Positions 1-64,000 of a DNA stretch of 64,000 nucleotides are shown here, piece by piece. The position numbers were made by a program, and so were the translations under genes. The stretch is from contig NZ_BCNB01000006.1 in assembly GCF_001485575.1 (NCBI RefSeq), positions 248,001-312,000 on the forward strand, given 5' to 3'. This DNA is from Haloarcula sp. CBA1127. Lineage in GTDB: Archaea > Halobacteriota > Halobacteria > Halobacteriales > Haloarculaceae. Positions within the stretch are counted from its first letter, which is position 1. Each line of letters starts with the position of its first letter. The notes beneath the pieces are model-generated. The model searched no databases. It saw only the letters and a list, made by a program, of their open reading frames with translations, and was not told the DNA's origin.

Positions 1-902
1 GCGGCTGGACGAAAAACGCCCTCCGCGGCGAGGGGAAGTGTTACAAGTACATTTTCTACGGTATCGAGTCCCACCGCTGCATCCAGATGACGCCGGTGGT
101 GAAATGCAACGAGCGGTGCGTGTTCTGCTGGCGCGACCACGCCGGCCACGCCTACGAACTCGGCGACGTGGAGTGGGACGACCCTGCGGCGGTTGCCGAC
201 GCCTCCGTGGAACTCCAGCGGAAACTCCTCTCCGGCTTCGGCGGCAACGACGAAGTCCCGCGTGAGGTGTTCGACCAGGCGATGGAGCCGCGCCACGTTG
301 CTATCTCGCTGGACGGCGAACCCACGCTCTACCCGCACCTGCCAGAACTCATTGAGGAGTTCCACGAGCGCGACATCACCACGTTCCTCGTCTCTAACGG
401 GACCAACACGGAGATGCTGGAGCAGTGTGACCCGACCCAGCTGTACGTCTCCGTCGACGCCGCCGACCGACAGACGTTCGATTCGACGGTGCAGGCGATG
501 GAGGACGACGCCTGGGACTCGCTCATCGACACGCTGGACGTGCTGGCCGAGAAAGACGACACCCGCACCGTCATCCGAACGACGCTGGTCAAGGGCCACA
601 ATATGCACCACCCCGAGTGGTACGCAGCGATGTGTGACCGGGCCGACGCGGACTTCGTCGAGATGAAGGCGTACATGCACGTCGGCCACTCGCGGGGCCG
701 TCTCGACCGCGACTCGATGCCCGACCACAGCGAGGTCCGGGAGTTCACACGGGAGATGAGCGAGTACCTCCCCAACCACGACGTCCTGAAGGAAGTCGAA
801 GACTCCCGTGTGACGATGCTCGCCGAGGATGAGAACACGTGGGTCCCGAAACTGGAGAAATCGAGCGAGTTCTGGGAACGGGACGCGCTCGTGGAGTATT
901 GA
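1..902 (+). CDS. taw1: 4-demethylwyosine synthase Taw1 (partial, 5' end missing)
   Basis: Radical SAM enzyme of the TYW1/Taw1 family, which builds the tricyclic 4-demethylwyosine base at G37 of tRNA-Phe. The reading frame is open from base 3, so the start lies before the window; 299 codons are present. The radical SAM cluster motif CNERCVFC (CX3CX2C) is at about 105-128. Two upstream cysteines (GKC, HRC) fit the second iron-sulfur cluster of this family. Further family-like stretches are [16 protein letters not shown] and [15 protein letters not shown]. It ends in a TGA at 900-902. Assignment is confident from the motif spacing and downstream sequence. Confidence 0.93.
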
Positions 903-1036
903 GGCGACGGACCGGAACTCATCACAGCAGTGTGATGTGGCTGAACGTGTTAGGCAGCGGGTTAAATTGTATCCAGCACAAACGGTAAAACGCGCTTTCA
1001 GGACCAACCCTGTCTCAGTTTCTCTCCGTTCCAAAA

Positions 1037-1052
1037 GTGGAATGCATTCCAC
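1037..1052. promoter_or_regulatory. Perfect 16-bp palindrome before ribK
   Basis: GTGGAATGCATTCCAC reads identically on both strands. It lies just upstream of a TATA-like TGCTTATCC (1061-1069), which is itself about 26 nt before the ATG at 1093. A site at this position is well placed to contact or modulate TBP/TFB. Because the following gene encodes an HTH-riboflavin kinase fusion, autoregulation is the obvious hypothesis. The palindrome and spacing are seen; the binding protein is inferred. Confidence 0.6.
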
Positions 1053-1092
1053 CTTCGGTATGCTTATCCGGCGGGAATCCCTACTGCAGCGC

Positions 1093-1791
1093 ATGGCTGA
1101 ATCAACGGGACAGGGCGTCGGTCGGGACGAGCTGGCGACGCTGAAACTGCTCGCCCTCGACGGTGCGCTCGACGAGTCGACGAAGGTGTCCTGTGCCGAT
1201 CTCGCCGAACGGCTGGACGCCTCGAACCAGACCGCCTCGCGGCGGCTCCAGCGGCTCGAAGACGCCGGGCTGCTGGCCCGGGATATCGTCAGTGACGGGC
1301 AAGAGGTCGAACTGACCGGAGACGGCGAACGACGCCTCCAGTCCGAATACGCTGACTACCGACGGATCTTCGAATCCGACGCCAGCGTCGACCTGACCGG
1401 CGTCGTCACCTCGGGGATGGGCGAGGGTCGCCACTACATCACGTTGCCGGGCTACATGGAGCAGTTCATCGAACGGCTGGGGTACGAGCCCTTTGCCGGC
1501 ACGCTCAATCTCGAACTCACGGCCGAAAGCGTCCGCAAGCGAGCGCGGATGAGCGCTATCGAGCCGGTCACCATCGAGGGCTGGGAGGACGACGAGCGGA
1601 CGTACGGTCCCGCGTACTGCTATCCCGCATCGATAGAGGGGAGCGACGGCGAGTACGAGCCGGCCCACGTCATCGCTCCCGAGCGAACCCACCACGGCGA
1701 GGAACAGCTCGAAGTAATCGCGCCCGAGAAGCTCCGCGAGGTGCTGGAACTGGCCGACGGTGACGAGGTGATCGTGCATGTCTCGGAGTGA
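1093..1791 (+). CDS. ribK: HTH-domain CTP-dependent riboflavin kinase / regulator (RbkR type)
   Basis: Archaeal riboflavin kinase makes FMN from riboflavin using CTP. The 232-residue protein has an N-terminal winged-HTH (about 8-85, MarR/DtxR-like: [20 protein letters not shown]) and a C-terminal kinase domain (about 95-230) with the archaeal motifs [14 protein letters not shown] and [13 protein letters not shown]. This is the architecture of the RbkR family of riboflavin-pathway regulators. The ATG at 1093 is chosen because the kinase and HTH are complete and a TATA-like box lies at the leaderless distance; earlier in-frame ATGs would run through the palindrome. It overlaps ribB by 14 bp, so the two genes form an operon. 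Confidence 0.93.
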
Positions 1792-2452
1792 GGAGACCGC
1801 CGTCGACGCCGACAGTGTGACCGACGCCGTCGCCGCCTTCGCCCGCGGCGAGCCGGTGCTGATCCACGACGCCGCCGACCGTGAGGGTGAGACGGACCTC
1901 GTCTACCCGGCCGGAGCCGTCACCCCCGAAGCCGTCGCCCGGATGCGCAACGACGCTGGGGGCCTCGTCTGCGTCGCGCTCTCGGACCGCGTTGCCGAGG
2001 CGCTGGAGCTACCCTTCATGCAGGAGGTCCTCGACCACCCGACAGCGGCCGACCACGACCTCGCGTACGACGAGCGCTCCTCGTTCTCGCTGACGGTGAA
2101 CCACCGCGATACCTTTACTGGCATCACCGACGACGACCGCTCGCTGACAATTCAGGAACTGGCCACTGTCGCGGCGGACCCAGACCCGGACGCGTTCAGC
2201 GATGCCTTCCGGTCACCGGGCCACGTTCACCTTCTCCGGGCAGCCCCGGACGGCCTCTCCGACCGTGAAGGTCACACTGAACTCGCGCTCGCGCTCGCGA
2301 CCGCGGCCGACCAGCCCGAGGCCGCCGTCGTCTGTGAGATGTTGGACGACGAGACGGGTGCAGCGCTGCCCCCGGCAGCAGCACGGGCCTACGCCGACCG
2401 CGAGGGGCTCGTGTACGTCGAAGGTGCCAGCCTGCTAGAGCGGTTCGACTGA
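1778..2452 (+). CDS. ribB: 3,4-dihydroxy-2-butanone 4-phosphate synthase
   Basis: Converts ribulose 5-phosphate to 3,4-dihydroxy-2-butanone 4-phosphate, the four-carbon precursor of riboflavin. At 224 residues it is a stand-alone RibB without a fused GTP cyclohydrolase II domain. Family signatures visible are [13 protein letters not shown] (substrate and metal binding), [36 protein letters not shown] and [10 protein letters not shown]. The start ATG lies inside ribK (14-bp overlap), implying translational coupling and joint control of riboflavin synthesis and its conversion to FMN. Confidence 0.95.
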
Positions 2453-2582
2453 GACTGGCGGCTGTAGCCGAGGCAGCGTTGTCGCCACTCCGTAGCAATA
2501 GGATTGTTGCGGGACCGACGTCCGACAGCGCGAGAAGCGAGCAGCTACTGTTTGTCCCCACGGAACCGAATCGGAGTTCGAG

Positions 2583-2813
2583 TCAGAAGGGTGTATCCGC
2601 GGCCGCGGCAAGTTGTCTGAGACCGCTGACGGCGAGGTACAGCACCGCTCCAGTGAACAACGCGATACCTACGGCCCGAGAGAGCGCAGGGACCGGTGAC
2701 TCGACGACACCGGAGAGATTGCGCGTGATGACCTCGGTCTGAATCAGGAGCAGGCTCAGCGGCAGCAACAGAACAGCGACGCTACGGTGGAGCGACCGCT
2801 TCAGGGAGGACAT
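2583..2813 (-). CDS. Small two-helix membrane protein
   Basis: 76-residue protein with two hydrophobic segments (about 11-28, SVAVLLLPLSLLLIQTEV, and about 45-65, AVGIALFTGAVLYLAVSGL) and a basic N-terminus (MSSLKRSLHR). The internal ATG at 2813 is preferred over a longer reading because a TATA-like CTTTAG element lies about 26 nt upstream. It stands alone, convergent with ribB. I do not recognise a characterised family. Confidence 0.55.
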   Translation of the reverse strand: MSSLKRSLHRSVAVLLLPLSLLLIQTEVITRNLSGVVESPVPALSRAVGIALFTGAVLYLAVSGLRQLAAAADTPF

Positions 2814-2953
2814 ATGCGGTGCAGACGACCAGATTTCACTAAAGCGTTTGCGCTCACGGGAACAGTGATCCGTACTGGACGTGTCAGGCAGCGCGATCCT
2901 GACCCGCGGGGGTATCGTCAACACTCTTAACCAAGGGAATCAATGGGGTAGAT

Positions 2954-3031
2954 ATGAAACACGACGAGACAGCAGGAGGCACCACCCGCGGGCACCGCGA
3001 CTGTCAGCTCACCGGAGGGGTCGTGCGATGA
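2954..3031 (+). CDS. Putative 25-residue leader ORF upstream of ilvE
   Basis: A short ORF (starting MKHDETAGG, ending LTGGVVR) begins 26 nt after a TATA-like CTCTTAACC (about 2924-2932), so the transcript would start at or next to its ATG (leaderless). Its TGA overlaps the ilvE ATG as ATGA (3028-3031). The main gene has its own Shine-Dalgarno sequence inside the mini-ORF. The peptide is not rich in branched-chain residues, so classical amino-acid attenuation is unlikely; coupling or an independent small protein are alternatives. Whether it is translated is inference. Confidence 0.5.
   Translation: MKHDETAGGTTRGHRDCQLTGGVVR
3014..3020 (+). promoter_or_regulatory. Shine-Dalgarno sequence of ilvE
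   Basis: GGAGGGG with GGAGG ending 9 nt before the ilvE ATG at 3028. Many genes here look leaderless and have no such site, so its presence supports internal initiation on a transcript that begins at the upstream mini-ORF. Confidence 0.65.
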
Positions 3032-3960
3032 GCGACCGTCCGGAGATGTTCGAGGGGACCGACCGCATCTGGATGGACGGCGAGTTCGTCGACTTCGAGG
3101 ACGCACAGACCCACGTCCTTACCCACGCGCTGCACTATGGGACCGGCGTTTTCGAGGGTGTTCGCTGTTACGACACTGAACAGGGTCCGGCAATTTTCCG
3201 CTGGGAGGAACACTTAGACCGCCTGTACAAGTCCGCGAAACCCTACGACCTCGACATCGAGTTCAGCAAGGACGAACTCACCGAGGCGACGACGGAACTC
3301 ATCGAGACGGAAGGATTCGAGTCGTGTTACATCCGCCCCATCGTCTACTACGGCTTCGACTCGCTTGGCGTGAGCCCGAAAGACTGCCCGACGAAGACCA
3401 CCATCGCAGCGTGGCCGTGGGGCGCGTATCTGGGCGAGGAAGCGCTGGAGGAGGGCGTCGACGTGATGGTGTCGTCTTGGCGCAAGCACGCCTCCAGCCA
3501 GATTCCGACCAACATCAAGACCACGGGGCTGTACGTCAACAGCATGCTCGCCGGCGAGGAGGCCCGCCGGAACGGCTACACCGAGGCCATCGTCCTGAAC
3601 AAGGAGGGCAACGTCGCCGAAGGCCCCGGCGAGAACATCTTCATGGTCCGGGACGGCGAAATCTACACACCCGGGCTGGCCGAGAGTATCCTTGAAGGCA
3701 TCACCCGCAACACCGCAATCACGCTCGCCGAGGAGATGGGGTACACCGTCCACGAAGAGGCGACCATCTCCCGTGGCGAACTGTACACCGCCGACGAACT
3801 GTTCTTCACCGGTACAGCGGCGGAGGTCACCCCCATCCGGAGCGTTGACGACAACGAGATTGGCGAGGGGACGAAAGGGCCGGTCACTGATGAGCTTCAG
3901 TCGGCCTTCTTCGACGTGATCGAGAGCGGCGACCGCGAAGAGTGGTTCCACTACGTCTGA
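3028..3960 (+). CDS. ilvE: Branched-chain amino acid aminotransferase
   Basis: PLP fold-type IV transaminase for the last step of valine, leucine and isoleucine synthesis and the first of their breakdown. The protein has 310 residues. Visible motifs: MDGEFVDFEDAQ at the start, HYGTGVFEGVRCY (phosphate/substrate region), the predicted PLP lysine K164 in NIKTTGLY, and EGPGENIFMV near 220. Start chosen at 3028 because it gives the usual family N-terminus and has a good Shine-Dalgarno. It is preceded by, and overlaps, a 25-residue mini-ORF. Confidence 0.95.
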   Translation: MSDRPEMFEGTDRIWMDGEFVDFEDAQTHVLTHALHYGTGVFEGVRCYDTEQGPAIFRWEEHLDRLYKSAKPYDLDIEFSKDELTEATTELIETEGFESCYIRPIVYYGFDSLGVSPKDCPTKTTIAAWPWGAYLGEEALEEGVDVMVSSWRKHASSQIPTNIKTTGLYVNSMLAGEEARRNGYTEAIVLNKEGNVAEGPGENIFMVRDGEIYTPGLAESILEGITRNTAITLAEEMGYTVHEEATISRGELYTADELFFTGTAAEVTPIRSVDDNEIGEGTKGPVTDELQSAFFDVIESGDREEWFHYV

Positions 3961-3980
3961 AAGCGCGGTGAGCGGCGCTG

Positions 3981-4640
3981 TTAATCGTCCGCGAGGTCGT
4001 CCTCGTCGGCGACCGGAATCGGCGTCGCGTTACTACGGTCCGTGTCGCCGAAGCCGGCGCTGAGAATGCGCGTCAGCGCTTCTTCGACGCGTTCATCGAT
4101 TTCCTCGTAGCGGTGCGGTTCGACCTCGACGACGTAGCCGGTCGTGATGTTCGGCGCCGTCGGCAGGAAGAGTACCTCACGGCCGTCGTCGGTGGTCTGT
4201 CCCGTTTTGAACGCCGTCATCCGCATTCCATCCCACACTTCGAGTTTCACCGGCGCCTGGAGGTCTTCGGTTCCCCCGACAGCCGTCTCGACCGCCATCT
4301 TCGAGGCGTTGTACACCACCCGGAGGCCAGGCACGTGGTTCATCGCGTCATCGATTGCGCGTTCGACAATATCGCCGAAGGCCGTCCGCATCAGATAGCC
4401 GATAGAGAATACGATGAGGATAAAGATAATCAGCGTCGTGAACACCCGGGCGAGTTCAACAGACGGCTCTCCCGAAGGGAGTCCCAGCGTTGACAGCAAC
4501 TGGCTGTCAATGGCGTCGATAACCGCTGCGGACGCGAGAATAGAGTAGAGATAGAGAATGACGTATGCTGTCACGAGAAGCGGCAGCAGGATAATAAGGC
4601 CGCTCGCGAAATCGCGCTTCCACGACGTTGAGGAGGCCAT
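3981..4640 (-). CDS. DUF502 family membrane protein
   Basis: 219-residue integral membrane protein. Two long hydrophobic segments, about 11-38 (SGLIILLPLLVTAYVILYLY) and about 65-90 (VFTTLIIFILIVFSIGYLM), are followed by a soluble domain with DUF502-like sequence: PGLRVVYNASKMAVETAVGG, FLPTAPNITTGYVVEVEP. The C-terminus is acidic. The molecular role of DUF502 proteins is unknown. It is convergent with ilvE and transcribed alone. Confidence 0.8.
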   Translation of the reverse strand: MASSTSWKRDFASGLIILLPLLVTAYVILYLYSILASAAVIDAIDSQLLSTLGLPSGEPSVELARVFTTLIIFILIVFSIGYLMRTAFGDIVERAIDDAMNHVPGLRVVYNASKMAVETAVGGTEDLQAPVKLEVWDGMRMTAFKTGQTTDDGREVLFLPTAPNITTGYVVEVEPHRYEEIDERVEEALTRILSAGFGDTDRSNATPIPVADEDDLADD

Positions 4641-4745
4641 ACAGGTACGTATCGGGCGCGGGATATGAGCCCTTTCCTTTGGTGCGTGTTCGTGCTGTTA
4701 CCCACCAGTTCTGACAGGGGTGTGCAACGGGGTACTGCGACCGGA

Positions 4746-5921
4746 CTACCACTCGGCGACGCTGCCGTCGTCGTGTCGCCAGACGGGGTTGTGCCAGTCG
4801 ATCTCCTGCTGGGACTGCTCTCGGAGGAACGCCTCGTCAATCTCGATTCCGAGGCCGGAGTCGGTGGGTACGGTGACGAACCCGTCCTCGTAGTCAAACA
4901 CCGACGGGTCGGCGAGGTAGTCCAGCACGTCGGTGGTCTCGTTGTAGTGGATGTCGATGCTCTGCTCCTGAATGAGTGCGTTTGGCGAGCAGGCGTCGAC
5001 CTGAACACACGACGCCAAGGCGACCGGGCCGAGCGGGCAGTGGGGGGCCATCGCCACATCGTAGGCCTCGGCCATCGACGCGATCTTGTACACCTCGGTG
5101 ATGCCGCCGGCGTGGGAGAGGTCCGGCTGAATCACGTCGACGGCACCGTCCTCGAACACCTCCTTGTAGTCCCAGCGCGAGTACATCCGCTCGCCGGTCG
5201 CAATCGGGATGTCAGTGTGGGCCGCAAGCGCCGGCAGCGCGTCGTTGTGTTCGGGCAACACCGGCTCCTCGATGAACATCGGCTCGTAGGGCTCCAGCGC
5301 GGACGCCAGCCGCTTGACCATCGGCTTCGTGACACGACCGTGGAAGTCGACGCCGATGTCAACCTCGGGACCGACGGCCTCCCTGACCTCCCGGAGCCGG
5401 GTGGCGGCGGCCTCGACCGTGGCCGGGGTGTCGACACGCTCGATTTCGGGCGTCGCGTTCATTTTCAGCGCCGTGAACCCAGCGTCGACCTGCTCCTGAG
5501 CGGCGCTGGCTACGTCGGAGGGTTCGTCGCCGCCGATCCACTGGTACACCCGAATCCGGTCCCGGGCCTGCCCGCCCAGTAGCTGGTGGACGGGCGCGCC
5601 GAGTTGCTTCCCCTTGATGTCCCACAGCGCCTGGTCGATGCCGGCAATGGCGGACATCAGGACCGGGCCGCCGCGGTAGAAGCCGCCGCGGTACATCGCT
5701 TGCCAGTGGTCCTGAATGTTTTCGGGGTTTTCGCCAACGAGATAGCTGTCGAGCAGTTCCTCGACGGCCGCGCGCACGGTGTGGGCCCGTCCCTCGACGA
5801 CGGGTTCGCCCCAGCCGACGGTGCCGTCGGCCGTCTCCAGTCGAAGGAAGAGCCACCGGGGCGGCACCTCGAACAGTTCGTAGTCGACGATACGGTTCCC
5901 ACCCGCGCCGTCGGCTGTCAT
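4746..5921 (-). CDS. dgoD: D-galactonate dehydratase (enolase superfamily)
   Basis: Dehydrates D-galactonate to 2-keto-3-deoxygalactonate in the De Ley-Doudoroff route of galactose breakdown. In the 391-residue protein the metal and catalytic residues D192 and H194 (DFHGR), E218 (IEEPV), E244 (ATGER) and H294 (APHCPLGP) line up with the E. coli enzyme at a constant offset of nine, which is strong support for galactonate rather than another sugar acid. The start at 5921 is preceded by a Shine-Dalgarno GGAGG (5930-5934) inside an upstream mini-ORF. No other galactose gene is adjacent. Confidence 0.9.
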   Translation of the reverse strand: MTADGAGGNRIVDYELFEVPPRWLFLRLETADGTVGWGEPVVEGRAHTVRAAVEELLDSYLVGENPENIQDHWQAMYRGGFYRGGPVLMSAIAGIDQALWDIKGKQLGAPVHQLLGGQARDRIRVYQWIGGDEPSDVASAAQEQVDAGFTALKMNATPEIERVDTPATVEAAATRLREVREAVGPEVDIGVDFHGRVTKPMVKRLASALEPYEPMFIEEPVLPEHNDALPALAAHTDIPIATGERMYSRWDYKEVFEDGAVDVIQPDLSHAGGITEVYKIASMAEAYDVAMAPHCPLGPVALASCVQVDACSPNALIQEQSIDIHYNETTDVLDYLADPSVFDYEDGFVTVPTDSGLGIEIDEAFLREQSQQEIDWHNPVWRHDDGSVAEW

Positions 5922-6013
5922 GCCGGTGTCCTCCGCACTGTGCCATGCAGATCAGTCCCCTCAAGAGCAGTACGCGACGTTTCGAACCGTGCTCCGTCGG
6001 TGTGTGGAGTCAT
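5918..6013 (-). CDS. Putative 31-residue leader ORF upstream of dgoD
   Basis: The ATG at 6013 lies 26 nt downstream of a clear TATATA box (6037-6042, minus-strand reading), the spacing expected for a leaderless transcript. The ORF (starting MTPHTDGARFE, ending VRRTPA) stops with a TGA that overlaps the dgoD ATG as ATGA. This is the same arrangement as upstream of ilvE. The peptide has no known match by eye. Sequence layout is seen; translation and function are inferred. Confidence 0.5.
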   Translation of the reverse strand: MTPHTDGARFETSRTALEGTDLHGTVRRTPA

Positions 6014-6036
6014 GTGAGACACACATAGGAGACGTG

Positions 6037-6042
6037 TATATA
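6037..6042 (-). promoter_or_regulatory. TATA box of the dgoD transcript
   Basis: TATATA within ACTATATACAC on the minus strand. Its centre is 26 nt before the mini-ORF ATG at 6013 and nearly 120 nt before dgoD, so the dgoD message should carry the mini-ORF. Confidence 0.6.
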
Positions 6043-6144
6043 GTCATTGTGTGATTCCAGAACGGCCGTCAGCGCCGATATCTCGGTGTCAGTGAGCAGC
6101 GCAGACCGTCCGCTATCACATCGGTAGCGGTCAGTTTCGGCTAG

Positions 6145-7029
6145 TTACTGCTCACGGTGGCGCTCCCACGTACTGACGAGCGCGGCAAGCGTCTCGTTGA
6201 CCGGGACCCGCTCGGCCGCAGCCTCGGCGACGTACCCGTTGATGGCGTCGATTTCCGTCTGTCGGCCGGCCGAGATGTCCTGATACATCGACGAGTGGTT
6301 GGCGGCGGTGTCGTCGACGACACGCTTGACGAGCGACACCGCACGCTCGTCGGGGAGGGCGATACCCTGCTCGCGGGCGACGGCGGCCGTTTCCCGGGCG
6401 GCGTCCGCCGCGATGGTGTCGGCCGGCGAGTCGGACAGCGCGCCGTTCTCCACGCGAGCGAGCGCTGTCACCGCGTTGATGCCGGCGTTGACTGCGAGTT
6501 TCTCCCAGAGGCGAGTCGGCATATCCGCCGCAACGGTCGTCTCGATGCCGGCCGCACGGAACGCCGCTCCGACATCGTCGGCGACTGCGGACCGGCCGCC
6601 GTCGCGGTCCCCCAGCACGACTTCGCCGCGGCCGGTGAACGCGACAGTTCCCGGCTCTTGCAGCCGTGCACCGTAGGAGCACGTCCCCGCCAGCACCGGA
6701 CAGTCAAGTGCAGCGGCCAACTGCGACTCGTTGCCCATTCCGTTCTGCAGCGAGAGACAGGCGTCGAGGGTGCAGTCCGCGAGGTCCGTCGCAACGGCAG
6801 CGGTGTCGTAGGCCTTGACCGTCACCAGCGCGAGGTCGGCACGTTCCGGCATCGCCGTCTGTGCGTTCGGGTGGACCCGAAACTCCTCGCTCCCGACCAC
6901 CGAAAGGCCGTTCTCGGTAACGGCGCTGACGTGTGGCTCCCGGCCCACGAGCGTCACGTCGTGTTCGCGCGCGAGCAGGCCACCGACGAGGCTGCCGAGG
7001 CTCCCGGCCCCGACGACGACGATATCCAT
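6145..7029 (-). CDS. panE: 2-dehydropantoate 2-reductase family protein
   Basis: NAD(P)H-dependent reductase that makes pantoate from ketopantoate for coenzyme A. 294 residues. An N-terminal Rossmann fold starts MDIVVVGAGSLGSLVGGLLA (GXGXXG), then VTVKAYDT, LQNGMGNE and the C-terminal helical domain WEKLAVNAGINAVTAL, with SSMYQDISAGRQTEIDAING near 250-270. That stretch holds conserved family Lys/Asn/Glu positions. The ATG at 7029 removes nine extra N-terminal residues and has a TATA-like GGTTTTTG about 26 nt upstream. Haloarchaea use PanE with pantoate kinase for CoA; no other CoA gene is adjacent. Confidence 0.85.
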   Translation of the reverse strand: MDIVVVGAGSLGSLVGGLLAREHDVTLVGREPHVSAVTENGLSVVGSEEFRVHPNAQTAMPERADLALVTVKAYDTAAVATDLADCTLDACLSLQNGMGNESQLAAALDCPVLAGTCSYGARLQEPGTVAFTGRGEVVLGDRDGGRSAVADDVGAAFRAAGIETTVAADMPTRLWEKLAVNAGINAVTALARVENGALSDSPADTIAADAARETAAVAREQGIALPDERAVSLVKRVVDDTAANHSSMYQDISAGRQTEIDAINGYVAEAAAERVPVNETLAALVSTWERHREQ

Positions 7030-7118
7030 ACCGACGGGCAGGGACGGCCCGGACAAAAACCCACCACCGGCGTGCCGGAATCAGCACGCACTTGACCGCG
7101 AGCGACGAACGAGGGGCC

Positions 7119-7676
7119 ATGGGCGACTCCGACGACGCCGAGGCGGTAGTTCGAGCCATCGACGAGATTGGTATCGACCGGCTGACCGAGACCATCGTCA
7201 CGGCGTGGGAGGGCATCGGTGGCGGCGTCGAACCGGGTCCGACCTGGCCACAGGACGAGACCACACAGCGGTTCGAACTGTCCGACCCTGACGAGGCGGT
7301 CGGGCTGGACGTGCTCGCGGCGGTGCTGGACGCGTCACCACGGTCCCCGGAAAAGGCGTTTGTCCACCTCGGTGTCGGCCGACGAGACACTCCCCAGCAC
7401 GAACGGTTCGCTGTCGAGACACTCGCGGGCCACACCGACGTGTCGGCGACCGACACCCACACGACCGGAACGGTGCCGATGACGGCAGAGACGTTCGACG
7501 CGCTGGCGCGAGTCTACGGGGGGACACTGGTGTACGTCGTCATCGGTGATGCGGACGGGCACGCGATCCTCGAACTCGACTGGACGACACTTCGGTTTTC
7601 GCTCCCGCCATCGGCCGTCGAAACTGTGCTGGAGACAGTCGGACCGGCCGTCGCCGAGCGATTCGAGCGGGCGTAA
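7119..7676 (+). CDS. Conserved hypothetical protein
   Basis: 185 residues, acidic, no signal peptide or membrane segment. It begins MGDSDDAEAVVRAIDEIG and ends in a predicted helix SAVETVLETVGPAVAERFER. It is divergent from the panE-like gene (about 90 bp between starts). The ATG at 7119 is chosen because the sequence before it overlaps the panE start region and does not look coding. No family recognised. Confidence 0.6.
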   Translation: MGDSDDAEAVVRAIDEIGIDRLTETIVTAWEGIGGGVEPGPTWPQDETTQRFELSDPDEAVGLDVLAAVLDASPRSPEKAFVHLGVGRRDTPQHERFAVETLAGHTDVSATDTHTTGTVPMTAETFDALARVYGGTLVYVVIGDADGHAILELDWTTLRFSLPPSAVETVLETVGPAVAERFERA

Positions 7677-7701
7677 GCCCGGCCTGTTAGCGGGCGTCGC
7701 C

Positions 7702-8004
7702 TCAGTCCTCCTGCCAGTAGTAGATGTCTTCTTTTGGCGCGTTACAGGACGGGCACTTGTCGGGGATGTCCGCTATCTGCCCCATCTCACCACATTCCCA
7801 GCAGCGCCACATCAGTTCGGCCTCGCCCGCGGCCCCGGCGCTTACGTGTTCGCTCGACATCGCTTCGATGCCCTCCTCGACCGTGACGTAGAACCCGTGT
7901 TCGTCGAACCCGCGGATCGTCCCGAGTTCATTGCCGTCCTCGTCGTACACCGTCTGTCCGAACGAATACTCATCGTTTTCGATGTCCGTGGTCATGTCAG
8001 CCAT
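7702..8004 (-). CDS. Rubredoxin-like zinc-ribbon protein
   Basis: 100-residue acidic protein. The N-terminal half (DEYSFGQTVYDEDGNELGTI) resembles a PRC-barrel-like small beta domain. The C-terminal part has two cysteine pairs, CWEC and CPSC, separated by about 15 residues and followed by an aromatic tail (DIYYWQED). This is a rubredoxin-type zinc or iron knuckle. Function unknown; such small haloarchaeal proteins may bind metal or a partner protein. Convergent with the upstream hypothetical gene. Confidence 0.7.
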   Translation of the reverse strand: MADMTTDIENDEYSFGQTVYDEDGNELGTIRGFDEHGFYVTVEEGIEAMSSEHVSAGAAGEAELMWRCWECGEMGQIADIPDKCPSCNAPKEDIYYWQED

Positions 8005-8123
8005 ACGTAGAGACAGTCGTCCCGAGATGTGTTAAATGCTAGCGTGAAACAGGATATGCATGATTGATGAGCCGAACCGAGGGAGAGCGAACCTGCCCGT
8101 CACCGGATGACACGCCCGCGTCG

Positions 8124-9332
8124 CTACTGCGAGAACAGGCTGTTGTGGACGGGTGCGAAATTGCTCTCTTGACTATCCTCGACAACGGAGTCGGTGACGG
8201 CGTTACCGTCGACGCCCGCGTCGAGGAAGTCCGCGAGCGGCGGCCCGACGTTGTCCGGTTCGACGAGGAACGCGTCGTGGCCGTGGTCGGAGTCGATGAC
8301 ATGGTGGGCGACGTTCGCGTCGGCCGCCCGGAGCGAGTCGGCTAACGCCTCCGCCTGCTGGGTGGTGAAGTGCCAGTCGGCGGTAAAGGACATCACCAGC
8401 GCGTCGCCGTCGAAGGCCGCCAGCGCGTCCGCATCGGACTCGAACCCGGCGGCGAGGTCGTAGTTGTCCATCGCCCGTGTCAGATAGAGGTAGCTGTTGG
8501 CGTCGAAGCGTTCGGTGAACTTCTCGGCGTTATAATCGAGATACGACTCCACGTCGCGGTACGGGAAGAACGCGCCCGCGGCGTCAGTGGGGAACGTCCG
8601 GACGGCGTCCCGGCCGGCGGCGCGGCGGCCGAAGCGCCGCTCCATCGACGCCTTTGAGAGGTACATCACGTGGCCCAGCTGGCGGGCCAGTGCAAGCCCG
8701 TCGCTGGGCGGTTCGTCGTCCTCGCCGTAGTAGTGGCCCTGATTCCAGTTCGGGTCGGTCGTGATGGCCCGGCGGGCGATGGCATCGAGCGAGAGACACT
8801 GCGTGTCTAGTCGCGCAGCGGCGGCGATAGGAACGATGCGGTCGACGTGGTCCGGGTGGCGCTTGGCCCACTCGATGACGTTCATGCCACCGACGCTGCC
8901 GCCGACGACGGCGTGGAGGTGGGGAATTCCGAGTTCGTCAAGCAGCGCGCGCTGGGCTTCGGTCCAGTCTGTGACAGTGACCGGCGGGAAGTCGGTGCCG
9001 TAGGGCTCGCCCGTCTCCGGGTTCTCGCTTTTCGGTCCAGTCGACCCGTAGCAGGAGCCGGGCACGTTCGCACAGACGACGTAGTACTCCGTGGTGTCTA
9101 TGGCCTTGCCCGGGCCGACGATATCGTCCCACCAGGCGCGGGCCTGATCGGCGCTGTCGACCCGGTCGCGGCCGGCGACGTGGGCGCTGCCGGTCAGCGC
9201 GTGACAGACCAGCACCGCATTGTCGCCGTCGAACTCGCCATAGGCTTCGTAGGTGATTTCCAGATCCGGAATCGTCTCCCCGCAGTCAAACTCGAACTCG
9301 CCAAGCGAGACAGTGTTGTGTTCGACGTTCAT
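8124..9332 (-). CDS. metX: Homoserine O-acetyltransferase
   Basis: Alpha/beta-hydrolase-fold acetyltransferase that activates homoserine with acetyl-CoA for methionine synthesis. 402 residues. The nucleophile is S146 in [11 protein letters not shown]; the acid and base lie in [10 protein letters not shown] and [10 protein letters not shown] near the C-terminus. [12 protein letters not shown] and LTGSAH are also typical. The last 35 residues or so are an acidic, probably disordered tail. It overlaps metY by 4 bp (ATGA), so both enzymes of the direct sulfhydrylation route are made from one message. Confidence 0.95.
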
Positions 9333-10615
9333 GTGACTCGTTCGATGGCCTCGTCAATATCTGCGATGATGTCTTCTGGGTCCTCAATGCCGACGCTGAA
9401 CCGGAGGAGGTCCGGGGTCACGCCGCTGGCGCGCTGTTCCGCCTCACTGAGCTGGGCGTGGGTAGTCGAGGCCGGGTGGATGACCAGCGTCTTCGCGTCG
9501 CCGATGTTCGCGAGGAACTGGGCGAGGTCCGTCTCCTCACAGAACCGTCGGCCAGCGTCGTAGCCGGCTTCCAGCCCGAAGGTGACGATGCCGCCGAACC
9601 CACCGGAGAGGTACTGCTGTGCCAGGTCGTGGGTCTCGTGGCTCTCCAGCCCGGGATAGGTGACCCAGGCGACCTCGGGGTGGTCTTCGAGGTGCTGGGC
9701 GACAGCCATCGCGTTCTCGCAGTGGCGTTCCATCCGCAGAGAGAGGGTTTCTGCGCCCTGGAGTGTCGCCCAGGCGTCGAAGGGCTTCTGGCCGTCGCCG
9801 AGCGACCGGAGCGCGCGCTGACGGGCGGCGACGGAGAAGGCGCGGTCGCCAAAGGCCTCGGAGAAGTTCTTCCCGAAGGCCTCGTTTTCGCCGCCGAGTT
9901 CCGGGAACTTTTCGGGGTACTCGTCCCAGGGAAACGAGCCGCCGTCGACGAGGACGCCGCCGACGGTCGTCCCGGAGCCGTGGATCCACTTCGTCGTCGA
10001 CTCCCAGAGGAGGTCCACGCCGTGGTCGAGCGGGTTACATAGGGCCGGCGTTCCGAACGTGTTGTCGACGAAGACGGGCACACCGTGGTCGTGGGCTACC
10101 TCGGCGATTTCCTCCATCGGTGGGACGACCAGCGAGGGGTTGCCGATGGTCTCGAAGTGGACGTAGGCTGTGTTCTCGTCGATGGCCTCAGCGTAGGCGT
10201 CCGGGTCGAGCGTGTCGACGAACCGCGTCTCGATACCCCGGCGGCTGGCGGTGTTGGAGTAATAGGAGTGGGTGCCGCCGTAGATAGAGGAGGCCGTCAC
10301 GATGTTGTCGCCGTTGGCCGCGAGGACGAACGTCCCGGCGTCGAGTGCGGCCATCCCCGACCCCGTCGCGACGGCGTCGACGGCGTTTTCGAGGGAGGCG
10401 ATGCGGTTTTCGAGCATCCGGACGGTGGGATTGTCGAACCGCGAGTAGACGTTGCCGTCGTCATTCAGGGCGTACCGGTCGGCCGCGGTGTCGGCGTCCT
10501 CAAAGACGTACGACGAGGTCTGATAGATGGGCGGCGCGCGTGCCCCTGTGGCCGGGTCCGGCTCCTCCTGGCCGGCGTGGACACAGCGCGTCCCGAATCC
10601 GTAGTCGTCGGTCAT
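9329..10615 (-). CDS. metY: O-acetylhomoserine sulfhydrylase
   Basis: PLP-dependent Cys/Met metabolism enzyme that forms homocysteine from O-acetylhomoserine and sulfide. 428 residues, the normal length. The predicted PLP lysine is K209 in [24 protein letters not shown] and [11 protein letters not shown] are family signatures. It is first in the metY-metX operon. The upstream region (10616-10700) is AT-rich, with TATA-like sequences and a short TAACT-CTG-AGTTA inverted repeat on the minus strand that could be a control site. Confidence 0.95.
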
Positions 10616-10758
10616 GTGCAGTATGCATATATCTCTAGCTATCTATAACTCAGAGTTACGGCAATACTCTCTTATTGTGATAAGATAACACGGTATCGGT
10701 CCGCCGACTGGTGGACCCGAGGGAGAGGGTATTTGTCGGTGGCTGTCTACACGCCGGT

Positions 10759-11718
10759 ATGGACCACGACACTGCCGGACGAACCAGCCGACAGATTCTC
10801 GACGCCGTCGGCAGTGCCGTCATCGCTGACGACCACTTCCTCGAAACCGTCATGACCGGGATTCTCGCCCGGGGACACGTCCTGCTCGAAGACGTGCCGG
10901 GCACGGGGAAGACGCTCACCGCCCAGTCGTTCGCGACGGCGCTTGACCTCTCCTTCAAGCGGGTGCAGTTCACGCCGGACCTGCTCCCGTCCGACATCAC
11001 CGGCTCGAACGTGTTCAACGAGGCCACCGGCGAGTTCGACTTCCAGCCCGGGCCCGTCTTCGCCAACGTTGTGCTGGCCGACGAGATCAACCGCGCGCCG
11101 CCCAAGACCCAAGCCGCACTGCTCGAAGCGATGGGGGAGAAGCAGGTGACCGTCGACGGTGTGACCCACGACCTCCCCGACCCGTTCTTCGTCATCGCCA
11201 CGCAGAACCCCGTCGAACAGGAGGGGACCTTCGGCCTGCCCGAGGCCCAGCGGGACCGCTTCATCGTCAAAACGTCGATGGGCTATCCCGACTTCGGCGG
11301 CGAGCGCGAACTCATCGACCGGCGGGCCGACCGCACGGCCCAAGCCCCGAGCGTCACCAGCGTCATCGACGGCGAGCGGCTGCCGGCGCTCCAGCAGACT
11401 GTCGAATCGGTCACCGTCGACGGCACGCTCCGGGACTACGTTATCGAACTCGGCCGGGCCACCCGCGAGGACGACCGCGTGGACGTCGGCGTCTCCCCGC
11501 GTGGTATTCAGCGGCTGTTCGAGGCGACCCGCGCCGCCGCGGTCCTCGATGGCCGCGACTACGCCGTCCCAGACGACGTGAAAACCGTTGTCGAGGAGGC
11601 ATTCGCCCACCGGCTCGTCCTGACCGCTGACGCGGGCGTCCGCGGCGTCGACCCGGCGACCGTCGTCGACGACGTGCTGGACCGCGTCGAAGTGCCGGCC
11701 GTCAGCCCCGGCCGCTGA
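10759..11718 (+). CDS. MoxR family AAA+ ATPase
   Basis: 319-residue AAA_3 ATPase, thought to act as a chaperone for DUF58/VWA-type complexes. Walker A is EDVPGTGKTLTA (about 47), Walker B VVLADEINRAPPKTQAALLEAM, sensor 1 FFVIATQNPVEQEGTFGLPEAQ with the arginine finger DRF, and VGVSPRGIQRL at sensor 2. The start at 10759 fits a TATA-like GGTATTTG about 26 nt upstream. Its usual partners (DUF58 and transglutaminase) lie 3.5 kb away on the opposite strand at 15230-20006. Confidence 0.92.
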   Translation: MDHDTAGRTSRQILDAVGSAVIADDHFLETVMTGILARGHVLLEDVPGTGKTLTAQSFATALDLSFKRVQFTPDLLPSDITGSNVFNEATGEFDFQPGPVFANVVLADEINRAPPKTQAALLEAMGEKQVTVDGVTHDLPDPFFVIATQNPVEQEGTFGLPEAQRDRFIVKTSMGYPDFGGERELIDRRADRTAQAPSVTSVIDGERLPALQQTVESVTVDGTLRDYVIELGRATREDDRVDVGVSPRGIQRLFEATRAAAVLDGRDYAVPDDVKTVVEEAFAHRLVLTADAGVRGVDPATVVDDVLDRVEVPAVSPGR

Positions 11719-11745
11719 GACCGGGCACCGCCAGTCGGTTCCGGA

Positions 11746-12531
11746 TTACCGCCCCAGCAGCGGCTCCGCCTCGGTCCACAGTCGCTCGAAGCGGGCCTCG
11801 AACGCCGCCGCGACCTCCGAATCGGTGATTCCGACCACGCCGAGCCTGTCGGCGGGCGAGAGCGGATCCGGAACGTCGACCGTCACCGCCGCGGCGTCGA
11901 TCACGTCGAAGGAGACCCCGACCGTTGGCACCGACCGGACCGCCGCGTTGCGGTCGGCGAGCAGGTCTGGGAGCGACTCGGGAAGTACGTCGAGTACCGC
12001 CTCGCTACAGAGCAGGTCGACCCGCACGCCATCACCCACACCGTCGAGGAACGCGTCGACCTCGGTCTGGAGCGTCTCCCACGACGCGCGCTCGTACGGC
12101 GGACCGACGGTCGCCCGGACATGCTCTCGGGCGGTCCTGACGTGCCGTCTCATCGCCGCCCGCATCTCCTCGCTTCCGAGCGATCCGAGCCAGAAACTGC
12201 TGTCGACGGGCGGCGCGGGCAGGAGCTCCGCCCTGACGGACGCGGCGACGGACCGGTACCGATCGAACTCCGATGCCAGTTCGCGGGTCCGCTCCGCGAG
12301 CAGCCTGTCGACGACCGTCTCCGGGTCGACAGGGGTGTACCGCGTCGGGTCGGTCGACTGGGTCCGGACTATCCCACGGGCTTCGAGACCGTTGAGCACG
12401 TCGTAGATCCGCCCCCGGGGGACGCCGCTCGCGTCGGAGAGGTCGCTCGCGGACACCGCACCGGTCACCAGCAGCGTCCGATACGCCGTCTCCTCGTAGT
12501 TCGAGAGCCCGAGTTCGGCCAGTTCGGTCAT
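11746..12531 (-). CDS. TrmB family transcriptional regulator
   Basis: 261-residue regulator. The N-terminal winged helix (LGLSNYEETAYRTLLVTG, SDASGVPRGRIYDVLNGLEARG) is the TrmB-type HTH. A coiled stretch (about 75-105) and a C-terminal effector domain (about 110-255) of PLD-like/TrmB-associated type follow. TrmB relatives control sugar or efflux genes in archaea. It is divergent from an SMR transporter gene with 193 bp between starts, so it probably controls that gene and itself. It is convergent with moxR. Confidence 0.85.
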   Translation of the reverse strand: MTELAELGLSNYEETAYRTLLVTGAVSASDLSDASGVPRGRIYDVLNGLEARGIVRTQSTDPTRYTPVDPETVVDRLLAERTRELASEFDRYRSVAASVRAELLPAPPVDSSFWLGSLGSEEMRAAMRRHVRTAREHVRATVGPPYERASWETLQTEVDAFLDGVGDGVRVDLLCSEAVLDVLPESLPDLLADRNAAVRSVPTVGVSFDVIDAAAVTVDVPDPLSPADRLGVVGITDSEVAAAFEARFERLWTEAEPLLGR

Positions 12532-12644
12532 CGTCGGGTGATCAAGCGGCCGGTACAAAGGTCCACAGGACCGGACTCGACGCGGGTGCGGTCGGCGCGA
12601 GGAGCGCCCCGATGTGGGTTTCCTGCCACCGAAAGCGCTGCCAG

Positions 12645-12659
12645 GGCCGCCTAGCGGCC
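12645..12659. promoter_or_regulatory. Inverted repeat between TrmB-type regulator and SMR gene
   Basis: GGCCGC-CTA-GCGGCC is a perfect 6-bp inverted repeat. It sits between two copies of CACCGAAAG (about 12628-12636 and 12666-12674). The location in the divergent intergenic region makes this a candidate operator. High GC means short repeats can arise by chance. Confidence 0.35.
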
Positions 12660-12724
12660 GAAACACACCGAAAGTGGCGGGGCGTTTCAGTACGTTCATC
12701 CCCCCGCCGGCCGGCGTTCTCAGT

Positions 12725-13057
12725 ATGAATCCATACGTGTTGCTCGGGGCCGCAATCGCCTCAGAACTGCTCGGAACGACCGCGCTCAAGCTCTCGGAAG
12801 GGTTCTCGAATCCCGTTCCCAGCCTCGGCGTCGTCCTCGGCTACGGCGCGGCGTTCTACCTCGTCTCGCTGACCCTGGAGGAGCTCCCCATCGGCGTCGT
12901 CTACGGGACGTGGGCCGCATTGGGTATCGTCGGTGTCGCGGCTATCGGAACCGTCGTGTTCGACGAACCGGTCGACCCGGTCGGCGTCGTCGGGATCGCG
13001 CTTATCGTCGCTGGCGTGTACTGCCTCAACGTCCTGTCGTCGATGGCCGCCCACTGA
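12725..13057 (+). CDS. SMR family multidrug/guanidinium-type transporter
   Basis: 110-residue protein with four hydrophobic helices, the size of EmrE/SugE/QacE proteins. The membrane-embedded glutamate is in AAIASELLGTTALKLSEGF (E14 region), and VVYGTWAALGIVG, FDEPVDPVGVVGIALIVAGV match the later helices. It exports a cationic drug or small cation against protons as a dimer; the substrate cannot be read from the sequence. The start at 12725 follows from the family N-terminus. Likely regulated by the divergent TrmB-type gene. Confidence 0.9.
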   Translation: MNPYVLLGAAIASELLGTTALKLSEGFSNPVPSLGVVLGYGAAFYLVSLTLEELPIGVVYGTWAALGIVGVAAIGTVVFDEPVDPVGVVGIALIVAGVYCLNVLSSMAAH

Positions 13058-13157
13058 CTCGTAGGGACTGGCGGCGGAATCCATACTTTCGCTGGGGACT
13101 CGATGCCCGGCACCCGCTCGGAGTGAGAACAACACCGACCAGCTACGTTACTCCCAC

Positions 13158-13568
13158 TCAGCTCCGCTCGAACTCCCGTTCCCGCTTGTCCCGAGTCGCG
13201 TCCTCAACGTCCTCCAGCGTCTCCGTCTCCAGCAGCCGCTCCAGTTTCCGCTCGAACTGCTCGTCGGTCAGTTCGCCCTCGGCGTAGCGGCGGCGCAGCC
13301 GGTCGAGGGGGGCTTCGGCTTCCGCTTCGGCGTCGGTCGACGTCGCCGGCTCGTCGCGCTCGTGGGCGGTCTCATCGGCCGGTTCGTCGTCGGACTCGCC
13401 GAGCAGTATCTCGGTGAGCGGGACGACCACGACGTAGCCGACGAGCAGCGCCACGAGCCACCACTCCTGCCCGGTGAGGAGAGCAACGAGCCAGAACCCG
13501 GTGACCGCCAGCGAGGCGAGTTCCGTCGCGTTGTCTCTGGCCCGCTCCAGCGGGGACCGGTCGGTCAT
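13158..13568 (-). CDS. SHOCT-domain membrane protein
   Basis: 136 residues. Two adjacent hydrophobic segments (about 14-50, FWLVALLTGQEWWLVALLVG) are followed by an acidic linker and a C-terminal short helical SHOCT motif (LDRLRRRYAEGELTDEQFERKLERLL), then a charged tail. SHOCT motifs are common on small haloarchaeal membrane proteins; their function is unknown. It ends the minus-strand block containing the DUF58 operon, 46 bp after it. Confidence 0.75.
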   Translation of the reverse strand: MTDRSPLERARDNATELASLAVTGFWLVALLTGQEWWLVALLVGYVVVVPLTEILLGESDDEPADETAHERDEPATSTDAEAEAEAPLDRLRRRYAEGELTDEQFERKLERLLETETLEDVEDATRDKREREFERS

Positions 13569-13613
13569 ACTGCTGACTTGTCACCACACCACAATGGATG
13601 GTTCGGTGCGGTC

Positions 13614-15227
13614 CTACCGTATCGCGGCCACCAGCGCCAGCACGGCGACGAGACAGACCACGAGGCCCGCCACGGCGACCGATGGCTCGACAGCGATAGA
13701 ACCCCGGGCGACGCCGGACAGCCCCAGCGTCGCCGCCGCGCCGACGCCGCCGACCGCGACGGTTCCTCCGGTGTGGACGAGTTCGGTGCGGCGCGTCGCG
13801 GCCCCGCTGCCGACCTCGTGTCCCAGCGTCGTCCCGAAGGACCCGGCGTCCCAGACGACGACGGCACCGACCAGGCCCGCAAGCACCAGCCACGTCGGCG
13901 TCGAAAGCGTCGCGGCAAAGGCGCTCGCACCGAACAGGCCGGCCGCAGCGAGCGTGACGCCGGCCGTCCGCTCGCGCAAATAACTCGTCGCCAGCGCCAC
14001 CGACAACTGTCCGACGACGCCGATGAGCGAAAACAGCGCCACAACGGCCAGCGCCAGTGTGACGGTCTCGGGGCCGTACACGTCCAGTATCGGAACGAAG
14101 AGCTGTTCGACGGCCGCCGCGGCCGGCGTTGCCCGGAGCGCCGTTTCGATGGCACCGACTGCCGGCCCTGCGACCGCCACCGCGCCGAGCGTGATGACGC
14201 CGCCGCCGACGTACGGCGCGAGGACGGTCCCCACGCGGTCGGCCGAACTCTGGACCGTCCGCCGGAGGAACCAGACAGCCACCGAGACGACCGTCCCACT
14301 GAGGAACAGCCACCAGAGGAGGCCACGAAGGCCCGGCGCGGCCGTGACGGCGACAATGAAGTCGTACAGCCCGGCCGGGAGTAGTCCGGCCAGTGATTTC
14401 TGACCGAGACCCAGTTCGAACAGGCCAGCGACCGGCGCGACCAGCAGGGCGAGCCGGCCCGTCCATCGAAACGTTCGCTCGACGGCGGCGACAGCCCTGT
14501 CGACATCGGGCGCATCGCTCGTTTCCGGGACGAGTTCGGAAAGCGGCAAGGCGTCGAGTCCGCGGGCCAGCGCCGCGGCGGCGAGGGCGAGCAACAGGCT
14601 GAAAATAGCGATATGCGTTCGGCCGGGGACCGGGTCGAAAATCGGTTCCAGCACCCGAGTGAGGGCCTCGCCGGTCAGTTGCTGGACGCCCGGCGTTCCG
14701 GCGTTGGACTGCAAGAAATCGACGGCCCCCCGCGTGAACAGTACGAGGGCAACAGCGAACGGAACGGCGGTCGTCCGCACGACGACGCCACCGTAGGCCC
14801 CCACCCGCTCGGTGTCGACGACGCCGCGGGTGGCAGCGGTCGCGCCGAAGACAGCGGTCAGACAGCCGAGGACAACGATGACTTGCGACAGCAGCGTGAC
14901 GACCGCCGGTCGGACGCCAGCTTGGGAAGTGACGGGGAACAGTTCGGCACCGAGCGAGACGACCGTGCCGCCAGTGGCGACGGACAGCCCGACGGCAACT
15001 GGTAGCGCAAGGACGCTGGCCAGAACAGTTCCAACCGCTTGCCAGCGGTTCCAGCCGCTCAGCCACAGCGACAGTGCCAGCAAAACACCGGTGGCCACAC
15101 CGACGAGCGCGGCTCGGTCGGCGGAAACGGTTCCCAGCAGTCCTGCGACCAGCAGCCCCGTCACGCCGACGACGGTGGCGAGGCTGGTCCAAGGCATCCG
15201 GGTCGGAAGCGAGATTGTGTCGTCCAT
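13614..15227 (-). CDS. Polytopic membrane protein of the MoxR/DUF58 cluster
   Basis: 537 residues with roughly 12-13 hydrophobic segments and no recognised catalytic motif. Similar large membrane proteins accompany DUF58 and transglutaminase genes in haloarchaea. It follows the DUF58 gene with a 2-bp gap, so it belongs to the same operon (order of transcription: transglutaminase, small TM protein, DUF58, this gene). A membrane scaffold for an envelope complex is plausible but unproven. Confidence 0.75.
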   Translation of the reverse strand: MDDTISLPTRMPWTSLATVVGVTGLLVAGLLGTVSADRAALVGVATGVLLALSLWLSGWNRWQAVGTVLASVLALPVAVGLSVATGGTVVSLGAELFPVTSQAGVRPAVVTLLSQVIVVLGCLTAVFGATAATRGVVDTERVGAYGGVVVRTTAVPFAVALVLFTRGAVDFLQSNAGTPGVQQLTGEALTRVLEPIFDPVPGRTHIAIFSLLLALAAAALARGLDALPLSELVPETSDAPDVDRAVAAVERTFRWTGRLALLVAPVAGLFELGLGQKSLAGLLPAGLYDFIVAVTAAPGLRGLLWWLFLSGTVVSVAVWFLRRTVQSSADRVGTVLAPYVGGGVITLGAVAVAGPAVGAIETALRATPAAAAVEQLFVPILDVYGPETVTLALAVVALFSLIGVVGQLSVALATSYLRERTAGVTLAAAGLFGASAFAATLSTPTWLVLAGLVGAVVVWDAGSFGTTLGHEVGSGAATRRTELVHTGGTVAVGGVGAAATLGLSGVARGSIAVEPSVAVAGLVVCLVAVLALVAAIR

Positions 15228-15229
15228 TG

Positions 15230-16618
15230 TTACACGCTGAACAGGTCGGCGAGCGAGGCACGGAGCGCCACGTCGATTGGGCTGTCAAGGTCCCAGTCGA
15301 TGACGGTCGCGCCGGACAGCTCGGCCCGCTGGAGCCGGGCGGTGCGTTCGGTGCCGGCGACAGCCGCGCCGAGCGAGTCCCCGCGGGCCAGCGACGGACT
15401 GACGAGCGTCGTCGGGTAGTCACGAACCGCAAGCGACGACACCAGCGAAACGGGCCAGTCGTCGGCGGCCGGCGAGAAGACGACCACCTGCGCGGTCGGC
15501 GGGAGCCGAGCGAGCACCGCGAGCAGGGCCGGGTCCTCGATGGTCCCACCGTCGGCCGTCGTCACCCTCGTAGCTCCGCCCCTGAGCTGCTCTGGTTGAT
15601 CGTCCTCGGACACGTCAGCGTCATCTGCCGCGTCGGTGTCCGACTGCCGAGCTGCGGCGCGGCCCACGCTGTCGAATATCTGTCTTGCGTGGGCGGCCGC
15701 GTGGCCGCCCGAGGCGTCGACCCACGCTAGCCCGTCGGGACCGAGACCACCGGGGACGTCCTCTTCAGCCAATCCGACGGCACAGACACTCGCGACGACG
15801 CTAGTCCGGGAAAGCGCGTCGAACAGGCGCTCGGCGGCGTAGGCCGACAGCTCCGCCCCCGTCGGGAATCCCGGCTCTGGCGTCACGCGGGCCGACGGCC
15901 GGGCGTCGACGACCAGTACCGTCCTGACGGCTTGTTCCTCCCGATAGTCGATAGTGGTCAGCTCGTCAGTCTTGGCGTAGCGCCGCCAGTCGATGCGGTT
16001 GACCGGGTCGCCGGGCTGGTAGCTGCGCGTCGAGTGGAACTCAAGCCCGCTTCCGCCGGTATCGGTCGGAAGTGTGCCCGCCCGCGGGAGTGTTGCGTCG
16101 GCCATCGGCACCTCAGAGACGGTGTTCGAGCACGTCAGTGTCCCGTCGCCGGCCACAGGCAGGTCAACGGTCACCTCGTCGCTGGCCGATAGCGTCCGCA
16201 CCCGCACCGCGGCAGCGTCGAACGTGTAGGTCCCGCGCTTTGCCATCACAGCGTAGGACAGCGTCACGCTCTCGTTGGGCCGCAGCGACGTACAGAGCCG
16301 CGGCGACCCCTCGACGACCGCGAGTTCCTCGGGCACGCCGTCGATGACCCGCAGATCGGTCAGCGAACTGCTGCCGGTGTTCGTGAGGGTGAGTTCGACC
16401 GCGACCGGCTCACCCGGTGTCGGCTGTGCGTCGGAGACGGACCGTGCCGCTTGCAAGTCAGTTCCCGCCGGAACCCGCGAGAGCGCGCCGTAAGCGACGT
16501 AGATGAGCGGGATTGCGGTCGCCGCGAGCAACAGCGGCTCGGCGGTCAAAAGCGAGACGCTGACGAGAAACAGCGCGGCCGCGAGGCCGCCACTCCAGCG
16601 CCGGACGCGGCGATGCAT
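15230..16618 (-). CDS. DUF58 domain protein (VWA-like)
   Basis: 462 residues. Two N-terminal membrane segments (about 10-45) are followed by a beta-rich domain (about 60-190) and the DUF58 core with RSYQPGDPVNRIDWRRYAKT near 205 and VLVVDARPSAR, the MIDAS-like start. An acidic insertion (TDAADDADVSEDDQPEQ) is present. DUF58 proteins function with MoxR ATPases in envelope or stress-related complexes. Gaps of 2 bp on both sides place it firmly in the operon. Confidence 0.9.
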   Translation of the reverse strand: MHRRVRRWSGGLAAALFLVSVSLLTAEPLLLAATAIPLIYVAYGALSRVPAGTDLQAARSVSDAQPTPGEPVAVELTLTNTGSSSLTDLRVIDGVPEELAVVEGSPRLCTSLRPNESVTLSYAVMAKRGTYTFDAAAVRVRTLSASDEVTVDLPVAGDGTLTCSNTVSEVPMADATLPRAGTLPTDTGGSGLEFHSTRSYQPGDPVNRIDWRRYAKTDELTTIDYREEQAVRTVLVVDARPSARVTPEPGFPTGAELSAYAAERLFDALSRTSVVASVCAVGLAEEDVPGGLGPDGLAWVDASGGHAAAHARQIFDSVGRAAARQSDTDAADDADVSEDDQPEQLRGGATRVTTADGGTIEDPALLAVLARLPPTAQVVVFSPAADDWPVSLVSSLAVRDYPTTLVSPSLARGDSLGAAVAGTERTARLQRAELSGATVIDWDLDSPIDVALRASLADLFSV

Positions 16619-16620
16619 CG

Positions 16621-17220
16621 TCAGCGCTCACCTCCTGACACCTGTGCGATAGCGTCGACCGTCCGGCGGATGCGGCGGCGGCGTTCGCTCTCCGGGTCGA
16701 GCCACAGGCGGAGTCGAGCCAGCAGCGACTGGGGCTCCGTCGATGACAGCATCGCCGCCGCGACGGCGTCGTCGGTCCACGTCCCCGCGCGTACTGCTTG
16801 GTGAGCGGACGCCTGCGAGACGCCGGCTCCGATAGCATAGGCCGTCGTCGCTGCCGCACTGAGGCGCTCGGTAACCGTGTCCATCGCCGCGTCGTCGCCA
16901 GCGACGGCGTCGTCGATGGCCGCATCGATGTCGGCGGCGAACAGCCGGCTCTCCGTCGCTGTCACGTCTTCCGGCGGGCTGTCGACGGCAACGTCGAAGG
17001 CGGTCGGTGAGCCACCGCCGAGGAGTCCACCGAGCCAGCCGGCAAGGACCGCACAAAGTCCGACGGTCAGACTGCCAGCGAGGAGGATGGTTGTCGGGGC
17101 AACACTCCCGAACACGGCGACCAGCGACTCGCCGGCGGCCGTCGGCGCGAAAACAAGGGAGACCGCGACGGCGGTCGCCAGCAGCCCCACCGTTCCGAAG
17201 ACAACCGTTCGCAGGCGCAT
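16621..17220 (-). CDS. Small membrane protein of the MoxR/DUF58 cluster
   Basis: 199 residues. Two hydrophobic helices near the N-terminus (about 6-27 and 40-70) are followed by a soluble region with conserved-looking LFAADIDAAIDDAVAG and the C-terminal RRRRIRRTVDAIAQVSGG. It overlaps the transglutaminase gene by one base and precedes DUF58 by 2 bp. Haloarchaeal clusters of this type normally contain such a protein; its function is unknown. Confidence 0.7.
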   Translation of the reverse strand: MRLRTVVFGTVGLLATAVAVSLVFAPTAAGESLVAVFGSVAPTTILLAGSLTVGLCAVLAGWLGGLLGGGSPTAFDVAVDSPPEDVTATESRLFAADIDAAIDDAVAGDDAAMDTVTERLSAAATTAYAIGAGVSQASAHQAVRAGTWTDDAVAAAMLSSTEPQSLLARLRLWLDPESERRRRIRRTVDAIAQVSGGER

Positions 17221-20006
17221 CAGGGCCGCTCCTCCGTCACGTCGTCAGTGTCGTCGGTCGCGCTGGACTGCTGCCCGGCAGCCGTCTCGATGTGCCGTAT
17301 CGCGTCCTCAACGGCGGCCACGTGCTCCTGTGGGTCCCGCTGGCCGTACTCGACCGCCCGGAAGGCGTCCCGAACCGTCCGTACCGCGGCCGGCGGGAGG
17401 CCGTCCCGTTCGATAGCGTGGGTCGCGATTTCTCCGGGCGTCCGCGTCCAGTACCGCCGGAGTGAGACGTGGGTTAGGAATCGCGTCCACGCTTCGCGGA
17501 TGGTGACGCGGGCCGCGGGCGTTCCGTTGTCCCCGTTTGATTCAGTCGTGGAGACAGCTGCCACCGCATCGCTGGCTGCGTCTTCGGCCGCTGCAAGGCG
17601 GTCAGTGACCCACGCTCGCAGCGCGTCGAGCAGCGCCGCCGGCGACCGGTGACCGGCGAGCAAGTCACGGAGTGCCGTGACAGTGAGTTCAAGTCGCGTT
17701 CGGAAGCGACCCAGCAGGTCATCGGCCACCACCGCGATGCCGACGAGCGCCCCGACGGCGAGTTCACGTGCGGCCCGAACCCAGCCCCATAGCGTCCCCG
17801 GCGTGACATTCCGCCGCCGAGCGCCGACGACCGTCCCGGCGAGGAGAACACCGAGACCCAGCACGACGCCTGCGGCGTTGACGAACAGGCCACCGACGGT
17901 CGTTGTGGCCGTCTGCCCGTACTTCGAGACGGAAATTTCGGCGCTTGCCGCGAGCGGGAGACCGACCGTCGCCTGACCGGCCGCGCCGGTCCGTGCTGTC
18001 GGCTCCCCGCCGACGGTAACGGTTGCGTTCGTGACCGGGTCCCCACCCATCGTCGCGTTCACCGTCTGGCCAGCGACGGGGAGGGCCAGCGGGAGCGACG
18101 GCGACGTTGCCACGGAAAGCCGTTCAAGCACCACAGTCGTGTTACCGCTGACAGCGTCCCGCTCGACGGCAATCGAGACGTTGCCAGGCTCGGTTGGAAG
18201 CGTGACCGGTGCCCGCCCATGCCGGTCCGTCGTCGCCGCCTGTTCGCCATTGAGCAAGACATCGCCGTCCCGCACTGGCACGCCGTCGACAGTCGCAGTG
18301 ACGGTCACCTTGCCGCCGGTGACCTGTTCGCCAGTGATGCTCACCGACGCGGTCGTGTTCAGTTCGTAGCTCGCGTTCGTCAACTGCTGGGTCTGTGGGC
18401 CGGTAACGGCGAAGGCACGAATACTGTCACGGGGGACCGACGGAGCGACGAGTGAGTCCGCGTCGCCGACTGCATCAATGGTAATCGTCAGTTCGTCTTC
18501 GTAGGGCACCGTCCCGGAAACGGTGCCGGCCGGGCCCGTCATTCCGACCGGCTCACCGTTGAACGAGACCGTCACGCCCTCCACCGGTGCGCCGTCGCGG
18601 GTCACTGTCGCGGCCACCGCCGCGCCTGGCGTCGCCGTCCGGTTGAGTTCGATGACGAACTCGCCGGACTGCGAGACCGTCTGTCCGTCGCCCGAGTCGC
18701 CGGTGCCGTCACTCTCATCAGTCCCGTCCGTACCCGTCTCAGTGCCCTCGGTTCCGTCGCTCTCTGACTCCTGTCCAGTCCCATCAGTCGGAGCTTCGGT
18801 CTGTGGCTCGTCCGTCGGCGTCCCGACGGCGAACTCCTCGTCGGGGCTTCCGGACTCCGCGGCGCTGTAGTCCTGACTGCTGTTTTGCATCGCCTGCTGT
18901 TCGGACGCAAGGCGCTCCTGTCCCGGCGTTGGGTCGAACTTCACCCAGCCGACGCCCTCAAAGTACACCTCGACCCACGCGTGGGCGTTCATGCCGCGAA
19001 CGGTGTACTGGTTCTGTCCGGTCTGCTCACCGGTCGAGTAGCCGACGACGTAGCGCGCCGGGATGTCCTGACTCCGCAGCATCACCACCATCGACGTGGC
19101 GAAGTACTCGCAATACCCCTCGTCCATCTCGAAGATGAACTCCGAGGCCACGTCGTCCTCGGGTGGCTGGCTGACGTTCAGCGAGTAGTTCTTGTTTGCC
19201 TCTAGCCACTGCTCGATGGTCGTCGCCGTCTCGTAGGGCGAATCACTGTCCTCGGTCAGCCGGTCGGTGAACGGCCCCACCTGCGCCGAGGTCGACGCCG
19301 GCACGCCCGTGTAGCGTGATTCGATGGCCTCAGGGTAGTTGCGGCCACTCGTCCGCAGCACCGCCGGATCGTCGGGGGGTGTCACGCTGGTCGCGCTGTA
19401 AGTCGTTCCGGCAGGGAGCGGTCGCTCGGACGTGACCGCGCCGTACTCGGTGACCATTACGTCGTCTTGGGACACCGATTTCGGCCGCCAGACGGTCGGT
19501 AGCGACGTGGCGGACTTGGCCAGTTGCACCTCGTAATCGACCGTCGAGTCAGCCATCCCGTCGACCGCCATCGGTCCCTCGTAGGCTTGCGGGTCCGCGC
19601 GTCCGTCCCAGCCCGTGCCGGTGTAGGTCTCATATGCGCCAGTCCGCCAGTACGCCGGTTCCGAACTCGTGACGGTGAAATGCGGCTCCGTGTCCTGTGA
19701 CTGGTACGGGCTGTCGCCGCTGTCGCCACTATCGAGCGAGCCGCCGACATCGGTCTGGCTGCCCGGGTTCAGCGCGCCGAGTTGGCCGCCGCTGCCGCCG
19801 GTCGAGGTGCCCCCTGCTGACCCGAAGGGGTTCTCCTGTGGAAGGGGAATAAGGGACTCCATCGGGCTCTGTGCCCCACCGGGTGCCAGAATCGGGAGCG
19901 TCGCCGTCGCCAGCACCACGGCAACGACACAGACAGCAGTGAGCAGGACCCGGAGGTAGTCCCGGTCTGCCGATACGTCGTCAAACGGCGAGTCGTCGGA
20001 GACCAC
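17220..20006 (-). CDS. Membrane-anchored transglutaminase-like protein with DUF4129-like C-terminus
   Basis: 928 residues. One N-terminal helix (about 15-38) leads to an extracellular region with a transglutaminase-like core: the Cys in EGYCEYFATSMVVML (about 297), the His in GMNAHAWVEVYFEG and the Asp in FDPTPGQ. A Thr/Asp/Glu-rich linker (about 395-450) and Ig-like repeats (PVEGVTVSFNGEP, VPVRDGDVLLNGE) follow, then a transmembrane helix near 710 and a cytosolic C-terminal DUF4129-like domain (LRRYWTRTPGEIATHAIERD). First gene of the operon. It probably cleaves or crosslinks an envelope protein; the substrate is unknown. Confidence 0.88.
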   Translation of the reverse strand: MVSDDSPFDDVSADRDYLRVLLTAVCVVAVVLATATLPILAPGGAQSPMESLIPLPQENPFGSAGGTSTGGSGGQLGALNPGSQTDVGGSLDSGDSGDSPYQSQDTEPHFTVTSSEPAYWRTGAYETYTGTGWDGRADPQAYEGPMAVDGMADSTVDYEVQLAKSATSLPTVWRPKSVSQDDVMVTEYGAVTSERPLPAGTTYSATSVTPPDDPAVLRTSGRNYPEAIESRYTGVPASTSAQVGPFTDRLTEDSDSPYETATTIEQWLEANKNYSLNVSQPPEDDVASEFIFEMDEGYCEYFATSMVVMLRSQDIPARYVVGYSTGEQTGQNQYTVRGMNAHAWVEVYFEGVGWVKFDPTPGQERLASEQQAMQNSSQDYSAAESGSPDEEFAVGTPTDEPQTEAPTDGTGQESESDGTEGTETGTDGTDESDGTGDSGDGQTVSQSGEFVIELNRTATPGAAVAATVTRDGAPVEGVTVSFNGEPVGMTGPAGTVSGTVPYEDELTITIDAVGDADSLVAPSVPRDSIRAFAVTGPQTQQLTNASYELNTTASVSITGEQVTGGKVTVTATVDGVPVRDGDVLLNGEQAATTDRHGRAPVTLPTEPGNVSIAVERDAVSGNTTVVLERLSVATSPSLPLALPVAGQTVNATMGGDPVTNATVTVGGEPTARTGAAGQATVGLPLAASAEISVSKYGQTATTTVGGLFVNAAGVVLGLGVLLAGTVVGARRRNVTPGTLWGWVRAARELAVGALVGIAVVADDLLGRFRTRLELTVTALRDLLAGHRSPAALLDALRAWVTDRLAAAEDAASDAVAAVSTTESNGDNGTPAARVTIREAWTRFLTHVSLRRYWTRTPGEIATHAIERDGLPPAAVRTVRDAFRAVEYGQRDPQEHVAAVEDAIRHIETAAGQQSSATDDTDDVTEERP

Positions 20007-20241
20007 GTCGGATTGTCGTACTGTCCCGTCGCTGTCGGCATAAATCTGCTGTCAGCGGCGGGGGCGGTGAGGCCTGACGTCGCGTTCTGTCGTCTGGAGC
20101 GCCACGTCGACAGCAAATAGACACCCCAGAGATTCACTAGTCGGCGTTAGATAGGCCGGACAGTTCAGGTATGAACGAGTACGTACGGGTCAGACTGCTA
20201 TTATAAGCGGTTATTGCGAGCGGCCGGGCAGCCGTACGTGA

Positions 20242-21576
20242 ATGACTGCTGACACAAGTGGAGCTGGTACTGGGTCACGACGGTCGGGCTGGCAGGCGTC
20301 ACGTCGGTCCGTGCTGTCGAGTATCGGTGCTGCAGCGGGTATCGGGCTATTCAGCGGAACCGGGCAGGCACAGACAGGGGCTGGACTGTCGGGGGCAGGA
20401 GCGCTGTACCTCGTTACGACGGGAGCCAGCCAGTCGAACGGCAACGGCAGCGGAAACGGGACGGAGTATCTAGTACTTGATAGCGGCGGCAGCGTCGCGT
20501 TCTCGACCGACGGTACTGCCGATGAGGCGTTCCAGTATGCCTTCGACAACGTGCCAGACAGCGGCGGGGCCGTTGTCGCTAGCGCCGACACCTTCCGCTT
20601 TGGCGGCCCGGCGACAATGGGCGACAACACCGCAGTGACCGGACAACAGGGAACCCGGTTCGTCGTCTCGCAGACGGGAACGGCTGAGGACCCAGCGCCG
20701 TCTGAATCACAGTCGAACCCGCTGCCCGCCGGCCACGACCTCATTCGCGTGCGCGGTGACAATGCTTCGGTCACTAACATCAAGTTCGACGCCGACGGGA
20801 CGCAACTGAACAATCAGGCTATTCAGGCCGATCAGTGCGACGGCGTTTACATCGCCCGCAACCGGACGGTGAACGGCTTCCAGATGGCGCTGTCGTTCAC
20901 GCGATGTACGGGTGTAACAGTCGAACACAACGAGATCGTCGGCCCGAACTGGTACGGTATCACCAGCCGGGCCGCACCGACCGGCAGCGACCGCGACCTC
21001 CGGCAGTCAAGCGACGTGGTCATCGCCGGCAACCGCGTTGTCGGCGTGAAATTCAACAACATCGCCCCGTACAACGTCGCGAACTTCGCCGTCATTGGCA
21101 ACGTCGCCGTTGACGGCGGCCACAGCCTCATCGCCTGCTCGCCGGCCCAGCGCGGAACTATTGTCGGAAACGTCTGTCGGGACCTGACGGAGTTCGCACC
21201 CGACCCTGGCGGCGAGGCAGGCATCGAAATCGAGTACAAGGAGACCCACCTCCGGGACGAGGTAGCCGGGACCTCCGAAGCCCGGTCGTCCGACATCACT
21301 ATTTCGGGGAATCAGGTCGACAACTGTCCGGTTGGCATCCTCGCTCGAACAGTACCGGCAGATGCGGACGACACTGACGCACGGGCCGAGGAGCGACCGT
21401 TCAGTTTCACGATTACTGGCAACACGGTCAGCGACGCGTCGGCGGCCGGCATCCGACTCCGGTCGGGCGATGCGGGCGTGGTCGCAACGAACACGGTTCG
21501 GAACGCCGGGACTGCGGTCGACATCAACGAGGAGTTCACCGCGGGCATCGAGCAAGGCCTGAACGTGACCCGGTAA
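20242..21576 (+). CDS. Tat-exported parallel beta-helix protein
   Basis: 444 residues. The N-terminus has a twin-arginine type signal (ASRRSVLSSIGAAAGIGLFS, about 19-40). The body contains repeated right-handed beta-helix rungs of the pectate-lyase/NosD type (VTNIKFDADG, VYIARNRTVNGF, VTVEHNEIVGPNWYGI, VVIAGNRVVG, ITISGNQVDNCPVGI, FTITGNTVSDASAAGI). Such folds bind or cut polysaccharide, but no catalytic residues can be assigned. TATA-like TTATAAG (about 20201) lies about 40 nt before the start. Divergent from the transglutaminase operon. Confidence 0.85.
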   Translation: MTADTSGAGTGSRRSGWQASRRSVLSSIGAAAGIGLFSGTGQAQTGAGLSGAGALYLVTTGASQSNGNGSGNGTEYLVLDSGGSVAFSTDGTADEAFQYAFDNVPDSGGAVVASADTFRFGGPATMGDNTAVTGQQGTRFVVSQTGTAEDPAPSESQSNPLPAGHDLIRVRGDNASVTNIKFDADGTQLNNQAIQADQCDGVYIARNRTVNGFQMALSFTRCTGVTVEHNEIVGPNWYGITSRAAPTGSDRDLRQSSDVVIAGNRVVGVKFNNIAPYNVANFAVIGNVAVDGGHSLIACSPAQRGTIVGNVCRDLTEFAPDPGGEAGIEIEYKETHLRDEVAGTSEARSSDITISGNQVDNCPVGILARTVPADADDTDARAEERPFSFTITGNTVSDASAAGIRLRSGDAGVVATNTVRNAGTAVDINEEFTAGIEQGLNVTR

Positions 21577-21632
21577 CGGCGGTTCGAGAGGGGTTGTAAG
21601 ATATAAACCGCCGGCACGTAAACGACATAGCA

Positions 21633-21908
21633 ATGACTGACGACGAGGAGACGGTCCAGTGCTGGCTGGTCGAACGCTCCAGTTACGGCGACGAGCGCAT
21701 GGTAACGCTCATTTACGCGCCCCCGGACGGCGACCGCCATCTGACCAAGCAGCTCTCGCCGAACCTGCTCAGGCGCAAGCGGATTACAGCGGCTATTGAG
21801 GTCGAACCCGACCGGCTCGAACCCGTGAACGACGAAGACACACAGGAGCGGTACGCGACGGAGGCCCAGCGGATGGCCGAGCGCCACGACCCCGGCGCCG
21901 AAGTGTAA
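21633..21908 (+). CDS. Conserved small haloarchaeal protein
   Basis: 91 residues, acidic and charged, no membrane segment, beginning MTDDEETVQCWLVERSSYG. TATA-like AGATATAAACC (about 21598-21608) is 27-30 nt upstream of the ATG, so the transcript is probably leaderless. It follows the beta-helix gene by 56 bp but appears to have its own promoter. No recognised family or function. Confidence 0.65.
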   Translation: MTDDEETVQCWLVERSSYGDERMVTLIYAPPDGDRHLTKQLSPNLLRRKRITAAIEVEPDRLEPVNDEDTQERYATEAQRMAERHDPGAEV

Positions 21909-22003
21909 GCGACCGTTTCGACAGCCACGGCCCGTCTATCTAGTTTTTTGATTGATAACTGGAACACGAAAGACTATACACGCGGCCGTCACAAACCCGC
22001 CGT

Positions 22004-22942
22004 ATGGCAGCGATAGAACTGGATGGCGTCACCAAGCAGTTCGGGAGTCTCACCGCGCTGCAAGGGGTCGACCTCACCGTCGAGGAGGGCGAAATCTTCG
22101 GCTTCCTCGGCCCAAACGGGGCCGGGAAGTCGACGACAATCAACATCCTCCTTGATTTCGTCCGCGCGACCGACGGGTCAGCGACGGTGCTCGGCCACGA
22201 CATCCACGAAGAACCGAAGCGAATTCGTGCCCGCACTGGAGTCCTCCCCGAAGGCTACGACGTGTACGACCGGCTCACCGGTCGCCAACACCTCTCATTT
22301 GTGATCGAATCGAAAGACGCCGACGAAGACCCCGACGAACTGGCCGAGCGGGTCGGCATTGCCGACGCTATCGACCGCAAGGCCGGCGGCTACTCCAAGG
22401 GGATGCAACAGCGCCTCGTCCTGGCGATGGCACTCGTCGGCGAGCCAGACCTCCTCATCCTCGACGAGCCGACGACCGGGCTGGACCCGAACGGAGCCCG
22501 CCTGATGCGGGAGCTCATCCGCGAAGAGAACGAACGCGGCGCAACCGTCTTCTTCTCCAGCCACATCCTCGGCCAGGTCGAGGCCGTCTGTGACACGGTC
22601 GGGATCCTCCAGAACGGCCGTCTTATCGCCAAAGACAGCGTCGCCGGGCTGCGCGAGGCCGCCGCCGGTGACACCGTCCTCCGCGTGACGCTGGGCGACG
22701 GCGACGGCGCTGACGCCGCAGTCGCGGCTATTGAGAGGCTCGACGAGGTCTCGACAGTGACCGCGGATGGAACAACGCTCACCGTCGGCTGTGATAGCGA
22801 CGCAAAGATGGGCGTCCTCAACGCTGTCGAGGAAAGCGGAAGCGAGGTCGCCAACTTCGAGACAGAGGAAGCCTCGCTCGATGAAGTGTTCGCCGCCTAC
22901 ACCGAACAGCAAGAACAGGAGCAGCCGGAGGTCGACGCATGA
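22004..22942 (+). CDS. ABC transporter ATP-binding protein
   Basis: 312 residues. Walker A FLGPNGAGKSTTINIL (about 36-51), Q-loop region GVLPEGYDVYDRLTG, ABC signature YSKGMQQRLVLAMAL, Walker B LLILDEPTTGLDP and H-loop SSHILGQVEAVCD. The C-terminal extension (about 225-305), which folds into a small beta domain, is typical of ABC-2 exporters (CcmA/NatA group). It overlaps the permease gene by 4 bp (ATGA), forming a two-gene exporter. The substrate is unknown. Confidence 0.92.
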   Translation: MAAIELDGVTKQFGSLTALQGVDLTVEEGEIFGFLGPNGAGKSTTINILLDFVRATDGSATVLGHDIHEEPKRIRARTGVLPEGYDVYDRLTGRQHLSFVIESKDADEDPDELAERVGIADAIDRKAGGYSKGMQQRLVLAMALVGEPDLLILDEPTTGLDPNGARLMRELIREENERGATVFFSSHILGQVEAVCDTVGILQNGRLIAKDSVAGLREAAAGDTVLRVTLGDGDGADAAVAAIERLDEVSTVTADGTTLTVGCDSDAKMGVLNAVEESGSEVANFETEEASLDEVFAAYTEQQEQEQPEVDA

Positions 22943-23943
22943 GCGCCGAGCAGAACCCCGTCAAGCGTCTCCTCGGCGATATCGATACGAGCATCAAGAA
23001 CTCCGAGTTCGCCGACTGGTACCCGATCTCGAAAAAGGAGTTCCGCGATACGGTCCGCTCGCCGTGGATCTGGGTGCTCTCGTTTATTTTCATCGTCCTC
23101 TTCGCGCTACCGGCACTGCTTGGCCTGTATTTCAACATCGGCCAGCAGTTCGCTGAGGCTGGCGCGTCGCTGACAACGGACGCCTACGTCCGGTTCGCAC
23201 TGCCGATCGCAGCGCCGCTGCTTCCTGCGGTCGCCATCGTCATCGGCTACGCTGCAATTGCCCGGGAAAGCGAGCGCGGCTCCCTGAAGATACTGCTCTC
23301 GCTCCCGTACACACGCGGTGAACTGCTCGCCGGCAAGTTCGTCGGCCGGAGCGCGATCACGCTCATTCCGGTCACAGTCGGGCTCCTGACGACCCTGCTC
23401 GTGATACTCCCGTCGGAGATCGAAATTGCGTGGGAGTCGTTCCTGCTGTTCGCGCTCGCCACGATGGCGTACGGAGTCGTGTTCACGGCGTTCGCGATCG
23501 GCCTCTCGGCGGCGCTGAAGACCGCTCGCCGGGCGATGGCAGCGTCGCTCGGGATTTACGTCTATCTGCAGGTGTTCTGGTCGAACCTCGGGGCGGGCCT
23601 CGGGAATCTGCTGTCGGACCACGCGAACATTGGGCAGGTGACCCAGCTCCATGTCGAACTGTTCGTTTCACTCCTGAGCCCCATCGCGGCGTACCGCACG
23701 CTCGTTCAGGAAGTCTTGCAGGGGACGCCGATCCGCTCCCGGCTTCTCCTGACGTCGAACCCGCAGGTGACGTGTGAGGAAATGCTGGGTGGGACACTCG
23801 AAATAACACAGACCGGTGCCGAGTGTGCCAACGCCGCCTTGCCGCCCCAGTACAGCACTGTCGCGGTTATCGGCTACCTCCTGCTGTGGCTGGTCGTCCC
23901 GCTGGTGGCCGGCTACTACGTCTTCGAGAACAAGGACCTGTAA
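22939..23943 (+). CDS. ABC-2 type permease
   Basis: 334 residues with about six membrane helices (first near 32-55, last GYLLLWLVVPLVAGYYVFENKDL). ARESERGSLKILLSLPYTRGELLAGKF near 110-135 is the classic ABC-2/NosY coupling-region motif. It includes a large extracellular loop (about 260-300) with two cysteines. It partners the ATPase immediately upstream. Confidence 0.9.
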   Translation: MSAEQNPVKRLLGDIDTSIKNSEFADWYPISKKEFRDTVRSPWIWVLSFIFIVLFALPALLGLYFNIGQQFAEAGASLTTDAYVRFALPIAAPLLPAVAIVIGYAAIARESERGSLKILLSLPYTRGELLAGKFVGRSAITLIPVTVGLLTTLLVILPSEIEIAWESFLLFALATMAYGVVFTAFAIGLSAALKTARRAMAASLGIYVYLQVFWSNLGAGLGNLLSDHANIGQVTQLHVELFVSLLSPIAAYRTLVQEVLQGTPIRSRLLLTSNPQVTCEEMLGGTLEITQTGAECANAALPPQYSTVAVIGYLLLWLVVPLVAGYYVFENKDL

Positions 23944-24108
23944 CGGTCGTCGCTGTCGGCGGTCTCTTCTGACAACGCTTTGCAGCCATAACGAACGGCG
24001 ATAGCAACAGTCGGAACGGTACCAAACCGATTGCCTGCCGACGGCGACCGGACGCGTGTTGGTTCACAACGGCTCCGACAGGAGTGTCGTAGCACCACAA
24101 CGGACTCG

Positions 24109-26307
24109 TCACTCGGGAAACTCGACACCGGTGATTTCGAACCGAGCGCCCCCGTCCTCGCTGTCGGTGACGTGGATCTCCCAGCCATGGACCTCGGCGA
24201 TCTGTCTGGCGATCCGGAGCCCGAAGCCGGTCCCGTCCTCGGCGGTCGAGTAGCCCGCCTCAAACACCGTCTCGCGCTCGTCGGCGGGGATACCCGGGCC
24301 GTCGTCGGACACGTAGAACCCCGTTCCGTCGTCGAGGAGCCCGACCGAAACGGTTACCCCCGGACCACCGTGCTCAATCGCATTCCCGAAGAGGTTCTCG
24401 AACAGGCCCGACAGTCGGTCGCTGTCGGCCTCGGCGATCCACTTCCGGTTCTCGTCGGTCGCATACCGTAGCTCGGCGGCTTCGTCGCCGTCCGCAACGA
24501 TCGTCCATGCGGCGTCGATCGTCTCGCGGAGATCGACGGGCTCTGTCACCCCGATATCGACACCCTCACGGGCCAGCCTGAGGACGTTGTCGGCGATATC
24601 GTTCATCCGCTGGAGCGCGTTATCGAGCGAGTCTAGGTGCTCACTGTCACACTCCTCGCGAGCGAGCATGAGTCGGCTGCGAGCCACCTGTAACGGGTTT
24701 TGAAGATCATGAGAGACGACACCAGCAAACTCTTCGAGGCGCTCGTTTTGCCGAGCTAACTCCCGTTTTTGCTCCGTCAGATCCGTGATGTCTCGAAAGG
24801 TCCACAGCCGGCCGAACCGCGTCCCGTCCTCGGCGACAACGGGTGCCGTATAGCGGTCGAACACGCGACCGTCGGCGAGTTCGAGTTCGTCTCTGGCGGA
24901 CATTTCGGGGTGCTCATACAGTGCCTCGACATCCACGCGAAACGCCTCCGGTTCGGCGACTTGCTCCATTGCCCACTCCAGGGCGACTTCCTCGTCGCCA
25001 CGTTCGACAATATCCCGCGGGATGTCCCACATATCGACGAACCGCTCGTTGTAAGAAACGATGGTCTCGTCTTCGTCGACGACGAGTATCCCGTCGATCA
25101 CCGCCTCTTGCTGTGCTTTGAGAACCGACCGCTGTCTGGCTATTTTCATCTCGTGTTCCCGCTGCTCGGTCACTTCGCGGGTGACACCGACCACGCCCTC
25201 GACCGTCCCGTCGATCACAAGGGGCGTGAGCCGGTACTCCAGCACCTCGTACCCGTGCCCGGGGAACTCGCCGCTCACCTCCCCACGGAGTTCGTCGCGT
25301 TCACCGTCGATTAAGTCCTGGTATGGGCCTCCCTCGTACTCGCTTCGGATCTTCGGCAGGAGGCTACTCGGTTTCCCTTCCAGTTCGTCTCTGGTCGTTC
25401 CGTAGAACGAGGCTAGATACTGATTGACGAGTTCGAACCGCCCCGCCGTGTCGTAGATGCAGGCCGATTCCGGCATCGTGTTTACCATCCGCTTGTATCG
25501 CTCCAGTTTGCGCTCTCGCTCCCGGAGGTCGGTGATGTCCATGACGAACCCTTCCAGTGCGTCCGGTTCGTCCGCTGCCCCCGGCACTCGGTGTCCGTGT
25601 TCCCACATCCACTTCTCGATGCCGTCGGCAGTGATAATCCGATAGGTCACCTCGAACTCACCCTGGGCCGCGAGCGCGTCCTGTACCGTCTCCCAGATCC
25701 GGTCGCGGTCCTCCGGATGGAGCACGTCGTCGCCCCAGACTACCTCCCCAGTTTCGAAGTCCGCAGCCGTGTAGCCGGTGAGTGATTCGATCTCGCCCTC
25801 GACGGTTTCCATCGGCCAGCCCGGTGCGTTGAGACAGCGATAGACCATTCCCGGAAGGCTGCTGATGAGCGACTCCAATCGCCGGGTTCGCTCGTCAAGC
25901 TCTTGCCGGGACCTGCTTGCGTCGACGGCGTTGCAGATCCGGTTCGCGAGCAGTTTGTACTGCTCGGTGCCCGAACCCTTTTGGAGGTAGTCGGTCACGC
26001 CAGCAGAGATCGCGTCGCTCGCGATCTCCTCGGAGCCTTTCCCGGTATAGAGGATGAACGGGAGGTCACCCTGGTCCTCACGAACGGCTTCGAGGAACTC
26101 GATTCCGTTCTGGTCCGGCATGTCGTAGTCCGAGACGATACAGTCGAAGCGCTCCACGGAGAGTCGCTCCATCGCCGCATCGACATTCGTCGCGGTCTCG
26201 ACACACAATCGGTCGTCCTCGTGTTCGAGCACCGTCGCCGTCACGTCCACGAGGTCCGAGTTGTCGTCGACGTGAAGAACGCGGACTGTCTCACCGGCGA
26301 AGTCCAT
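24109..26307 (-). CDS. Hybrid receiver-PAS histidine kinase
   Basis: 732-residue soluble sensor kinase. The N-terminal receiver (1-125) has the phosphoacceptor D60 in VSDYDMPDQNG and the T88/K90 pair. Three PAS/PAC domains follow (about 150-280, 280-400, 400-515). The HisKA H-box has H533 in VVSHDLQNP, and the ATPase has N box NLFGNAIEHGG, G1 DDGPGIP and G2 GTGFGLRIA. No membrane segment. The receiver at the N-terminus is a common haloarchaeal layout; no partner regulator is adjacent. TATA-like GTATTTCT lies about 22 nt before the chosen ATG (26307). Confidence 0.9.
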   Translation of the reverse strand: MDFAGETVRVLHVDDNSDLVDVTATVLEHEDDRLCVETATNVDAAMERLSVERFDCIVSDYDMPDQNGIEFLEAVREDQGDLPFILYTGKGSEEIASDAISAGVTDYLQKGSGTEQYKLLANRICNAVDASRSRQELDERTRRLESLISSLPGMVYRCLNAPGWPMETVEGEIESLTGYTAADFETGEVVWGDDVLHPEDRDRIWETVQDALAAQGEFEVTYRIITADGIEKWMWEHGHRVPGAADEPDALEGFVMDITDLRERERKLERYKRMVNTMPESACIYDTAGRFELVNQYLASFYGTTRDELEGKPSSLLPKIRSEYEGGPYQDLIDGERDELRGEVSGEFPGHGYEVLEYRLTPLVIDGTVEGVVGVTREVTEQREHEMKIARQRSVLKAQQEAVIDGILVVDEDETIVSYNERFVDMWDIPRDIVERGDEEVALEWAMEQVAEPEAFRVDVEALYEHPEMSARDELELADGRVFDRYTAPVVAEDGTRFGRLWTFRDITDLTEQKRELARQNERLEEFAGVVSHDLQNPLQVARSRLMLAREECDSEHLDSLDNALQRMNDIADNVLRLAREGVDIGVTEPVDLRETIDAAWTIVADGDEAAELRYATDENRKWIAEADSDRLSGLFENLFGNAIEHGGPGVTVSVGLLDDGTGFYVSDDGPGIPADERETVFEAGYSTAEDGTGFGLRIARQIAEVHGWEIHVTDSEDGGARFEITGVEFPE

Positions 26308-26464
26308 AGTCTTCCAAGAACCATAGAAATACGCGAACAAAATAGATAGGGTCAACAACGGACACAGACACGAAACGGATGGTAGGTGACTGGTCGGTTT
26401 GAGCGTCTCCAAACGCTATCGCTACGGCCGACGGCGGCTCACTCGGGACCGGTCGACCCGCCTC

Positions 26465-29335
<2,871 letters not shown>

Positions 29336-29339
<4 letters not shown>

Positions 29340-30934
29340 CGTCGCCCCCGACGCGCTGTTGTCCGGCGATCGGTGTCGACCCGTCCGTCCCCCCCGTGAC
29401 CGACTGCCCGCGTCTCGAACGCATCGAGTCGATCGATGAGTTCCCGGGTCCGTGTCGAGAGGTCCTCTGCCCGCTGCCGGACAGCGCTCATCGTTTCGGC
29501 GGTTTCCTGGGCCGTATCGGCCAGGTCGTGGGACTGCTCGGCGACGTCGCTGGCGACCTCGCCGACGGTGTCGATAGTCGCGGCCAGTTCCTCGGTCGCG
29601 CTGGCACCGTCGTCGGTCGCCCGCGAGATCTCGGCCATCGCGGCGTCGACATCATCGACAGTGTCGGTCAATCGCTCGACGGCGTCACCGACCTGGTTGA
29701 CCGTGGTAACGCCCGCGTCGATTCGCTCTCTGGTGTGGTCCATCTCGTCGGCCACCTCGTCGACTTCCCCGCGAGCCCCCTCAACGATACTCTCGATCTC
29801 GTCGATCGCCGCCTGGGTTTCCTCCGCGAGCGTCTTGACTTCCTCGGCGACGACAGCGAACCCGTCACCGCCGTCACCGGCGTGTGAGGCCTCGATGTTG
29901 GCGTTCAGTGCGAGCATATTCGTCTGTTCGGCGATATCATCTATCAGCCCGGTCGTGGCTGCGACGTCGTCCATGCGGTCATCCAAGTCAGTCACCAACT
30001 CGTCAAGATGGGTCACGGCGGTTTCGATTCCTTCGATGGCCTCAATGGCCTCCGCCGTCCGGTCTGTCCCGGTCGCGCCGACGTTCGCGGCTTCCCCGGC
30101 CCGTCGGGCGACCTCATCAGTCGTCGAGGCGACTTCTTCGACGGTTGCGGACAGGTCGTTCGTCTCCTCGATGGCCGTTTCGAGCTGGGTTGCCTGGGAT
30201 TCGATATCGCCGGCCAGTTCCCGGATATCGACGGCAAGAGACTGGTTGAGTTCCTCAACCTCTGTCGCGTCGGCGGCGACGGCCGTGCTGGCTTCCTCAA
30301 CATCAGTTGCGAACTGCCGGATATCGACGACAGTCTCCGAAAGGCCGTCGGCCATCTCCTCGTAAGCGACCGAGATCCGTTCGACGGCATCGACACCGGT
30401 GTCAGTGTCGAGGCGTCGGGTGAAATTGCCGTCAGCCGCGGCCGTCATTGCGTCACCGATGTCCGTCGCATGATCAAGGAGCGTTTCGTTGAACTCCTCG
30501 GCCTCCTGTCGCGCCGTCTGTGCGTCTTGCTTGGCCTGTTCGGCCTCCTTGCGAGCGGTTTCGGACTCGTCGAACGCGTCGCTGAGAGAGCGGCGCATAC
30601 TGTCAAAAGCCGATGCGAGGCGACCGAACTCGTCCGCGCGGTCGACGTCCGGACTAGTCTCAAGGTCGCCGTCCTCGATAGCTGTCGCGGCGTCGGTCAG
30701 GCGCCGAAGTTCGACCGCTGCGTTCCCGGCCAGGACAATCGCGAGCAGTCCGAGATTGAGCGTTACCACGAACAGCGTCCCAGAAATAGCCGCGAGCCCA
30801 GCCCCCTGATTTGCCGCGTGTACGGCAAACACAGCCCCGAACGCGAGCGTGACTACGAGCGTCACACCGATTGCGATCCCGATTCGTCGGCTGTAGTGGG
30901 TCACAACCCGCGTTCGCACGTTCGTCCCAGTCAT
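29336..30934 (-). CDS. Htr-like methyl-accepting transducer
   Basis: 532 residues. Two membrane helices (about 18-39 and 47-71) are joined by only about eight external residues, so there is no extracellular ligand domain. HAMP domains (about 72-125 and 150-203) lead to a long methyl-accepting coiled coil with the conserved hairpin [18 protein letters not shown] (about 332-349) and [10 protein letters not shown]. This is the design of HtrII-type transducers that read a membrane partner. It is transcribed first and overlaps the opsin-like gene by 4 bp. Output should be the CheA/CheW flagellar pathway. Confidence 0.9.
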
Positions 30935-31119
30935 ACATTCGAATTTCTGACTTCCTGACTTATGCTTACCTTTTCGAATTCAAATGCTGATAACTGGCGC
31001 TTCGAGGCCTAAAAACGGTATTTTATAGATATTCGGATCTGGTGTTCGATCCGGCACAAGCACAATCGCTATGAGGGGGAAAACAGGAAAGAAGGCGCAA
31101 AAACTCCGTAAATCGAAAG

Positions 31120-31437
31120 TTATCGGCCGATACTGGCACTTGGTACCTTGATAACGAGTTCCCCGTCGCTACGGACAGTAACCGAGTGACCGGCATATTC
31201 AAACGAGATACTGACAGGCGTCGAGCGGCCTGATGAATCAACGAGTGAGTCGAGCGCTTCGGGGTCGACAGTCTCGTACAGCGGTGCGAAGTCAGTCTGT
31301 TCTCGGCCGGTCATGGCGGAAATGTACTCAGTCACTGCCGCGCTCGGTCGCGTCTCGCTCCAGTCGAACTGTTTTCTGGTCACGGTCATCGATGTTGCGG
31401 TATCGCTGTCCGTACTCCGCCTGTTACTTTTACTCAT
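31120..31437 (-). CDS. HalOD1 output-domain protein
   Basis: 105 residues. A variable charged N-terminus (about 1-30) is followed by a HalOD1-type domain: AVTEYISAMTGREQTDFAPL, then YETVDPEALDSLV and FEYAGHSVTVRSDGELVI. HalOD1 is a haloarchaeal domain of unknown output often tied to signalling proteins. An internal ATG (31389) would give a shorter protein starting MTVTRKQFDW. It lies 185 bp upstream of the transducer gene, on the same strand but probably transcribed separately. Confidence 0.75.
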   Translation of the reverse strand: MSKSNRRSTDSDTATSMTVTRKQFDWSETRPSAAVTEYISAMTGREQTDFAPLYETVDPEALDSLVDSSGRSTPVSISFEYAGHSVTVRSDGELVIKVPSASIGR

Positions 31438-31576
31438 ACGGTTTGTCTATCTACATCAAAGTAGCAAGCAGTAATATAGTCTTCCCAGCATTATCAAACT
31501 GTGAAAACGCCGAGTGGTGGCAGCGAAATTCCCCAAATCCATCCATAGATCCGGTCTTCGTCGGCGATAACCGTAT

Positions 31577-32722
31577 TTACAGATCGGCGACGTCTTCGAT
31601 TGCGTCGGTTAGCTCTTTGATACTCTCGACTGTGTGCTCGCCCATGTGCCCGATGCGGAAACTCTCCTCGCTGATGTCGCCGTAGCCGCTGGAGAACACC
31701 ATGTCGTACTCCTCGGAGACCGCTTCGACCGTCTCTGCAACGTTGATGCCCTGCGTGTTCTCGATGCAGGTCACCGTCTGAGACTCGTAGCCCGCCTCCG
31801 GGTAGAGGTCGAAGTGTTCGCGCGCCCACTCGCGCGTGTACTCGGCCATCTCCTGATGACGCTGGTCGCGGGCGTCGTGGGTCTCATCGAGCATATGTTT
31901 CATCTGCTTGCGGTAGGCGAGCATGAGCGGAATCGCCGGCGTGGAGTGGGTCTGGCCCTTCCGGTCGTAGTAGTCCAGACAGCGCTGGAAGCCGCCGTAC
32001 CACGACGCCGACTCTTTCTCCAGTTCGCGCTCGTAGGCAGCGTCGCTGACGGCACAGACGGCCAGCCCGGGCGGCATGGCGAAGGCCTTCTGCGTGGACG
32101 TGAAAATGGCGTCGATGCCGTGGCCTTCAATGTCAATCTGGTCGCCGCCGAGACAGGAAATGGCGTCGACGATGAAGTAGGTGTCCGGGTACTCTGCGAC
32201 CACGTCGCCGATTTCCTCGATAGGGTTTCGGACGCCGGTCGAAGTCTCGTTCATCACGGCCCCAACGGCGTCGTAGTCGCCGGATTCGAGCGCGTCGCGG
32301 ATATCGTCGGGTTTGACCGCCATACCCCAGTCGTACTCGATGCGGTCGACGTCCTTGCCAAGGCGCTCGGCGACGTTGGCCTGCCGCTCGCTGAACGCGC
32401 CCGAAGTCGGCACGAGCATGCTGTCCTCGACCAGGTTGAGCGTCGTCGACTCCCAGAACTCTGTCCCCGACGCCGTGAGCACGATAACGTCGTTGTCAGT
32501 GCCGAGGAACTCCTTGGTGTCCTCAACGATGGTGGTGTAGAGGTCCGTCATCCGGTCCATGCGGTGGCCGAACATCGGTTCAGCCATCGCCTCGATAACG
32601 TCCTCGCGCACCTCTGTCGGCCCCGGGAGATACAGCGTCTTGTCCTGGTAGTCGTCTTTGTATTCGCGTTTTTCGGTCACAGAACCACCTGTAGTAGGTA
32701 CACTCTCGAATCCGGGGGGCAT
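31577..32722 (-). CDS. Class V aminotransferase (serine-pyruvate / alanine-glyoxylate type)
   Basis: PLP fold-type I transaminase of the SPT/AGT group. 381 residues. Motifs: LPGPTEVREDVIEAM at the N-terminus, ASGTEFWESTTLNLV, NETSTGVRNPIEEIG, DAISCLGGDQIDIEG and the predicted PLP lysine K212 in TSTQKAFAMPPG. The donor and acceptor cannot be fixed from sequence. The start is uncertain: a TATA-like TATCAAAAC at about 32735 is only about 13 nt before the ATG at 32722, so a GTG at 32680 (VTEKREYKDD) is an alternative. Confidence 0.87.
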   Translation of the reverse strand: MPPGFESVPTTGGSVTEKREYKDDYQDKTLYLPGPTEVREDVIEAMAEPMFGHRMDRMTDLYTTIVEDTKEFLGTDNDVIVLTASGTEFWESTTLNLVEDSMLVPTSGAFSERQANVAERLGKDVDRIEYDWGMAVKPDDIRDALESGDYDAVGAVMNETSTGVRNPIEEIGDVVAEYPDTYFIVDAISCLGGDQIDIEGHGIDAIFTSTQKAFAMPPGLAVCAVSDAAYERELEKESASWYGGFQRCLDYYDRKGQTHSTPAIPLMLAYRKQMKHMLDETHDARDQRHQEMAEYTREWAREHFDLYPEAGYESQTVTCIENTQGINVAETVEAVSEEYDMVFSSGYGDISEESFRIGHMGEHTVESIKELTDAIEDVADL

Positions 32723-32851
32723 GGTAGTTTTGATACCGGGCGAAGCGAACCGACGGACGCCCTGAAGCGGGCGGACCGTTCACAGGGGGATACTCAGATA
32801 GCGGTTGTACCCTCCACGAAGTATTTATCAAGTGAGCAACCACCTTCGACC

Positions 32852-33010
32852 ATGGGTTGCCACACCCCGCTGACAGACGCCCAGCGAGCGGCCGTCGCCG
32901 ATAGAGCGGTCGAACAAGTCGCCGACACGCTGGTCGAGATGCACGACGGCTCGCAATCAGCGCAATGCAAACCACTCAGCGACGACGATACCAGCGGATA
33001 CCGTACATGA
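32852..33010 (+). CDS. Putative 52-residue small protein
   Basis: Begins MGCHTPLTDAQRAAVADRAVEQ and contains an amphipathic helix (about 8-30), two cysteines (C3 and C39) and a polar C-terminus. A TATA-like GTATTTATC (32821-32829) lies 27 nt before the ATG, fitting a leaderless transcript. Its 3' end overlaps the convergent zinc-ribbon gene by 35 bp. Support is the promoter spacing and a continuous ORF only. Confidence 0.4.
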   Translation: MGCHTPLTDAQRAAVADRAVEQVADTLVEMHDGSQSAQCKPLSDDDTSGYRT

Positions 33011-33512
33011 CCAGTCCGGCATAAATCGCCGGACCAACCAGAACCGTCGCACTGGTCGCTACCATTCCGCTGAACAGGTAGCCGAGGAACACGTCGATAA
33101 ACACCAGCAGAAAGGGAGCGAGCGCAAGTGCCTTCCCGCCGGTTCTAAGCGCCCCGTCGAACGTCGACTGTGTCGCAGCGATTGCTCCAACGCCGGCGAC
33201 GACGAGGAGATACAGCGCAGCGCCCGGCGGCGAGACGAGTGGGAGGGTGAACAGGGCGATACCGGCGAGTACGACGCCGACGATTGTCGGCCCGTTGTCG
33301 CTCCGGGTGAGCGCGTTCTGGATACCGTCGAGGTCACCGGCGTTGAGCGCCGCTTCGAGGTCAGACGTGGTCTGACTGCCGCCAGCGTCGAGGACCGTTG
33401 TCCCGGTTCCAGCGTCGACCGGGCTCTCGAAGTCCCGGCCACAGTGCATACACCACGTCGCGGTCGCACTGACTTTCTCCGAGCAGTGAGGGCAGCGGGG
33501 ATCGGCGGTCAT
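32976..33512 (-). CDS. Zinc-ribbon membrane protein
   Basis: 178 residues. The N-terminal zinc ribbon has CPHC and CMHC pairs (about 7-25, CPHCSEKVSATATWCMHCG). A Gly/Thr linker and a short helical segment (about 50-70) follow, then four hydrophobic helices (about 76-175). Zinc-ribbon membrane proteins of this kind are common in haloarchaea and have no known function. It is divergent from the gene at 33587. Confidence 0.7.
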   Translation of the reverse strand: MTADPRCPHCSEKVSATATWCMHCGRDFESPVDAGTGTTVLDAGGSQTTSDLEAALNAGDLDGIQNALTRSDNGPTIVGVVLAGIALFTLPLVSPPGAALYLLVVAGVGAIAATQSTFDGALRTGGKALALAPFLLVFIDVFLGYLFSGMVATSATVLVGPAIYAGLVMYGIRWYRRR

Positions 33513-33586
33513 ACTGTCATGTTCGAGGGCGCACAGTTAGCGGTTACGGGGGGAGAATATACAGGTGTCCGCGGTAAACAGAGTGT

Positions 33587-34213
33587 ATGGATTGGGTCGC
33601 ACGGGCCGAGAGCCTCCTGTACGACGGCGAGGTGATCGAAGCGGACGTTCGGTTGGACCGTGGCGGCGTCGTCGTAACGAGTCACCGCGTCCTCGTGTTC
33701 ACGCCCGACCGCGAGGGGCCGAACTACCGGCAGGTCGACCGCCCCAACGTCGAGGGCATCGACGTTACCACCAGCGGCGACTGGTCGTTCCTCGAACTCG
33801 GCGTGAAGGCGCTGGTCGTCGGTATCGTACTGGTAGCTGCCGGGATGACCGTGAGCCTCGATAGCCTCGTCGGCAACGTCTCACTCGACAGCGGCGGGGC
33901 CGCGAGCGCCGTCGGCATCGGTGGAATGTTGGGAATGCTCCAGACGATGCTGACGTTGATGGCCCAGCTAGACGACCTGATGCGCCTGTTCGGCGGCCTC
34001 GCGCTGGCCTTTGCCGCCGTCGTCCTCGGGGTCTACCTCTGGAGCCGCGACCGCCTGCTCGTCGTGCGTGTCGCCGGCGGCGACGATGTCGAGCTAACTG
34101 CACCAGACGATGAGAGCGTCGTCGAGCGGATCGAAGCCGCCGTCGTTCCGGGCACGGGACCCGCCGACGCCGAAAACCCGGACCAGCCGCCGCCTGACGA
34201 CCCGCTCCCGTGA
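33587..34213 (+). CDS. PH-like domain membrane protein
   Basis: 208 residues. The N-terminal part (WVARAESLLYDGEVIEADV, GGVVVTSHRVLVFTPD) resembles bacterial PH/YdbS-type domains. Two membrane helices follow (about 72-90 and 128-150) with a glycine/methionine-rich stretch between. The C-terminus is acidic and proline-rich. TATA-like AATATAC lies about 26 nt before the ATG. uvrC follows 33 bp later and may be cotranscribed. Function unknown. Confidence 0.65.
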   Translation: MDWVARAESLLYDGEVIEADVRLDRGGVVVTSHRVLVFTPDREGPNYRQVDRPNVEGIDVTTSGDWSFLELGVKALVVGIVLVAAGMTVSLDSLVGNVSLDSGGAASAVGIGGMLGMLQTMLTLMAQLDDLMRLFGGLALAFAAVVLGVYLWSRDRLLVVRVAGGDDVELTAPDDESVVERIEAAVVPGTGPADAENPDQPPPDDPLP

Positions 34214-34246
34214 CGTTCAACCCCGCCGAGCGCTAACCCCAGGGTA

Positions 34247-35992
34247 ATGGACGCCGACGAGGTTCGAGAGCGCGCGGGGTCGTTGCCACGGGAGCCCGGC
34301 GTGTACCTGTTCGAGCAGGGCCGGGACGACACGCGCCGGGTCCTCTACGTCGGAAAAGCCGTCGACCTGCGCGACCGTGTGCGCTCGTATGCCGACCCGC
34401 GGAGCGAGCGCATCGCCAAGATGGCCGAGCGAGCCGAGACCATCGACTTCGCCGTCACCGACACCGAGACGCAGGCGCTGTTGCTCGAAGCGAACCTCAT
34501 CAAACGCCATCGGCCGCCGTACAACGTCCGGCTGAAAGACGACAAATCCTACCCGCTGGTCCAGCTGACCGACCATCCCGTCCCCCGAATCGAGGTGACA
34601 CGCGACCCGGAGGATGGCGCGACCGTCTACGGGCCGTTCACCGACAAAGGCCGGGTGGAGACAGTCGTGAAAGCACTGCGGGAGACGTACGGGCTTCGGG
34701 GGTGTTCGGACCACAAGTACAGCAACCGGGACCGTCCCTGTCTCGACTACGAAATGGGCATCTGTACCGCGCCCTGTACCGGCGAAATCGGCGAAGCCGA
34801 GTACGCCGAGGACGTGGAATCGGTCACGCGGTACTTCGAGGGCGAAACGGGCGTTCTCGCGGACCCGCTACGCCGCGAGATGGAAGCCGCCGCACAGAAC
34901 CAGGAGTTCGAGCGCGCCGCGAACCTCCGGGACAAGCTCGGGGCCGTCGAGGCGCTCCACGGCGAGGGCGACACCGCCGTCAGTGACTCTGCGGGGTATC
35001 AGACAACGGACGTGCTTGGGGCCGCCGTCGAGGGCGAGCGAGCCATCGTCGCCCGACTGCACGCCGAGGGCGGCAAGCTCGTCGAACGGGATCGACACAC
35101 GCTCGAAGCACCGGACGGCGAAGGCACCGCCGGCGTGTATCGGGCGTTCATCCCGCAGTACTACGCCGAGCGGGAGCTACCCGACCGGATTCTCTGTGCC
35201 GAAGCCCCCGCCGACCCGGACATCGAAGCATGGCTTGAGAGCGAGGGCGTCACGCTCGGCGTGCCCGGGGCCGGCCGAGAGGCGACACTGGTCGACCTCG
35301 CGCTGAAAAACGCCCGCCAGCGCGGCGGGACCGACGACGAGAGCGGTCGTCTGGCCGATGCACTGGGCATCGACCGACCGAACCGTATCGAGGGCTTCGA
35401 TGTGAGCCACGCGCAGGGCCGGTCGGCCGTCGGCTCGAACGTCACGTTTGTTGACGAGACGCCCGAGAAAAGCGATTACCGCCGGAAAAAGCTCACCGAG
35501 CAAAACGACGACTACGCGAATATGCGGGAACTCCTCCGCTGGCGGGCTGCGCGTGCCGTCGAAGGGAGGGACGACCGACCTGATCCAGATCTGCTACTCA
35601 TTGACGGCGGCGACGGCCAGCTCGGGGCGGCTCGCGACGCCCTCGCCGAGACCGGCTGGGACGTGCCGGCCATCGCGCTCGCGAAGGACGAGGAGCTGGT
35701 CATCACACCCGACCGCGTGTACGACTGGGACGATGACGCCCCGCAACTCCACTTGCTCCAGCGGGTCCGTGACGAAGCCCATCGCTTTGCCGTCCAGTAC
35801 CACCAGACACTACGTGACGAGGTGTCGACGACCCTTGACGACGTGCCCGGCATCGGCCCAGAGACGCGGAAGCGACTGCTCCGGCGCTTCGGTAGCGTGG
35901 ACAGCGTCAGGACGGCCTCCGACGAGGAGCTGACGGCTATCGACGGTATCGGCGAGCAAACCGCGGAGACGATTCGGACTCGGCTACAATGA
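34247..35992 (+). CDS. uvrC: Excinuclease ABC subunit C
   Basis: Makes both incisions in nucleotide excision repair with UvrAB. 581 residues, typical length. GIY-YIG nuclease domain ([21 protein letters not shown], about 12-35), cysteine cluster ([20 protein letters not shown]), UVR motif (about 200-235), RNase H-like domain ([32 protein letters not shown]) and C-terminal HhH pair ([32 protein letters not shown]). All expected domains are present. uvrA and uvrB are not in the window. Confidence 0.96.
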
Positions 35993-36101
35993 TTTCGTAT
36001 AGCAGATAGTAGTTTATCACTGCCGAGCGACCAAATCCACTACTCTGGCGTATAGGTGTCGAAGAAAGCCGCTACGCTGCTATTTCAGTGGTCGGATGAC
36101 G

Positions 36102-36818
36102 TCACGGTTCGACAACCGAGTTGCGGAGCGTCCCGACGCCCTCGTAGGTTATCTCAATTGTGTCACCGGGCCCAACCGTGCCTGGATTGGCCGGACTGCC
36201 AAAGGCAACGACGTCGCCGGGACGGAACGTGAACCGCTCCGAGAGGTACGCGACTACCTCGTACGGTCCGAACAGCATTTCCCTGGTGTTGGCAGACTGC
36301 CGGCGCTCGTCGTTGATGTCGGTGTACATATCGATATCAGTGGGGTCGACATCAGTCTCGATCCACGGCCCCAGCGGCCCGGACCCATCGAAGGCCTTTC
36401 GGGCGGTTCGGCCCTGCTGGTCCAGCGCATCAACATCGTTCAGTATCGTGTATCCTCTGACCGCGTCGGAAACATCAGCCGGATCGATATCGTGACACCG
36501 TTCGCCGATGACCGCAGCGAGCTCACCGGCGTAGGTCAGCTCGTCGGTGAACGGCGGGTAGGGGATGTCCTGCTCGTGAGCGAGTAGCGCCGTCGGAGGC
36601 TTGATGAAGAAGTCTGGCTCCTCGGGGCGGTCGTAATCCATCTGGTCGTTCGTAGCGGCGTAGTTCCGGCCGACGCAGTACAGCGCAGTCGGTTCACACG
36701 GCGGGAGCAGTCGTCCATCGCGGCCGACCGCGTACTGGCCATCATCAGCGTGGACGACGCCGTCAACGTATTCGCCGATGACCGGTCCATCCTCGGTCAG
36801 GAGTCGTGCAGTTCGCAT
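36102..36818 (-). CDS. FAH family hydrolase, probable 2-keto-3-deoxyxylonate dehydratase
   Basis: 238 residues of the fumarylacetoacetate hydrolase superfamily: ALYCVGRNYAATNDQM, FFIKPPTALLAHEQDI, YAGELAAVIGERCHDI (metal-binding Glu), GYTILNDVDAL and VAFGSPANPGTVGPGDTIEI. FAH-family enzymes perform the 2-keto-3-deoxyxylonate dehydratase step in haloarchaeal xylose catabolism. The other pathway candidates lie at 39304-44686, so this role is likely by context; the motif itself only gives the superfamily. Start at 36818 (MRTARLLTEDG) fits the family. It is on the opposite strand to the rest. Confidence 0.8.
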   Translation of the reverse strand: MRTARLLTEDGPVIGEYVDGVVHADDGQYAVGRDGRLLPPCEPTALYCVGRNYAATNDQMDYDRPEEPDFFIKPPTALLAHEQDIPYPPFTDELTYAGELAAVIGERCHDIDPADVSDAVRGYTILNDVDALDQQGRTARKAFDGSGPLGPWIETDVDPTDIDMYTDINDERRQSANTREMLFGPYEVVAYLSERFTFRPGDVVAFGSPANPGTVGPGDTIEITYEGVGTLRNSVVEP

Positions 36819-36963
36819 ACCGAGTGGTCTGTGTGGCGGTGAAAAAGGCGTGTCGGCTACCGCGTACGCCGCTCGGCAGTCATCACCAGCTACGAGGCCG
36901 AAAACGCCGTTCTGTGACCGGTATAGCAAATCATCGATCCGTTTGCTGTAGTCAAAGTAAACC

Positions 36964-36981
36964 TAATATCGCTATATCAAA
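36964..36981. repeat. 18-bp direct repeat, copy 1
   Basis: AATATCGCTATATCAAAT, identical to 38800-38817 in the same orientation. It lies between the FAH-family gene and the htpX-like gene, about 100 bp before the latter. It is AT-rich in GC-rich DNA, so it is unlikely to be a chance coding echo. Confidence 0.7.
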
Positions 36982-37080
36982 TAGTCCGACGACCACGGAA
37001 CAGGCATCGAAGGGGTCAAACGATGGAACGGCGGTGACACCACCGAAGCGACTTTTTCGCACAACGGCGTACCAGCATAC

Positions 37081-38010
37081 ATGGCTGTGACCCGACGGCT
37101 ACTCATGGCCGCCGTCGGACTGGTGTCGCTGCTGGTCTACCTCGTGGCGGCATACGTCGGGTATCTGCTGCTTCTGCCAGTGTGGGACAGCCGTCCATCA
37201 CCACTGATAGCCGCTCTAGTCGTTCTCGGGACGGCGATTGCTCTTGGCGTCCTGAACTACTGGGCTGCAACGGCGCAACTCAAGCGGTCTCTCGATACAG
37301 TCGAACTCTCGCGGGCGCGCGTGCCGGAGGTCTACCGCCGCCTCGACACGCTTGTCGATCAGATGGACGTCGAGACGCCGACGCTGCTACTGGCGGAGTT
37401 GCCAGTCCCGAACGCGTTCGCCATCGGCGGCGGCGCTGGGGCTATCGTCGTCGACAGGCGGCTGTTCCGGCTGCTGTCCGTGTCGGAGTTCGAGGCACTG
37501 CTGGCGCACGAACTCGCGCATCTGGAGACCCGCGATGCGCTCGTTCAGACTGTCGCGTACAGCCTCGTACAGACGTTTGTTGGGCTCGTCGGCCTCGTGG
37601 TGTTCCCCATCGTGGTACTCACCGGCGGTATCGCCCGTTCACTCGCGTTGCTACGCGGCGACCCGTCGTCGTGGTCGCGCTCCTGGCTTGGGCGGGCACA
37701 GCGATACGCGCTACAGGTCGTTGCCGGTCTCGGATTCGCGGTGACGCTGCTGATACTCGGCTACTCCAGACGTCGCGAGTTGGCAGCCGACGACCGTGCG
37801 ATCGAGATAACGGAGAATCCCCTTGGACTTGCTCGTGCCCTCGCGAAGATCGAGCAGGCGTCGAAGCCAGACTCCGGTCTCCTGCGGCAGTTATACGTAC
37901 ACAGCGAAGCGGACAACGGTCTTTCACGCCTCTTATCGACGCATCCACCGATGGACGAACGAATACAGCGGCTACAGGAGCGAGCGCAGCAGGTAGTTCC
38001 GCAAGGGTGA
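37081..38010 (+). CDS. htpX: HtpX-like M48 membrane metalloprotease
   Basis: 309 residues. Two N-terminal helices (about 8-30 and 40-60), the zinc motif HELAH in ALLAHELAHLETRD (about 142-146), two further helices (about 155-185 and 215-235), then the third-ligand region SRRRELAADDRAIEI. The C-terminal LSTHPPMDERIQRL is typical of HtpX. These enzymes degrade damaged membrane proteins. TATA-like ACTTTTTCG lies about 27 nt before the ATG. Its position inside the pentose cluster is not explained by function; the segment is bracketed by 18-bp direct repeats. Confidence 0.9.
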   Translation: MAVTRRLLMAAVGLVSLLVYLVAAYVGYLLLLPVWDSRPSPLIAALVVLGTAIALGVLNYWAATAQLKRSLDTVELSRARVPEVYRRLDTLVDQMDVETPTLLLAELPVPNAFAIGGGAGAIVVDRRLFRLLSVSEFEALLAHELAHLETRDALVQTVAYSLVQTFVGLVGLVVFPIVVLTGGIARSLALLRGDPSSWSRSWLGRAQRYALQVVAGLGFAVTLLILGYSRRRELAADDRAIEITENPLGLARALAKIEQASKPDSGLLRQLYVHSEADNGLSRLLSTHPPMDERIQRLQERAQQVVPQG

Positions 38011-38334
38011 GCGAGTCGTCAGGCAGCCGTCGGTAGCTGCGTCGTTCAGTAACGGGTGAAAGCACAGGACATATCAAACCAGCGCTTTCAGTTATAAATA
38101 ACCAGATCCAACAGCCATATCGGAGAGATATAGTCAAAAGCCGGCCAGTTTCGCCATAGATACTGATCGGAACACGTCGGTTTCAGTAAACTTGTCTGAC
38201 CGACGAAAGTCATGTTGGAGGCGTGAATAGAGCACGACTGTGTGGGCCTGTCGCGACGCTGATCGACACAAGCAACTGGGTAGTGTTGCGTCCGATGCCG
38301 ACGTGTGGAAAGTCTCTATATGTACATTGAGAGC

Positions 38335-38363
38335 AACATAGCGGTCCTAGAAACCGCTATGTT
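38335..38363. promoter_or_regulatory. 11-bp perfect inverted repeat over the start of the zinc-finger gene
   Basis: AACATAGCGGT and ACCGCTATGTT are separated by 7 bp. The right arm contains the ATG at 38359. A TATA-like CTATATG (about 38316-38322) lies upstream, which would put the transcription start inside the repeat. It could act as a repressor site or as an RNA hairpin hiding the start codon. Confidence 0.55.
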
Positions 38364-38574
38364 CGGCAAAGCGCTACGTCCGCATATGCAAGCCAGCATC
38401 CCGCAACGAGCGACGGAGGGGGCAAAGAGCGACACATATGGATGTCCGCTGTGTAATTGTGGTGCGGACAGTGAAGAGGACATTTACTGCCATCTGCTGG
38501 TCTCACATCGGAAGAGCGCACTTGTTGACGCGCTTCTCGAAAGAATGGACAGCGACGAGTTGGCCCGGGTTTAA
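38359..38574 (+). CDS. Small C2H2-type zinc-finger protein
   Basis: 71 residues from ATG 38359 (an in-frame ATG at 38305 would add 18 residues). The centre holds CPLC followed by HLLVSH, a CX2C-X12-HX4H pattern like a classical C2H2 finger. Small haloarchaeal zinc-finger proteins of this size occur widely and may bind DNA, RNA or protein; no function can be assigned. The finger and the inverted repeat at its start make autoregulation possible. Its neighbourhood is AT-rich and otherwise sparse in genes. Confidence 0.65.
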   Translation: MFGKALRPHMQASIPQRATEGAKSDTYGCPLCNCGADSEEDIYCHLLVSHRKSALVDALLERMDSDELARV

Positions 38575-38799
38575 TTTCGGGACGGGCATCAATATCGCCT
38601 GGTAGTCTCAGATAGTGGATTTTAGAGTGATTGGTACGGCATTTGTGTTCGCACTCGTCTATTTGTTACCCATATTCTGAAATTGAAGGGTAGCACTGTC
38701 GCCGTTTGCGTGATAGATTCGACCTGGATCGAGAGAATTGGCCGTACACAGCGCATTGACTGGTATTTTTTCGTCGGTATTGTTTATCACTATCAATCA

Positions 38800-38817
38800 A
38801 ATATCGCTATATCAAAT
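38800..38817. repeat. 18-bp direct repeat, copy 2
   Basis: AATATCGCTATATCAAAT, identical to 36964-36981. The two copies bracket htpX and the small zinc-finger gene (about 1.85 kb). No transposase or integrase gene lies between them, so an element boundary is only one reading; a shared regulatory site is another. Confidence 0.7.
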
Positions 38818-38937
38818 TGTGGGAGGGCGGCTCACCGACGACAGCCAATCCAGCAACGACCAGCAACGGATCGATAACATACATACACATGTTATACTAT
38901 GAAGTAGATTTATATACTAGGAGAGGGCGAAGCAACG

Positions 38938-39085
38938 AGCAGTCATAACGACACGGCAACAGAATAGCTCAGGGAAACCGGTACGGACCGACATAGTATT
39001 TCCAGCAACACAAATACCGCAAAGCAGCCACGCCCCACGATGTGACAAATCTGGCAACACACAGATTCTGTGTTAGTTGCTGTTT
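38938..39085 (+). ncRNA. Candidate small RNA
   Basis: The TATA-like TTTATATA at 38908-38915 predicts a start near 38938, but no ORF begins there. About 115 nt on is a hairpin: GCAAC plus ACACAG pairing with CTGTGT plus GTTGC around an ATT loop, with a 2-nt bulge (39054-39080). Boundaries are approximate; there is no direct evidence of transcription. Confidence 0.25.
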
Positions 39086-39303
39086 GACAGCGGTAGCTAT
39101 TTTAGTGATCTTCAATTGCGATTCCGCTATGATTCAGTTGTCACAATCCGGTTGGGTGGACAGGCGGCGATGGCACCGACTTCGGTGTTATCCAGCACTG
39201 CCGTGACCCACCGGCACCAGCCAGTCGTTCCATACCGTCGAACGACGCGGCACAGCAAAGGATGGGAAACGCGTAAGTATTGGGAATGAGATGAATCAAA
39301 CGT

Positions 39304-40749
39304 ATGACGCAGACGTATGAGAACTATATCGGCGGTGAGTGGACCGGGAGCGGAGAGACACAGGACGTCACGAACCCGGCAGACGAGACTGACGTCGTCA
39401 GCACGGTTCCAGTGGCCTCGGCGGCGGACGCCGACGAAGCGGTCGCGGCCGCGGCAGCAGCAACAGACGAATGGGGCGGGATGCCCGGTCCGGAGCGCGG
39501 TGCAATCCTGCGTGAGACCGGTGAAATCCTGAAATCCCGGAAAGACGAGCTTGCGGAGACGCTGACCCGCGAAGAGGGGAAGCCGCTCGGCGAGGCCGAG
39601 GGCGAGGTACAGCGTGCGATTGATATCTTCTATTACTACGCAGAGAAGGCCCGCGACTTCGGCGGCACTGTCAAACAGCCAAGCGGCGGCCGTGCCGGAC
39701 TGCAGACGAAAAAAGAGCCGATGGGCGTTGCGGCGCTCATCACGCCGTGGAACTACCCCATCGCGATCCCGGCCTGGAAGATCGCCCCGGCGCTTGCAGT
39801 CGGCAATACTGTCGTCATCAAGCCCGCGATGCAGGCGCCGACCGTCGGCGCGATGATCGTCGAAGCGCTGGACGAGGCTGGCATTCCGGACGGCGCTATC
39901 AACCTGGTCTGTGGCCCTGGTAGCGAGGTCGGTGAGCGGCTGACCACCCACGACGATGTCGACGTGGTGTCGTTCACCGGCAGTGCCTCGGTCGGCGAAC
40001 ACGTCTACGAGCAGGCGACGAGCAACGGGAAGCGTGCCCAAGCAGAGATGGGCGGGAAGAACCCGACCGTCGTCATGCCGAGCGCCGACGTGGATAAAGC
40101 GGCTGACATCGTCGGAGCCGGTGCCTTCGGCGGGACGGGCCAGGCCTGTACGGCGACCTCCCGGGCTATCGTTCACGAGGACGTGTACGACGAGTTCCTC
40201 AACGCCATCGTCGATTACGCCGAGTCCCTCGAAATCGGGGATGGCCTCGACCGGGCGGGCATGGGTCCCCACGTCAGTGAGGACGAACTCGCGGGAAGCT
40301 TAGAGTACATCGACATCGCACAGTCGGAGGGAGCAACCCTCGAAACGGGCGGCGAAGAACTCGCTGGTGGCGAGTACGACGCCGGGAACTTCATCTCGCC
40401 GGCCGTCTTCTCCGACGTCGAGCCCGATATGCGCATCGCACAGGAAGAGGTGTTCGGGCCAGTGCTCGCCGTCATGTCTGTCTCCGACTTCGACGAAGGT
40501 GTCGAGGTCGCCAACGATATCGACTACGGGCTCTCGGCCAGCATCGTGACCGACCGAATCGAGGAGGAAAACGAGTTCATCGAGCGGTCCGAGTCCGGCG
40601 TGGTCAAGGTCAACGAGAAGACGACCGGGCTGGAACTGCACGTTCCTTTCGGCGGCCTCAAGCGCTCCTCGACGAACACCTACCGCGAGCAGGGTGACGC
40701 CGGACTGGAGTTCTTCAGCTACATCAAGACGGTGTACCGCAACAGCTAA
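39304..40749 (+). CDS. Aldehyde dehydrogenase, probable alpha-ketoglutarate semialdehyde dehydrogenase
   Basis: 481 residues, NAD(P)-dependent ALDH superfamily. Motifs: ITPWNYPIAIPAWKIAPALA, FTGSASVGEHV (cofactor loop), the catalytic Glu in QAEMGGKNP, the catalytic Cys in FGGTGQACTATSR, and the C-terminal EEVFGPVLAV and HVPFGGLK. It would oxidise 2,5-dioxopentanoate to 2-oxoglutarate, the last step of oxidative pentose breakdown, as the related haloarchaeal enzyme does. The superfamily is certain; the substrate comes from the neighbouring pentose genes. Confidence 0.85.
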   Translation: MTQTYENYIGGEWTGSGETQDVTNPADETDVVSTVPVASAADADEAVAAAAAATDEWGGMPGPERGAILRETGEILKSRKDELAETLTREEGKPLGEAEGEVQRAIDIFYYYAEKARDFGGTVKQPSGGRAGLQTKKEPMGVAALITPWNYPIAIPAWKIAPALAVGNTVVIKPAMQAPTVGAMIVEALDEAGIPDGAINLVCGPGSEVGERLTTHDDVDVVSFTGSASVGEHVYEQATSNGKRAQAEMGGKNPTVVMPSADVDKAADIVGAGAFGGTGQACTATSRAIVHEDVYDEFLNAIVDYAESLEIGDGLDRAGMGPHVSEDELAGSLEYIDIAQSEGATLETGGEELAGGEYDAGNFISPAVFSDVEPDMRIAQEEVFGPVLAVMSVSDFDEGVEVANDIDYGLSASIVTDRIEEENEFIERSESGVVKVNEKTTGLELHVPFGGLKRSSTNTYREQGDAGLEFFSYIKTVYRNS

Positions 40750-41420
40750 TCGAGGCGGCCACTACCGCTGACCGCAAAGTGACATTTCTGTTGCATAGTT
40801 TTTATGTCGTACTAATCGCTACTCCTTATTGCTCTTGTCAACCGCAAGAGCGTGCAAAGTCATGGTCGTAGCCCAACCGACCGACGATGGTGGACCGGTC
40901 CCAGCATCGGCACTGTCTGTCCCATACAGACGTTCCACTTTCGTTATTAGCGCCCCAGCATCCGGCCCAAGCGTCACTACCGGGAAATACCACTAGCCGT
41001 GCCAGTCTGAGTGCGGCGAGAAATACCCCGTGTGCACACAGCGAGTGGGACAGAGGTTCGAATCGGTTCTCTGTCAAACGAACCGAGGTACTCCACTCAC
41101 GGCCGTTCGTTCATAATGATGGAACGCCTTCCGTAACGGTTGTACTGTCGTTATTCTCGATACGGAAGCCGGAGAGCGGAGATGAGGACAGACCACAGAC
41201 GGCCCGTGAGACAGCATTTTCGACTCGAATTGTCGACCCGGTCAGTGTAAGATATCTGCGGGTGAGACTATCATATTGTTCCACGATGCCAAACATCTAT
41301 GTCATCTGTCGGGACTAGTTTACTCAACAAATGAACTACCATTCGCCACTCTGGAACAGGGGAAGCTGACACGGGCGTGCCAACACAAAAGATAATATCC
41401 AGCCAGTCGATGACAGTGGC
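40750..41420. other. Intergenic region before xylose dehydrogenase
   Basis: 671 bp. A TATA-like GTTTTTATG (about 40796-40804) predicts a start near 40828, directly before a hairpin GCTCTTG-N7-CAAGAGC (40831-40851). A 44-codon ORF begins at 40862 (MVVAQPTDDGG) without further support. The rest shows no convincing gene on either strand. The probable promoter of the dehydrogenase (GATAATATCC, about 41390-41400) is at the right end. Confidence 0.5.
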
Positions 41421-42503
41421 ATGAACGTTGACGCGCTCACGGGAGGATTCGACCGTCGAGACTGGCAGGAACAGACAGAGACCGACGATCCAGTACGGTT
41501 CGCGATGATCGGCGTCGGCTGGTGGACCACCGAACAGGCGATGCCCGCCGTCGACGCGGGGGACCTCTGTGAAACGACTGTACTGGTCAGCAGTGACCGC
41601 GAGAAGGCGGCCGATGTGGCTGCAGATTCGGAGACAGTCGAACACGCGATTACCTACGAGGAGTTCCACGACGGGGCCGCAAGCGACGCGTACGACGCCG
41701 TCTACATCGTCACCCCGAACGCGCTCCACCTCCCGTACGTCGAGACAGCGGCAGAACTGGACAAGGCGATCCTCTGTGAGAAGCCGATGGAAGCCACCAT
41801 CGAGCGCGCCGAGCGAATGGTCGAGGTCTGTGAGGAACACGACGCGACGCTGATGATAGCCTATCGGATGCACACCGAGCCAGCCGTCCGGCGGGCGAAG
41901 GACCTCATCGACGAGGGCTACATCGGCGAGCCGCTGTTCGTCCACGGCAACATGACCGAACCCATTCTCGAACTCGTCCCCGACCCCGACCAGTGGCGGC
42001 TGGACGGGGAGCTGTCCGGTGGGTGTGCCGTCATGGATATCGGCATCTATCCGCTGAACACGAGCCGATTCCTGCTGGATGCCGACCCCGTGGCCGTCCG
42101 GGGAACCGTCGCATCGGTGCAGGAGGAGTTTGCCGACGTGCCCGACGAACACGGGGCGTTCCAGCTAGATTTTCCTGGCCACGCGTACGCGGTGTGTACC
42201 GCCAGCCAGAACGCGCATCTCGACAGCCACATCTCCGTACTCGGAACTGAGGGCAAGGTCCGCGTCGAACCGGCCTTCTACCCCTGGGACGACCGCGCGC
42301 TCCAGCTTTCCCACGAGGGAACGACAGTCGACATCGACTTCGAACAGATCGACCAGATGGAAGAGGAGTTCGAGTACTTCTCTCACTGCCTGCTGACCGG
42401 CACTGAGCCCTACGCCGACGGGGAACACGGCCTCGTCGACATCAACACAATCAAAGCCGTCTACGAGGCCTCCGAGACGGAGTCGACGGTCACACTCGAC
42501 TGA
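41421..42503 (+). CDS. xdh: D-xylose dehydrogenase (Gfo/Idh/MocA family)
   Basis: 360 residues. N-terminal Rossmann fold (RFAMIGVGWWTTEQAMPAV), the catalytic-lysine motif CEKPMEA near 120, and the C-terminal domain with GCAVMDIGIYPLNTSRF (Asp and Tyr/His-type positions). Sequence and length resemble the characterised NADP-dependent xylose dehydrogenase of Haloarcula marismortui, which oxidises xylose to xylonolactone. The ATG at 41421 lies about 26 nt after a TATA-like GATAATATCC. The lactonase candidate follows 44 bp later. Confidence 0.9.
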   Translation: MNVDALTGGFDRRDWQEQTETDDPVRFAMIGVGWWTTEQAMPAVDAGDLCETTVLVSSDREKAADVAADSETVEHAITYEEFHDGAASDAYDAVYIVTPNALHLPYVETAAELDKAILCEKPMEATIERAERMVEVCEEHDATLMIAYRMHTEPAVRRAKDLIDEGYIGEPLFVHGNMTEPILELVPDPDQWRLDGELSGGCAVMDIGIYPLNTSRFLLDADPVAVRGTVASVQEEFADVPDEHGAFQLDFPGHAYAVCTASQNAHLDSHISVLGTEGKVRVEPAFYPWDDRALQLSHEGTTVDIDFEQIDQMEEEFEYFSHCLLTGTEPYADGEHGLVDINTIKAVYEASETESTVTLD

Positions 42504-42547
42504 CTGCGGTGCGAGATTTTTTGACCCGGCCAGGTGTAGTTCAGCGC

Positions 42548-43408
42548 ATGGTTCAGTCAACGTGGGACGACTGGTTCGTCCGCGACGAGATAGAGGCGAC
42601 AGACCCCGGTGACGGCGTCGTGATCTGGTATCTCGGCTGTAACGGGTTCGTACTCCGCTCGCAGTCGACGACGCTGTACATCGACCCCTACTTCGGGACT
42701 GGCGACCCGCCAAACCTCATCCGGATGATTCCGGTGCCGATGGACCCCGCCGACGCAACCCAGTGCGATGCCACACTCGTCACACACGAACACATCGACC
42801 ATATGCATCCGCCGTCGTACGGCCCACTGGTCGAGGATCTCGGCGCGGACCTGTATGCGCCGTCGGCATCGTATGACTCTCCGGACTACGACGGTGAGCT
42901 GCGGGTGCCCGACGAGCAGCGCAACGAAATCGCCGTCGGTGACGAGTTCGCTGTCGGTGATTTCACCGTGCACGTTACTGGCACCAACGACCCCGACGCC
43001 ATCGAACCGGTGGGGTACGTCATCGAGCACGACGCCGGGACGTTCTTCCACGCCGGCGATAGCCGGCCTGCCGAGGCGTTTTCCGACGTCGGCGAGCGGT
43101 TCGACATCGACGTGGGGGCGCTGGCGTTTGGCACCGTCGGCTCTATCTACGAGCCCGAGCCGGACCGCGGTGTCAGAACGAAGTGGTACATGGACGAAAA
43201 CGAGATCATCGAAGCCGCAAATCAGCTCCAGCTATCCCGGTTGCTCCCCTCGCATCACGATATGTGGCAGGGCGAAGCCGGCGACCCGAAGGTCCTCCAC
43301 GAGCACGCGGTGTCGTTCGACTACCCCCGCGTCATCGAACCGCTGTATATCGGCTGTTCGGTTCGGCTGGGCGAGCCCGGGATTCGTCGTCTTGACGCGC
43401 TGGAGTGA
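42548..43408 (+). CDS. UlaG-like metal-dependent hydrolase, candidate pentonolactonase
   Basis: 286 residues, metallo-beta-lactamase fold of the UlaG (L-ascorbate 6-phosphate lactonase) type: LGCNGFVLRSQSTTLYIDPY, the metal motif THEHIDHMHP, FFHAGDSRPAE and a distal His pair in LLPSHHDMWQG. UlaG opens a lactone ring, and the gene lies between xylose dehydrogenase and xylonate dehydratase, so hydrolysis of xylonolactone is the natural prediction. This is context inference; other lactonase families also serve the step. Start at 42548 avoids an upstream Arg-rich extension. Confidence 0.75.
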   Translation: MVQSTWDDWFVRDEIEATDPGDGVVIWYLGCNGFVLRSQSTTLYIDPYFGTGDPPNLIRMIPVPMDPADATQCDATLVTHEHIDHMHPPSYGPLVEDLGADLYAPSASYDSPDYDGELRVPDEQRNEIAVGDEFAVGDFTVHVTGTNDPDAIEPVGYVIEHDAGTFFHAGDSRPAEAFSDVGERFDIDVGALAFGTVGSIYEPEPDRGVRTKWYMDENEIIEAANQLQLSRLLPSHHDMWQGEAGDPKVLHEHAVSFDYPRVIEPLYIGCSVRLGEPGIRRLDALE

Positions 43409-43471
43409 TTGAGACCGTGGTTCCGGTCGCTGCTGTGTCGGCCGCTCAAACAAAGACGGCGTATTTGTCGC

Positions 43472-43490
43472 GGGGTAGCTTTAATACCCC
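43472..43490. promoter_or_regulatory. Inverted repeat enclosing the TATA box of the xylonate dehydratase gene
   Basis: GGGGTA-N7-TACCCC, with the TATA-like CTTTAATA (43479-43486) across its centre. The ATG is at 43511, about 27 nt from the TATA centre. A regulator bound here would block TBP directly. Candidate sugar-responsive operator. Confidence 0.5.
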
Positions 43491-43510
43491 CACCACAGTA
43501 TGTCCGGCAA

Positions 43511-44686
43511 ATGTCGCCAACAATAACGAAGATCGAAAGCCGAGAGTTCGAGTACCCCCTCGAAGACGTGGGGACCGACAAACACGGCTTCAATCTGGTC
43601 TATGCGCCGGGCGAGACAACCACGCGGAAACTATTCGGCGTACAGATCCATACTGACGAGGGCATTACGGGCGAGTACGTCGGCGGCAACTCGCCGGCAG
43701 CCGCCCAGTACAACATCATCGCGAAGTACCTCATCGGCAAGGACCCGCTGAAACGCGAGAAACACTGGTCCGAATGCAAGCGCGCGCTCCGGAAGTACGA
43801 CCGGATGGGTATCGGCCCAATCGACATCGCGCTGTGGGACTTCGCCGGCAAGTACTACGACGCGCCGATCCACGAGCTGCTGGGGACCTACCGCGAGCGT
43901 ATTCCCACCTACGCGTCGACGTACCACGGGGACGACGCGGGCGGGCTGGACTCACCCGAAGCCTTCGCCGACTTTGCCGAGGAGTGCCGCGACGAAGGCT
44001 TCGGCGGCTTCAAGATTCACGGCTGGGGCGGCGGCGACGACTCTCGAAGCCTCGATCGCGAAGTCGAAGCGGTCCACGCCGTCGGCGAAGCGGTCGGCGA
44101 CGAGATGGACCTGATGCACGACCCCGCCTGCGAACTGGAGACGTTTGCCGACGCACTGGAACTTGGCCGGGCGCTCGACGAACAGGGCTTCTTCTGGTAC
44201 GAGGACCCGTTCCGCGACGGCGGTATCTCACAGCACGCCCACAAGAAACTGGCACAGAAACTCGACACGCCGATTCTCCAGACCGAACACATCCGCGGAC
44301 TGGAAATCAAGTCCGACTTCGCAGCCAGCGAGGCGACTGACTTCCTCCGGGCCGACCCCGAGTACGACGCAGGCATCACCGGCGCGATCAAGGTGGCCCG
44401 CATGGCCGAGGCGTTCGGGCTCGACGTGGAGTTCCACGCGCCCGGTCCCGCCCAGCGCCACTGCATCGCCGCCTGCCGCAACTCGAACTACTACGAGATG
44501 GCGCTGGTCCACCCGGACTGCCAGAACACCCAGCCGCCGGTGTACGAGGGCGGCTACTCCGACCTGATGGACGCCGTCGACGACGACGGGACGGTCGGTG
44601 TCCCCGACGGCCCCGGCCTGGGCGTGGAGTACGACTGGGACTACATCGAGGACAACACCACCGGGAGCCTCCACGTCTACGAATAA
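43511..44686 (+). CDS. Xylonate dehydratase (enolase superfamily)
   Basis: 391 residues, mandelate-racemase-like enolase-superfamily enzyme. Visible active-site elements: FKIHGWGGGDD (Lys-x-His), DLMHDPACEL (metal Asp), FWYEDPFRDGG (metal Glu), PILQTEHIRG (third metal Glu) and EFHAPGPAQRHCIAAC. It differs from the galactonate dehydratase at 4746-5921 around these motifs, as expected for a different sugar acid. Haloarchaeal xylonate dehydratase belongs to this family, and the gene ends the xdh-lactonase-dehydratase run. It has its own promoter with an inverted repeat. Confidence 0.88.
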   Translation: MSPTITKIESREFEYPLEDVGTDKHGFNLVYAPGETTTRKLFGVQIHTDEGITGEYVGGNSPAAAQYNIIAKYLIGKDPLKREKHWSECKRALRKYDRMGIGPIDIALWDFAGKYYDAPIHELLGTYRERIPTYASTYHGDDAGGLDSPEAFADFAEECRDEGFGGFKIHGWGGGDDSRSLDREVEAVHAVGEAVGDEMDLMHDPACELETFADALELGRALDEQGFFWYEDPFRDGGISQHAHKKLAQKLDTPILQTEHIRGLEIKSDFAASEATDFLRADPEYDAGITGAIKVARMAEAFGLDVEFHAPGPAQRHCIAACRNSNYYEMALVHPDCQNTQPPVYEGGYSDLMDAVDDDGTVGVPDGPGLGVEYDWDYIEDNTTGSLHVYE

Positions 44687-44838
44687 CGGCACTGTTTCTC
44701 CCGGTAAGCGCACCCGGGCCGTTTTGACCGCCTCAGTAGCGAGTCGTCTCGTCGTTCGCGGGGACAGGCCGCCAAATGTCGTCCTATTTGATCGCAGGCC
44801 AATACTTATGCCGGACTCGTCCGAACGGGTAGTAATTG

Positions 44839-46146
44839 ATGACAGACGGAGACAGGACCCTGACCCGCCGGGAAGCGCTCCGCGCAGCTGTCGCCGTCGG
44901 AGGGTCGGCAGGGCTCGCAGCCTGCCTCAACCTAGAGAACCAGCCAACGGAGACGGAAGAGGCTGACCGCGACACCGACCGGCCAGATGGCACCGAACCA
45001 GCGGCTGAACTGCCGAATCGACAGCACGCATGGGACGAGTTCTCTCGAACCGACGAGCACGGGAACCCAGTGCTCGCTCGGCACCACGTGTTGCTACTGG
45101 CCGACTACGTTGGCGATGGACCGGTCGACGACGGGGACCGGAAGCAGGCTGCAAACGCGTTTCGCGAGCTAGAGGAGACGTATCGGTGGGCGTCTGACGG
45201 ACTTCTGTTTACTGTCGGCTACTCTCCAGCATACTTCGACCGATATGACGAGCCGCTTCCGGAGTCGGTTGACCTGCCACAGCCAGCGGCACTGGCCCCT
45301 TTCGAGGACCCGTCGTTCGATACCCCAGATATCCTCATTCATCTGGCAAGCGACCGTGCTTCGGCGGTGCTTGAGGCCAAGCAAGCGCTATTCGGTGAGT
45401 TAGAAACGGCAAACGGGAGCGAAGTCACCGAAACCATAGACGGGATAGTCGAGTTGGTCGACCGGCGGACGGGATTTATTGGTCCGGGGCTCCCGGCGGA
45501 ACACGACGACGTGGATGGCGTTCCGGACGGAGCGGTCCCCGAAGATGCACCGCTGTTCATGGGTTTCAAATCGGGGTTTGTAGAGAATCAGGCGACAGAA
45601 GACAGCGTAACGATCGCGGAGGGGCCGTTCGCGGGCGGCACCACGCAACACCTCTCACTGCTACGCACGGAGCTGGACCAGTGGTACAACCAAGATTCCC
45701 GGGAACAGCGCGTCGCAAAGATGTTCTCGGCGACGCACGCGGCGGAAGATCTGGTCGAGGGTGTCGGCGACAACCTCGGTGATTCGTCGCTCGTAGCGGA
45801 GACTGGCGTCGGTGACCGAGTCAGTGACGACGCATTTGAGGAAGGCGTGGTCGGGCACGCACAGAAGCTCGCACGTGCGCGAGACGAAGACGGCGAGCCA
45901 CGGCTCCTCCGACGCGACTTCGCGACGGTAGACGATGGCCGAACCGGTGTCCACTTCCTCAGTCTCCAGGAGAGCATCGCGGACTTTATTCAGACCCGGA
46001 CCGCCATGAACGGAACCGATGTTGCGAATGTCGGCGGCGTCGGCACGAAAAACAACAACGGGATACTGCAGTACATTACCACAGTTCGACGCGGGAACTA
46101 CTTGCTCCCGCCCCGATCAAAGCGCTCGTTCCCCCGTCCGTCGTGA
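44839..46146 (+). CDS. DyP-type peroxidase-like Tat lipoprotein
   Basis: 435 residues. A Tat lipoprotein signal (LTRREALRAAVAVGGSAGLAAC, lipid Cys C29) puts it outside the membrane. The body follows the dye-decolorising peroxidase pattern: FMGFKSGF (242-248) at the GxxDG position, PFAGGTTQHLSLLRTELDQW, the predicted haem ligand H340 in GVVGHAQKLAR, and GVHFLSLQESIADFI. The catalytic Asp of GxxDG is replaced (GFKSG), so haem peroxidase activity is doubtful. In bacteria DyP proteins (EfeB) work with iron importers. The ATG at 44839 is preferred to a TTG one codon earlier. Confidence 0.75.
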   Translation: MTDGDRTLTRREALRAAVAVGGSAGLAACLNLENQPTETEEADRDTDRPDGTEPAAELPNRQHAWDEFSRTDEHGNPVLARHHVLLLADYVGDGPVDDGDRKQAANAFRELEETYRWASDGLLFTVGYSPAYFDRYDEPLPESVDLPQPAALAPFEDPSFDTPDILIHLASDRASAVLEAKQALFGELETANGSEVTETIDGIVELVDRRTGFIGPGLPAEHDDVDGVPDGAVPEDAPLFMGFKSGFVENQATEDSVTIAEGPFAGGTTQHLSLLRTELDQWYNQDSREQRVAKMFSATHAAEDLVEGVGDNLGDSSLVAETGVGDRVSDDAFEEGVVGHAQKLARARDEDGEPRLLRRDFATVDDGRTGVHFLSLQESIADFIQTRTAMNGTDVANVGGVGTKNNNGILQYITTVRRGNYLLPPRSKRSFPRPS

Positions 46147-46201
46147 CCCGACTGGACCCACAGCCCTCCCGAACGACGGCGATAGTGTGTCCCTGACAAG
46201 G

Positions 46202-46209
46202 TTTTATAT
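46202..46209 (+). promoter_or_regulatory. TATA box of the P19-like gene
   Basis: TTTTATATT-type element about 35 nt before the ATG at 46241, predicting a start near 46233 and a leader of about 8 nt. The P19-like gene can thus be made separately from the DyP-like gene. Confidence 0.5.
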
Positions 46210-46240
46210 TCTTTCCGAGAGACTAATCACTATACAGACC

Positions 46241-47401
46241 ATGTGGCCCGGGAGAGACCCTACGCGCCGTGACTTTATCGCTATGAGCGGGGTAGCACTT
46301 GGGATGAGTGTCGCCGGCTGTGCAACGGGGGACGACGCCGCAAGCGAGACTGAGACTCCATCCGGGGCTGCACCTGGCGGGACCGAAGCAACGCCCGAGG
46401 GAACCAAAGCGGGGCGGGAGAATGAACTCCCGACAGCTACTGCGCAGGAACGCCCATTGGTACACATCCCGGCACATCAGGACGGGATGCGGATGGTCGG
46501 TATGACGGAGGTAGGACCGTATATGATGGCAATGTCTTATACACTACTTCACGACTTCTGGGTACTGACTGGCCAGGAGAAGAGTTACGTACGGATCAAC
46601 GATGGACAGGGACTGCACCTGATGGCAACCGTGTGGGATCCGGAGTATAACCAACGTATCCCGCTAGGTAGCCCGCCAGTCGAGGTTCGAGACGCCGCGA
46701 GCGGCGACAGTGTGGCCGAGAAGTCGCTGTGGCCGATGCTGTCCCAGCAGATGGGCCCCCACTTCGGGGACAACGTCGCGTTTCCGGAGGAGGGTGAGTA
46801 CACGGTACAACTCTCGTTTGACCCGGTTTCGGCGCGGCAGTTAGGCGAGTATCGCGGGCGATTCACCGACTCGGTGGACGCCGAGTTCGACCTGCTGTTC
46901 AGAACCGACATCACGAACAACATTCGCGAGCGGTTCGTCGATGAGGCGGGACAAGCGGGGGCGCTCGAACCGATGGAAACGAACATGAAACCCAACGGAT
47001 CGCTGCCGGAGGTGAGGGCGCTACCAGGCGAACACGGCGGTATCGTCGAGGGTGGGGCCGCGAAATTTGTGGTCCAGGTTCTGCGCAGGGCCCCGGCGGG
47101 AATCGACAGCTCTGGCCCGTATCTCGCCGTGTCCGCTCGAACGCCGTACAACCAGTATCCACTCCCGTTCATGGGTCTCCGAGCAACTGTGGCCAACGCC
47201 GGTGAGGAGGTCCGCGAGCCACTGAAGGCAGCCATTCACCCCGAACTGGGATACCATTACGGTGCCCCGTTCCCTGCTATCGCGATGGGTGACGAGGTGA
47301 CGCTAGAGGTCGGAGCCCCGCCGCAGATCGCGCGACATCGCGGCTACCAGACTGCGTTTCTGGAGTTTGACGACATGACGCTCACACTTGGAGAGCAGTA
47401 G
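46241..47401 (+). CDS. P19/Tp34-like metal-binding Tat lipoprotein
   Basis: 386 residues. Signal PTRRDFIAMSGVALGMSVAGC (lipid Cys C27), then a Thr/Glu linker. The region 73-195 resembles the P19 periplasmic iron/copper protein: HIPAHQDGMRMVGM, GLHLMATVWDPEY, SLWPMLSQQMGPHFGDNVAF (Met and His ligands M167, H175) and EGEYTVQLSF. A second beta domain (about 240-386) is extra compared with bacterial P19. Together with the DyP-like neighbour 94 bp upstream it suggests a surface metal-acquisition pair; no FTR1 permease is in the window. Confidence 0.7.
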   Translation: MWPGRDPTRRDFIAMSGVALGMSVAGCATGDDAASETETPSGAAPGGTEATPEGTKAGRENELPTATAQERPLVHIPAHQDGMRMVGMTEVGPYMMAMSYTLLHDFWVLTGQEKSYVRINDGQGLHLMATVWDPEYNQRIPLGSPPVEVRDAASGDSVAEKSLWPMLSQQMGPHFGDNVAFPEEGEYTVQLSFDPVSARQLGEYRGRFTDSVDAEFDLLFRTDITNNIRERFVDEAGQAGALEPMETNMKPNGSLPEVRALPGEHGGIVEGGAAKFVVQVLRRAPAGIDSSGPYLAVSARTPYNQYPLPFMGLRATVANAGEEVREPLKAAIHPELGYHYGAPFPAIAMGDEVTLEVGAPPQIARHRGYQTAFLEFDDMTLTLGEQ

Positions 47402-47575
47402 TCAGGGCCGTTCAGAGATACAGCGAAGAGACAATATGTCTCACGTGAGGTGTGGCTTGGCCGTGTCCCGCCAGCTACGAGCGAGATGAAACGCCGAGAC
47501 GGAGCGTCAGACCAGAAAAGCGTCTGCTAGCGCCGAGACAGTACCGGTTGGCCCGAGTGAGTCCATATCTGTCTG

Positions 47576-49264
47576 TTACGCTGTCGTGATGCGGCCTTCG
47601 ACTGACGGCGAAATCGTCCCGTCTTCCTTGATTGCGTCCTCGACGATGACCGACAGCAGTTCGCCCTCGTTCGCGTCGATAATGCGTGGAGCATCCTGGA
47701 ACATCGTGTAGCCGTCGCCGCCGGTGGCGGTGAAGCCGTTTGTTGCGACGGTGTAGGTTGCTTCGGTGTCGAGTGGCTCGCCGCCGACCGTTACCTCAGT
47801 GACGCGGTCGCCCTTCGATTTGTCCGGGTCGTAGGTGTACCGCATGCCGCTCACTTGCAAGAACCCGCCCCCGCCAGTCGAACTGAGTTCCAGCGCCTCG
47901 ACCAGCGTGTCACCGGTAACCTCGATGGTCACTTGGTTGTTTCCGAACGGGAGAACGCTGTATACCATCCGTCTCGTGATGTCCCCTTCGGGGTAGAGTT
48001 CGTCAGTCCGGATGCCGCCACCGTTCTGGATTGCGACGTCCGCGTCGCCGTGGCTGCGGAGCGCATCGGCGATGTAATTCCCGAAGTTCGATTCCTCGGA
48101 ACGGACAGTGTCCTCGCGGGCATCGAGCGGAACGGTTGTCTCCCCGATGACGACGTCGAGTTCGTCACTGAGCTGGCTTTCGTAGTTCTGGGCGACTTCG
48201 AGCACGTCTGGGTGCGGTTCGACACGGTCCTCCTCGACCGCAGCAGCGGTGTCGTACACCGTCAGGCTGTGGTCGGTACGCTCCCCATCTTCGACGGTGA
48301 GCGTCAGCTCGCCGAGGTACTCGTACTCGTCCCCGACGAACGAAAGTACCGTGTCGTTCACGACTTGCGGGTCCTCAGAGAACTTCGCGGCGTGGTCGCC
48401 GACGATGGCGTCGATCCCGTCGACAGACTTCGCGAGTTCGACGGCGACCGGGCTCGCCACGTGGGACAGTACGACGACGAGATCGGCGCCGTCGGCCCGC
48501 ATTTCGGTCACGACCTCGTCGACGGGATCCTCAAGGCCCGGGACATCCGTGGTCTCGCCCATGGTCGTGATCGTCGGTGCTTCGACGTTGATTATGCCCG
48601 TGATACCGACCGTCACGTCGCCGGCCTCGACGAGTTCGTACTGGCTCGCTCCCTGTTCAGCACCGAACACGTCGCCAGTCTGTGTGTTGCGGGCGTTCGC
48701 GCTTACCCACTGGAACTCGCTGTCGATAATACGGTCCCGCAAAACGTCCGGCCCTCTGTCAAAGTCGTGGTTTCCGAACGTGTCGAACTCCAGCCCACCC
48801 TCGTTGAACGCGTCGACAATGTGTTTCCCGTCGAACTGTGCGGAGAGAATGGAGGTGGCCAGATCGTCCCCGGATCCAACCTTTATCGCGTGTTCGTTAT
48901 TGTCCGCAATCTGGTTCATCAGATCGAAGTAGGTGGCGATGTTCGCCGCCTCTTCGAGGTCGCCGTAACTGCCGTGGACGTGGGTGTCGTGGACGAGCGT
49001 CACCTCGCCCGTTGCAGGTTCAGATTCGGTCTCGGCAGTTCCAGCTGAAGTCGCGGTCTCCTGAGCGTCCGTAGATGCTTCGTCGGTCTGCTCAGTCCCG
49101 TCCTCGGTACTAGAAGAACAACCAGCGAGGCCCACAGCGCCGAGTGCAGCAGTAGCCGAGAGGAACTTCCGCCGGTCGACTGGTCTGTTCTCCGTATCGT
49201 TCTCTGTTCGGTCCGCTGAAGGGGTTTCTACGTCATCTTTGTTGCTTCGTGCCACAGTACCCAT
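47576..49264 (-). CDS. 5'-nucleotidase / cyclic phosphodiesterase (UshA type) Tat lipoprotein
   Basis: 562 residues. Tat lipoprotein signal VDRRKFLSATAALGAVGLAGC, then a Thr/Glu/Ser linker. The metallophosphatase domain has DTHVHG, GSGDDL, FGNHDFDRG and VVLSHV; the C-terminal nucleotidase domain has ESNFGNYIADALR, IQNGGGIRTD and ATGGDGYTMF. It releases nucleosides and phosphate from extracellular nucleotides. Its TATA box (TTTTATATAAAA, 49275-49286) is only about 16 nt from the ATG, so a GTG at codon 4 (49255) may be the true leaderless start. Confidence 0.9.
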   Translation of the reverse strand: MGTVARSNKDDVETPSADRTENDTENRPVDRRKFLSATAALGAVGLAGCSSSTEDGTEQTDEASTDAQETATSAGTAETESEPATGEVTLVHDTHVHGSYGDLEEAANIATYFDLMNQIADNNEHAIKVGSGDDLATSILSAQFDGKHIVDAFNEGGLEFDTFGNHDFDRGPDVLRDRIIDSEFQWVSANARNTQTGDVFGAEQGASQYELVEAGDVTVGITGIINVEAPTITTMGETTDVPGLEDPVDEVVTEMRADGADLVVVLSHVASPVAVELAKSVDGIDAIVGDHAAKFSEDPQVVNDTVLSFVGDEYEYLGELTLTVEDGERTDHSLTVYDTAAAVEEDRVEPHPDVLEVAQNYESQLSDELDVVIGETTVPLDAREDTVRSEESNFGNYIADALRSHGDADVAIQNGGGIRTDELYPEGDITRRMVYSVLPFGNNQVTIEVTGDTLVEALELSSTGGGGFLQVSGMRYTYDPDKSKGDRVTEVTVGGEPLDTEATYTVATNGFTATGGDGYTMFQDAPRIIDANEGELLSVIVEDAIKEDGTISPSVEGRITTA

Positions 49265-49375
49265 TAGACTGAACTTTTATATAAAATGTTTGCCGGGGTC
49301 GATCTCGATAAGCGTCCGACAATCGATCGACACAGACGCTGGTGCGGGACTCTGGCGCAAAATGAGCCACAGAAG

Positions 49376-49410
49376 TTGTGCCATATTTCACCCAGTCGGC
49401 AATGGCACAA
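49376..49410. repeat. 9-bp inverted repeat in the nucleotidase/hydrolase intergenic region
   Basis: TTGTGCCAT and ATGGCACAA are perfect inverted copies separated by 17 bp, within the 268-bp gap between the nucleotidase start and the nucleoside hydrolase stop. It could be a regulator site or a transcript hairpin; nothing else marks it. Confidence 0.4.
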
Positions 49411-49532
49411 GAGGGGTCGGACACGCGTGATGCAACGGTTCAGTCGTCTGTGTTTCTGTGGTCTGGTTCCGATGTAGTTTCATATCGCTCTAAGAGGAAT
49501 TTATACCAGCAAAACCGACACAGAAGCAACTG

Positions 49533-50459
49533 TTACTGTGTCGCGTAGGCCTGAAGCCCCGTTTCAAGGACATCCCGATAACGGTCCACGTCAATGTCGA
49601 CAGCGACACGGCTGTTTGGCTCGTTGTCGGTCGTGCCGTGCTCGTCACAGATGACGGCCCCGTGGCAGGGGCCGCCGGTCGTGTCTACCTCGAGGTAGTA
49701 CTCCTCGAAGGTGAGCACCGAGTCATCGATGAGGTCAGCGACGACAGCGGCATCGTGGATGGCCGGCGCGTCGGCCAGTGGGTAGGTTCCGGAGTCGGGC
49801 CGGTAGTCGAGCCATTCGGCGATGGTCCCGCGAACGCCACCGGCCGTGCGGAACTCCTCGATGAACTCGGGAGAGACGGTGGCGCGGTTGGTCACATCCA
49901 AGCCAACCATCCGGGTGTTAGCGTCCTGCAGGACGCGGCTGGCCGCCGAAGGGTCGTTGTGGAAGTTGGCCTCGGCCATCGGTGTGACGTTCCCTGTCGT
50001 CATCGCCGCCCCACCCATGAGATAGATATCCTCGACAAGGTCGGGTAACCGGGGCTCCTTTGCCAGTGCGATCGCCAGGTTCGGAAGCGGACCGACGGCC
50101 GCGATCGTCAGTTCGTCCCCGTACTCGTGGGCGGCTTCGATGATTGCGTCGGCTCCGTGGATGTCCCGTGTATCGCCGTCGGTGTCGGGGATATCGCCGC
50201 GGAGTCCGTTCTCACCGTGAATCCACTCTGCGGTCGTGAGTTCGTCGACGAGCGGGCGGCCACAGCCACGGGATACCGGAACGTCGTAGCCCCCGATATC
50301 CAGTATCGCGTGGGCGTTTCGCGTCGTGTTCTCGATAGTCGTGTTCCCACAGACAGTCGAAAGACCGACAACATCGATTGCATCGTGACCGAGCGCCATC
50401 GCCAGCATGACCGCGTCGTCGCAACCGGGGTCCGTATCAAAGAAGACTTTGCGTGCCAT
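49533..50459 (-). CDS. Inosine/uridine-preferring nucleoside hydrolase family protein
   Basis: 308 residues. The calcium-binding signature DTDPGCDDA (about 8-16) is followed by STVCGNTTIENTTRNA, GPLPNLAIAL, IYLMGGA, EANFHNDPSAA and the catalytic-region IHDAAVVADL near 240. It splits nucleosides into base and ribose. A cytoplasmic enzyme with no signal peptide; it fits with the secreted 5'-nucleotidase upstream as a salvage pair on the same strand. TATA-like CTTTTAAG lies about 27 nt before the ATG. Confidence 0.93.
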   Translation of the reverse strand: MARKVFFDTDPGCDDAVMLAMALGHDAIDVVGLSTVCGNTTIENTTRNAHAILDIGGYDVPVSRGCGRPLVDELTTAEWIHGENGLRGDIPDTDGDTRDIHGADAIIEAAHEYGDELTIAAVGPLPNLAIALAKEPRLPDLVEDIYLMGGAAMTTGNVTPMAEANFHNDPSAASRVLQDANTRMVGLDVTNRATVSPEFIEEFRTAGGVRGTIAEWLDYRPDSGTYPLADAPAIHDAAVVADLIDDSVLTFEEYYLEVDTTGGPCHGAVICDEHGTTDNEPNSRVAVDIDVDRYRDVLETGLQAYATQ

Positions 50460-50814
50460 ACCTCCGAAATTCCGCCCATCGGGTCTTAAAAGCTGGTACG
50501 TCCCAGTCGTGACACGGCAGCCCCGCTGTAGACAGACCTGTGGGAATCTGTTGGGCTGTCGTCGCTACCACAATCGGTGTGTCGGAATGTGTGGCCGACA
50601 GATCAGGTGTGTCAGTCAACGCCGCCTTATACTGGCCAAGCGGTGTGATACCAGAGGACAGCTAAGAGTAGGTTCGTCCCAGAGTCGAAGTCCGGGCTAC
50701 GGTTCGCAGAGCCGAGACGAAGTCGATCATTCGTTACGGAGAACAGTCAGTATCCGGAAACAGTGCGTCTATCATAAATTTTAACTATATAGTCACAATA
50801 CTGTATAGGAAGTG
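50460..50814. other. Divergent intergenic region
   Basis: 355 bp between the nucleoside hydrolase and the PHP-domain protein. The left end holds the hydrolase promoter (minus strand, 50484-50491), the right end a strong TATA-like ACTATATA (50784-50791) that is 27 nt before the ATG at 50815. The middle shows no gene, repeat or RNA structure that stands out. Confidence 0.6.
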
Positions 50815-53800
50815 ATGGACAGAAATCACATACGGCCAGTACTACTCAGCGTACTACTCGTTTTGTCGGTTGTCAGCACCGGCTTCCTCGGAAGCGCCGC
50901 TGCTGCACCGGGCGAGCAAAACGAGTTGGTAACGGCGAATAGCCAGACAGCAACACAGACGGCCGCAGCCGGTGGGGCGACCTGTCAGCTTGACAGTAGT
51001 TGTCCAGTTCCTGATAATTCAGTCGATCTCAACAACAGCGGTGCCGGGGTCGACGTGTTGATCGACGGGAGTCATCAGGGCTCGACGTTCACGAAGTTCG
51101 CAAACCGACTCAGCGAACGCGGATACGACGTCGACACGAAACGGTCGACGTCAGGCGGGCTAACTTCGTGGAACAGTTCGGCCGCGAACGGGCTGTCGGA
51201 CTACGACGTAGTCATCATTCCCGTCCCCCAGACGGCCTATAGCGAGGCCGAACAGGAGGCGATCGACGAATACGTCAGAAACGGCGGCAGCCTGTTCGTC
51301 GTCGGGGAGTGGACCTCACCACTGCAGGGCCACGCCGGCAAGCTCAACGACATTACCGACCCGTACGGGCTCCACTTCAACGGCGAGAGCGACAAGTGGC
51401 TCCGGAACATTCAGGACCCGACCAACAAGACAGTCGAAGACTACGAGTGGCGAGTTGTGCTCCACAACACGGGCCAGCATCCCATAATGAACAACGTCGA
51501 CACCGTGGAGTACGACGGCGTCAGTCTCAACGTGACCGATACCGAAAACGGGACGCAGGCCCCGTTGCTGTACGGTGACAGTGATACCTACGAGTACACC
51601 TACTCCACGACAGAGAAAGAGTACCCTCGTGGCGAGCGCATCGTCGGTGCGGCCGCGACGTGGGACATCGGTGACAACGGCCGCGTCGTCGCCTTCGGCA
51701 GCCAGAAGTCGGTCACGACGTATCTCACGGACGAGTGGCAGGCCGAACACCAGCAGACCGATACACGGCCGTTCCTCTTCCGGACGGTGAAGTGGCTGGC
51801 CTCGTCGGGCCACGTCGAACGACCGGAGAAGCCGGTCGCCGTCACCGGCGAGCGAATCAAGGGCGGCGAGACGCCGGCGAACGAGACGATCGTCCTGAAA
51901 AACAGCGAAGTCGCCGCCGCCATCGGCACCGAGACGAACGGCCCCTTCGGCACGCTGCCGGGCGGTATCTACGACGCCAACGCGTACGGGCTGACGACCG
52001 ACCAGATCGGCGTCGCCGAGTTCGCGTTCAACAACTTCGGGACGTGGCCGGACTACGAGTCCTTCGAGCGCCAGAACGCAACCGGTCCGAACGGCGCAGC
52101 AGTCGTCACCGCGACTGGTCACGTCAGTACGAACCCGAACGTGTCCGTCACGACGACGTACACGCTACCGGCTAACTCCAGCCATATCTGGATCAACACC
52201 ACGATGCAGAACGAGGGCGACCAGCGCCTCCCGGTCAACGATTCCGAGCGCCTCCAGAGCGGGGCCGCACTGAGTTCCGAGGGGCAGTCGACCTGGCTCC
52301 CTGGCTCGGGAACAATCGAAGAGACGCGCTCGCCACCAGTGAGTGCCGACACACTCGACCAGCCCTGGGCCGCGCTCACCGGTGACCGCGTGAGCTACGG
52401 CGTCTGGGGCGGGAACGGCTCCTTTACCTCGTACACGGGTTCCACGACCTGGATTGACCCGTGGCTCGAACACCGCCTCGATTCCGGCGAAACGCGGTCA
52501 GCGGAGTTCGCTCTCTTCGTCGGCGAGGACGGCGCAAGTAGCGGAACCAGCGAGTACTACAACAAGCAGCAGGGAACCGAGACGGGAACGGTGACCGGCA
52601 GCATCGAAAGCACGGATAACGAGTCCGTCTCACAGGCCACGGTCACCGCCTCGAAGGGCGACCGTGCGTTCACCTACACCGTCGGATCGGAGACCGGAAC
52701 GTACGAACTCGAACTCCCTGCCGGCGAGTACACGCTGACGGCCGATGCCAGCGGATTCGCGGCATCAGAGCCCAAGTCCGTCACCATCAGGAGCGGCGAG
52801 ACAGCGACCGCAGACTTCGACTCCCTGGAGGGGCCGGCCCCCGTCAACGTCACCGCAACGATAGACGACGAGGGCGAGGTCAGTCCCGCCGATGCCCGGA
52901 TTACGGTGCTCGACGGCGGCACTGCGGTCCAGACCGTCTACACCCGAACGACGCCGGCCGGCACGGCCTCGTTCCAGCTTCCGCCCGGTAACTACACCTT
53001 GGTGTTCAACCACGGGACGGGCTACATCGCCGAGCCGGTCGAGAAGAACATCTCGGTGACGCCCGGCGAATCGGTCAGCGTCAACGCGACGTTCACCGAG
53101 GAACTGGACCCCAGCGAACGCGACTGGGTCGGCATCGACCCCCACGCCCACAGCAGCGTCAGCTTCGACGGCAAGACGCCCATCGACAACTTCGTCGCCA
53201 TCCAGAAATCTGCGGGCGTTGACGCAGTGTTCATCTCCGACCACAACGCCATCGGCGGCTGGGGGTCGATGCAGTCACAGGCCCAAGAGCGCGACATCAT
53301 GTTCGTCCGGAGTGAGGAGATCACCACGGGCGACCTCGGGCACTTCAACCCCTATCCGCTGCACGGCGAGGAGATGATTGATTCCGACGGGACCCTTGTG
53401 GAGTTTATCGAGGAGTCCCGCAGCCGACACAACGCGACGGTGTTCCAGATCAACCATCCGGGTGACCGCTTCGTCAGCCTCGACAGCGCGCCCGGACAGC
53501 ACGAGGAGTACCTCCCGATGGTCGACGCCATCGAGGCGTACAACGGCCCGTACGGCGAGTCCGACGCTGCCAGCGTGCAGGGGCTGTTCACTCTCTGGAA
53601 CAACGGCTACGACATCACCGCGACCGGGGTCAGCGACGACCACTGTTCGCAGTGCTTCCCGGCGAAATACGGGAGCGCTCGCACCCGAGCATACGTCGAA
53701 GGGACCGTCACGCCCGACAAGTGGGCCCAGTCAGTGAAAGACGGGCACACGTACGCGACGTACGGTCCGGCCGTTGAGTTCACCGTCGAGGACAGGATGC

Positions 53801-54267
53801 CTGGCGAGACCGTGAACACGACCGCCGGGTCATCCGTGGAGGCGTCCGCAACGGTCCGGAACCTCGACGAACTGGCCTACGCTGAGGTCATTCGGAACGG
53901 CACGACCGTTTCGAACGTCACGCTCGACGGCACGAACGACACCATGAGCACCGACGTTGACATCGACGGGAACGCCTGGGTCGCCTTCCGCGTCGTCGAC
54001 GAAGACGGCGACCGAGCACTGACCAGCCCGGTCTGGATTTCGGCCGAGCAGGGCGCCGAATCCGGAACGGACGGCAACGGCGAGTCCGGCGGTGCCACGG
54101 CGACCGCCACGCCAGACACCGAGGACGAGTCGGCGGCAACGATGGCCGATGACACTGCAACCGCGGAGTCAGAGACGACCGCCGCGTCCGGCCCCGGGTT
54201 CACCGCTGTCGTCACGCTGCTTGCACTCATCGGTGCAGTGCTGCTCGCAACGCGGCGAGGGAGCTGA
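50815..54267 (+). CDS. Surface-anchored PHP-domain protein with PGF-CTERM
   Basis: 1150 residues. Signal peptide (about 8-32, LLSVLLVLSVVSTGFLGSAAA). A GATase/ThuA-like domain follows (about 75-340: VDVLIDGSHQGSTF, YDVVIIPVPQTAYS, GGSLFVVGEW), then a beta-rich region and two carboxypeptidase-regulatory-like Ig repeats (about 590-760). The PHP metallo-phosphoesterase domain (about 770-1000) has DPHAHSSVSFDG, FISDHNAIGGW, INHPGDRF and GVSDDHC. An acidic Thr linker and the PGF-CTERM tripartite tail (GPGFTAVVTLLALIGAVLLA) end the protein, predicting archaeosortase processing. A GTG one codon earlier is possible; ATG 50815 matches the TATA spacing. Substrate unknown. Confidence 0.85.
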   Translation: MDRNHIRPVLLSVLLVLSVVSTGFLGSAAAAPGEQNELVTANSQTATQTAAAGGATCQLDSSCPVPDNSVDLNNSGAGVDVLIDGSHQGSTFTKFANRLSERGYDVDTKRSTSGGLTSWNSSAANGLSDYDVVIIPVPQTAYSEAEQEAIDEYVRNGGSLFVVGEWTSPLQGHAGKLNDITDPYGLHFNGESDKWLRNIQDPTNKTVEDYEWRVVLHNTGQHPIMNNVDTVEYDGVSLNVTDTENGTQAPLLYGDSDTYEYTYSTTEKEYPRGERIVGAAATWDIGDNGRVVAFGSQKSVTTYLTDEWQAEHQQTDTRPFLFRTVKWLASSGHVERPEKPVAVTGERIKGGETPANETIVLKNSEVAAAIGTETNGPFGTLPGGIYDANAYGLTTDQIGVAEFAFNNFGTWPDYESFERQNATGPNGAAVVTATGHVSTNPNVSVTTTYTLPANSSHIWINTTMQNEGDQRLPVNDSERLQSGAALSSEGQSTWLPGSGTIEETRSPPVSADTLDQPWAALTGDRVSYGVWGGNGSFTSYTGSTTWIDPWLEHRLDSGETRSAEFALFVGEDGASSGTSEYYNKQQGTETGTVTGSIESTDNESVSQATVTASKGDRAFTYTVGSETGTYELELPAGEYTLTADASGFAASEPKSVTIRSGETATADFDSLEGPAPVNVTATIDDEGEVSPADARITVLDGGTAVQTVYTRTTPAGTASFQLPPGNYTLVFNHGTGYIAEPVEKNISVTPGESVSVNATFTEELDPSERDWVGIDPHAHSSVSFDGKTPIDNFVAIQKSAGVDAVFISDHNAIGGWGSMQSQAQERDIMFVRSEEITTGDLGHFNPYPLHGEEMIDSDGTLVEFIEESRSRHNATVFQINHPGDRFVSLDSAPGQHEEYLPMVDAIEAYNGPYGESDAASVQGLFTLWNNGYDITATGVSDDHCSQCFPAKYGSARTRAYVEGTVTPDKWAQSVKDGHTYATYGPAVEFTVEDRMPGETVNTTAGSSVEASATVRNLDELAYAEVIRNGTTVSNVTLDGTNDTMSTDVDIDGNAWVAFRVVDEDGDRALTSPVWISAEQGAESGTDGNGESGGATATATPDTEDESAATMADDTATAESETTAASGPGFTAVVTLLALIGAVLLATRRGS

Positions 54268-54270
54268 GCC

Positions 54271-54990
54271 ATGCGGGACACCAGCCAGCGACGGAGTCGG
54301 CGTGGGTTCCTCGGAACCCTCGCGCTGGCTGCGGTGACCAGCGCCGGGTGTAGCAGCCTCGGCGGTACACAGGACGGCCAGCCGGACGACACCGGAGCTG
54401 GCGGCTCGGCAGCGACATCCGCTGCAAGTGAAACGCCCGCACAGGCAGGCGATGGGGCACACCACGACGAGGCGCACGGCCACACGCACACAGACGGCGG
54501 TCACGACCACGGCGATGGACACAGCCACGACGGTAGCGACGACGAAACCGATATCGCTGCCGACACCGAACTCGCCGCGTTCGAGTCCAATCTGCGGAAG
54601 TGGTTCGTCGATATCGATTCCCTCGCCGTCGAAGACAGCCGCATCAGGCTGACCTACGTCACGAAGAGCACGCGCGGCCACGAACTCGCGGCCGGCATCG
54701 AGACGGTCGTCGTCTCGTTCATTCAGGCGTACACGGACGACTGGGGAGTCGATGGCCTCGATGCGGAGGTAATCGAGCCATCCGGCGACGTGATGGGCTA
54801 CTGGCGAACCGAATCGCGGTGGGTCGAACCGGTCGCCGAGGGCCACGAAACGCGGACCGCGCTGCTCGAACGGACACTCGACACGTACCACGGCCGCCGC
54901 ACTCGCGATCACGACCACGGGGAAGCCGACCACAGCGGGAACGAAAGCACTCACCAACACCACAACGGGACCGAGCACGCAGACCACTGA
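54271..54990 (+). CDS. His-rich Tat lipoprotein
   Basis: 239 residues. Tat lipoprotein signal RSRRGFLGTLALAAVTSAGC. Two histidine-rich tracts, one near residues 60-90 (HHDEAHGHTHTDGGHDH type) and one at the C-terminus (HQHHNGTEHADH), flank a central acidic domain (about 95-205: ELAAFESNLRKWFVDIDSL, GYWRTESRWVEPV). The tracts should bind Zn, Ni or Cu. It starts 3 bp after the PHP-domain gene, with a Shine-Dalgarno-like GGAGCTGA before it, so the pair is one operon. It may deliver or buffer metal for the PHP enzyme. Confidence 0.8.
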   Translation: MRDTSQRRSRRGFLGTLALAAVTSAGCSSLGGTQDGQPDDTGAGGSAATSAASETPAQAGDGAHHDEAHGHTHTDGGHDHGDGHSHDGSDDETDIAADTELAAFESNLRKWFVDIDSLAVEDSRIRLTYVTKSTRGHELAAGIETVVVSFIQAYTDDWGVDGLDAEVIEPSGDVMGYWRTESRWVEPVAEGHETRTALLERTLDTYHGRRTRDHDHGEADHSGNESTHQHHNGTEHADH

Positions 54991-55074
54991 CGGCGGTAGT
55001 GTAGTCACTGCCGTCGTCGCCGTTCTGGGCGCAAAATGTGAGACGATTCGGTTCGAAAAGAGCCGTGTCGTTGC

Positions 55075-55269
55075 TCAGACCTTCAGCAGCGACAGCAGGC
55101 TGACGCCAACGTCGAAGTACTCGATGAGGCGATAGCCGACGAGGATTCCGAGGATACCCATGACACCGGCGAGGTTCGGCGGGGCCGGAATGGGAACATC
55201 CAGCAGTCCGAACACGACGCCGGTTGCGACGCCAGTCATCGTCGCGATGATAACAAGTGAGAGATTCAT
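55075..55269 (-). CDS. XapX domain small membrane protein
   Basis: 64 residues with two hydrophobic segments (about 3-22 and 33-50). TGVATGVVFGLLDVPIPAPPNLAGVMGILG matches the XapX family (small membrane proteins of unknown function). Convergent with the His-rich lipoprotein gene. The full family length is present. Confidence 0.85.
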   Translation of the reverse strand: MNLSLVIIATMTGVATGVVFGLLDVPIPAPPNLAGVMGILGILVGYRLIEYFDVGVSLLSLLKV

Positions 55270-55747
55270 CGGTCGGTCACCACTGTCCCACAGCGAGGAC
55301 CCACGCAGTCGCGTGTCGGAACGGCCCGAGAGCGACCAGTGGGTGTGTTTGAAGTGTGTGTCATTGGTGGCGTAGAGAACGGGTTCGAGCGGTAAGTATG
55401 CTCCTCATCGGGCCAGCAGTGGTGAATAGTAGCACACACCAAGACTGGACGGTGCTGCAAAGCCGAGAAGTACGGTCAGACATCTGAATTAGATATTTTT
55501 GTGTTTTTTACCCCAAAAGCCTCACAGAATCTCGGGCTATTATGGAGAGATATACGATAGATAAGGATTGAACCCGACTAGGTAGATAACAAATTCGTAT
55601 TTTGTGTTTATATAGTACATATATAACGATAGGACGGGACCTATAAGGACAAATTGAGCGGCGCTGGTGAACCGAACACTGGCTCCGACAACCAGAATAG
55701 CCTCCGGGAGGCTGGCGTTTATAACCAAGCCACGGGAAGTGATAACG
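55270..55747. other. AT-rich intergenic region
   Basis: 478 bp. T-runs at about 55493-55508 (ATATTTTTGTGTTTTTT) could end transcription. Several TATA-like stretches (55560-55640) have no ORF behind them. The right end has the promoter of the oxidoreductase gene: a 6-bp inverted repeat AGCCTC-CGG-GAGGCT (55699-55713) directly before TATA-like GTTTATAAC (55717-55725), 27 nt from the ATG. No gene seen. Confidence 0.5.
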
Positions 55748-56788
55748 ATGCAAGCCGTTCAGTTCGACAGTCACGGCGACCGTGATGTACTCGAGTATGG
55801 CGAGTTTCCCGACCCCGAACCGGGCCGCGATGAGGTGGTCATCGACGTGAAGGCGGCCGCGCTGAACCACCTCGATATCTGGACGCGGCGCGGGCTCCCC
55901 GGTATCGACCTCGAGATGCCACATATTCCGGGCAGTGACGCCGCGGGTGTTGTCGACGAGGTCGGCGACGGCGTGTCGCGGTTCGAACCAGGCGACCGGG
56001 TGGCCGTCCTCGCCGGCAAGAGCGGCGGCGGCGACGAGTTCAGTCGCAAGGGTGACCAGACACTCGCGCCGGACTTCCACATCATTGGGGAACACGTCCG
56101 GGGCGTCCACAGCGAGTACGCCGCCGTGCCGGCGGAGAATCTCACACCAGTCCCCGAGGGCGTCGACTGGGAGACAGCCGCCGCATCGCCGCTGGTGTTC
56201 CAGACCGCCTGGCGGATGCTGCGCGACCGCGGCGACCTGAAGGCGGGCGAGTCCGTCCTTGTCCTCGGTGCCTCCGGGGGCGTTGGCCACGCCGCCGTCC
56301 AGATCGCCGACCACGCCGGCGCTGAGGTGTTCGCGACCGCCAGCAGTCAGGAGAAGCTCGACTACGCCGAAGAACTGGGCGCGGACCACACAATCAACTA
56401 CGAGGAGACGGACTTCGCGGGCGAGATCCGGGACCTGACTGACGGCCGCGGCGTCGACATGGTCGTCGACCACATCGGCGCACAGACCTGGCAGGACTCG
56501 CTCAAGAGTCTTGTTAAGGGTGGTCGAGTCGTCACCTGTGGGGCGACGACCGGCGGCAACCCGGAGACGGACATCAACCGCATCTTCTGGAACCAGTTGC
56601 AGGTCATCGGCTCGACGATGGCCACCCCGGGGCAGGCTGACGAAGTGCTGGATCTGGTCTGGCAAGGGGAGATGGAGCCGCGAGTCCGCGAGACGCTGCC
56701 GATGAGCGAAATCGCCCGGGCACACGAGATAATCGAGGACCGCGAGGGCTTCGGGAAGGTCGTGGTCGTTCCCGACAGCGAACTGTAG
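55748..56788 (+). CDS. Zinc-type alcohol dehydrogenase / quinone oxidoreductase-like protein
   Basis: 346-residue MDR superfamily enzyme. GroES-like N-domain (ALNHLDIWTRRGLPG, HIPGSDAAGVVDEVG, FEPGDRVAV) and Rossmann domain with VLGASGGVGHAAVQIA (cofactor loop), then VDHIGAQTWQDSL and VTCGATTGG. No structural four-Cys zinc lobe is evident, and the catalytic Cys is replaced (ALNHLD), so it is nearer the quinone-oxidoreductase branch. The substrate is unknown. Leaderless start supported by a TATA-like box 27 nt upstream. Confidence 0.88.
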   Translation: MQAVQFDSHGDRDVLEYGEFPDPEPGRDEVVIDVKAAALNHLDIWTRRGLPGIDLEMPHIPGSDAAGVVDEVGDGVSRFEPGDRVAVLAGKSGGGDEFSRKGDQTLAPDFHIIGEHVRGVHSEYAAVPAENLTPVPEGVDWETAAASPLVFQTAWRMLRDRGDLKAGESVLVLGASGGVGHAAVQIADHAGAEVFATASSQEKLDYAEELGADHTINYEETDFAGEIRDLTDGRGVDMVVDHIGAQTWQDSLKSLVKGGRVVTCGATTGGNPETDINRIFWNQLQVIGSTMATPGQADEVLDLVWQGEMEPRVRETLPMSEIARAHEIIEDREGFGKVVVVPDSEL

Positions 56789-56810
56789 ATCCGCCCTCTC
56801 GTTTTTGTCG

Positions 56811-58022
56811 TTACTCCGCTCCGAACCGAGCCGTCGCGAACGCCTCGAAGGAGGCTGAGTACTGCATCAGCATTGTGCCGAGAATACTCATGAGAAGGAC
56901 GTATGCGACGGGAAACGAGTAGACGGCGTTGGCCAACTCGGTCGACAGTGACGTGCCTGCTCCGGTCAGGGCAACGGCGGCGATAATCAGGGAGAACTCA
57001 CCACGAGTGACCATCCCAAGGCCGACACGCATTGACCGGCGCGAGGTGAGGGCGTACGCACGGCCACTCAGATAGCCCGACAAGATTTTCGTCGGCGTCG
57101 TGACGACGATAGCGGCGACGACGAGCCCCGCGACGCCGGCGAACAGTCGCGGGTCGGTCTCGACGCCGATCCAGAAGAAAAACACCGCCGCAAACGTGTC
57201 GCGGAGGGGCTCCAGCAGTCGTTCTAGCTTGTGCGTGTGAGTGGTCGGGGCGAATGCCATCCCGACAAAGAACGCGGCGACGGCCTCGCTAACGCCGATG
57301 GCGAGGGCAAGTCCGGAGACGAAAACCGTGATGCCGACGGCTCGCACCACAGTAAACTCGTTCGAGGTCGTCTGTAAAGCGCGTTCGAACCATGGCGTCC
57401 CGTAACGGGCCAGCAGCAGGAGCGCGACGATGAATGAGAGCGCGACGCCGACGGAGGTCGCGGCGGCCCCGAGGTCGGACCCACCGGTGACGAGCGCGGC
57501 GGCGATTGTGAGATACACCGCGATGAACAGGTCCTCGAACACGAGCGTCCCGAGCATTGGGTTGGCCTCGTCGTTGGCGATCCAGCCGAGGTCGATAAGC
57601 GACTTCGTGATGATAGCTGACGAGGAGATGTAGACGATGCCGGCGACCAGAAAGGCCGCAAGCGGGTCCCGAAACAGCGCGAACCCGAGCCCGAGCCCGA
57701 CACCGAAGTTGATGCCGAGGTCGATAGTTCCCGCTCTGGTGATGCGCTCCCAGCTGTCCAGCAGCCGGTCCAGATTGAACTCCAGACCAAGGAAAAACAG
57801 CAGGAAGACGATACCAAGCTCCGCGCCGAGTTCGACGAACTCCGAGGACTCGACGACCGGGAGGTCGTAGCCGGCGACGGCGAACTGCCCCGCGACAGAC
57901 GGCGACAGCACCATCCCAGTGATAATGTATAACGGTATCACCGACTTGTTCAGCCACACCGCGACGAGCGTAGCGGCTGCAACGGCGGCGAACAACACAC
58001 CGATGCCGAGCAGGTCAGCCAC
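56811..58022 (-). CDS. CPA2 family cation:proton antiporter (Kef type)
   Basis: 403 residues with about 12 membrane helices and no fused regulatory domain. Typical CPA2 stretches: VFLLFFLGLEFNLDRLL, YISSSAIITKSLIDLG, GTLVFEDLFIAVYL, AFFVGMAFA and GLGMVTRGEFSLIIA. It exchanges K+ or Na+ for protons. The RCK/TrkA-C subunit is supplied by the gene 34 bp upstream, so the two form an operon and probably one complex. Confidence 0.92.
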   Translation of the reverse strand: MADLLGIGVLFAAVAAATLVAVWLNKSVIPLYIITGMVLSPSVAGQFAVAGYDLPVVESSEFVELGAELGIVFLLFFLGLEFNLDRLLDSWERITRAGTIDLGINFGVGLGLGFALFRDPLAAFLVAGIVYISSSAIITKSLIDLGWIANDEANPMLGTLVFEDLFIAVYLTIAAALVTGGSDLGAAATSVGVALSFIVALLLLARYGTPWFERALQTTSNEFTVVRAVGITVFVSGLALAIGVSEAVAAFFVGMAFAPTTHTHKLERLLEPLRDTFAAVFFFWIGVETDPRLFAGVAGLVVAAIVVTTPTKILSGYLSGRAYALTSRRSMRVGLGMVTRGEFSLIIAAVALTGAGTSLSTELANAVYSFPVAYVLLMSILGTMLMQYSASFEAFATARFGAE

Positions 58023-58056
58023 AGCGGTAGCCCCCCGTCGACTCGGTTCTGGCCAT

Positions 58057-58545
58057 CTACAGGTCTCCAGCTAAGAGCTTCTCGAACGACTCGCAGTTGT
58101 CGCGTTCGCCGATAACGACAACAGTGTCACCGGCCTCGATTTCGACGGTCGACGTGGGGCCGGGAATGACATCGTCGCCGCGCTGTAGCGCGACAACGGT
58201 GACGCCGGTCCGCTGCCCGACGTTAGCACCGGCCAGCGTCTCACCGACCAATGGCGAGTCCGCCTCGACCGCGTACCACTCAAGCAGCGTCCCTTCCGAC
58301 AGCATCGTCTCGACGTGGCTGGATTCGACCGGCTGGAAGTACGCGCCTTCGAGTATCGTGCCGACCAGCCGGGCCATCCGGTCCGAGAGTTCGATGAGCT
58401 TCTCGGAGTCGGCGTCCGCGCTCTCTTTCAGGTACAGTTCGCGAGTGCCCGTGTTGTGGGTCACGACGACCAGTTGCTGTCCACCGCCGATGTTTACCTC
58501 GTGTTTCTTTCCGACGCCGGGCAGGTCACTCTCGGTTACGTCCAT
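58057..58545 (-). CDS. TrkA-C domain regulatory subunit of the antiporter
   Basis: 162 residues. An N-terminal domain (DVTESDLPGVGKKHEVNIGG) is followed by a TrkA-C (RCK_C) domain at about 75-160 (LLEWYAVEADSPLVGETLA, TGVTVVALQRGDDVIPGP, EAGDTVVVIGERDNCESF). TrkA-C domains sense nucleotides or ions and gate transporters. The start at 58545 is set by the family N-terminus and a TATA-like CTTATACG about 25 nt upstream. Immediately followed by the Kef-type antiporter gene. Confidence 0.9.
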   Translation of the reverse strand: MDVTESDLPGVGKKHEVNIGGGQQLVVVTHNTGTRELYLKESADADSEKLIELSDRMARLVGTILEGAYFQPVESSHVETMLSEGTLLEWYAVEADSPLVGETLAGANVGQRTGVTVVALQRGDDVIPGPTSTVEIEAGDTVVVIGERDNCESFEKLLAGDL

Positions 58546-58674
58546 AAGCCGGGATTGCGTTCGACTGCGTATAAGCCTCTGTGCCCGGACCCCAGTTAGC
58601 GGGTCGCCGGCACCCGATAAGCGGGACCCAAAGGTATTAGTGGGTTCCTGCCAACGTTCAGGCAAGCCAACTTT

Positions 58675-58702
58675 CGCTAAAACAACTCAACTTGTTTTAG
58701 CG
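58675..58702. promoter_or_regulatory. 11-bp perfect inverted repeat at the cbiX promoter
   Basis: CGCTAAAACAA and TTGTTTTAGCG, separated by 6 bp, end 13 nt before the cbiX ATG (58716). The left arm includes the best TATA-like stretch, so the repeat would cover both TATA and transcription start. This is the geometry of a repressor site. The repeat is AT-rich against a GC-rich background. Confidence 0.6.
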
Positions 58703-58715
58703 TTGGGAGCTACCA

Positions 58716-59489
58716 ATGCCACACGACACACTCCTGCTCATCGGTCGGGACACGTCACGCGCTACGCCCTACGAGACACACGCTCGCCGGCTGCGCGAGC
58801 GCGGCGTAGCCACCGACGTGACGGTGCTGACCTACGACCACGAACCCCGTCGGGAGTTACGCGACGAACTGGTAGCCATCGATGCCGACCGCGTGTTCGC
58901 GCTGCCAATGACCGTCGCGCACGACCACACCACGGTGACTGACGTGCCGGCGGCACTCGACGAAATTGACGCCGAAACGCACTACTGTGAACCAGTCGGT
59001 CGCAGCCCGCTACTGACCGAAGCGATCCGTGACCGTGCCGCCGCTGCAGTCCCAGAGGCCCCCGATTCCTCTGTCGCGCTCGTCGCCTTCGGCTCCAGCG
59101 GCAAGCCGTATCAGCGCCAGGTGACGGAGTACCACGCCGAGCGCCTGCGCGAGCGCTCGGCCTTCGGCGAGGTCGAACCGTGCTATCTGCTTCAGAACCC
59201 CGCCGTCGAATGTGTCAGGTACAACCTCGCCCACGACCACGCCGTCGCCGTGCCGCTCTTTCTTGCGCCAACCGACGCGACCGAGTCGCAGATCCCCACC
59301 AAACTCGACCTCGATAGGGGCGGGCTCGCCTACACTGACACGCTAGGTGACCACCCGCTCGTCACTGAGGCCGTCGCGACCGCCGTCGAGACGGCGCGGA
59401 CGATGGCCGACACGAGCACACCACAGACCTTCGAGGCGACGCTGGCCGCGACAAACCGGCCGATGGCAACCGACGGCGAGGGCGATTAG
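58716..59489 (+). CDS. cbiX: CbiX-like protein (sirohydrochlorin chelatase family)
   Basis: 257 residues with two CbiX-like halves. The N-half starts HDTLLLIGRDTS and has ALPMTVAHDHTTVTDVP; the C-half has LVAFGSSGKPYQRQ, CYLLQNPAVECVRYNLAH and VPLFLAPTDATESQIP. Normal CbiX enzymes insert cobalt with a His in the GHGS motif and a His after PLFL. Here the first His is R10 or Phe, and only the N-half second motif keeps histidines (AHDH). It may be a divergent or non-catalytic member. The cobN-cbiC-cbiE operon is 3 kb away on the other strand. Confidence 0.75.
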   Translation: MPHDTLLLIGRDTSRATPYETHARRLRERGVATDVTVLTYDHEPRRELRDELVAIDADRVFALPMTVAHDHTTVTDVPAALDEIDAETHYCEPVGRSPLLTEAIRDRAAAAVPEAPDSSVALVAFGSSGKPYQRQVTEYHAERLRERSAFGEVEPCYLLQNPAVECVRYNLAHDHAVAVPLFLAPTDATESQIPTKLDLDRGGLAYTDTLGDHPLVTEAVATAVETARTMADTSTPQTFEATLAATNRPMATDGEGD

Positions 59490-59565
59490 GACTGTCGCAG
59501 CGACAGGACCAGGGGCACCGGACGAGAGGAAGCGATTTGTACCCACGGTACGTTCTGGCACGTAG

Positions 59566-60033
59566 ATGCTTCGCCGACGAGTAGCGCAGACGCGGGACCA
59601 GGTCAAAGAGAAGCTAGTGGCTGCGTTGATAGAAGACCACTCACCGCGAGAGGTTGCGGTGAGCTTCAGCGTCGGCGTGTTCCTCACCGCACTGCCGACG
59701 CTTGGCACCGGCTTTCTCGCCTTCCTCGTCCTCGCGTACCTGTTCAAACAGCTCAGCAAGGTCGCGCTGTTTGCGTCTGTCCTGATACTCAATCCGCCGG
59801 TCAAGTGGGGCGTGTACGCGTCGAGCTTCTGGCTCGGCAACCAGATTCTGGGGCCGGTACCCGGCCTGTCGTTTGACGGCGTCTCTGTCTCAACGGGGAG
59901 CGACGTGCTGGTCCGACTGTGGACAGGGAACGTCATTCTGGCCGTCGTGTTCGCCGCCGTCGGGTACGTGCTCGCGTTCCGGTTGATCAACGAGTACAGG
60001 CGACGGCAGGCCGGATCGGCCGCGGTCAGTTGA
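59566..60033 (+). CDS. DUF2062 domain membrane protein
   Basis: 155 residues. A basic N-terminus is followed by a DUF2062-like region: SPREVAVSFSVGVFLTALPTLG, LFKQLSKVALFASVLILNPPVKWGVY. Three to four hydrophobic segments, the last at about 122-143. Proteins of this family are sometimes linked to glycosyltransferases or polysaccharide export, but function is unknown. Transcribed in the same direction as cbiX, 76 bp later, with a possible promoter of its own. Confidence 0.8.
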   Translation: MLRRRVAQTRDQVKEKLVAALIEDHSPREVAVSFSVGVFLTALPTLGTGFLAFLVLAYLFKQLSKVALFASVLILNPPVKWGVYASSFWLGNQILGPVPGLSFDGVSVSTGSDVLVRLWTGNVILAVVFAAVGYVLAFRLINEYRRRQAGSAAVS

Positions 60034-60231
60034 ACTAGCCTGGTACGAATGCGACGGTAAGTGAAGTGGTTGCCAGCGGCAGCGATGGCCGGCGAACGTG
60101 ACAGCCGCTTACTGGGAGGTTCCTGTCGAAACTACGACATATGTAACCCTTATCTGGAAGGGTAGGGCCGCATTCGGGGATATAGTATCGCCACTTTTTC
60201 ATATTCATACTGATAATACGCCGGGCGAACG

Positions 60232-61635
60232 ATGCAGGACGTCGAATTGAGCCGACGGCAGGTTCTGACGGCACTCAGCATTGGAACAGCAGGAATAGCG
60301 GGTTGTAGCTTCGGATCCAGTAGCGACTCACCATCTGGCACCGAACCCGAGCAGACAGCCATATCGACGTCACAGGGAGTGGAGTCACCCCTTTCCATCG
60401 ACGCCCCGGGCGAGTATTTGCGAGACGAATCGGTGTCGATCAGGGTGACCGGTGCCGAGCCCGGGAGCGAGGTGACAGTCCGCGCGACGATGGAGGATGG
60501 AGAAGGAATCGAATGGTCCTCCGAAATGCTGGTCGAAGCCAACGGGCAGGGTGTGGTCGATCTATCCAAACAGGCCCCAAAAGATGCGAACTACGATGGA
60601 GTCGATCCGATGGGGTGGTGCTGGTCGATGCAACCCGACGGCTCCGACGGCGAGTTCCGGACGGGATGGGACAGCGCCGAGAAGACCGTTCGTATTACCG
60701 CAGAGACAGACACAACAGAGACGGTCCACAAGCTACAGCGACGGATGCAAGCCGAGGGGGTAACGGAGTCGAGTATCACGTCGGACAGCAAGGGATTCCT
60801 CTACGAACCAGCTGGCGATGGACCGTACCCGGGCGTGCTGGTGCTGCACGGGAGCGGCGGGATGCCATTGCGAAACTGGGCCCGGCTGCTCGCCTCACAC
60901 GGCTACGTAACCCTGGCGCTCCAGTGGTACGGGACTGACGATATCACGCCGACAGAGACGTATTCCGGGGTTCCACTGGAGTATTTCGATACCGCTGCCA
61001 CGGTTCTTCGCCAGCGCCATAACGTCGTCGACGGACCGGTCGGCGTGTGGGGAACCTCGAAAGGCGGTGAAGCCGCACTGTTGCTGGGCGCGCGGTTCGA
61101 CTGGGTTGGTGCAGTCGTCGCCCTCGCTCCGAGCAGCCTCGTGATGGTCGGTGAAAACTTCAAGACATCGACATGGAGCGTCGATGGAGAACCAGTGCCG
61201 TACATCCCCGCACCCGATAGAGCCACCGAGACAGCAACGAGTGACGAGTCTGGGGTCGTCATTCGAAAGTTCTACGAGGCTGCTGTCGACCAAGCGTCCG
61301 AGGAAGCAATCAGGGACGCTACGATTGCGGTCGAACAGACGGACGCGCCGCTCCTGTTAGTGTCCGGGAAAGACGACCAGCTCTGGCAGTCCTCCGCGCT
61401 GAGTGGACGTGCGATACGCCGACTGGAGGACAGCGACGTGTCCTTCCCATACGAGCACCTCGCCTTCGAAAATGCGGGTCATGCGATCGGACCGCCACAT
61501 AAACCCACCACACAATCGATGAAGTACGGCAACTGGGTCTACGGTGGAACGCCAGCCGGGAATGCCGAAGCGAACGCGAAACACTGGTCGACGGGCCTCG
61601 ACTACCTCGAACGTGGGTTAAAAACCGAGGGGTAG
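60232..61635 (+). CDS. BAAT/acyl-CoA thioesterase-type alpha/beta hydrolase, Tat lipoprotein
   Basis: 467 residues. Tat lipoprotein signal LSRRQVLTALSIGTAGIAGC. An N-terminal BAAT-type Ig-like domain (about 55-165) has DESVSIRVTGAEPGSEVTV and YDGVDPMGWCWSMQP. The C-terminal hydrolase (about 180-460) has the nucleophile Ser in GVWGTSKGGEAALL (about 275), Asp in SGKDDQLW and His in FENAGHAIGPP. Intracellular relatives cleave acyl-CoA or conjugate bile acids; an exported version must use another ester or thioester. Confidence 0.87.
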   Translation: MQDVELSRRQVLTALSIGTAGIAGCSFGSSSDSPSGTEPEQTAISTSQGVESPLSIDAPGEYLRDESVSIRVTGAEPGSEVTVRATMEDGEGIEWSSEMLVEANGQGVVDLSKQAPKDANYDGVDPMGWCWSMQPDGSDGEFRTGWDSAEKTVRITAETDTTETVHKLQRRMQAEGVTESSITSDSKGFLYEPAGDGPYPGVLVLHGSGGMPLRNWARLLASHGYVTLALQWYGTDDITPTETYSGVPLEYFDTAATVLRQRHNVVDGPVGVWGTSKGGEAALLLGARFDWVGAVVALAPSSLVMVGENFKTSTWSVDGEPVPYIPAPDRATETATSDESGVVIRKFYEAAVDQASEEAIRDATIAVEQTDAPLLLVSGKDDQLWQSSALSGRAIRRLEDSDVSFPYEHLAFENAGHAIGPPHKPTTQSMKYGNWVYGGTPAGNAEANAKHWSTGLDYLERGLKTEG

Positions 61636-61768
61636 GGTAGCCACTTTTCGTCCGTCCCAACAGCGCTTGACCGCTCACATATGATGGCTACAGGACACAC
61701 AGATTCCACTCCGAAAACCTCGACTCACTGTTGACGGTCCTGGAGACGAGCGGCAAAAACTGCAGATC

Positions 61769-62530
61769 TCACTCCCGTCGCACGACAAACACCGAAAGAT
61801 CCGAGAACCGCGTGTCGTCCTTGCTGTCGCCGCCAGCATCTTGCGCAAGGTCGCCGAGCGTCGTTGCGGTCCGAGCCTCGTTGTCATGGGTGAGCCGCTC
61901 GTAGACCAGCGCCGGTAGCTCGGGGTCGCCGCCGGCATCCAACAGTTCGGCCGCGATGTCCTCGGGCATCAGGTCGAACGGGCGCGGCAACACGAGCAGG
62001 TGTCGGTCGCCCACGTCGCTTCGAAGCCGGGCGAGATCTGACGAGAGGTCGCCACTCTTGTGTAGCGTGACAAACGTCGTGTCCTCCATCGGCGTCCGTG
62101 CCCGACTGGCAGCGATCTGGAGCGAGGAGATGCCCGGCACGATACGAACCGGGCGGTCGACGGCACGCTGGACCTTCCCCACGAACTGGTACCCAGAGTG
62201 GTTCGGGTCGCCCATTGCGACCGCGGTCCCGCGCTCGCCGTCGGCCACGCGCTCGGCGAAAGCGTCCAGGGTGTCGAGTTCGTCCCGATAGCCACAGGTC
62301 AGCAGGTCCGCGTCGGTCCGGTCGGCGACGAAATCGACCACCGTCTCGAAGCCGACGACGACATCGGCCTCGCGGATCGCCTGCTCACCGCGCGGCGTCA
62401 GGAAGTCAGTGTTCCCCGGGCCAATGCCGACAGCATGGACCGGCCCGTCCGCGTCAGGGTCCTCGGGCGCTCTCGCCGCAATATCGGCCGGGTCCGGGCC
62501 AGAGTCGAGGTCGTAGTCGTCCTCAGTCAT
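61769..62530 (-). CDS. cbiE: Cobalt-precorrin-7 C5-methyltransferase
   Basis: 253 residues, SAM-dependent tetrapyrrole methylase. An acidic N-terminal extension (about 1-30) precedes HAVGIGPGNTDFLTPRGEQAI, VVVGFETVVDFV, AMGDPNHSGYQFVGKV and VRIVPGISSLQIAASR, typical of CbiE. It methylates C5 of the corrin ring in cobalamin synthesis. It overlaps cbiC by 8 bp. The separate CbiT (C15) domain is not fused here. Start at 62530 (MTEDDYDLD) is chosen from the overlap. Confidence 0.87.
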   Translation of the reverse strand: MTEDDYDLDSGPDPADIAARAPEDPDADGPVHAVGIGPGNTDFLTPRGEQAIREADVVVGFETVVDFVADRTDADLLTCGYRDELDTLDAFAERVADGERGTAVAMGDPNHSGYQFVGKVQRAVDRPVRIVPGISSLQIAASRARTPMEDTTFVTLHKSGDLSSDLARLRSDVGDRHLLVLPRPFDLMPEDIAAELLDAGGDPELPALVYERLTHDNEARTATTLGDLAQDAGGDSKDDTRFSDLSVFVVRRE

Positions 62531-63302
62531 CGAAAGAGACCTCGCCCTCGCGCACGTCGCTGGCGACATGCACCAGTTCGTTCGTCAGCCCGGCTGCCAG
62601 CCCGCTCCCGCCGCGGCGGCCGACGTTCGTGATAGTCGGGACACCGTGCTCGGCGGCGACCTCGCGGAGCCGTTCCCGGCTCTCGGCCGCCTTGACGAAG
62701 CCGACAGGCGTGGCAACGACCACTGCCGGGCGCGTGCCGTCCTCGATGCAGTCCGCGAGTGCGAGCGCGGCGGTCGGCGCGTTCCCGACGACGGCGATGG
62801 CTCCGTCGTAGACGCCCTGTTTGTCGAGTTCGAGGACCGACGCGGCCGTGCGGGTCATCCCGGTTTCGGCGGCTAGTTCCGCGCCGTTGCCGATGGCCTT
62901 CTTGACTGGACAGTCGTGGCCGCGGCCGGTGATGCCGGCCTTGACCATCGTGATATCGGTGACGATAGGCTGTTCGTCCAGCACCGCCTGCGCGCCGGTC
63001 CGCACCGGCTCGTCGTCGTCCGCCCCGGTGAAACGAACGAGGTGCTGGAACTCGGGGTCGCCGGTCGCATGGACGGACTTCTGGCGAATCCGGTCGGCCA
63101 GCGTCTCGTCCGGGACGAGTTCGCGCACGCGGTCCATCGACGTCTCCGCGATGTCCATTGCGTTCGAGGTGGTCGCACCGAGGTCGGCGTACTCCTCAAA
63201 GTCATCGTCGCTGTTCGCGTCACCGTCTGTCGCATCATCTGCGTCGGCGGTTTCACCGCCTCCGTCTCGCGACGCCTCCGGCGTCGCGCCATCAGTCGTC
63301 AT
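62523..63302 (-). CDS. cbiC: Cobalt-precorrin-8 methylmutase
   Basis: 259 residues. A long acidic N-terminal tail (about 1-55) precedes the CbiC/CobH domain: catalytic His in QKSVHATGDPEFQHLV, then VTDITMVKAGITG, VVGNAPTAALALADCIEDG and VATPVGFVKAAESRERL. It moves a methyl group from C11 to C12 to form cobyrinate. Overlaps cobN by 11 bp upstream and cbiE by 8 bp downstream, so the three genes are one operon. Confidence 0.93.
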   Translation of the reverse strand: MTTDGATPEASRDGGGETADADDATDGDANSDDDFEEYADLGATTSNAMDIAETSMDRVRELVPDETLADRIRQKSVHATGDPEFQHLVRFTGADDDEPVRTGAQAVLDEQPIVTDITMVKAGITGRGHDCPVKKAIGNGAELAAETGMTRTAASVLELDKQGVYDGAIAVVGNAPTAALALADCIEDGTRPAVVVATPVGFVKAAESRERLREVAAEHGVPTITNVGRRGGSGLAAGLTNELVHVASDVREGEVSFDD

Positions 63303-64000
63303 CTGAGGACACCTCCGGTCGTTCCGCTCCGCTGTTGCGTGCTTCGAGGTCACCATCGACTTCCAGATTCAGGTCCCGCAGGCGGTCCCGGGTGTCATCG
63401 TCAGCGTCCCAGAGCCCGCGGTCGATAGCTTCGAGTAGCGTGTCAGTGATCGAGTCCAGCGCCCAAGGGTTCACGTCCCGGAGCCAGTCCTGCCGGTCGG
63501 CGTCGAAAGCGTAGCGCTCGGCCACGTCCTCCCAGAGGGTGTCGCTGACCACGTCGGTCGTGGCGTCCCAGCCGAGCACCACGTCGACCGTCGTCGAGAG
63601 GTCGCCAGCGCCCTTGTAGCCGTGTTCCTCCATCGAATCGAGCCACGCGGGGTTGAGCACGCGGGCGCGCATCGCCTTCCGGACTTTCTCCTCGTTGGTG
63701 TACACGTCGACATTGTCCGGGTCCGAGGAGTCCCCGACGTAGGAGTTCGGTTCTTCGCCGGCGATCTCCGTGACTGCGGAGATGAAGCCGCCATGGAAGG
63801 CATACCAGTCCGAGGAGTCGAACTCATCTTGCTCGGCGGTGTCCTCGATTTTGACCGTCGCGTCGACGGAGGAGAGGCGGCGTTCGAAGGCGTCGTGAGC
63901 GTCGCTCACTCGGCCGCGCGACCCCATCGCATAGCCGCCCCACTGGACGTACACGTCGGCGAGGTCAGAGCGATCGTCCCAGTTGCCCTCGTCGACGGCC
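63292..64000 (-). CDS. cobN: Cobaltochelatase subunit CobN (C-terminal part, continues past window)
   Basis: About 236 C-terminal residues of the large cobaltochelatase/magnesium-chelatase H subunit family: DRSDLADVYVQWGGYAMG, RVLNPAWLDSMEEHGYKGA, VDVVLGWDATTDVVSDTLWE and DVNPWALDSITDTLLEA. Inserts cobalt into the corrin ring. The C-terminal 20 residues are acidic. The 5' end lies beyond base 64000. The presence of both CobN and a CbiX-like protein in one region is notable. Confidence 0.92.
   Translation of the reverse strand, partial: AVDEGNWDDRSDLADVYVQWGGYAMGSRGRVSDAHDAFERRLSSVDATVKIEDTAEQDEFDSSDWYAFHGGFISAVTEIAGEEPNSYVGDSSDPDNVDVYTNEEKVRKAMRARVLNPAWLDSMEEHGYKGAGDLSTTVDVVLGWDATTDVVSDTLWEDVAERYAFDADRQDWLRDVNPWALDSITDTLLEAIDRGLWDADDDTRDRLRDLNLEVDGDLEARNSGAERPEVSSDDD

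Follow-up and report, generated by a model that had tools for sequence, protein, structure and literature searches.

Proteins of the P19/FetP/FtrA type and of the EfeB type have been described as parts of iron importers (PMC9174327). In C. jejuni P19, manganese, serving as an iron analogue, is held by Glu3, Glu44, Asp46 and Asp92 at a distance of approximately 7 Å from copper (PMC9174327). In Streptomyces lividans, an operon comprises sco, ecuc, a gene for a putative copper transporter (SLI_4212) and dtpA, encoding a Tat-exported DyP; dtpA was reported to be required for copper-oxidase maturation at low copper, and the authors of that study suggest that DtpA may turn Cu(I) into Cu(II) (PMC4736821). 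With regard to the DyP pocket, an Asp-to-Ala variant of DtpB has been found to make Compound I as the wild type does, an Arg variant of DtpB forms Compound I slowly and in an unstable state, and loss of the Asp from DtpA costs much of the rate (PMC8463360). CrdA of H. pylori has been described as a Met-rich copper-binding protein (PMC9182242).

Results and Discussion

The window, i.e., the whole stretch of 64,000 nucleotides that was analyzed, is part of a 3.1-Mb haloarchaeal contig (G000:C6:248001-312000). Two ORFs stand side by side on its + strand, as a first-pass annotation made from the sequence had recorded: ORF1 (44839-46146, ATG start, 435 aa) and ORF2 (46241-47401, 386 aa). The ORF2 frame is open from 46019 and the Tat signal begins at 46241, which was adopted as the start. 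A TATA-like TACTTAT (44803-44809, + strand) lies approximately 30 bases 5' of the ORF1 start and a TATA-like TTTTATATT (46202-46210, + strand) approximately 30 bases 5' of the ORF2 start; both are candidates picked out by eye, and the latter suggests that ORF2 may have its own promoter. ORF1 carries a Tat twin Arg at residues 10-11 and a lipobox Cys29, and ORF2, likewise a Tat lipoprotein, has its lipobox Cys at residue 27. In alignments of 45 sequences each, the twin Arg and lipobox Cys of ORF2 are invariant, as are the second Arg and the lipobox Cys of ORF1, the first Arg (Arg10) being kept in at least 90% of the sequences; the annotation of both as Tat lipoproteins is thus borne out.

ORF1 matched the Pfam family DUF7405 (PF24152) with 518 bits against a curated cut-off of 27.1. 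A PDB sequence search with ORF1 alone returned no DyP and the DUF7405 family profile gave weak DyP matches in the PDB (E 0.45-0.97); therefore, the identification of ORF1 as a DyP rests on the Pfam matches of its relatives and on its predicted structure. Matches of these PDB searches to BURRH, kinase and dehydrogenase entries were taken as chance. PF20628 (Dyp_perox_C) matched 37 of the 45 DUF7405 members at E≤1 (best 1.2e-7), the window ORF1 itself giving no match to PF20628 at this or a stricter threshold, and Dyp_perox_N matched one of the 45 (E 0.21). Among the other DUF7405 proteins of this genome, one is clearly above the PF20628 cut-off of 20 (23.9-24.6 bits) and the remaining paralogue is borderline, with 20.5 bits in the genome search or 18.8 bits as a protein. 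An AlphaFold model of ORF1, built from 45 sequences (mean pLDDT 81.7), matched DyPs with a Foldseek E of 5.1e-16, and the best 50 entries showed Z scores of 25.5-26.9 over 285-319 residues; these include 7e5q (Z 26.9, 296 residues, rmsd 3.2) and EfeB of Sphingomonas (6jbn; Z 26.7). Taken together, the model and the profile matches place ORF1 firmly in the DyP-fold family, as had been proposed.

Residues C29, G242, F243, H340, R358 and R359 are invariant in the 45 aligned DUF7405 relatives; H340, R358 and R359 are also found in 28 of 28 sequences of a second alignment, which shares some rows with the first, and H372 and F383 are strictly conserved in the DUF7405 alignment. His340, noted earlier as resembling a haem ligand, thus has the number originally given to it and is kept throughout. 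The GFKSG motif (residues 242-246) that replaces the DyP motif GxxDG was also found as described: residue 245, at the place of the Asp, is Ser in 44 of 45 relatives and Ala in one, and over 71 distinct DUF7405 sequences it is Ser in 57, Ala in 12, Asn in one, Gly in one and Asp in none. The loss of the Asp is therefore a trait of the family and not peculiar to ORF1. The LRR found in the DUF7405 profile pairs with that of DtpAa (8olp), albeit weakly (E 0.45), and its first Arg, R358, is presumably the distal Arg by DtpB numbering; the proximal-His and distal-Arg roles in ORF1 are putative assignments made by alignment.

ORF1 thus resembles DyPs of the A and B types and EfeB in its predicted fold, its proximal-type His and its LRR Arg, and resembles EfeB also in its Tat export (PMC9174327). 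ORF1 differs from them in having Ser, Ala, Asn or Gly in place of the GxxDG Asp in 71 of 71 sequences, a lipobox Cys, a P19-like lipoprotein partner and no FTR1; the distal Asp is kept in DtpA, unlike in ORF1 (PMC8463360). The conserved pocket suggests haem binding, which ORF1 has most probably retained, with His340 as the ligand. Since DtpB needs the Arg and not the Asp for Compound I, whereas DtpA is much slower without the Asp, the absence of the Asp cannot decide whether ORF1 is a peroxidase. The earlier proposal of a capture protein "rather than a peroxidase" is therefore unsupported, given an invariant distal-type Arg and a DtpB that reaches Compound I without the Asp (PMC8463360).

ORF2 matched Pfam DUF7350 (PF24041) with 156.7 bits (cut-off 27), and its N-terminal part scored above the cut-off of PF10634 (Iron_transport). 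The family profile of ORF2 matched FtrA with an E of 6.9e-8. In the predicted structure (mean pLDDT 83.9), residues 80-227 matched P19, FetP, FtrA, rTp34 and HftA with Z scores of 12.8-14.6; the next distinct family was represented by the silver complex of H. pylori CrdA (Z 11.4 over 100 residues, 5% identity), and unrelated entries reached at most 9.0. ORF2 is therefore firmly P19-like by family and by modelled fold, in agreement with the first-pass annotation. The N-terminal P19-like domain (46478-46900, + strand) covers residues 80-220, or approximately 80-227, and the DUF7350 domain (47018-47386, + strand) covers residues 260-382, in which H366 is invariant and H339 is found in 42 of 45 sequences. 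When the N and C halves of ORF2 were compared as profiles, hhalign gave a probability of 96 and an E of 3.8e-9, and in the other DUF7350 protein of the genome the DUF7350 model matched both halves, with 148.5 and 27.5 bits (cut-off 27). These two profile comparisons indicate that DUF7350 is a second, degenerate P19-like domain.

The metal site was mapped by aligning ORF2 to an Azospirillum protein that is annotated as a P19-type iron transporter, whose gene adjoins an FTR1 gene and whose residue spacing agrees with the C. jejuni numbering. The place of Glu44 is taken by M128, that of Asp46 by residue 130 (Thr or Ser in 40 and Val or Ile in 5 of 45 sequences) and that of Asp92, across a one-residue gap, by M171; none of the three places is acidic in any of the 45 aligned relatives, and the Glu3 place has no confident alignment in ORF2. 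M128, M166, M171, H104, H126 and H174 are each invariant (45/45), and the N terminus is Met-rich, with M83 in 42 and M85 in 39 of 45. M166 aligns with P19 Met88, and H126 and H174 match what we take to be the P19 copper ligands His42 and His95. Three of the four presumed copper ligands of P19 would thus be kept as H126, M166 and H174; the fourth, which we take to be His132 of P19 (His151 of FtrA according to the title of 8vv6), is not conserved in the ORF2 family.

In summary of the likeness, the P19/FetP/FtrA proteins (PF10634) share with ORF2 the fold of residues 80-227 and, on the presumed ligand assignment, would share the copper-site Met and two His. ORF2 departs from them in that the acidic places have become Met and mostly Thr or Ser and one His ligand has been lost, as well as in its tandem domains, its lipoprotein anchor and the lack of an FTR1 partner. 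By sequence inference, the exchange of acidic iron-site residues for Met, together with the three presumed copper ligands that remain, makes iron less probable than a soft metal, e.g., Cu(I), and copper seems the likelier metal of ORF2. A comparable Met-rich metal site is found in CrdA/CopC-like Cu(I) proteins, exemplified by Helicobacter pylori CrdA, which have a beta fold similar to that of ORF2; sequence similarity is negligible and, unlike ORF2, CrdA has no His (PMC9182242). The proposal of a surface haem/iron capture pair is thus upheld in so far as it concerns two surface lipoproteins, and its iron part is weakened by the presence of M128, residue 130 and M171 at the Glu44, Asp46 and Asp92 places.

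Among 145 genomes of the class, DUF7405 was found in 128 and DUF7350 in 124; 124 genomes carried both, four DUF7405 only and 17 neither, and DUF7350 was never found without DUF7405 (Fisher 1e-18, a value that overstates independence as the genomes are related and phylogeny is uncorrected). One genome without DUF7350, G133, was recognized by exclusion. Haloferax volcanii carries the two families as well. Among the matches listed, 103 genomes had positions for both families; in at least 70 of these, the two lay within 3 kb (a count that leaves out the three lowest listed DUF7405 matches), at least 60 of them with both on one strand; the other 33 genomes had no such proximity among the matches listed. 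A DUF7350-type gene was present in the flanks of 63 of 79 DUF7405 loci, and in 43 of 79 it lay on the DUF7405 strand no more than 600 bases downstream, the 79 being 80 loci minus one removed by a position filter (L121), with five of the 80 identical copies. A set of 20 loci, most of them picked for the closeness of the two families, does not enter these rates. The gene caller used on these loci was crude, missing DUF7405 in 9 of 80, where it was recovered by profile search, and performing poorly at L158. The DUF7405-DUF7350 pair is therefore widespread in the class and not local.

This genome carries two DUF7405 genes in addition to the window copy. One adjoins the sole other DUF7350 gene of the genome and the other has no DUF7350 neighbour. 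A long branch is shared by the window copy and a close relative from Haloarcula sebkhae, and copies 91-95% identical to it are also present in H. argentinensis and H. amylolytica.

No FTR1 was found in any of the 145 genomes of the class, this genome included, and 4 of 14 control genomes were positive; the missing permease beside the pair is therefore not a local loss. No transporter was recognized by Pfam among eight scanned proteins of the window. The first-pass statement that no permease is nearby thus holds locally, and a search for FTR1 elsewhere in the genome, which had been proposed with it, returned none, but in other lineages a membrane protein is often encoded beside the two genes or beside either of them. 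This polytopic family, without a Pfam match, was found near DUF7405 in 19 of 80 loci; two members have 10 predicted TM segments, and H362, H412 and H420 are invariant in 11 aligned members (members at, e.g., L067:3082-4464 and L132:8727-10235). It is present in 99 of 145 haloarchaeal genomes. Among the 148 matches listed for it, at least 38 lay within 4 kb of DUF7405 or DUF7350 (23 near DUF7350 only, 7 near DUF7405 only and 8 near both). This count covers the DUF7405 and DUF7350 matches from genomes that have a 10-TM match on the list, and split 10-TM frames enter it once each, two second pieces having been dropped; a crude random null gave a mean of 1 and a largest value of 6 in 1000 draws. 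The homologue in this genome (C6:1721319-1722644, 32% identity) is unlinked to the pair. As searches of the family yielded nothing convincing in Pfam at E≤1 (best 0.033, for one of 11 members) and no match in the PDB, it is left unnamed.

At 80 loci, the neighbour clusters included an HVO_0163-type regulator (26) and DUF7471 (22). In some islands, copies are accompanied by genes for a multicopper oxidase, a halocyanin-like protein, a heavy-metal P-type ATPase and a cation efflux protein, as well as for a ZIP-like protein that scores below the cut-offs of Pfam and NCBIfam. The island P1B ATPases pass cadmium and copper subfamily models, with Zn/Cd/Hg/Pb models scoring higher; the mixed metal genes of the islands therefore do not single out copper, and zinc or iron could fit. 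Records of five species from three genera (Haloarcula japonica, Halorussus marinus, Halosegnis rubeus, Haloarcula amylovorans and Halorussus halobius) share, at 100% identity, a stretch of 19,001 bases (L046:1-19001; L106-L110) that encodes a DUF7405 protein, two DUF7350 proteins, a P-type ATPase and the 10-TM protein. Either plasmids were exchanged recently or the assemblies are cross-contaminated.

Taking into consideration the conserved ligands and the modelled folds, we tentatively propose, at a little under an even chance, that the pair forms a two-lipoprotein extracytoplasmic metal module of haloarchaea, in which ORF2 would bind Cu(I) with ORF1 as its haem partner. The residue pattern suggests that the pair could be a copper-handling module rather than a stray fragment of an iron importer. 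ORF2, anchored in the membrane, would hold a soft metal, most probably Cu(I), at the cell surface. ORF1, with haem bound through His340, could use Arg358 without the Asp to remove peroxide formed around the bound metal; alternatively, it might oxidize the bound metal, e.g., from Cu(I) to Cu(II), so that it can be stored or passed on. Moving the metal, in whichever direction, would require a membrane protein, and the approximately 10-TM protein with its invariant His residues would be the likely partner in other lineages. Against such a module speak the 33 of 103 genomes in which the two families were not within 3 kb among the matches listed, the lack of a transporter among the eight scanned window proteins and the TATA-like candidates, by which each gene may have a promoter to itself. 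The nearest worked example found, the sco-ecuc-dtpA pathway of S. lividans, serves as the analogy for the proposed copper role: there, a Tat-exported DyP that serves copper trafficking is encoded together with a putative transporter and with a lipoprotein that binds copper outside the cytoplasm (PMC4736821). The S. lividans copper proteins differ from those of the pair in being Sco and ECuC and not P19-like.

The main rival to this copper reading is capture of ferrous or haem iron, with EfeB-like and P19-like proteins feeding a permease other than FTR1. The nearest characterized folds, DyPs including EfeB and P19/FetP/FtrA, would fit such a role, as would the multicopper oxidase and ZIP-like protein near the pair in 5 of 80 loci (cluster counts, with families read from one member), but the absence of FTR1 from all 145 genomes and of acidic residues from the Glu44, Asp46 and Asp92 places in all 45 relatives makes iron capture rather unlikely. 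General peroxide defence, in which ORF1 would be a working Asp-less DyP acting through Arg358 and ORF2 merely a co-inherited metal-binding protein, is consistent with the invariant His and Arg and with the dispensability of the Asp for Compound I in DtpB (PMC8463360). However, the presence of DUF7350 in 124 of 128 DUF7405 genomes is not explained by peroxide defence alone, and we consider this role improbable. The absence of Asp at residue 245 from all 71 sequences, the variation of this residue among Ser, Ala, Asn and Gly, and the much lower rate of DtpA without the Asp (PMC8463360) could also mean that ORF1 has lost catalysis and is a structural or haem-storage partner of ORF2; the strict conservation of H340, R358, R359, H372 and F383 argues for a retained active pocket, and a loss of this kind appears very unlikely.

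DUF7405 and DUF7350 are known Pfam families of unknown function, and the parts of the pair are homologues of known proteins. Among openly licensed PMC papers, no description of the combination and its ligand changes was found, none had "DUF7405" or "DUF7350" in its full text, and the literature matches listed included no haloarchaeal DyP by title. For these two families, which co-occur in 124 of 145 sampled haloarchaeal genomes, the copper-handling module proposed here supplies an identity that can be tested, and it would join the DyP and P19 folds in a setting other than FTR1 iron import. The families also supply naturally occurring DyP-fold proteins that lack the catalytic Asp and P19 domains that lack the acidic iron site; both would help to decide the functions of these folds. 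A wider scheme, in which an Asp-less DyP-fold haem lipoprotein would oxidize Cu(I) on a Met-rebuilt tandem P19 across the haloarchaea, with the new approximately 10-TM family as a further component and with partial spread on plasmid islands, is speculative and on present evidence doubtful.

Several other features of this genome were observed. The third DUF7405 protein (L045:7876-9093), which has no DUF7350 neighbour, is 41% identical and has Ala at residue 245; a long frame near its gene resembles, by eye and with uncertainty, a molybdopterin oxidoreductase. In the window, the region 5' of the pair (41421-44686) holds genes for a GFO/IDH/MocA oxidoreductase, a metallo-beta-lactamase-fold protein and a mandelate racemase/enolase protein, perhaps for sugar-acid catabolism. 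The lipoprotein encoded at 54271-54990, which gave no Pfam match above cut-off, is of the Tat type, has several His-rich stretches and is possibly metal-binding; its gene directly follows that for a 1151-aa surface protein (50812-54267) with a CehA/McbA-type metallohydrolase domain and a PGF-CTERM anchor. Just 3' of the pair, on the - strand (47576-49264), a 5'-nucleotidase-type protein with a Tat-like lipoprotein signal is encoded.
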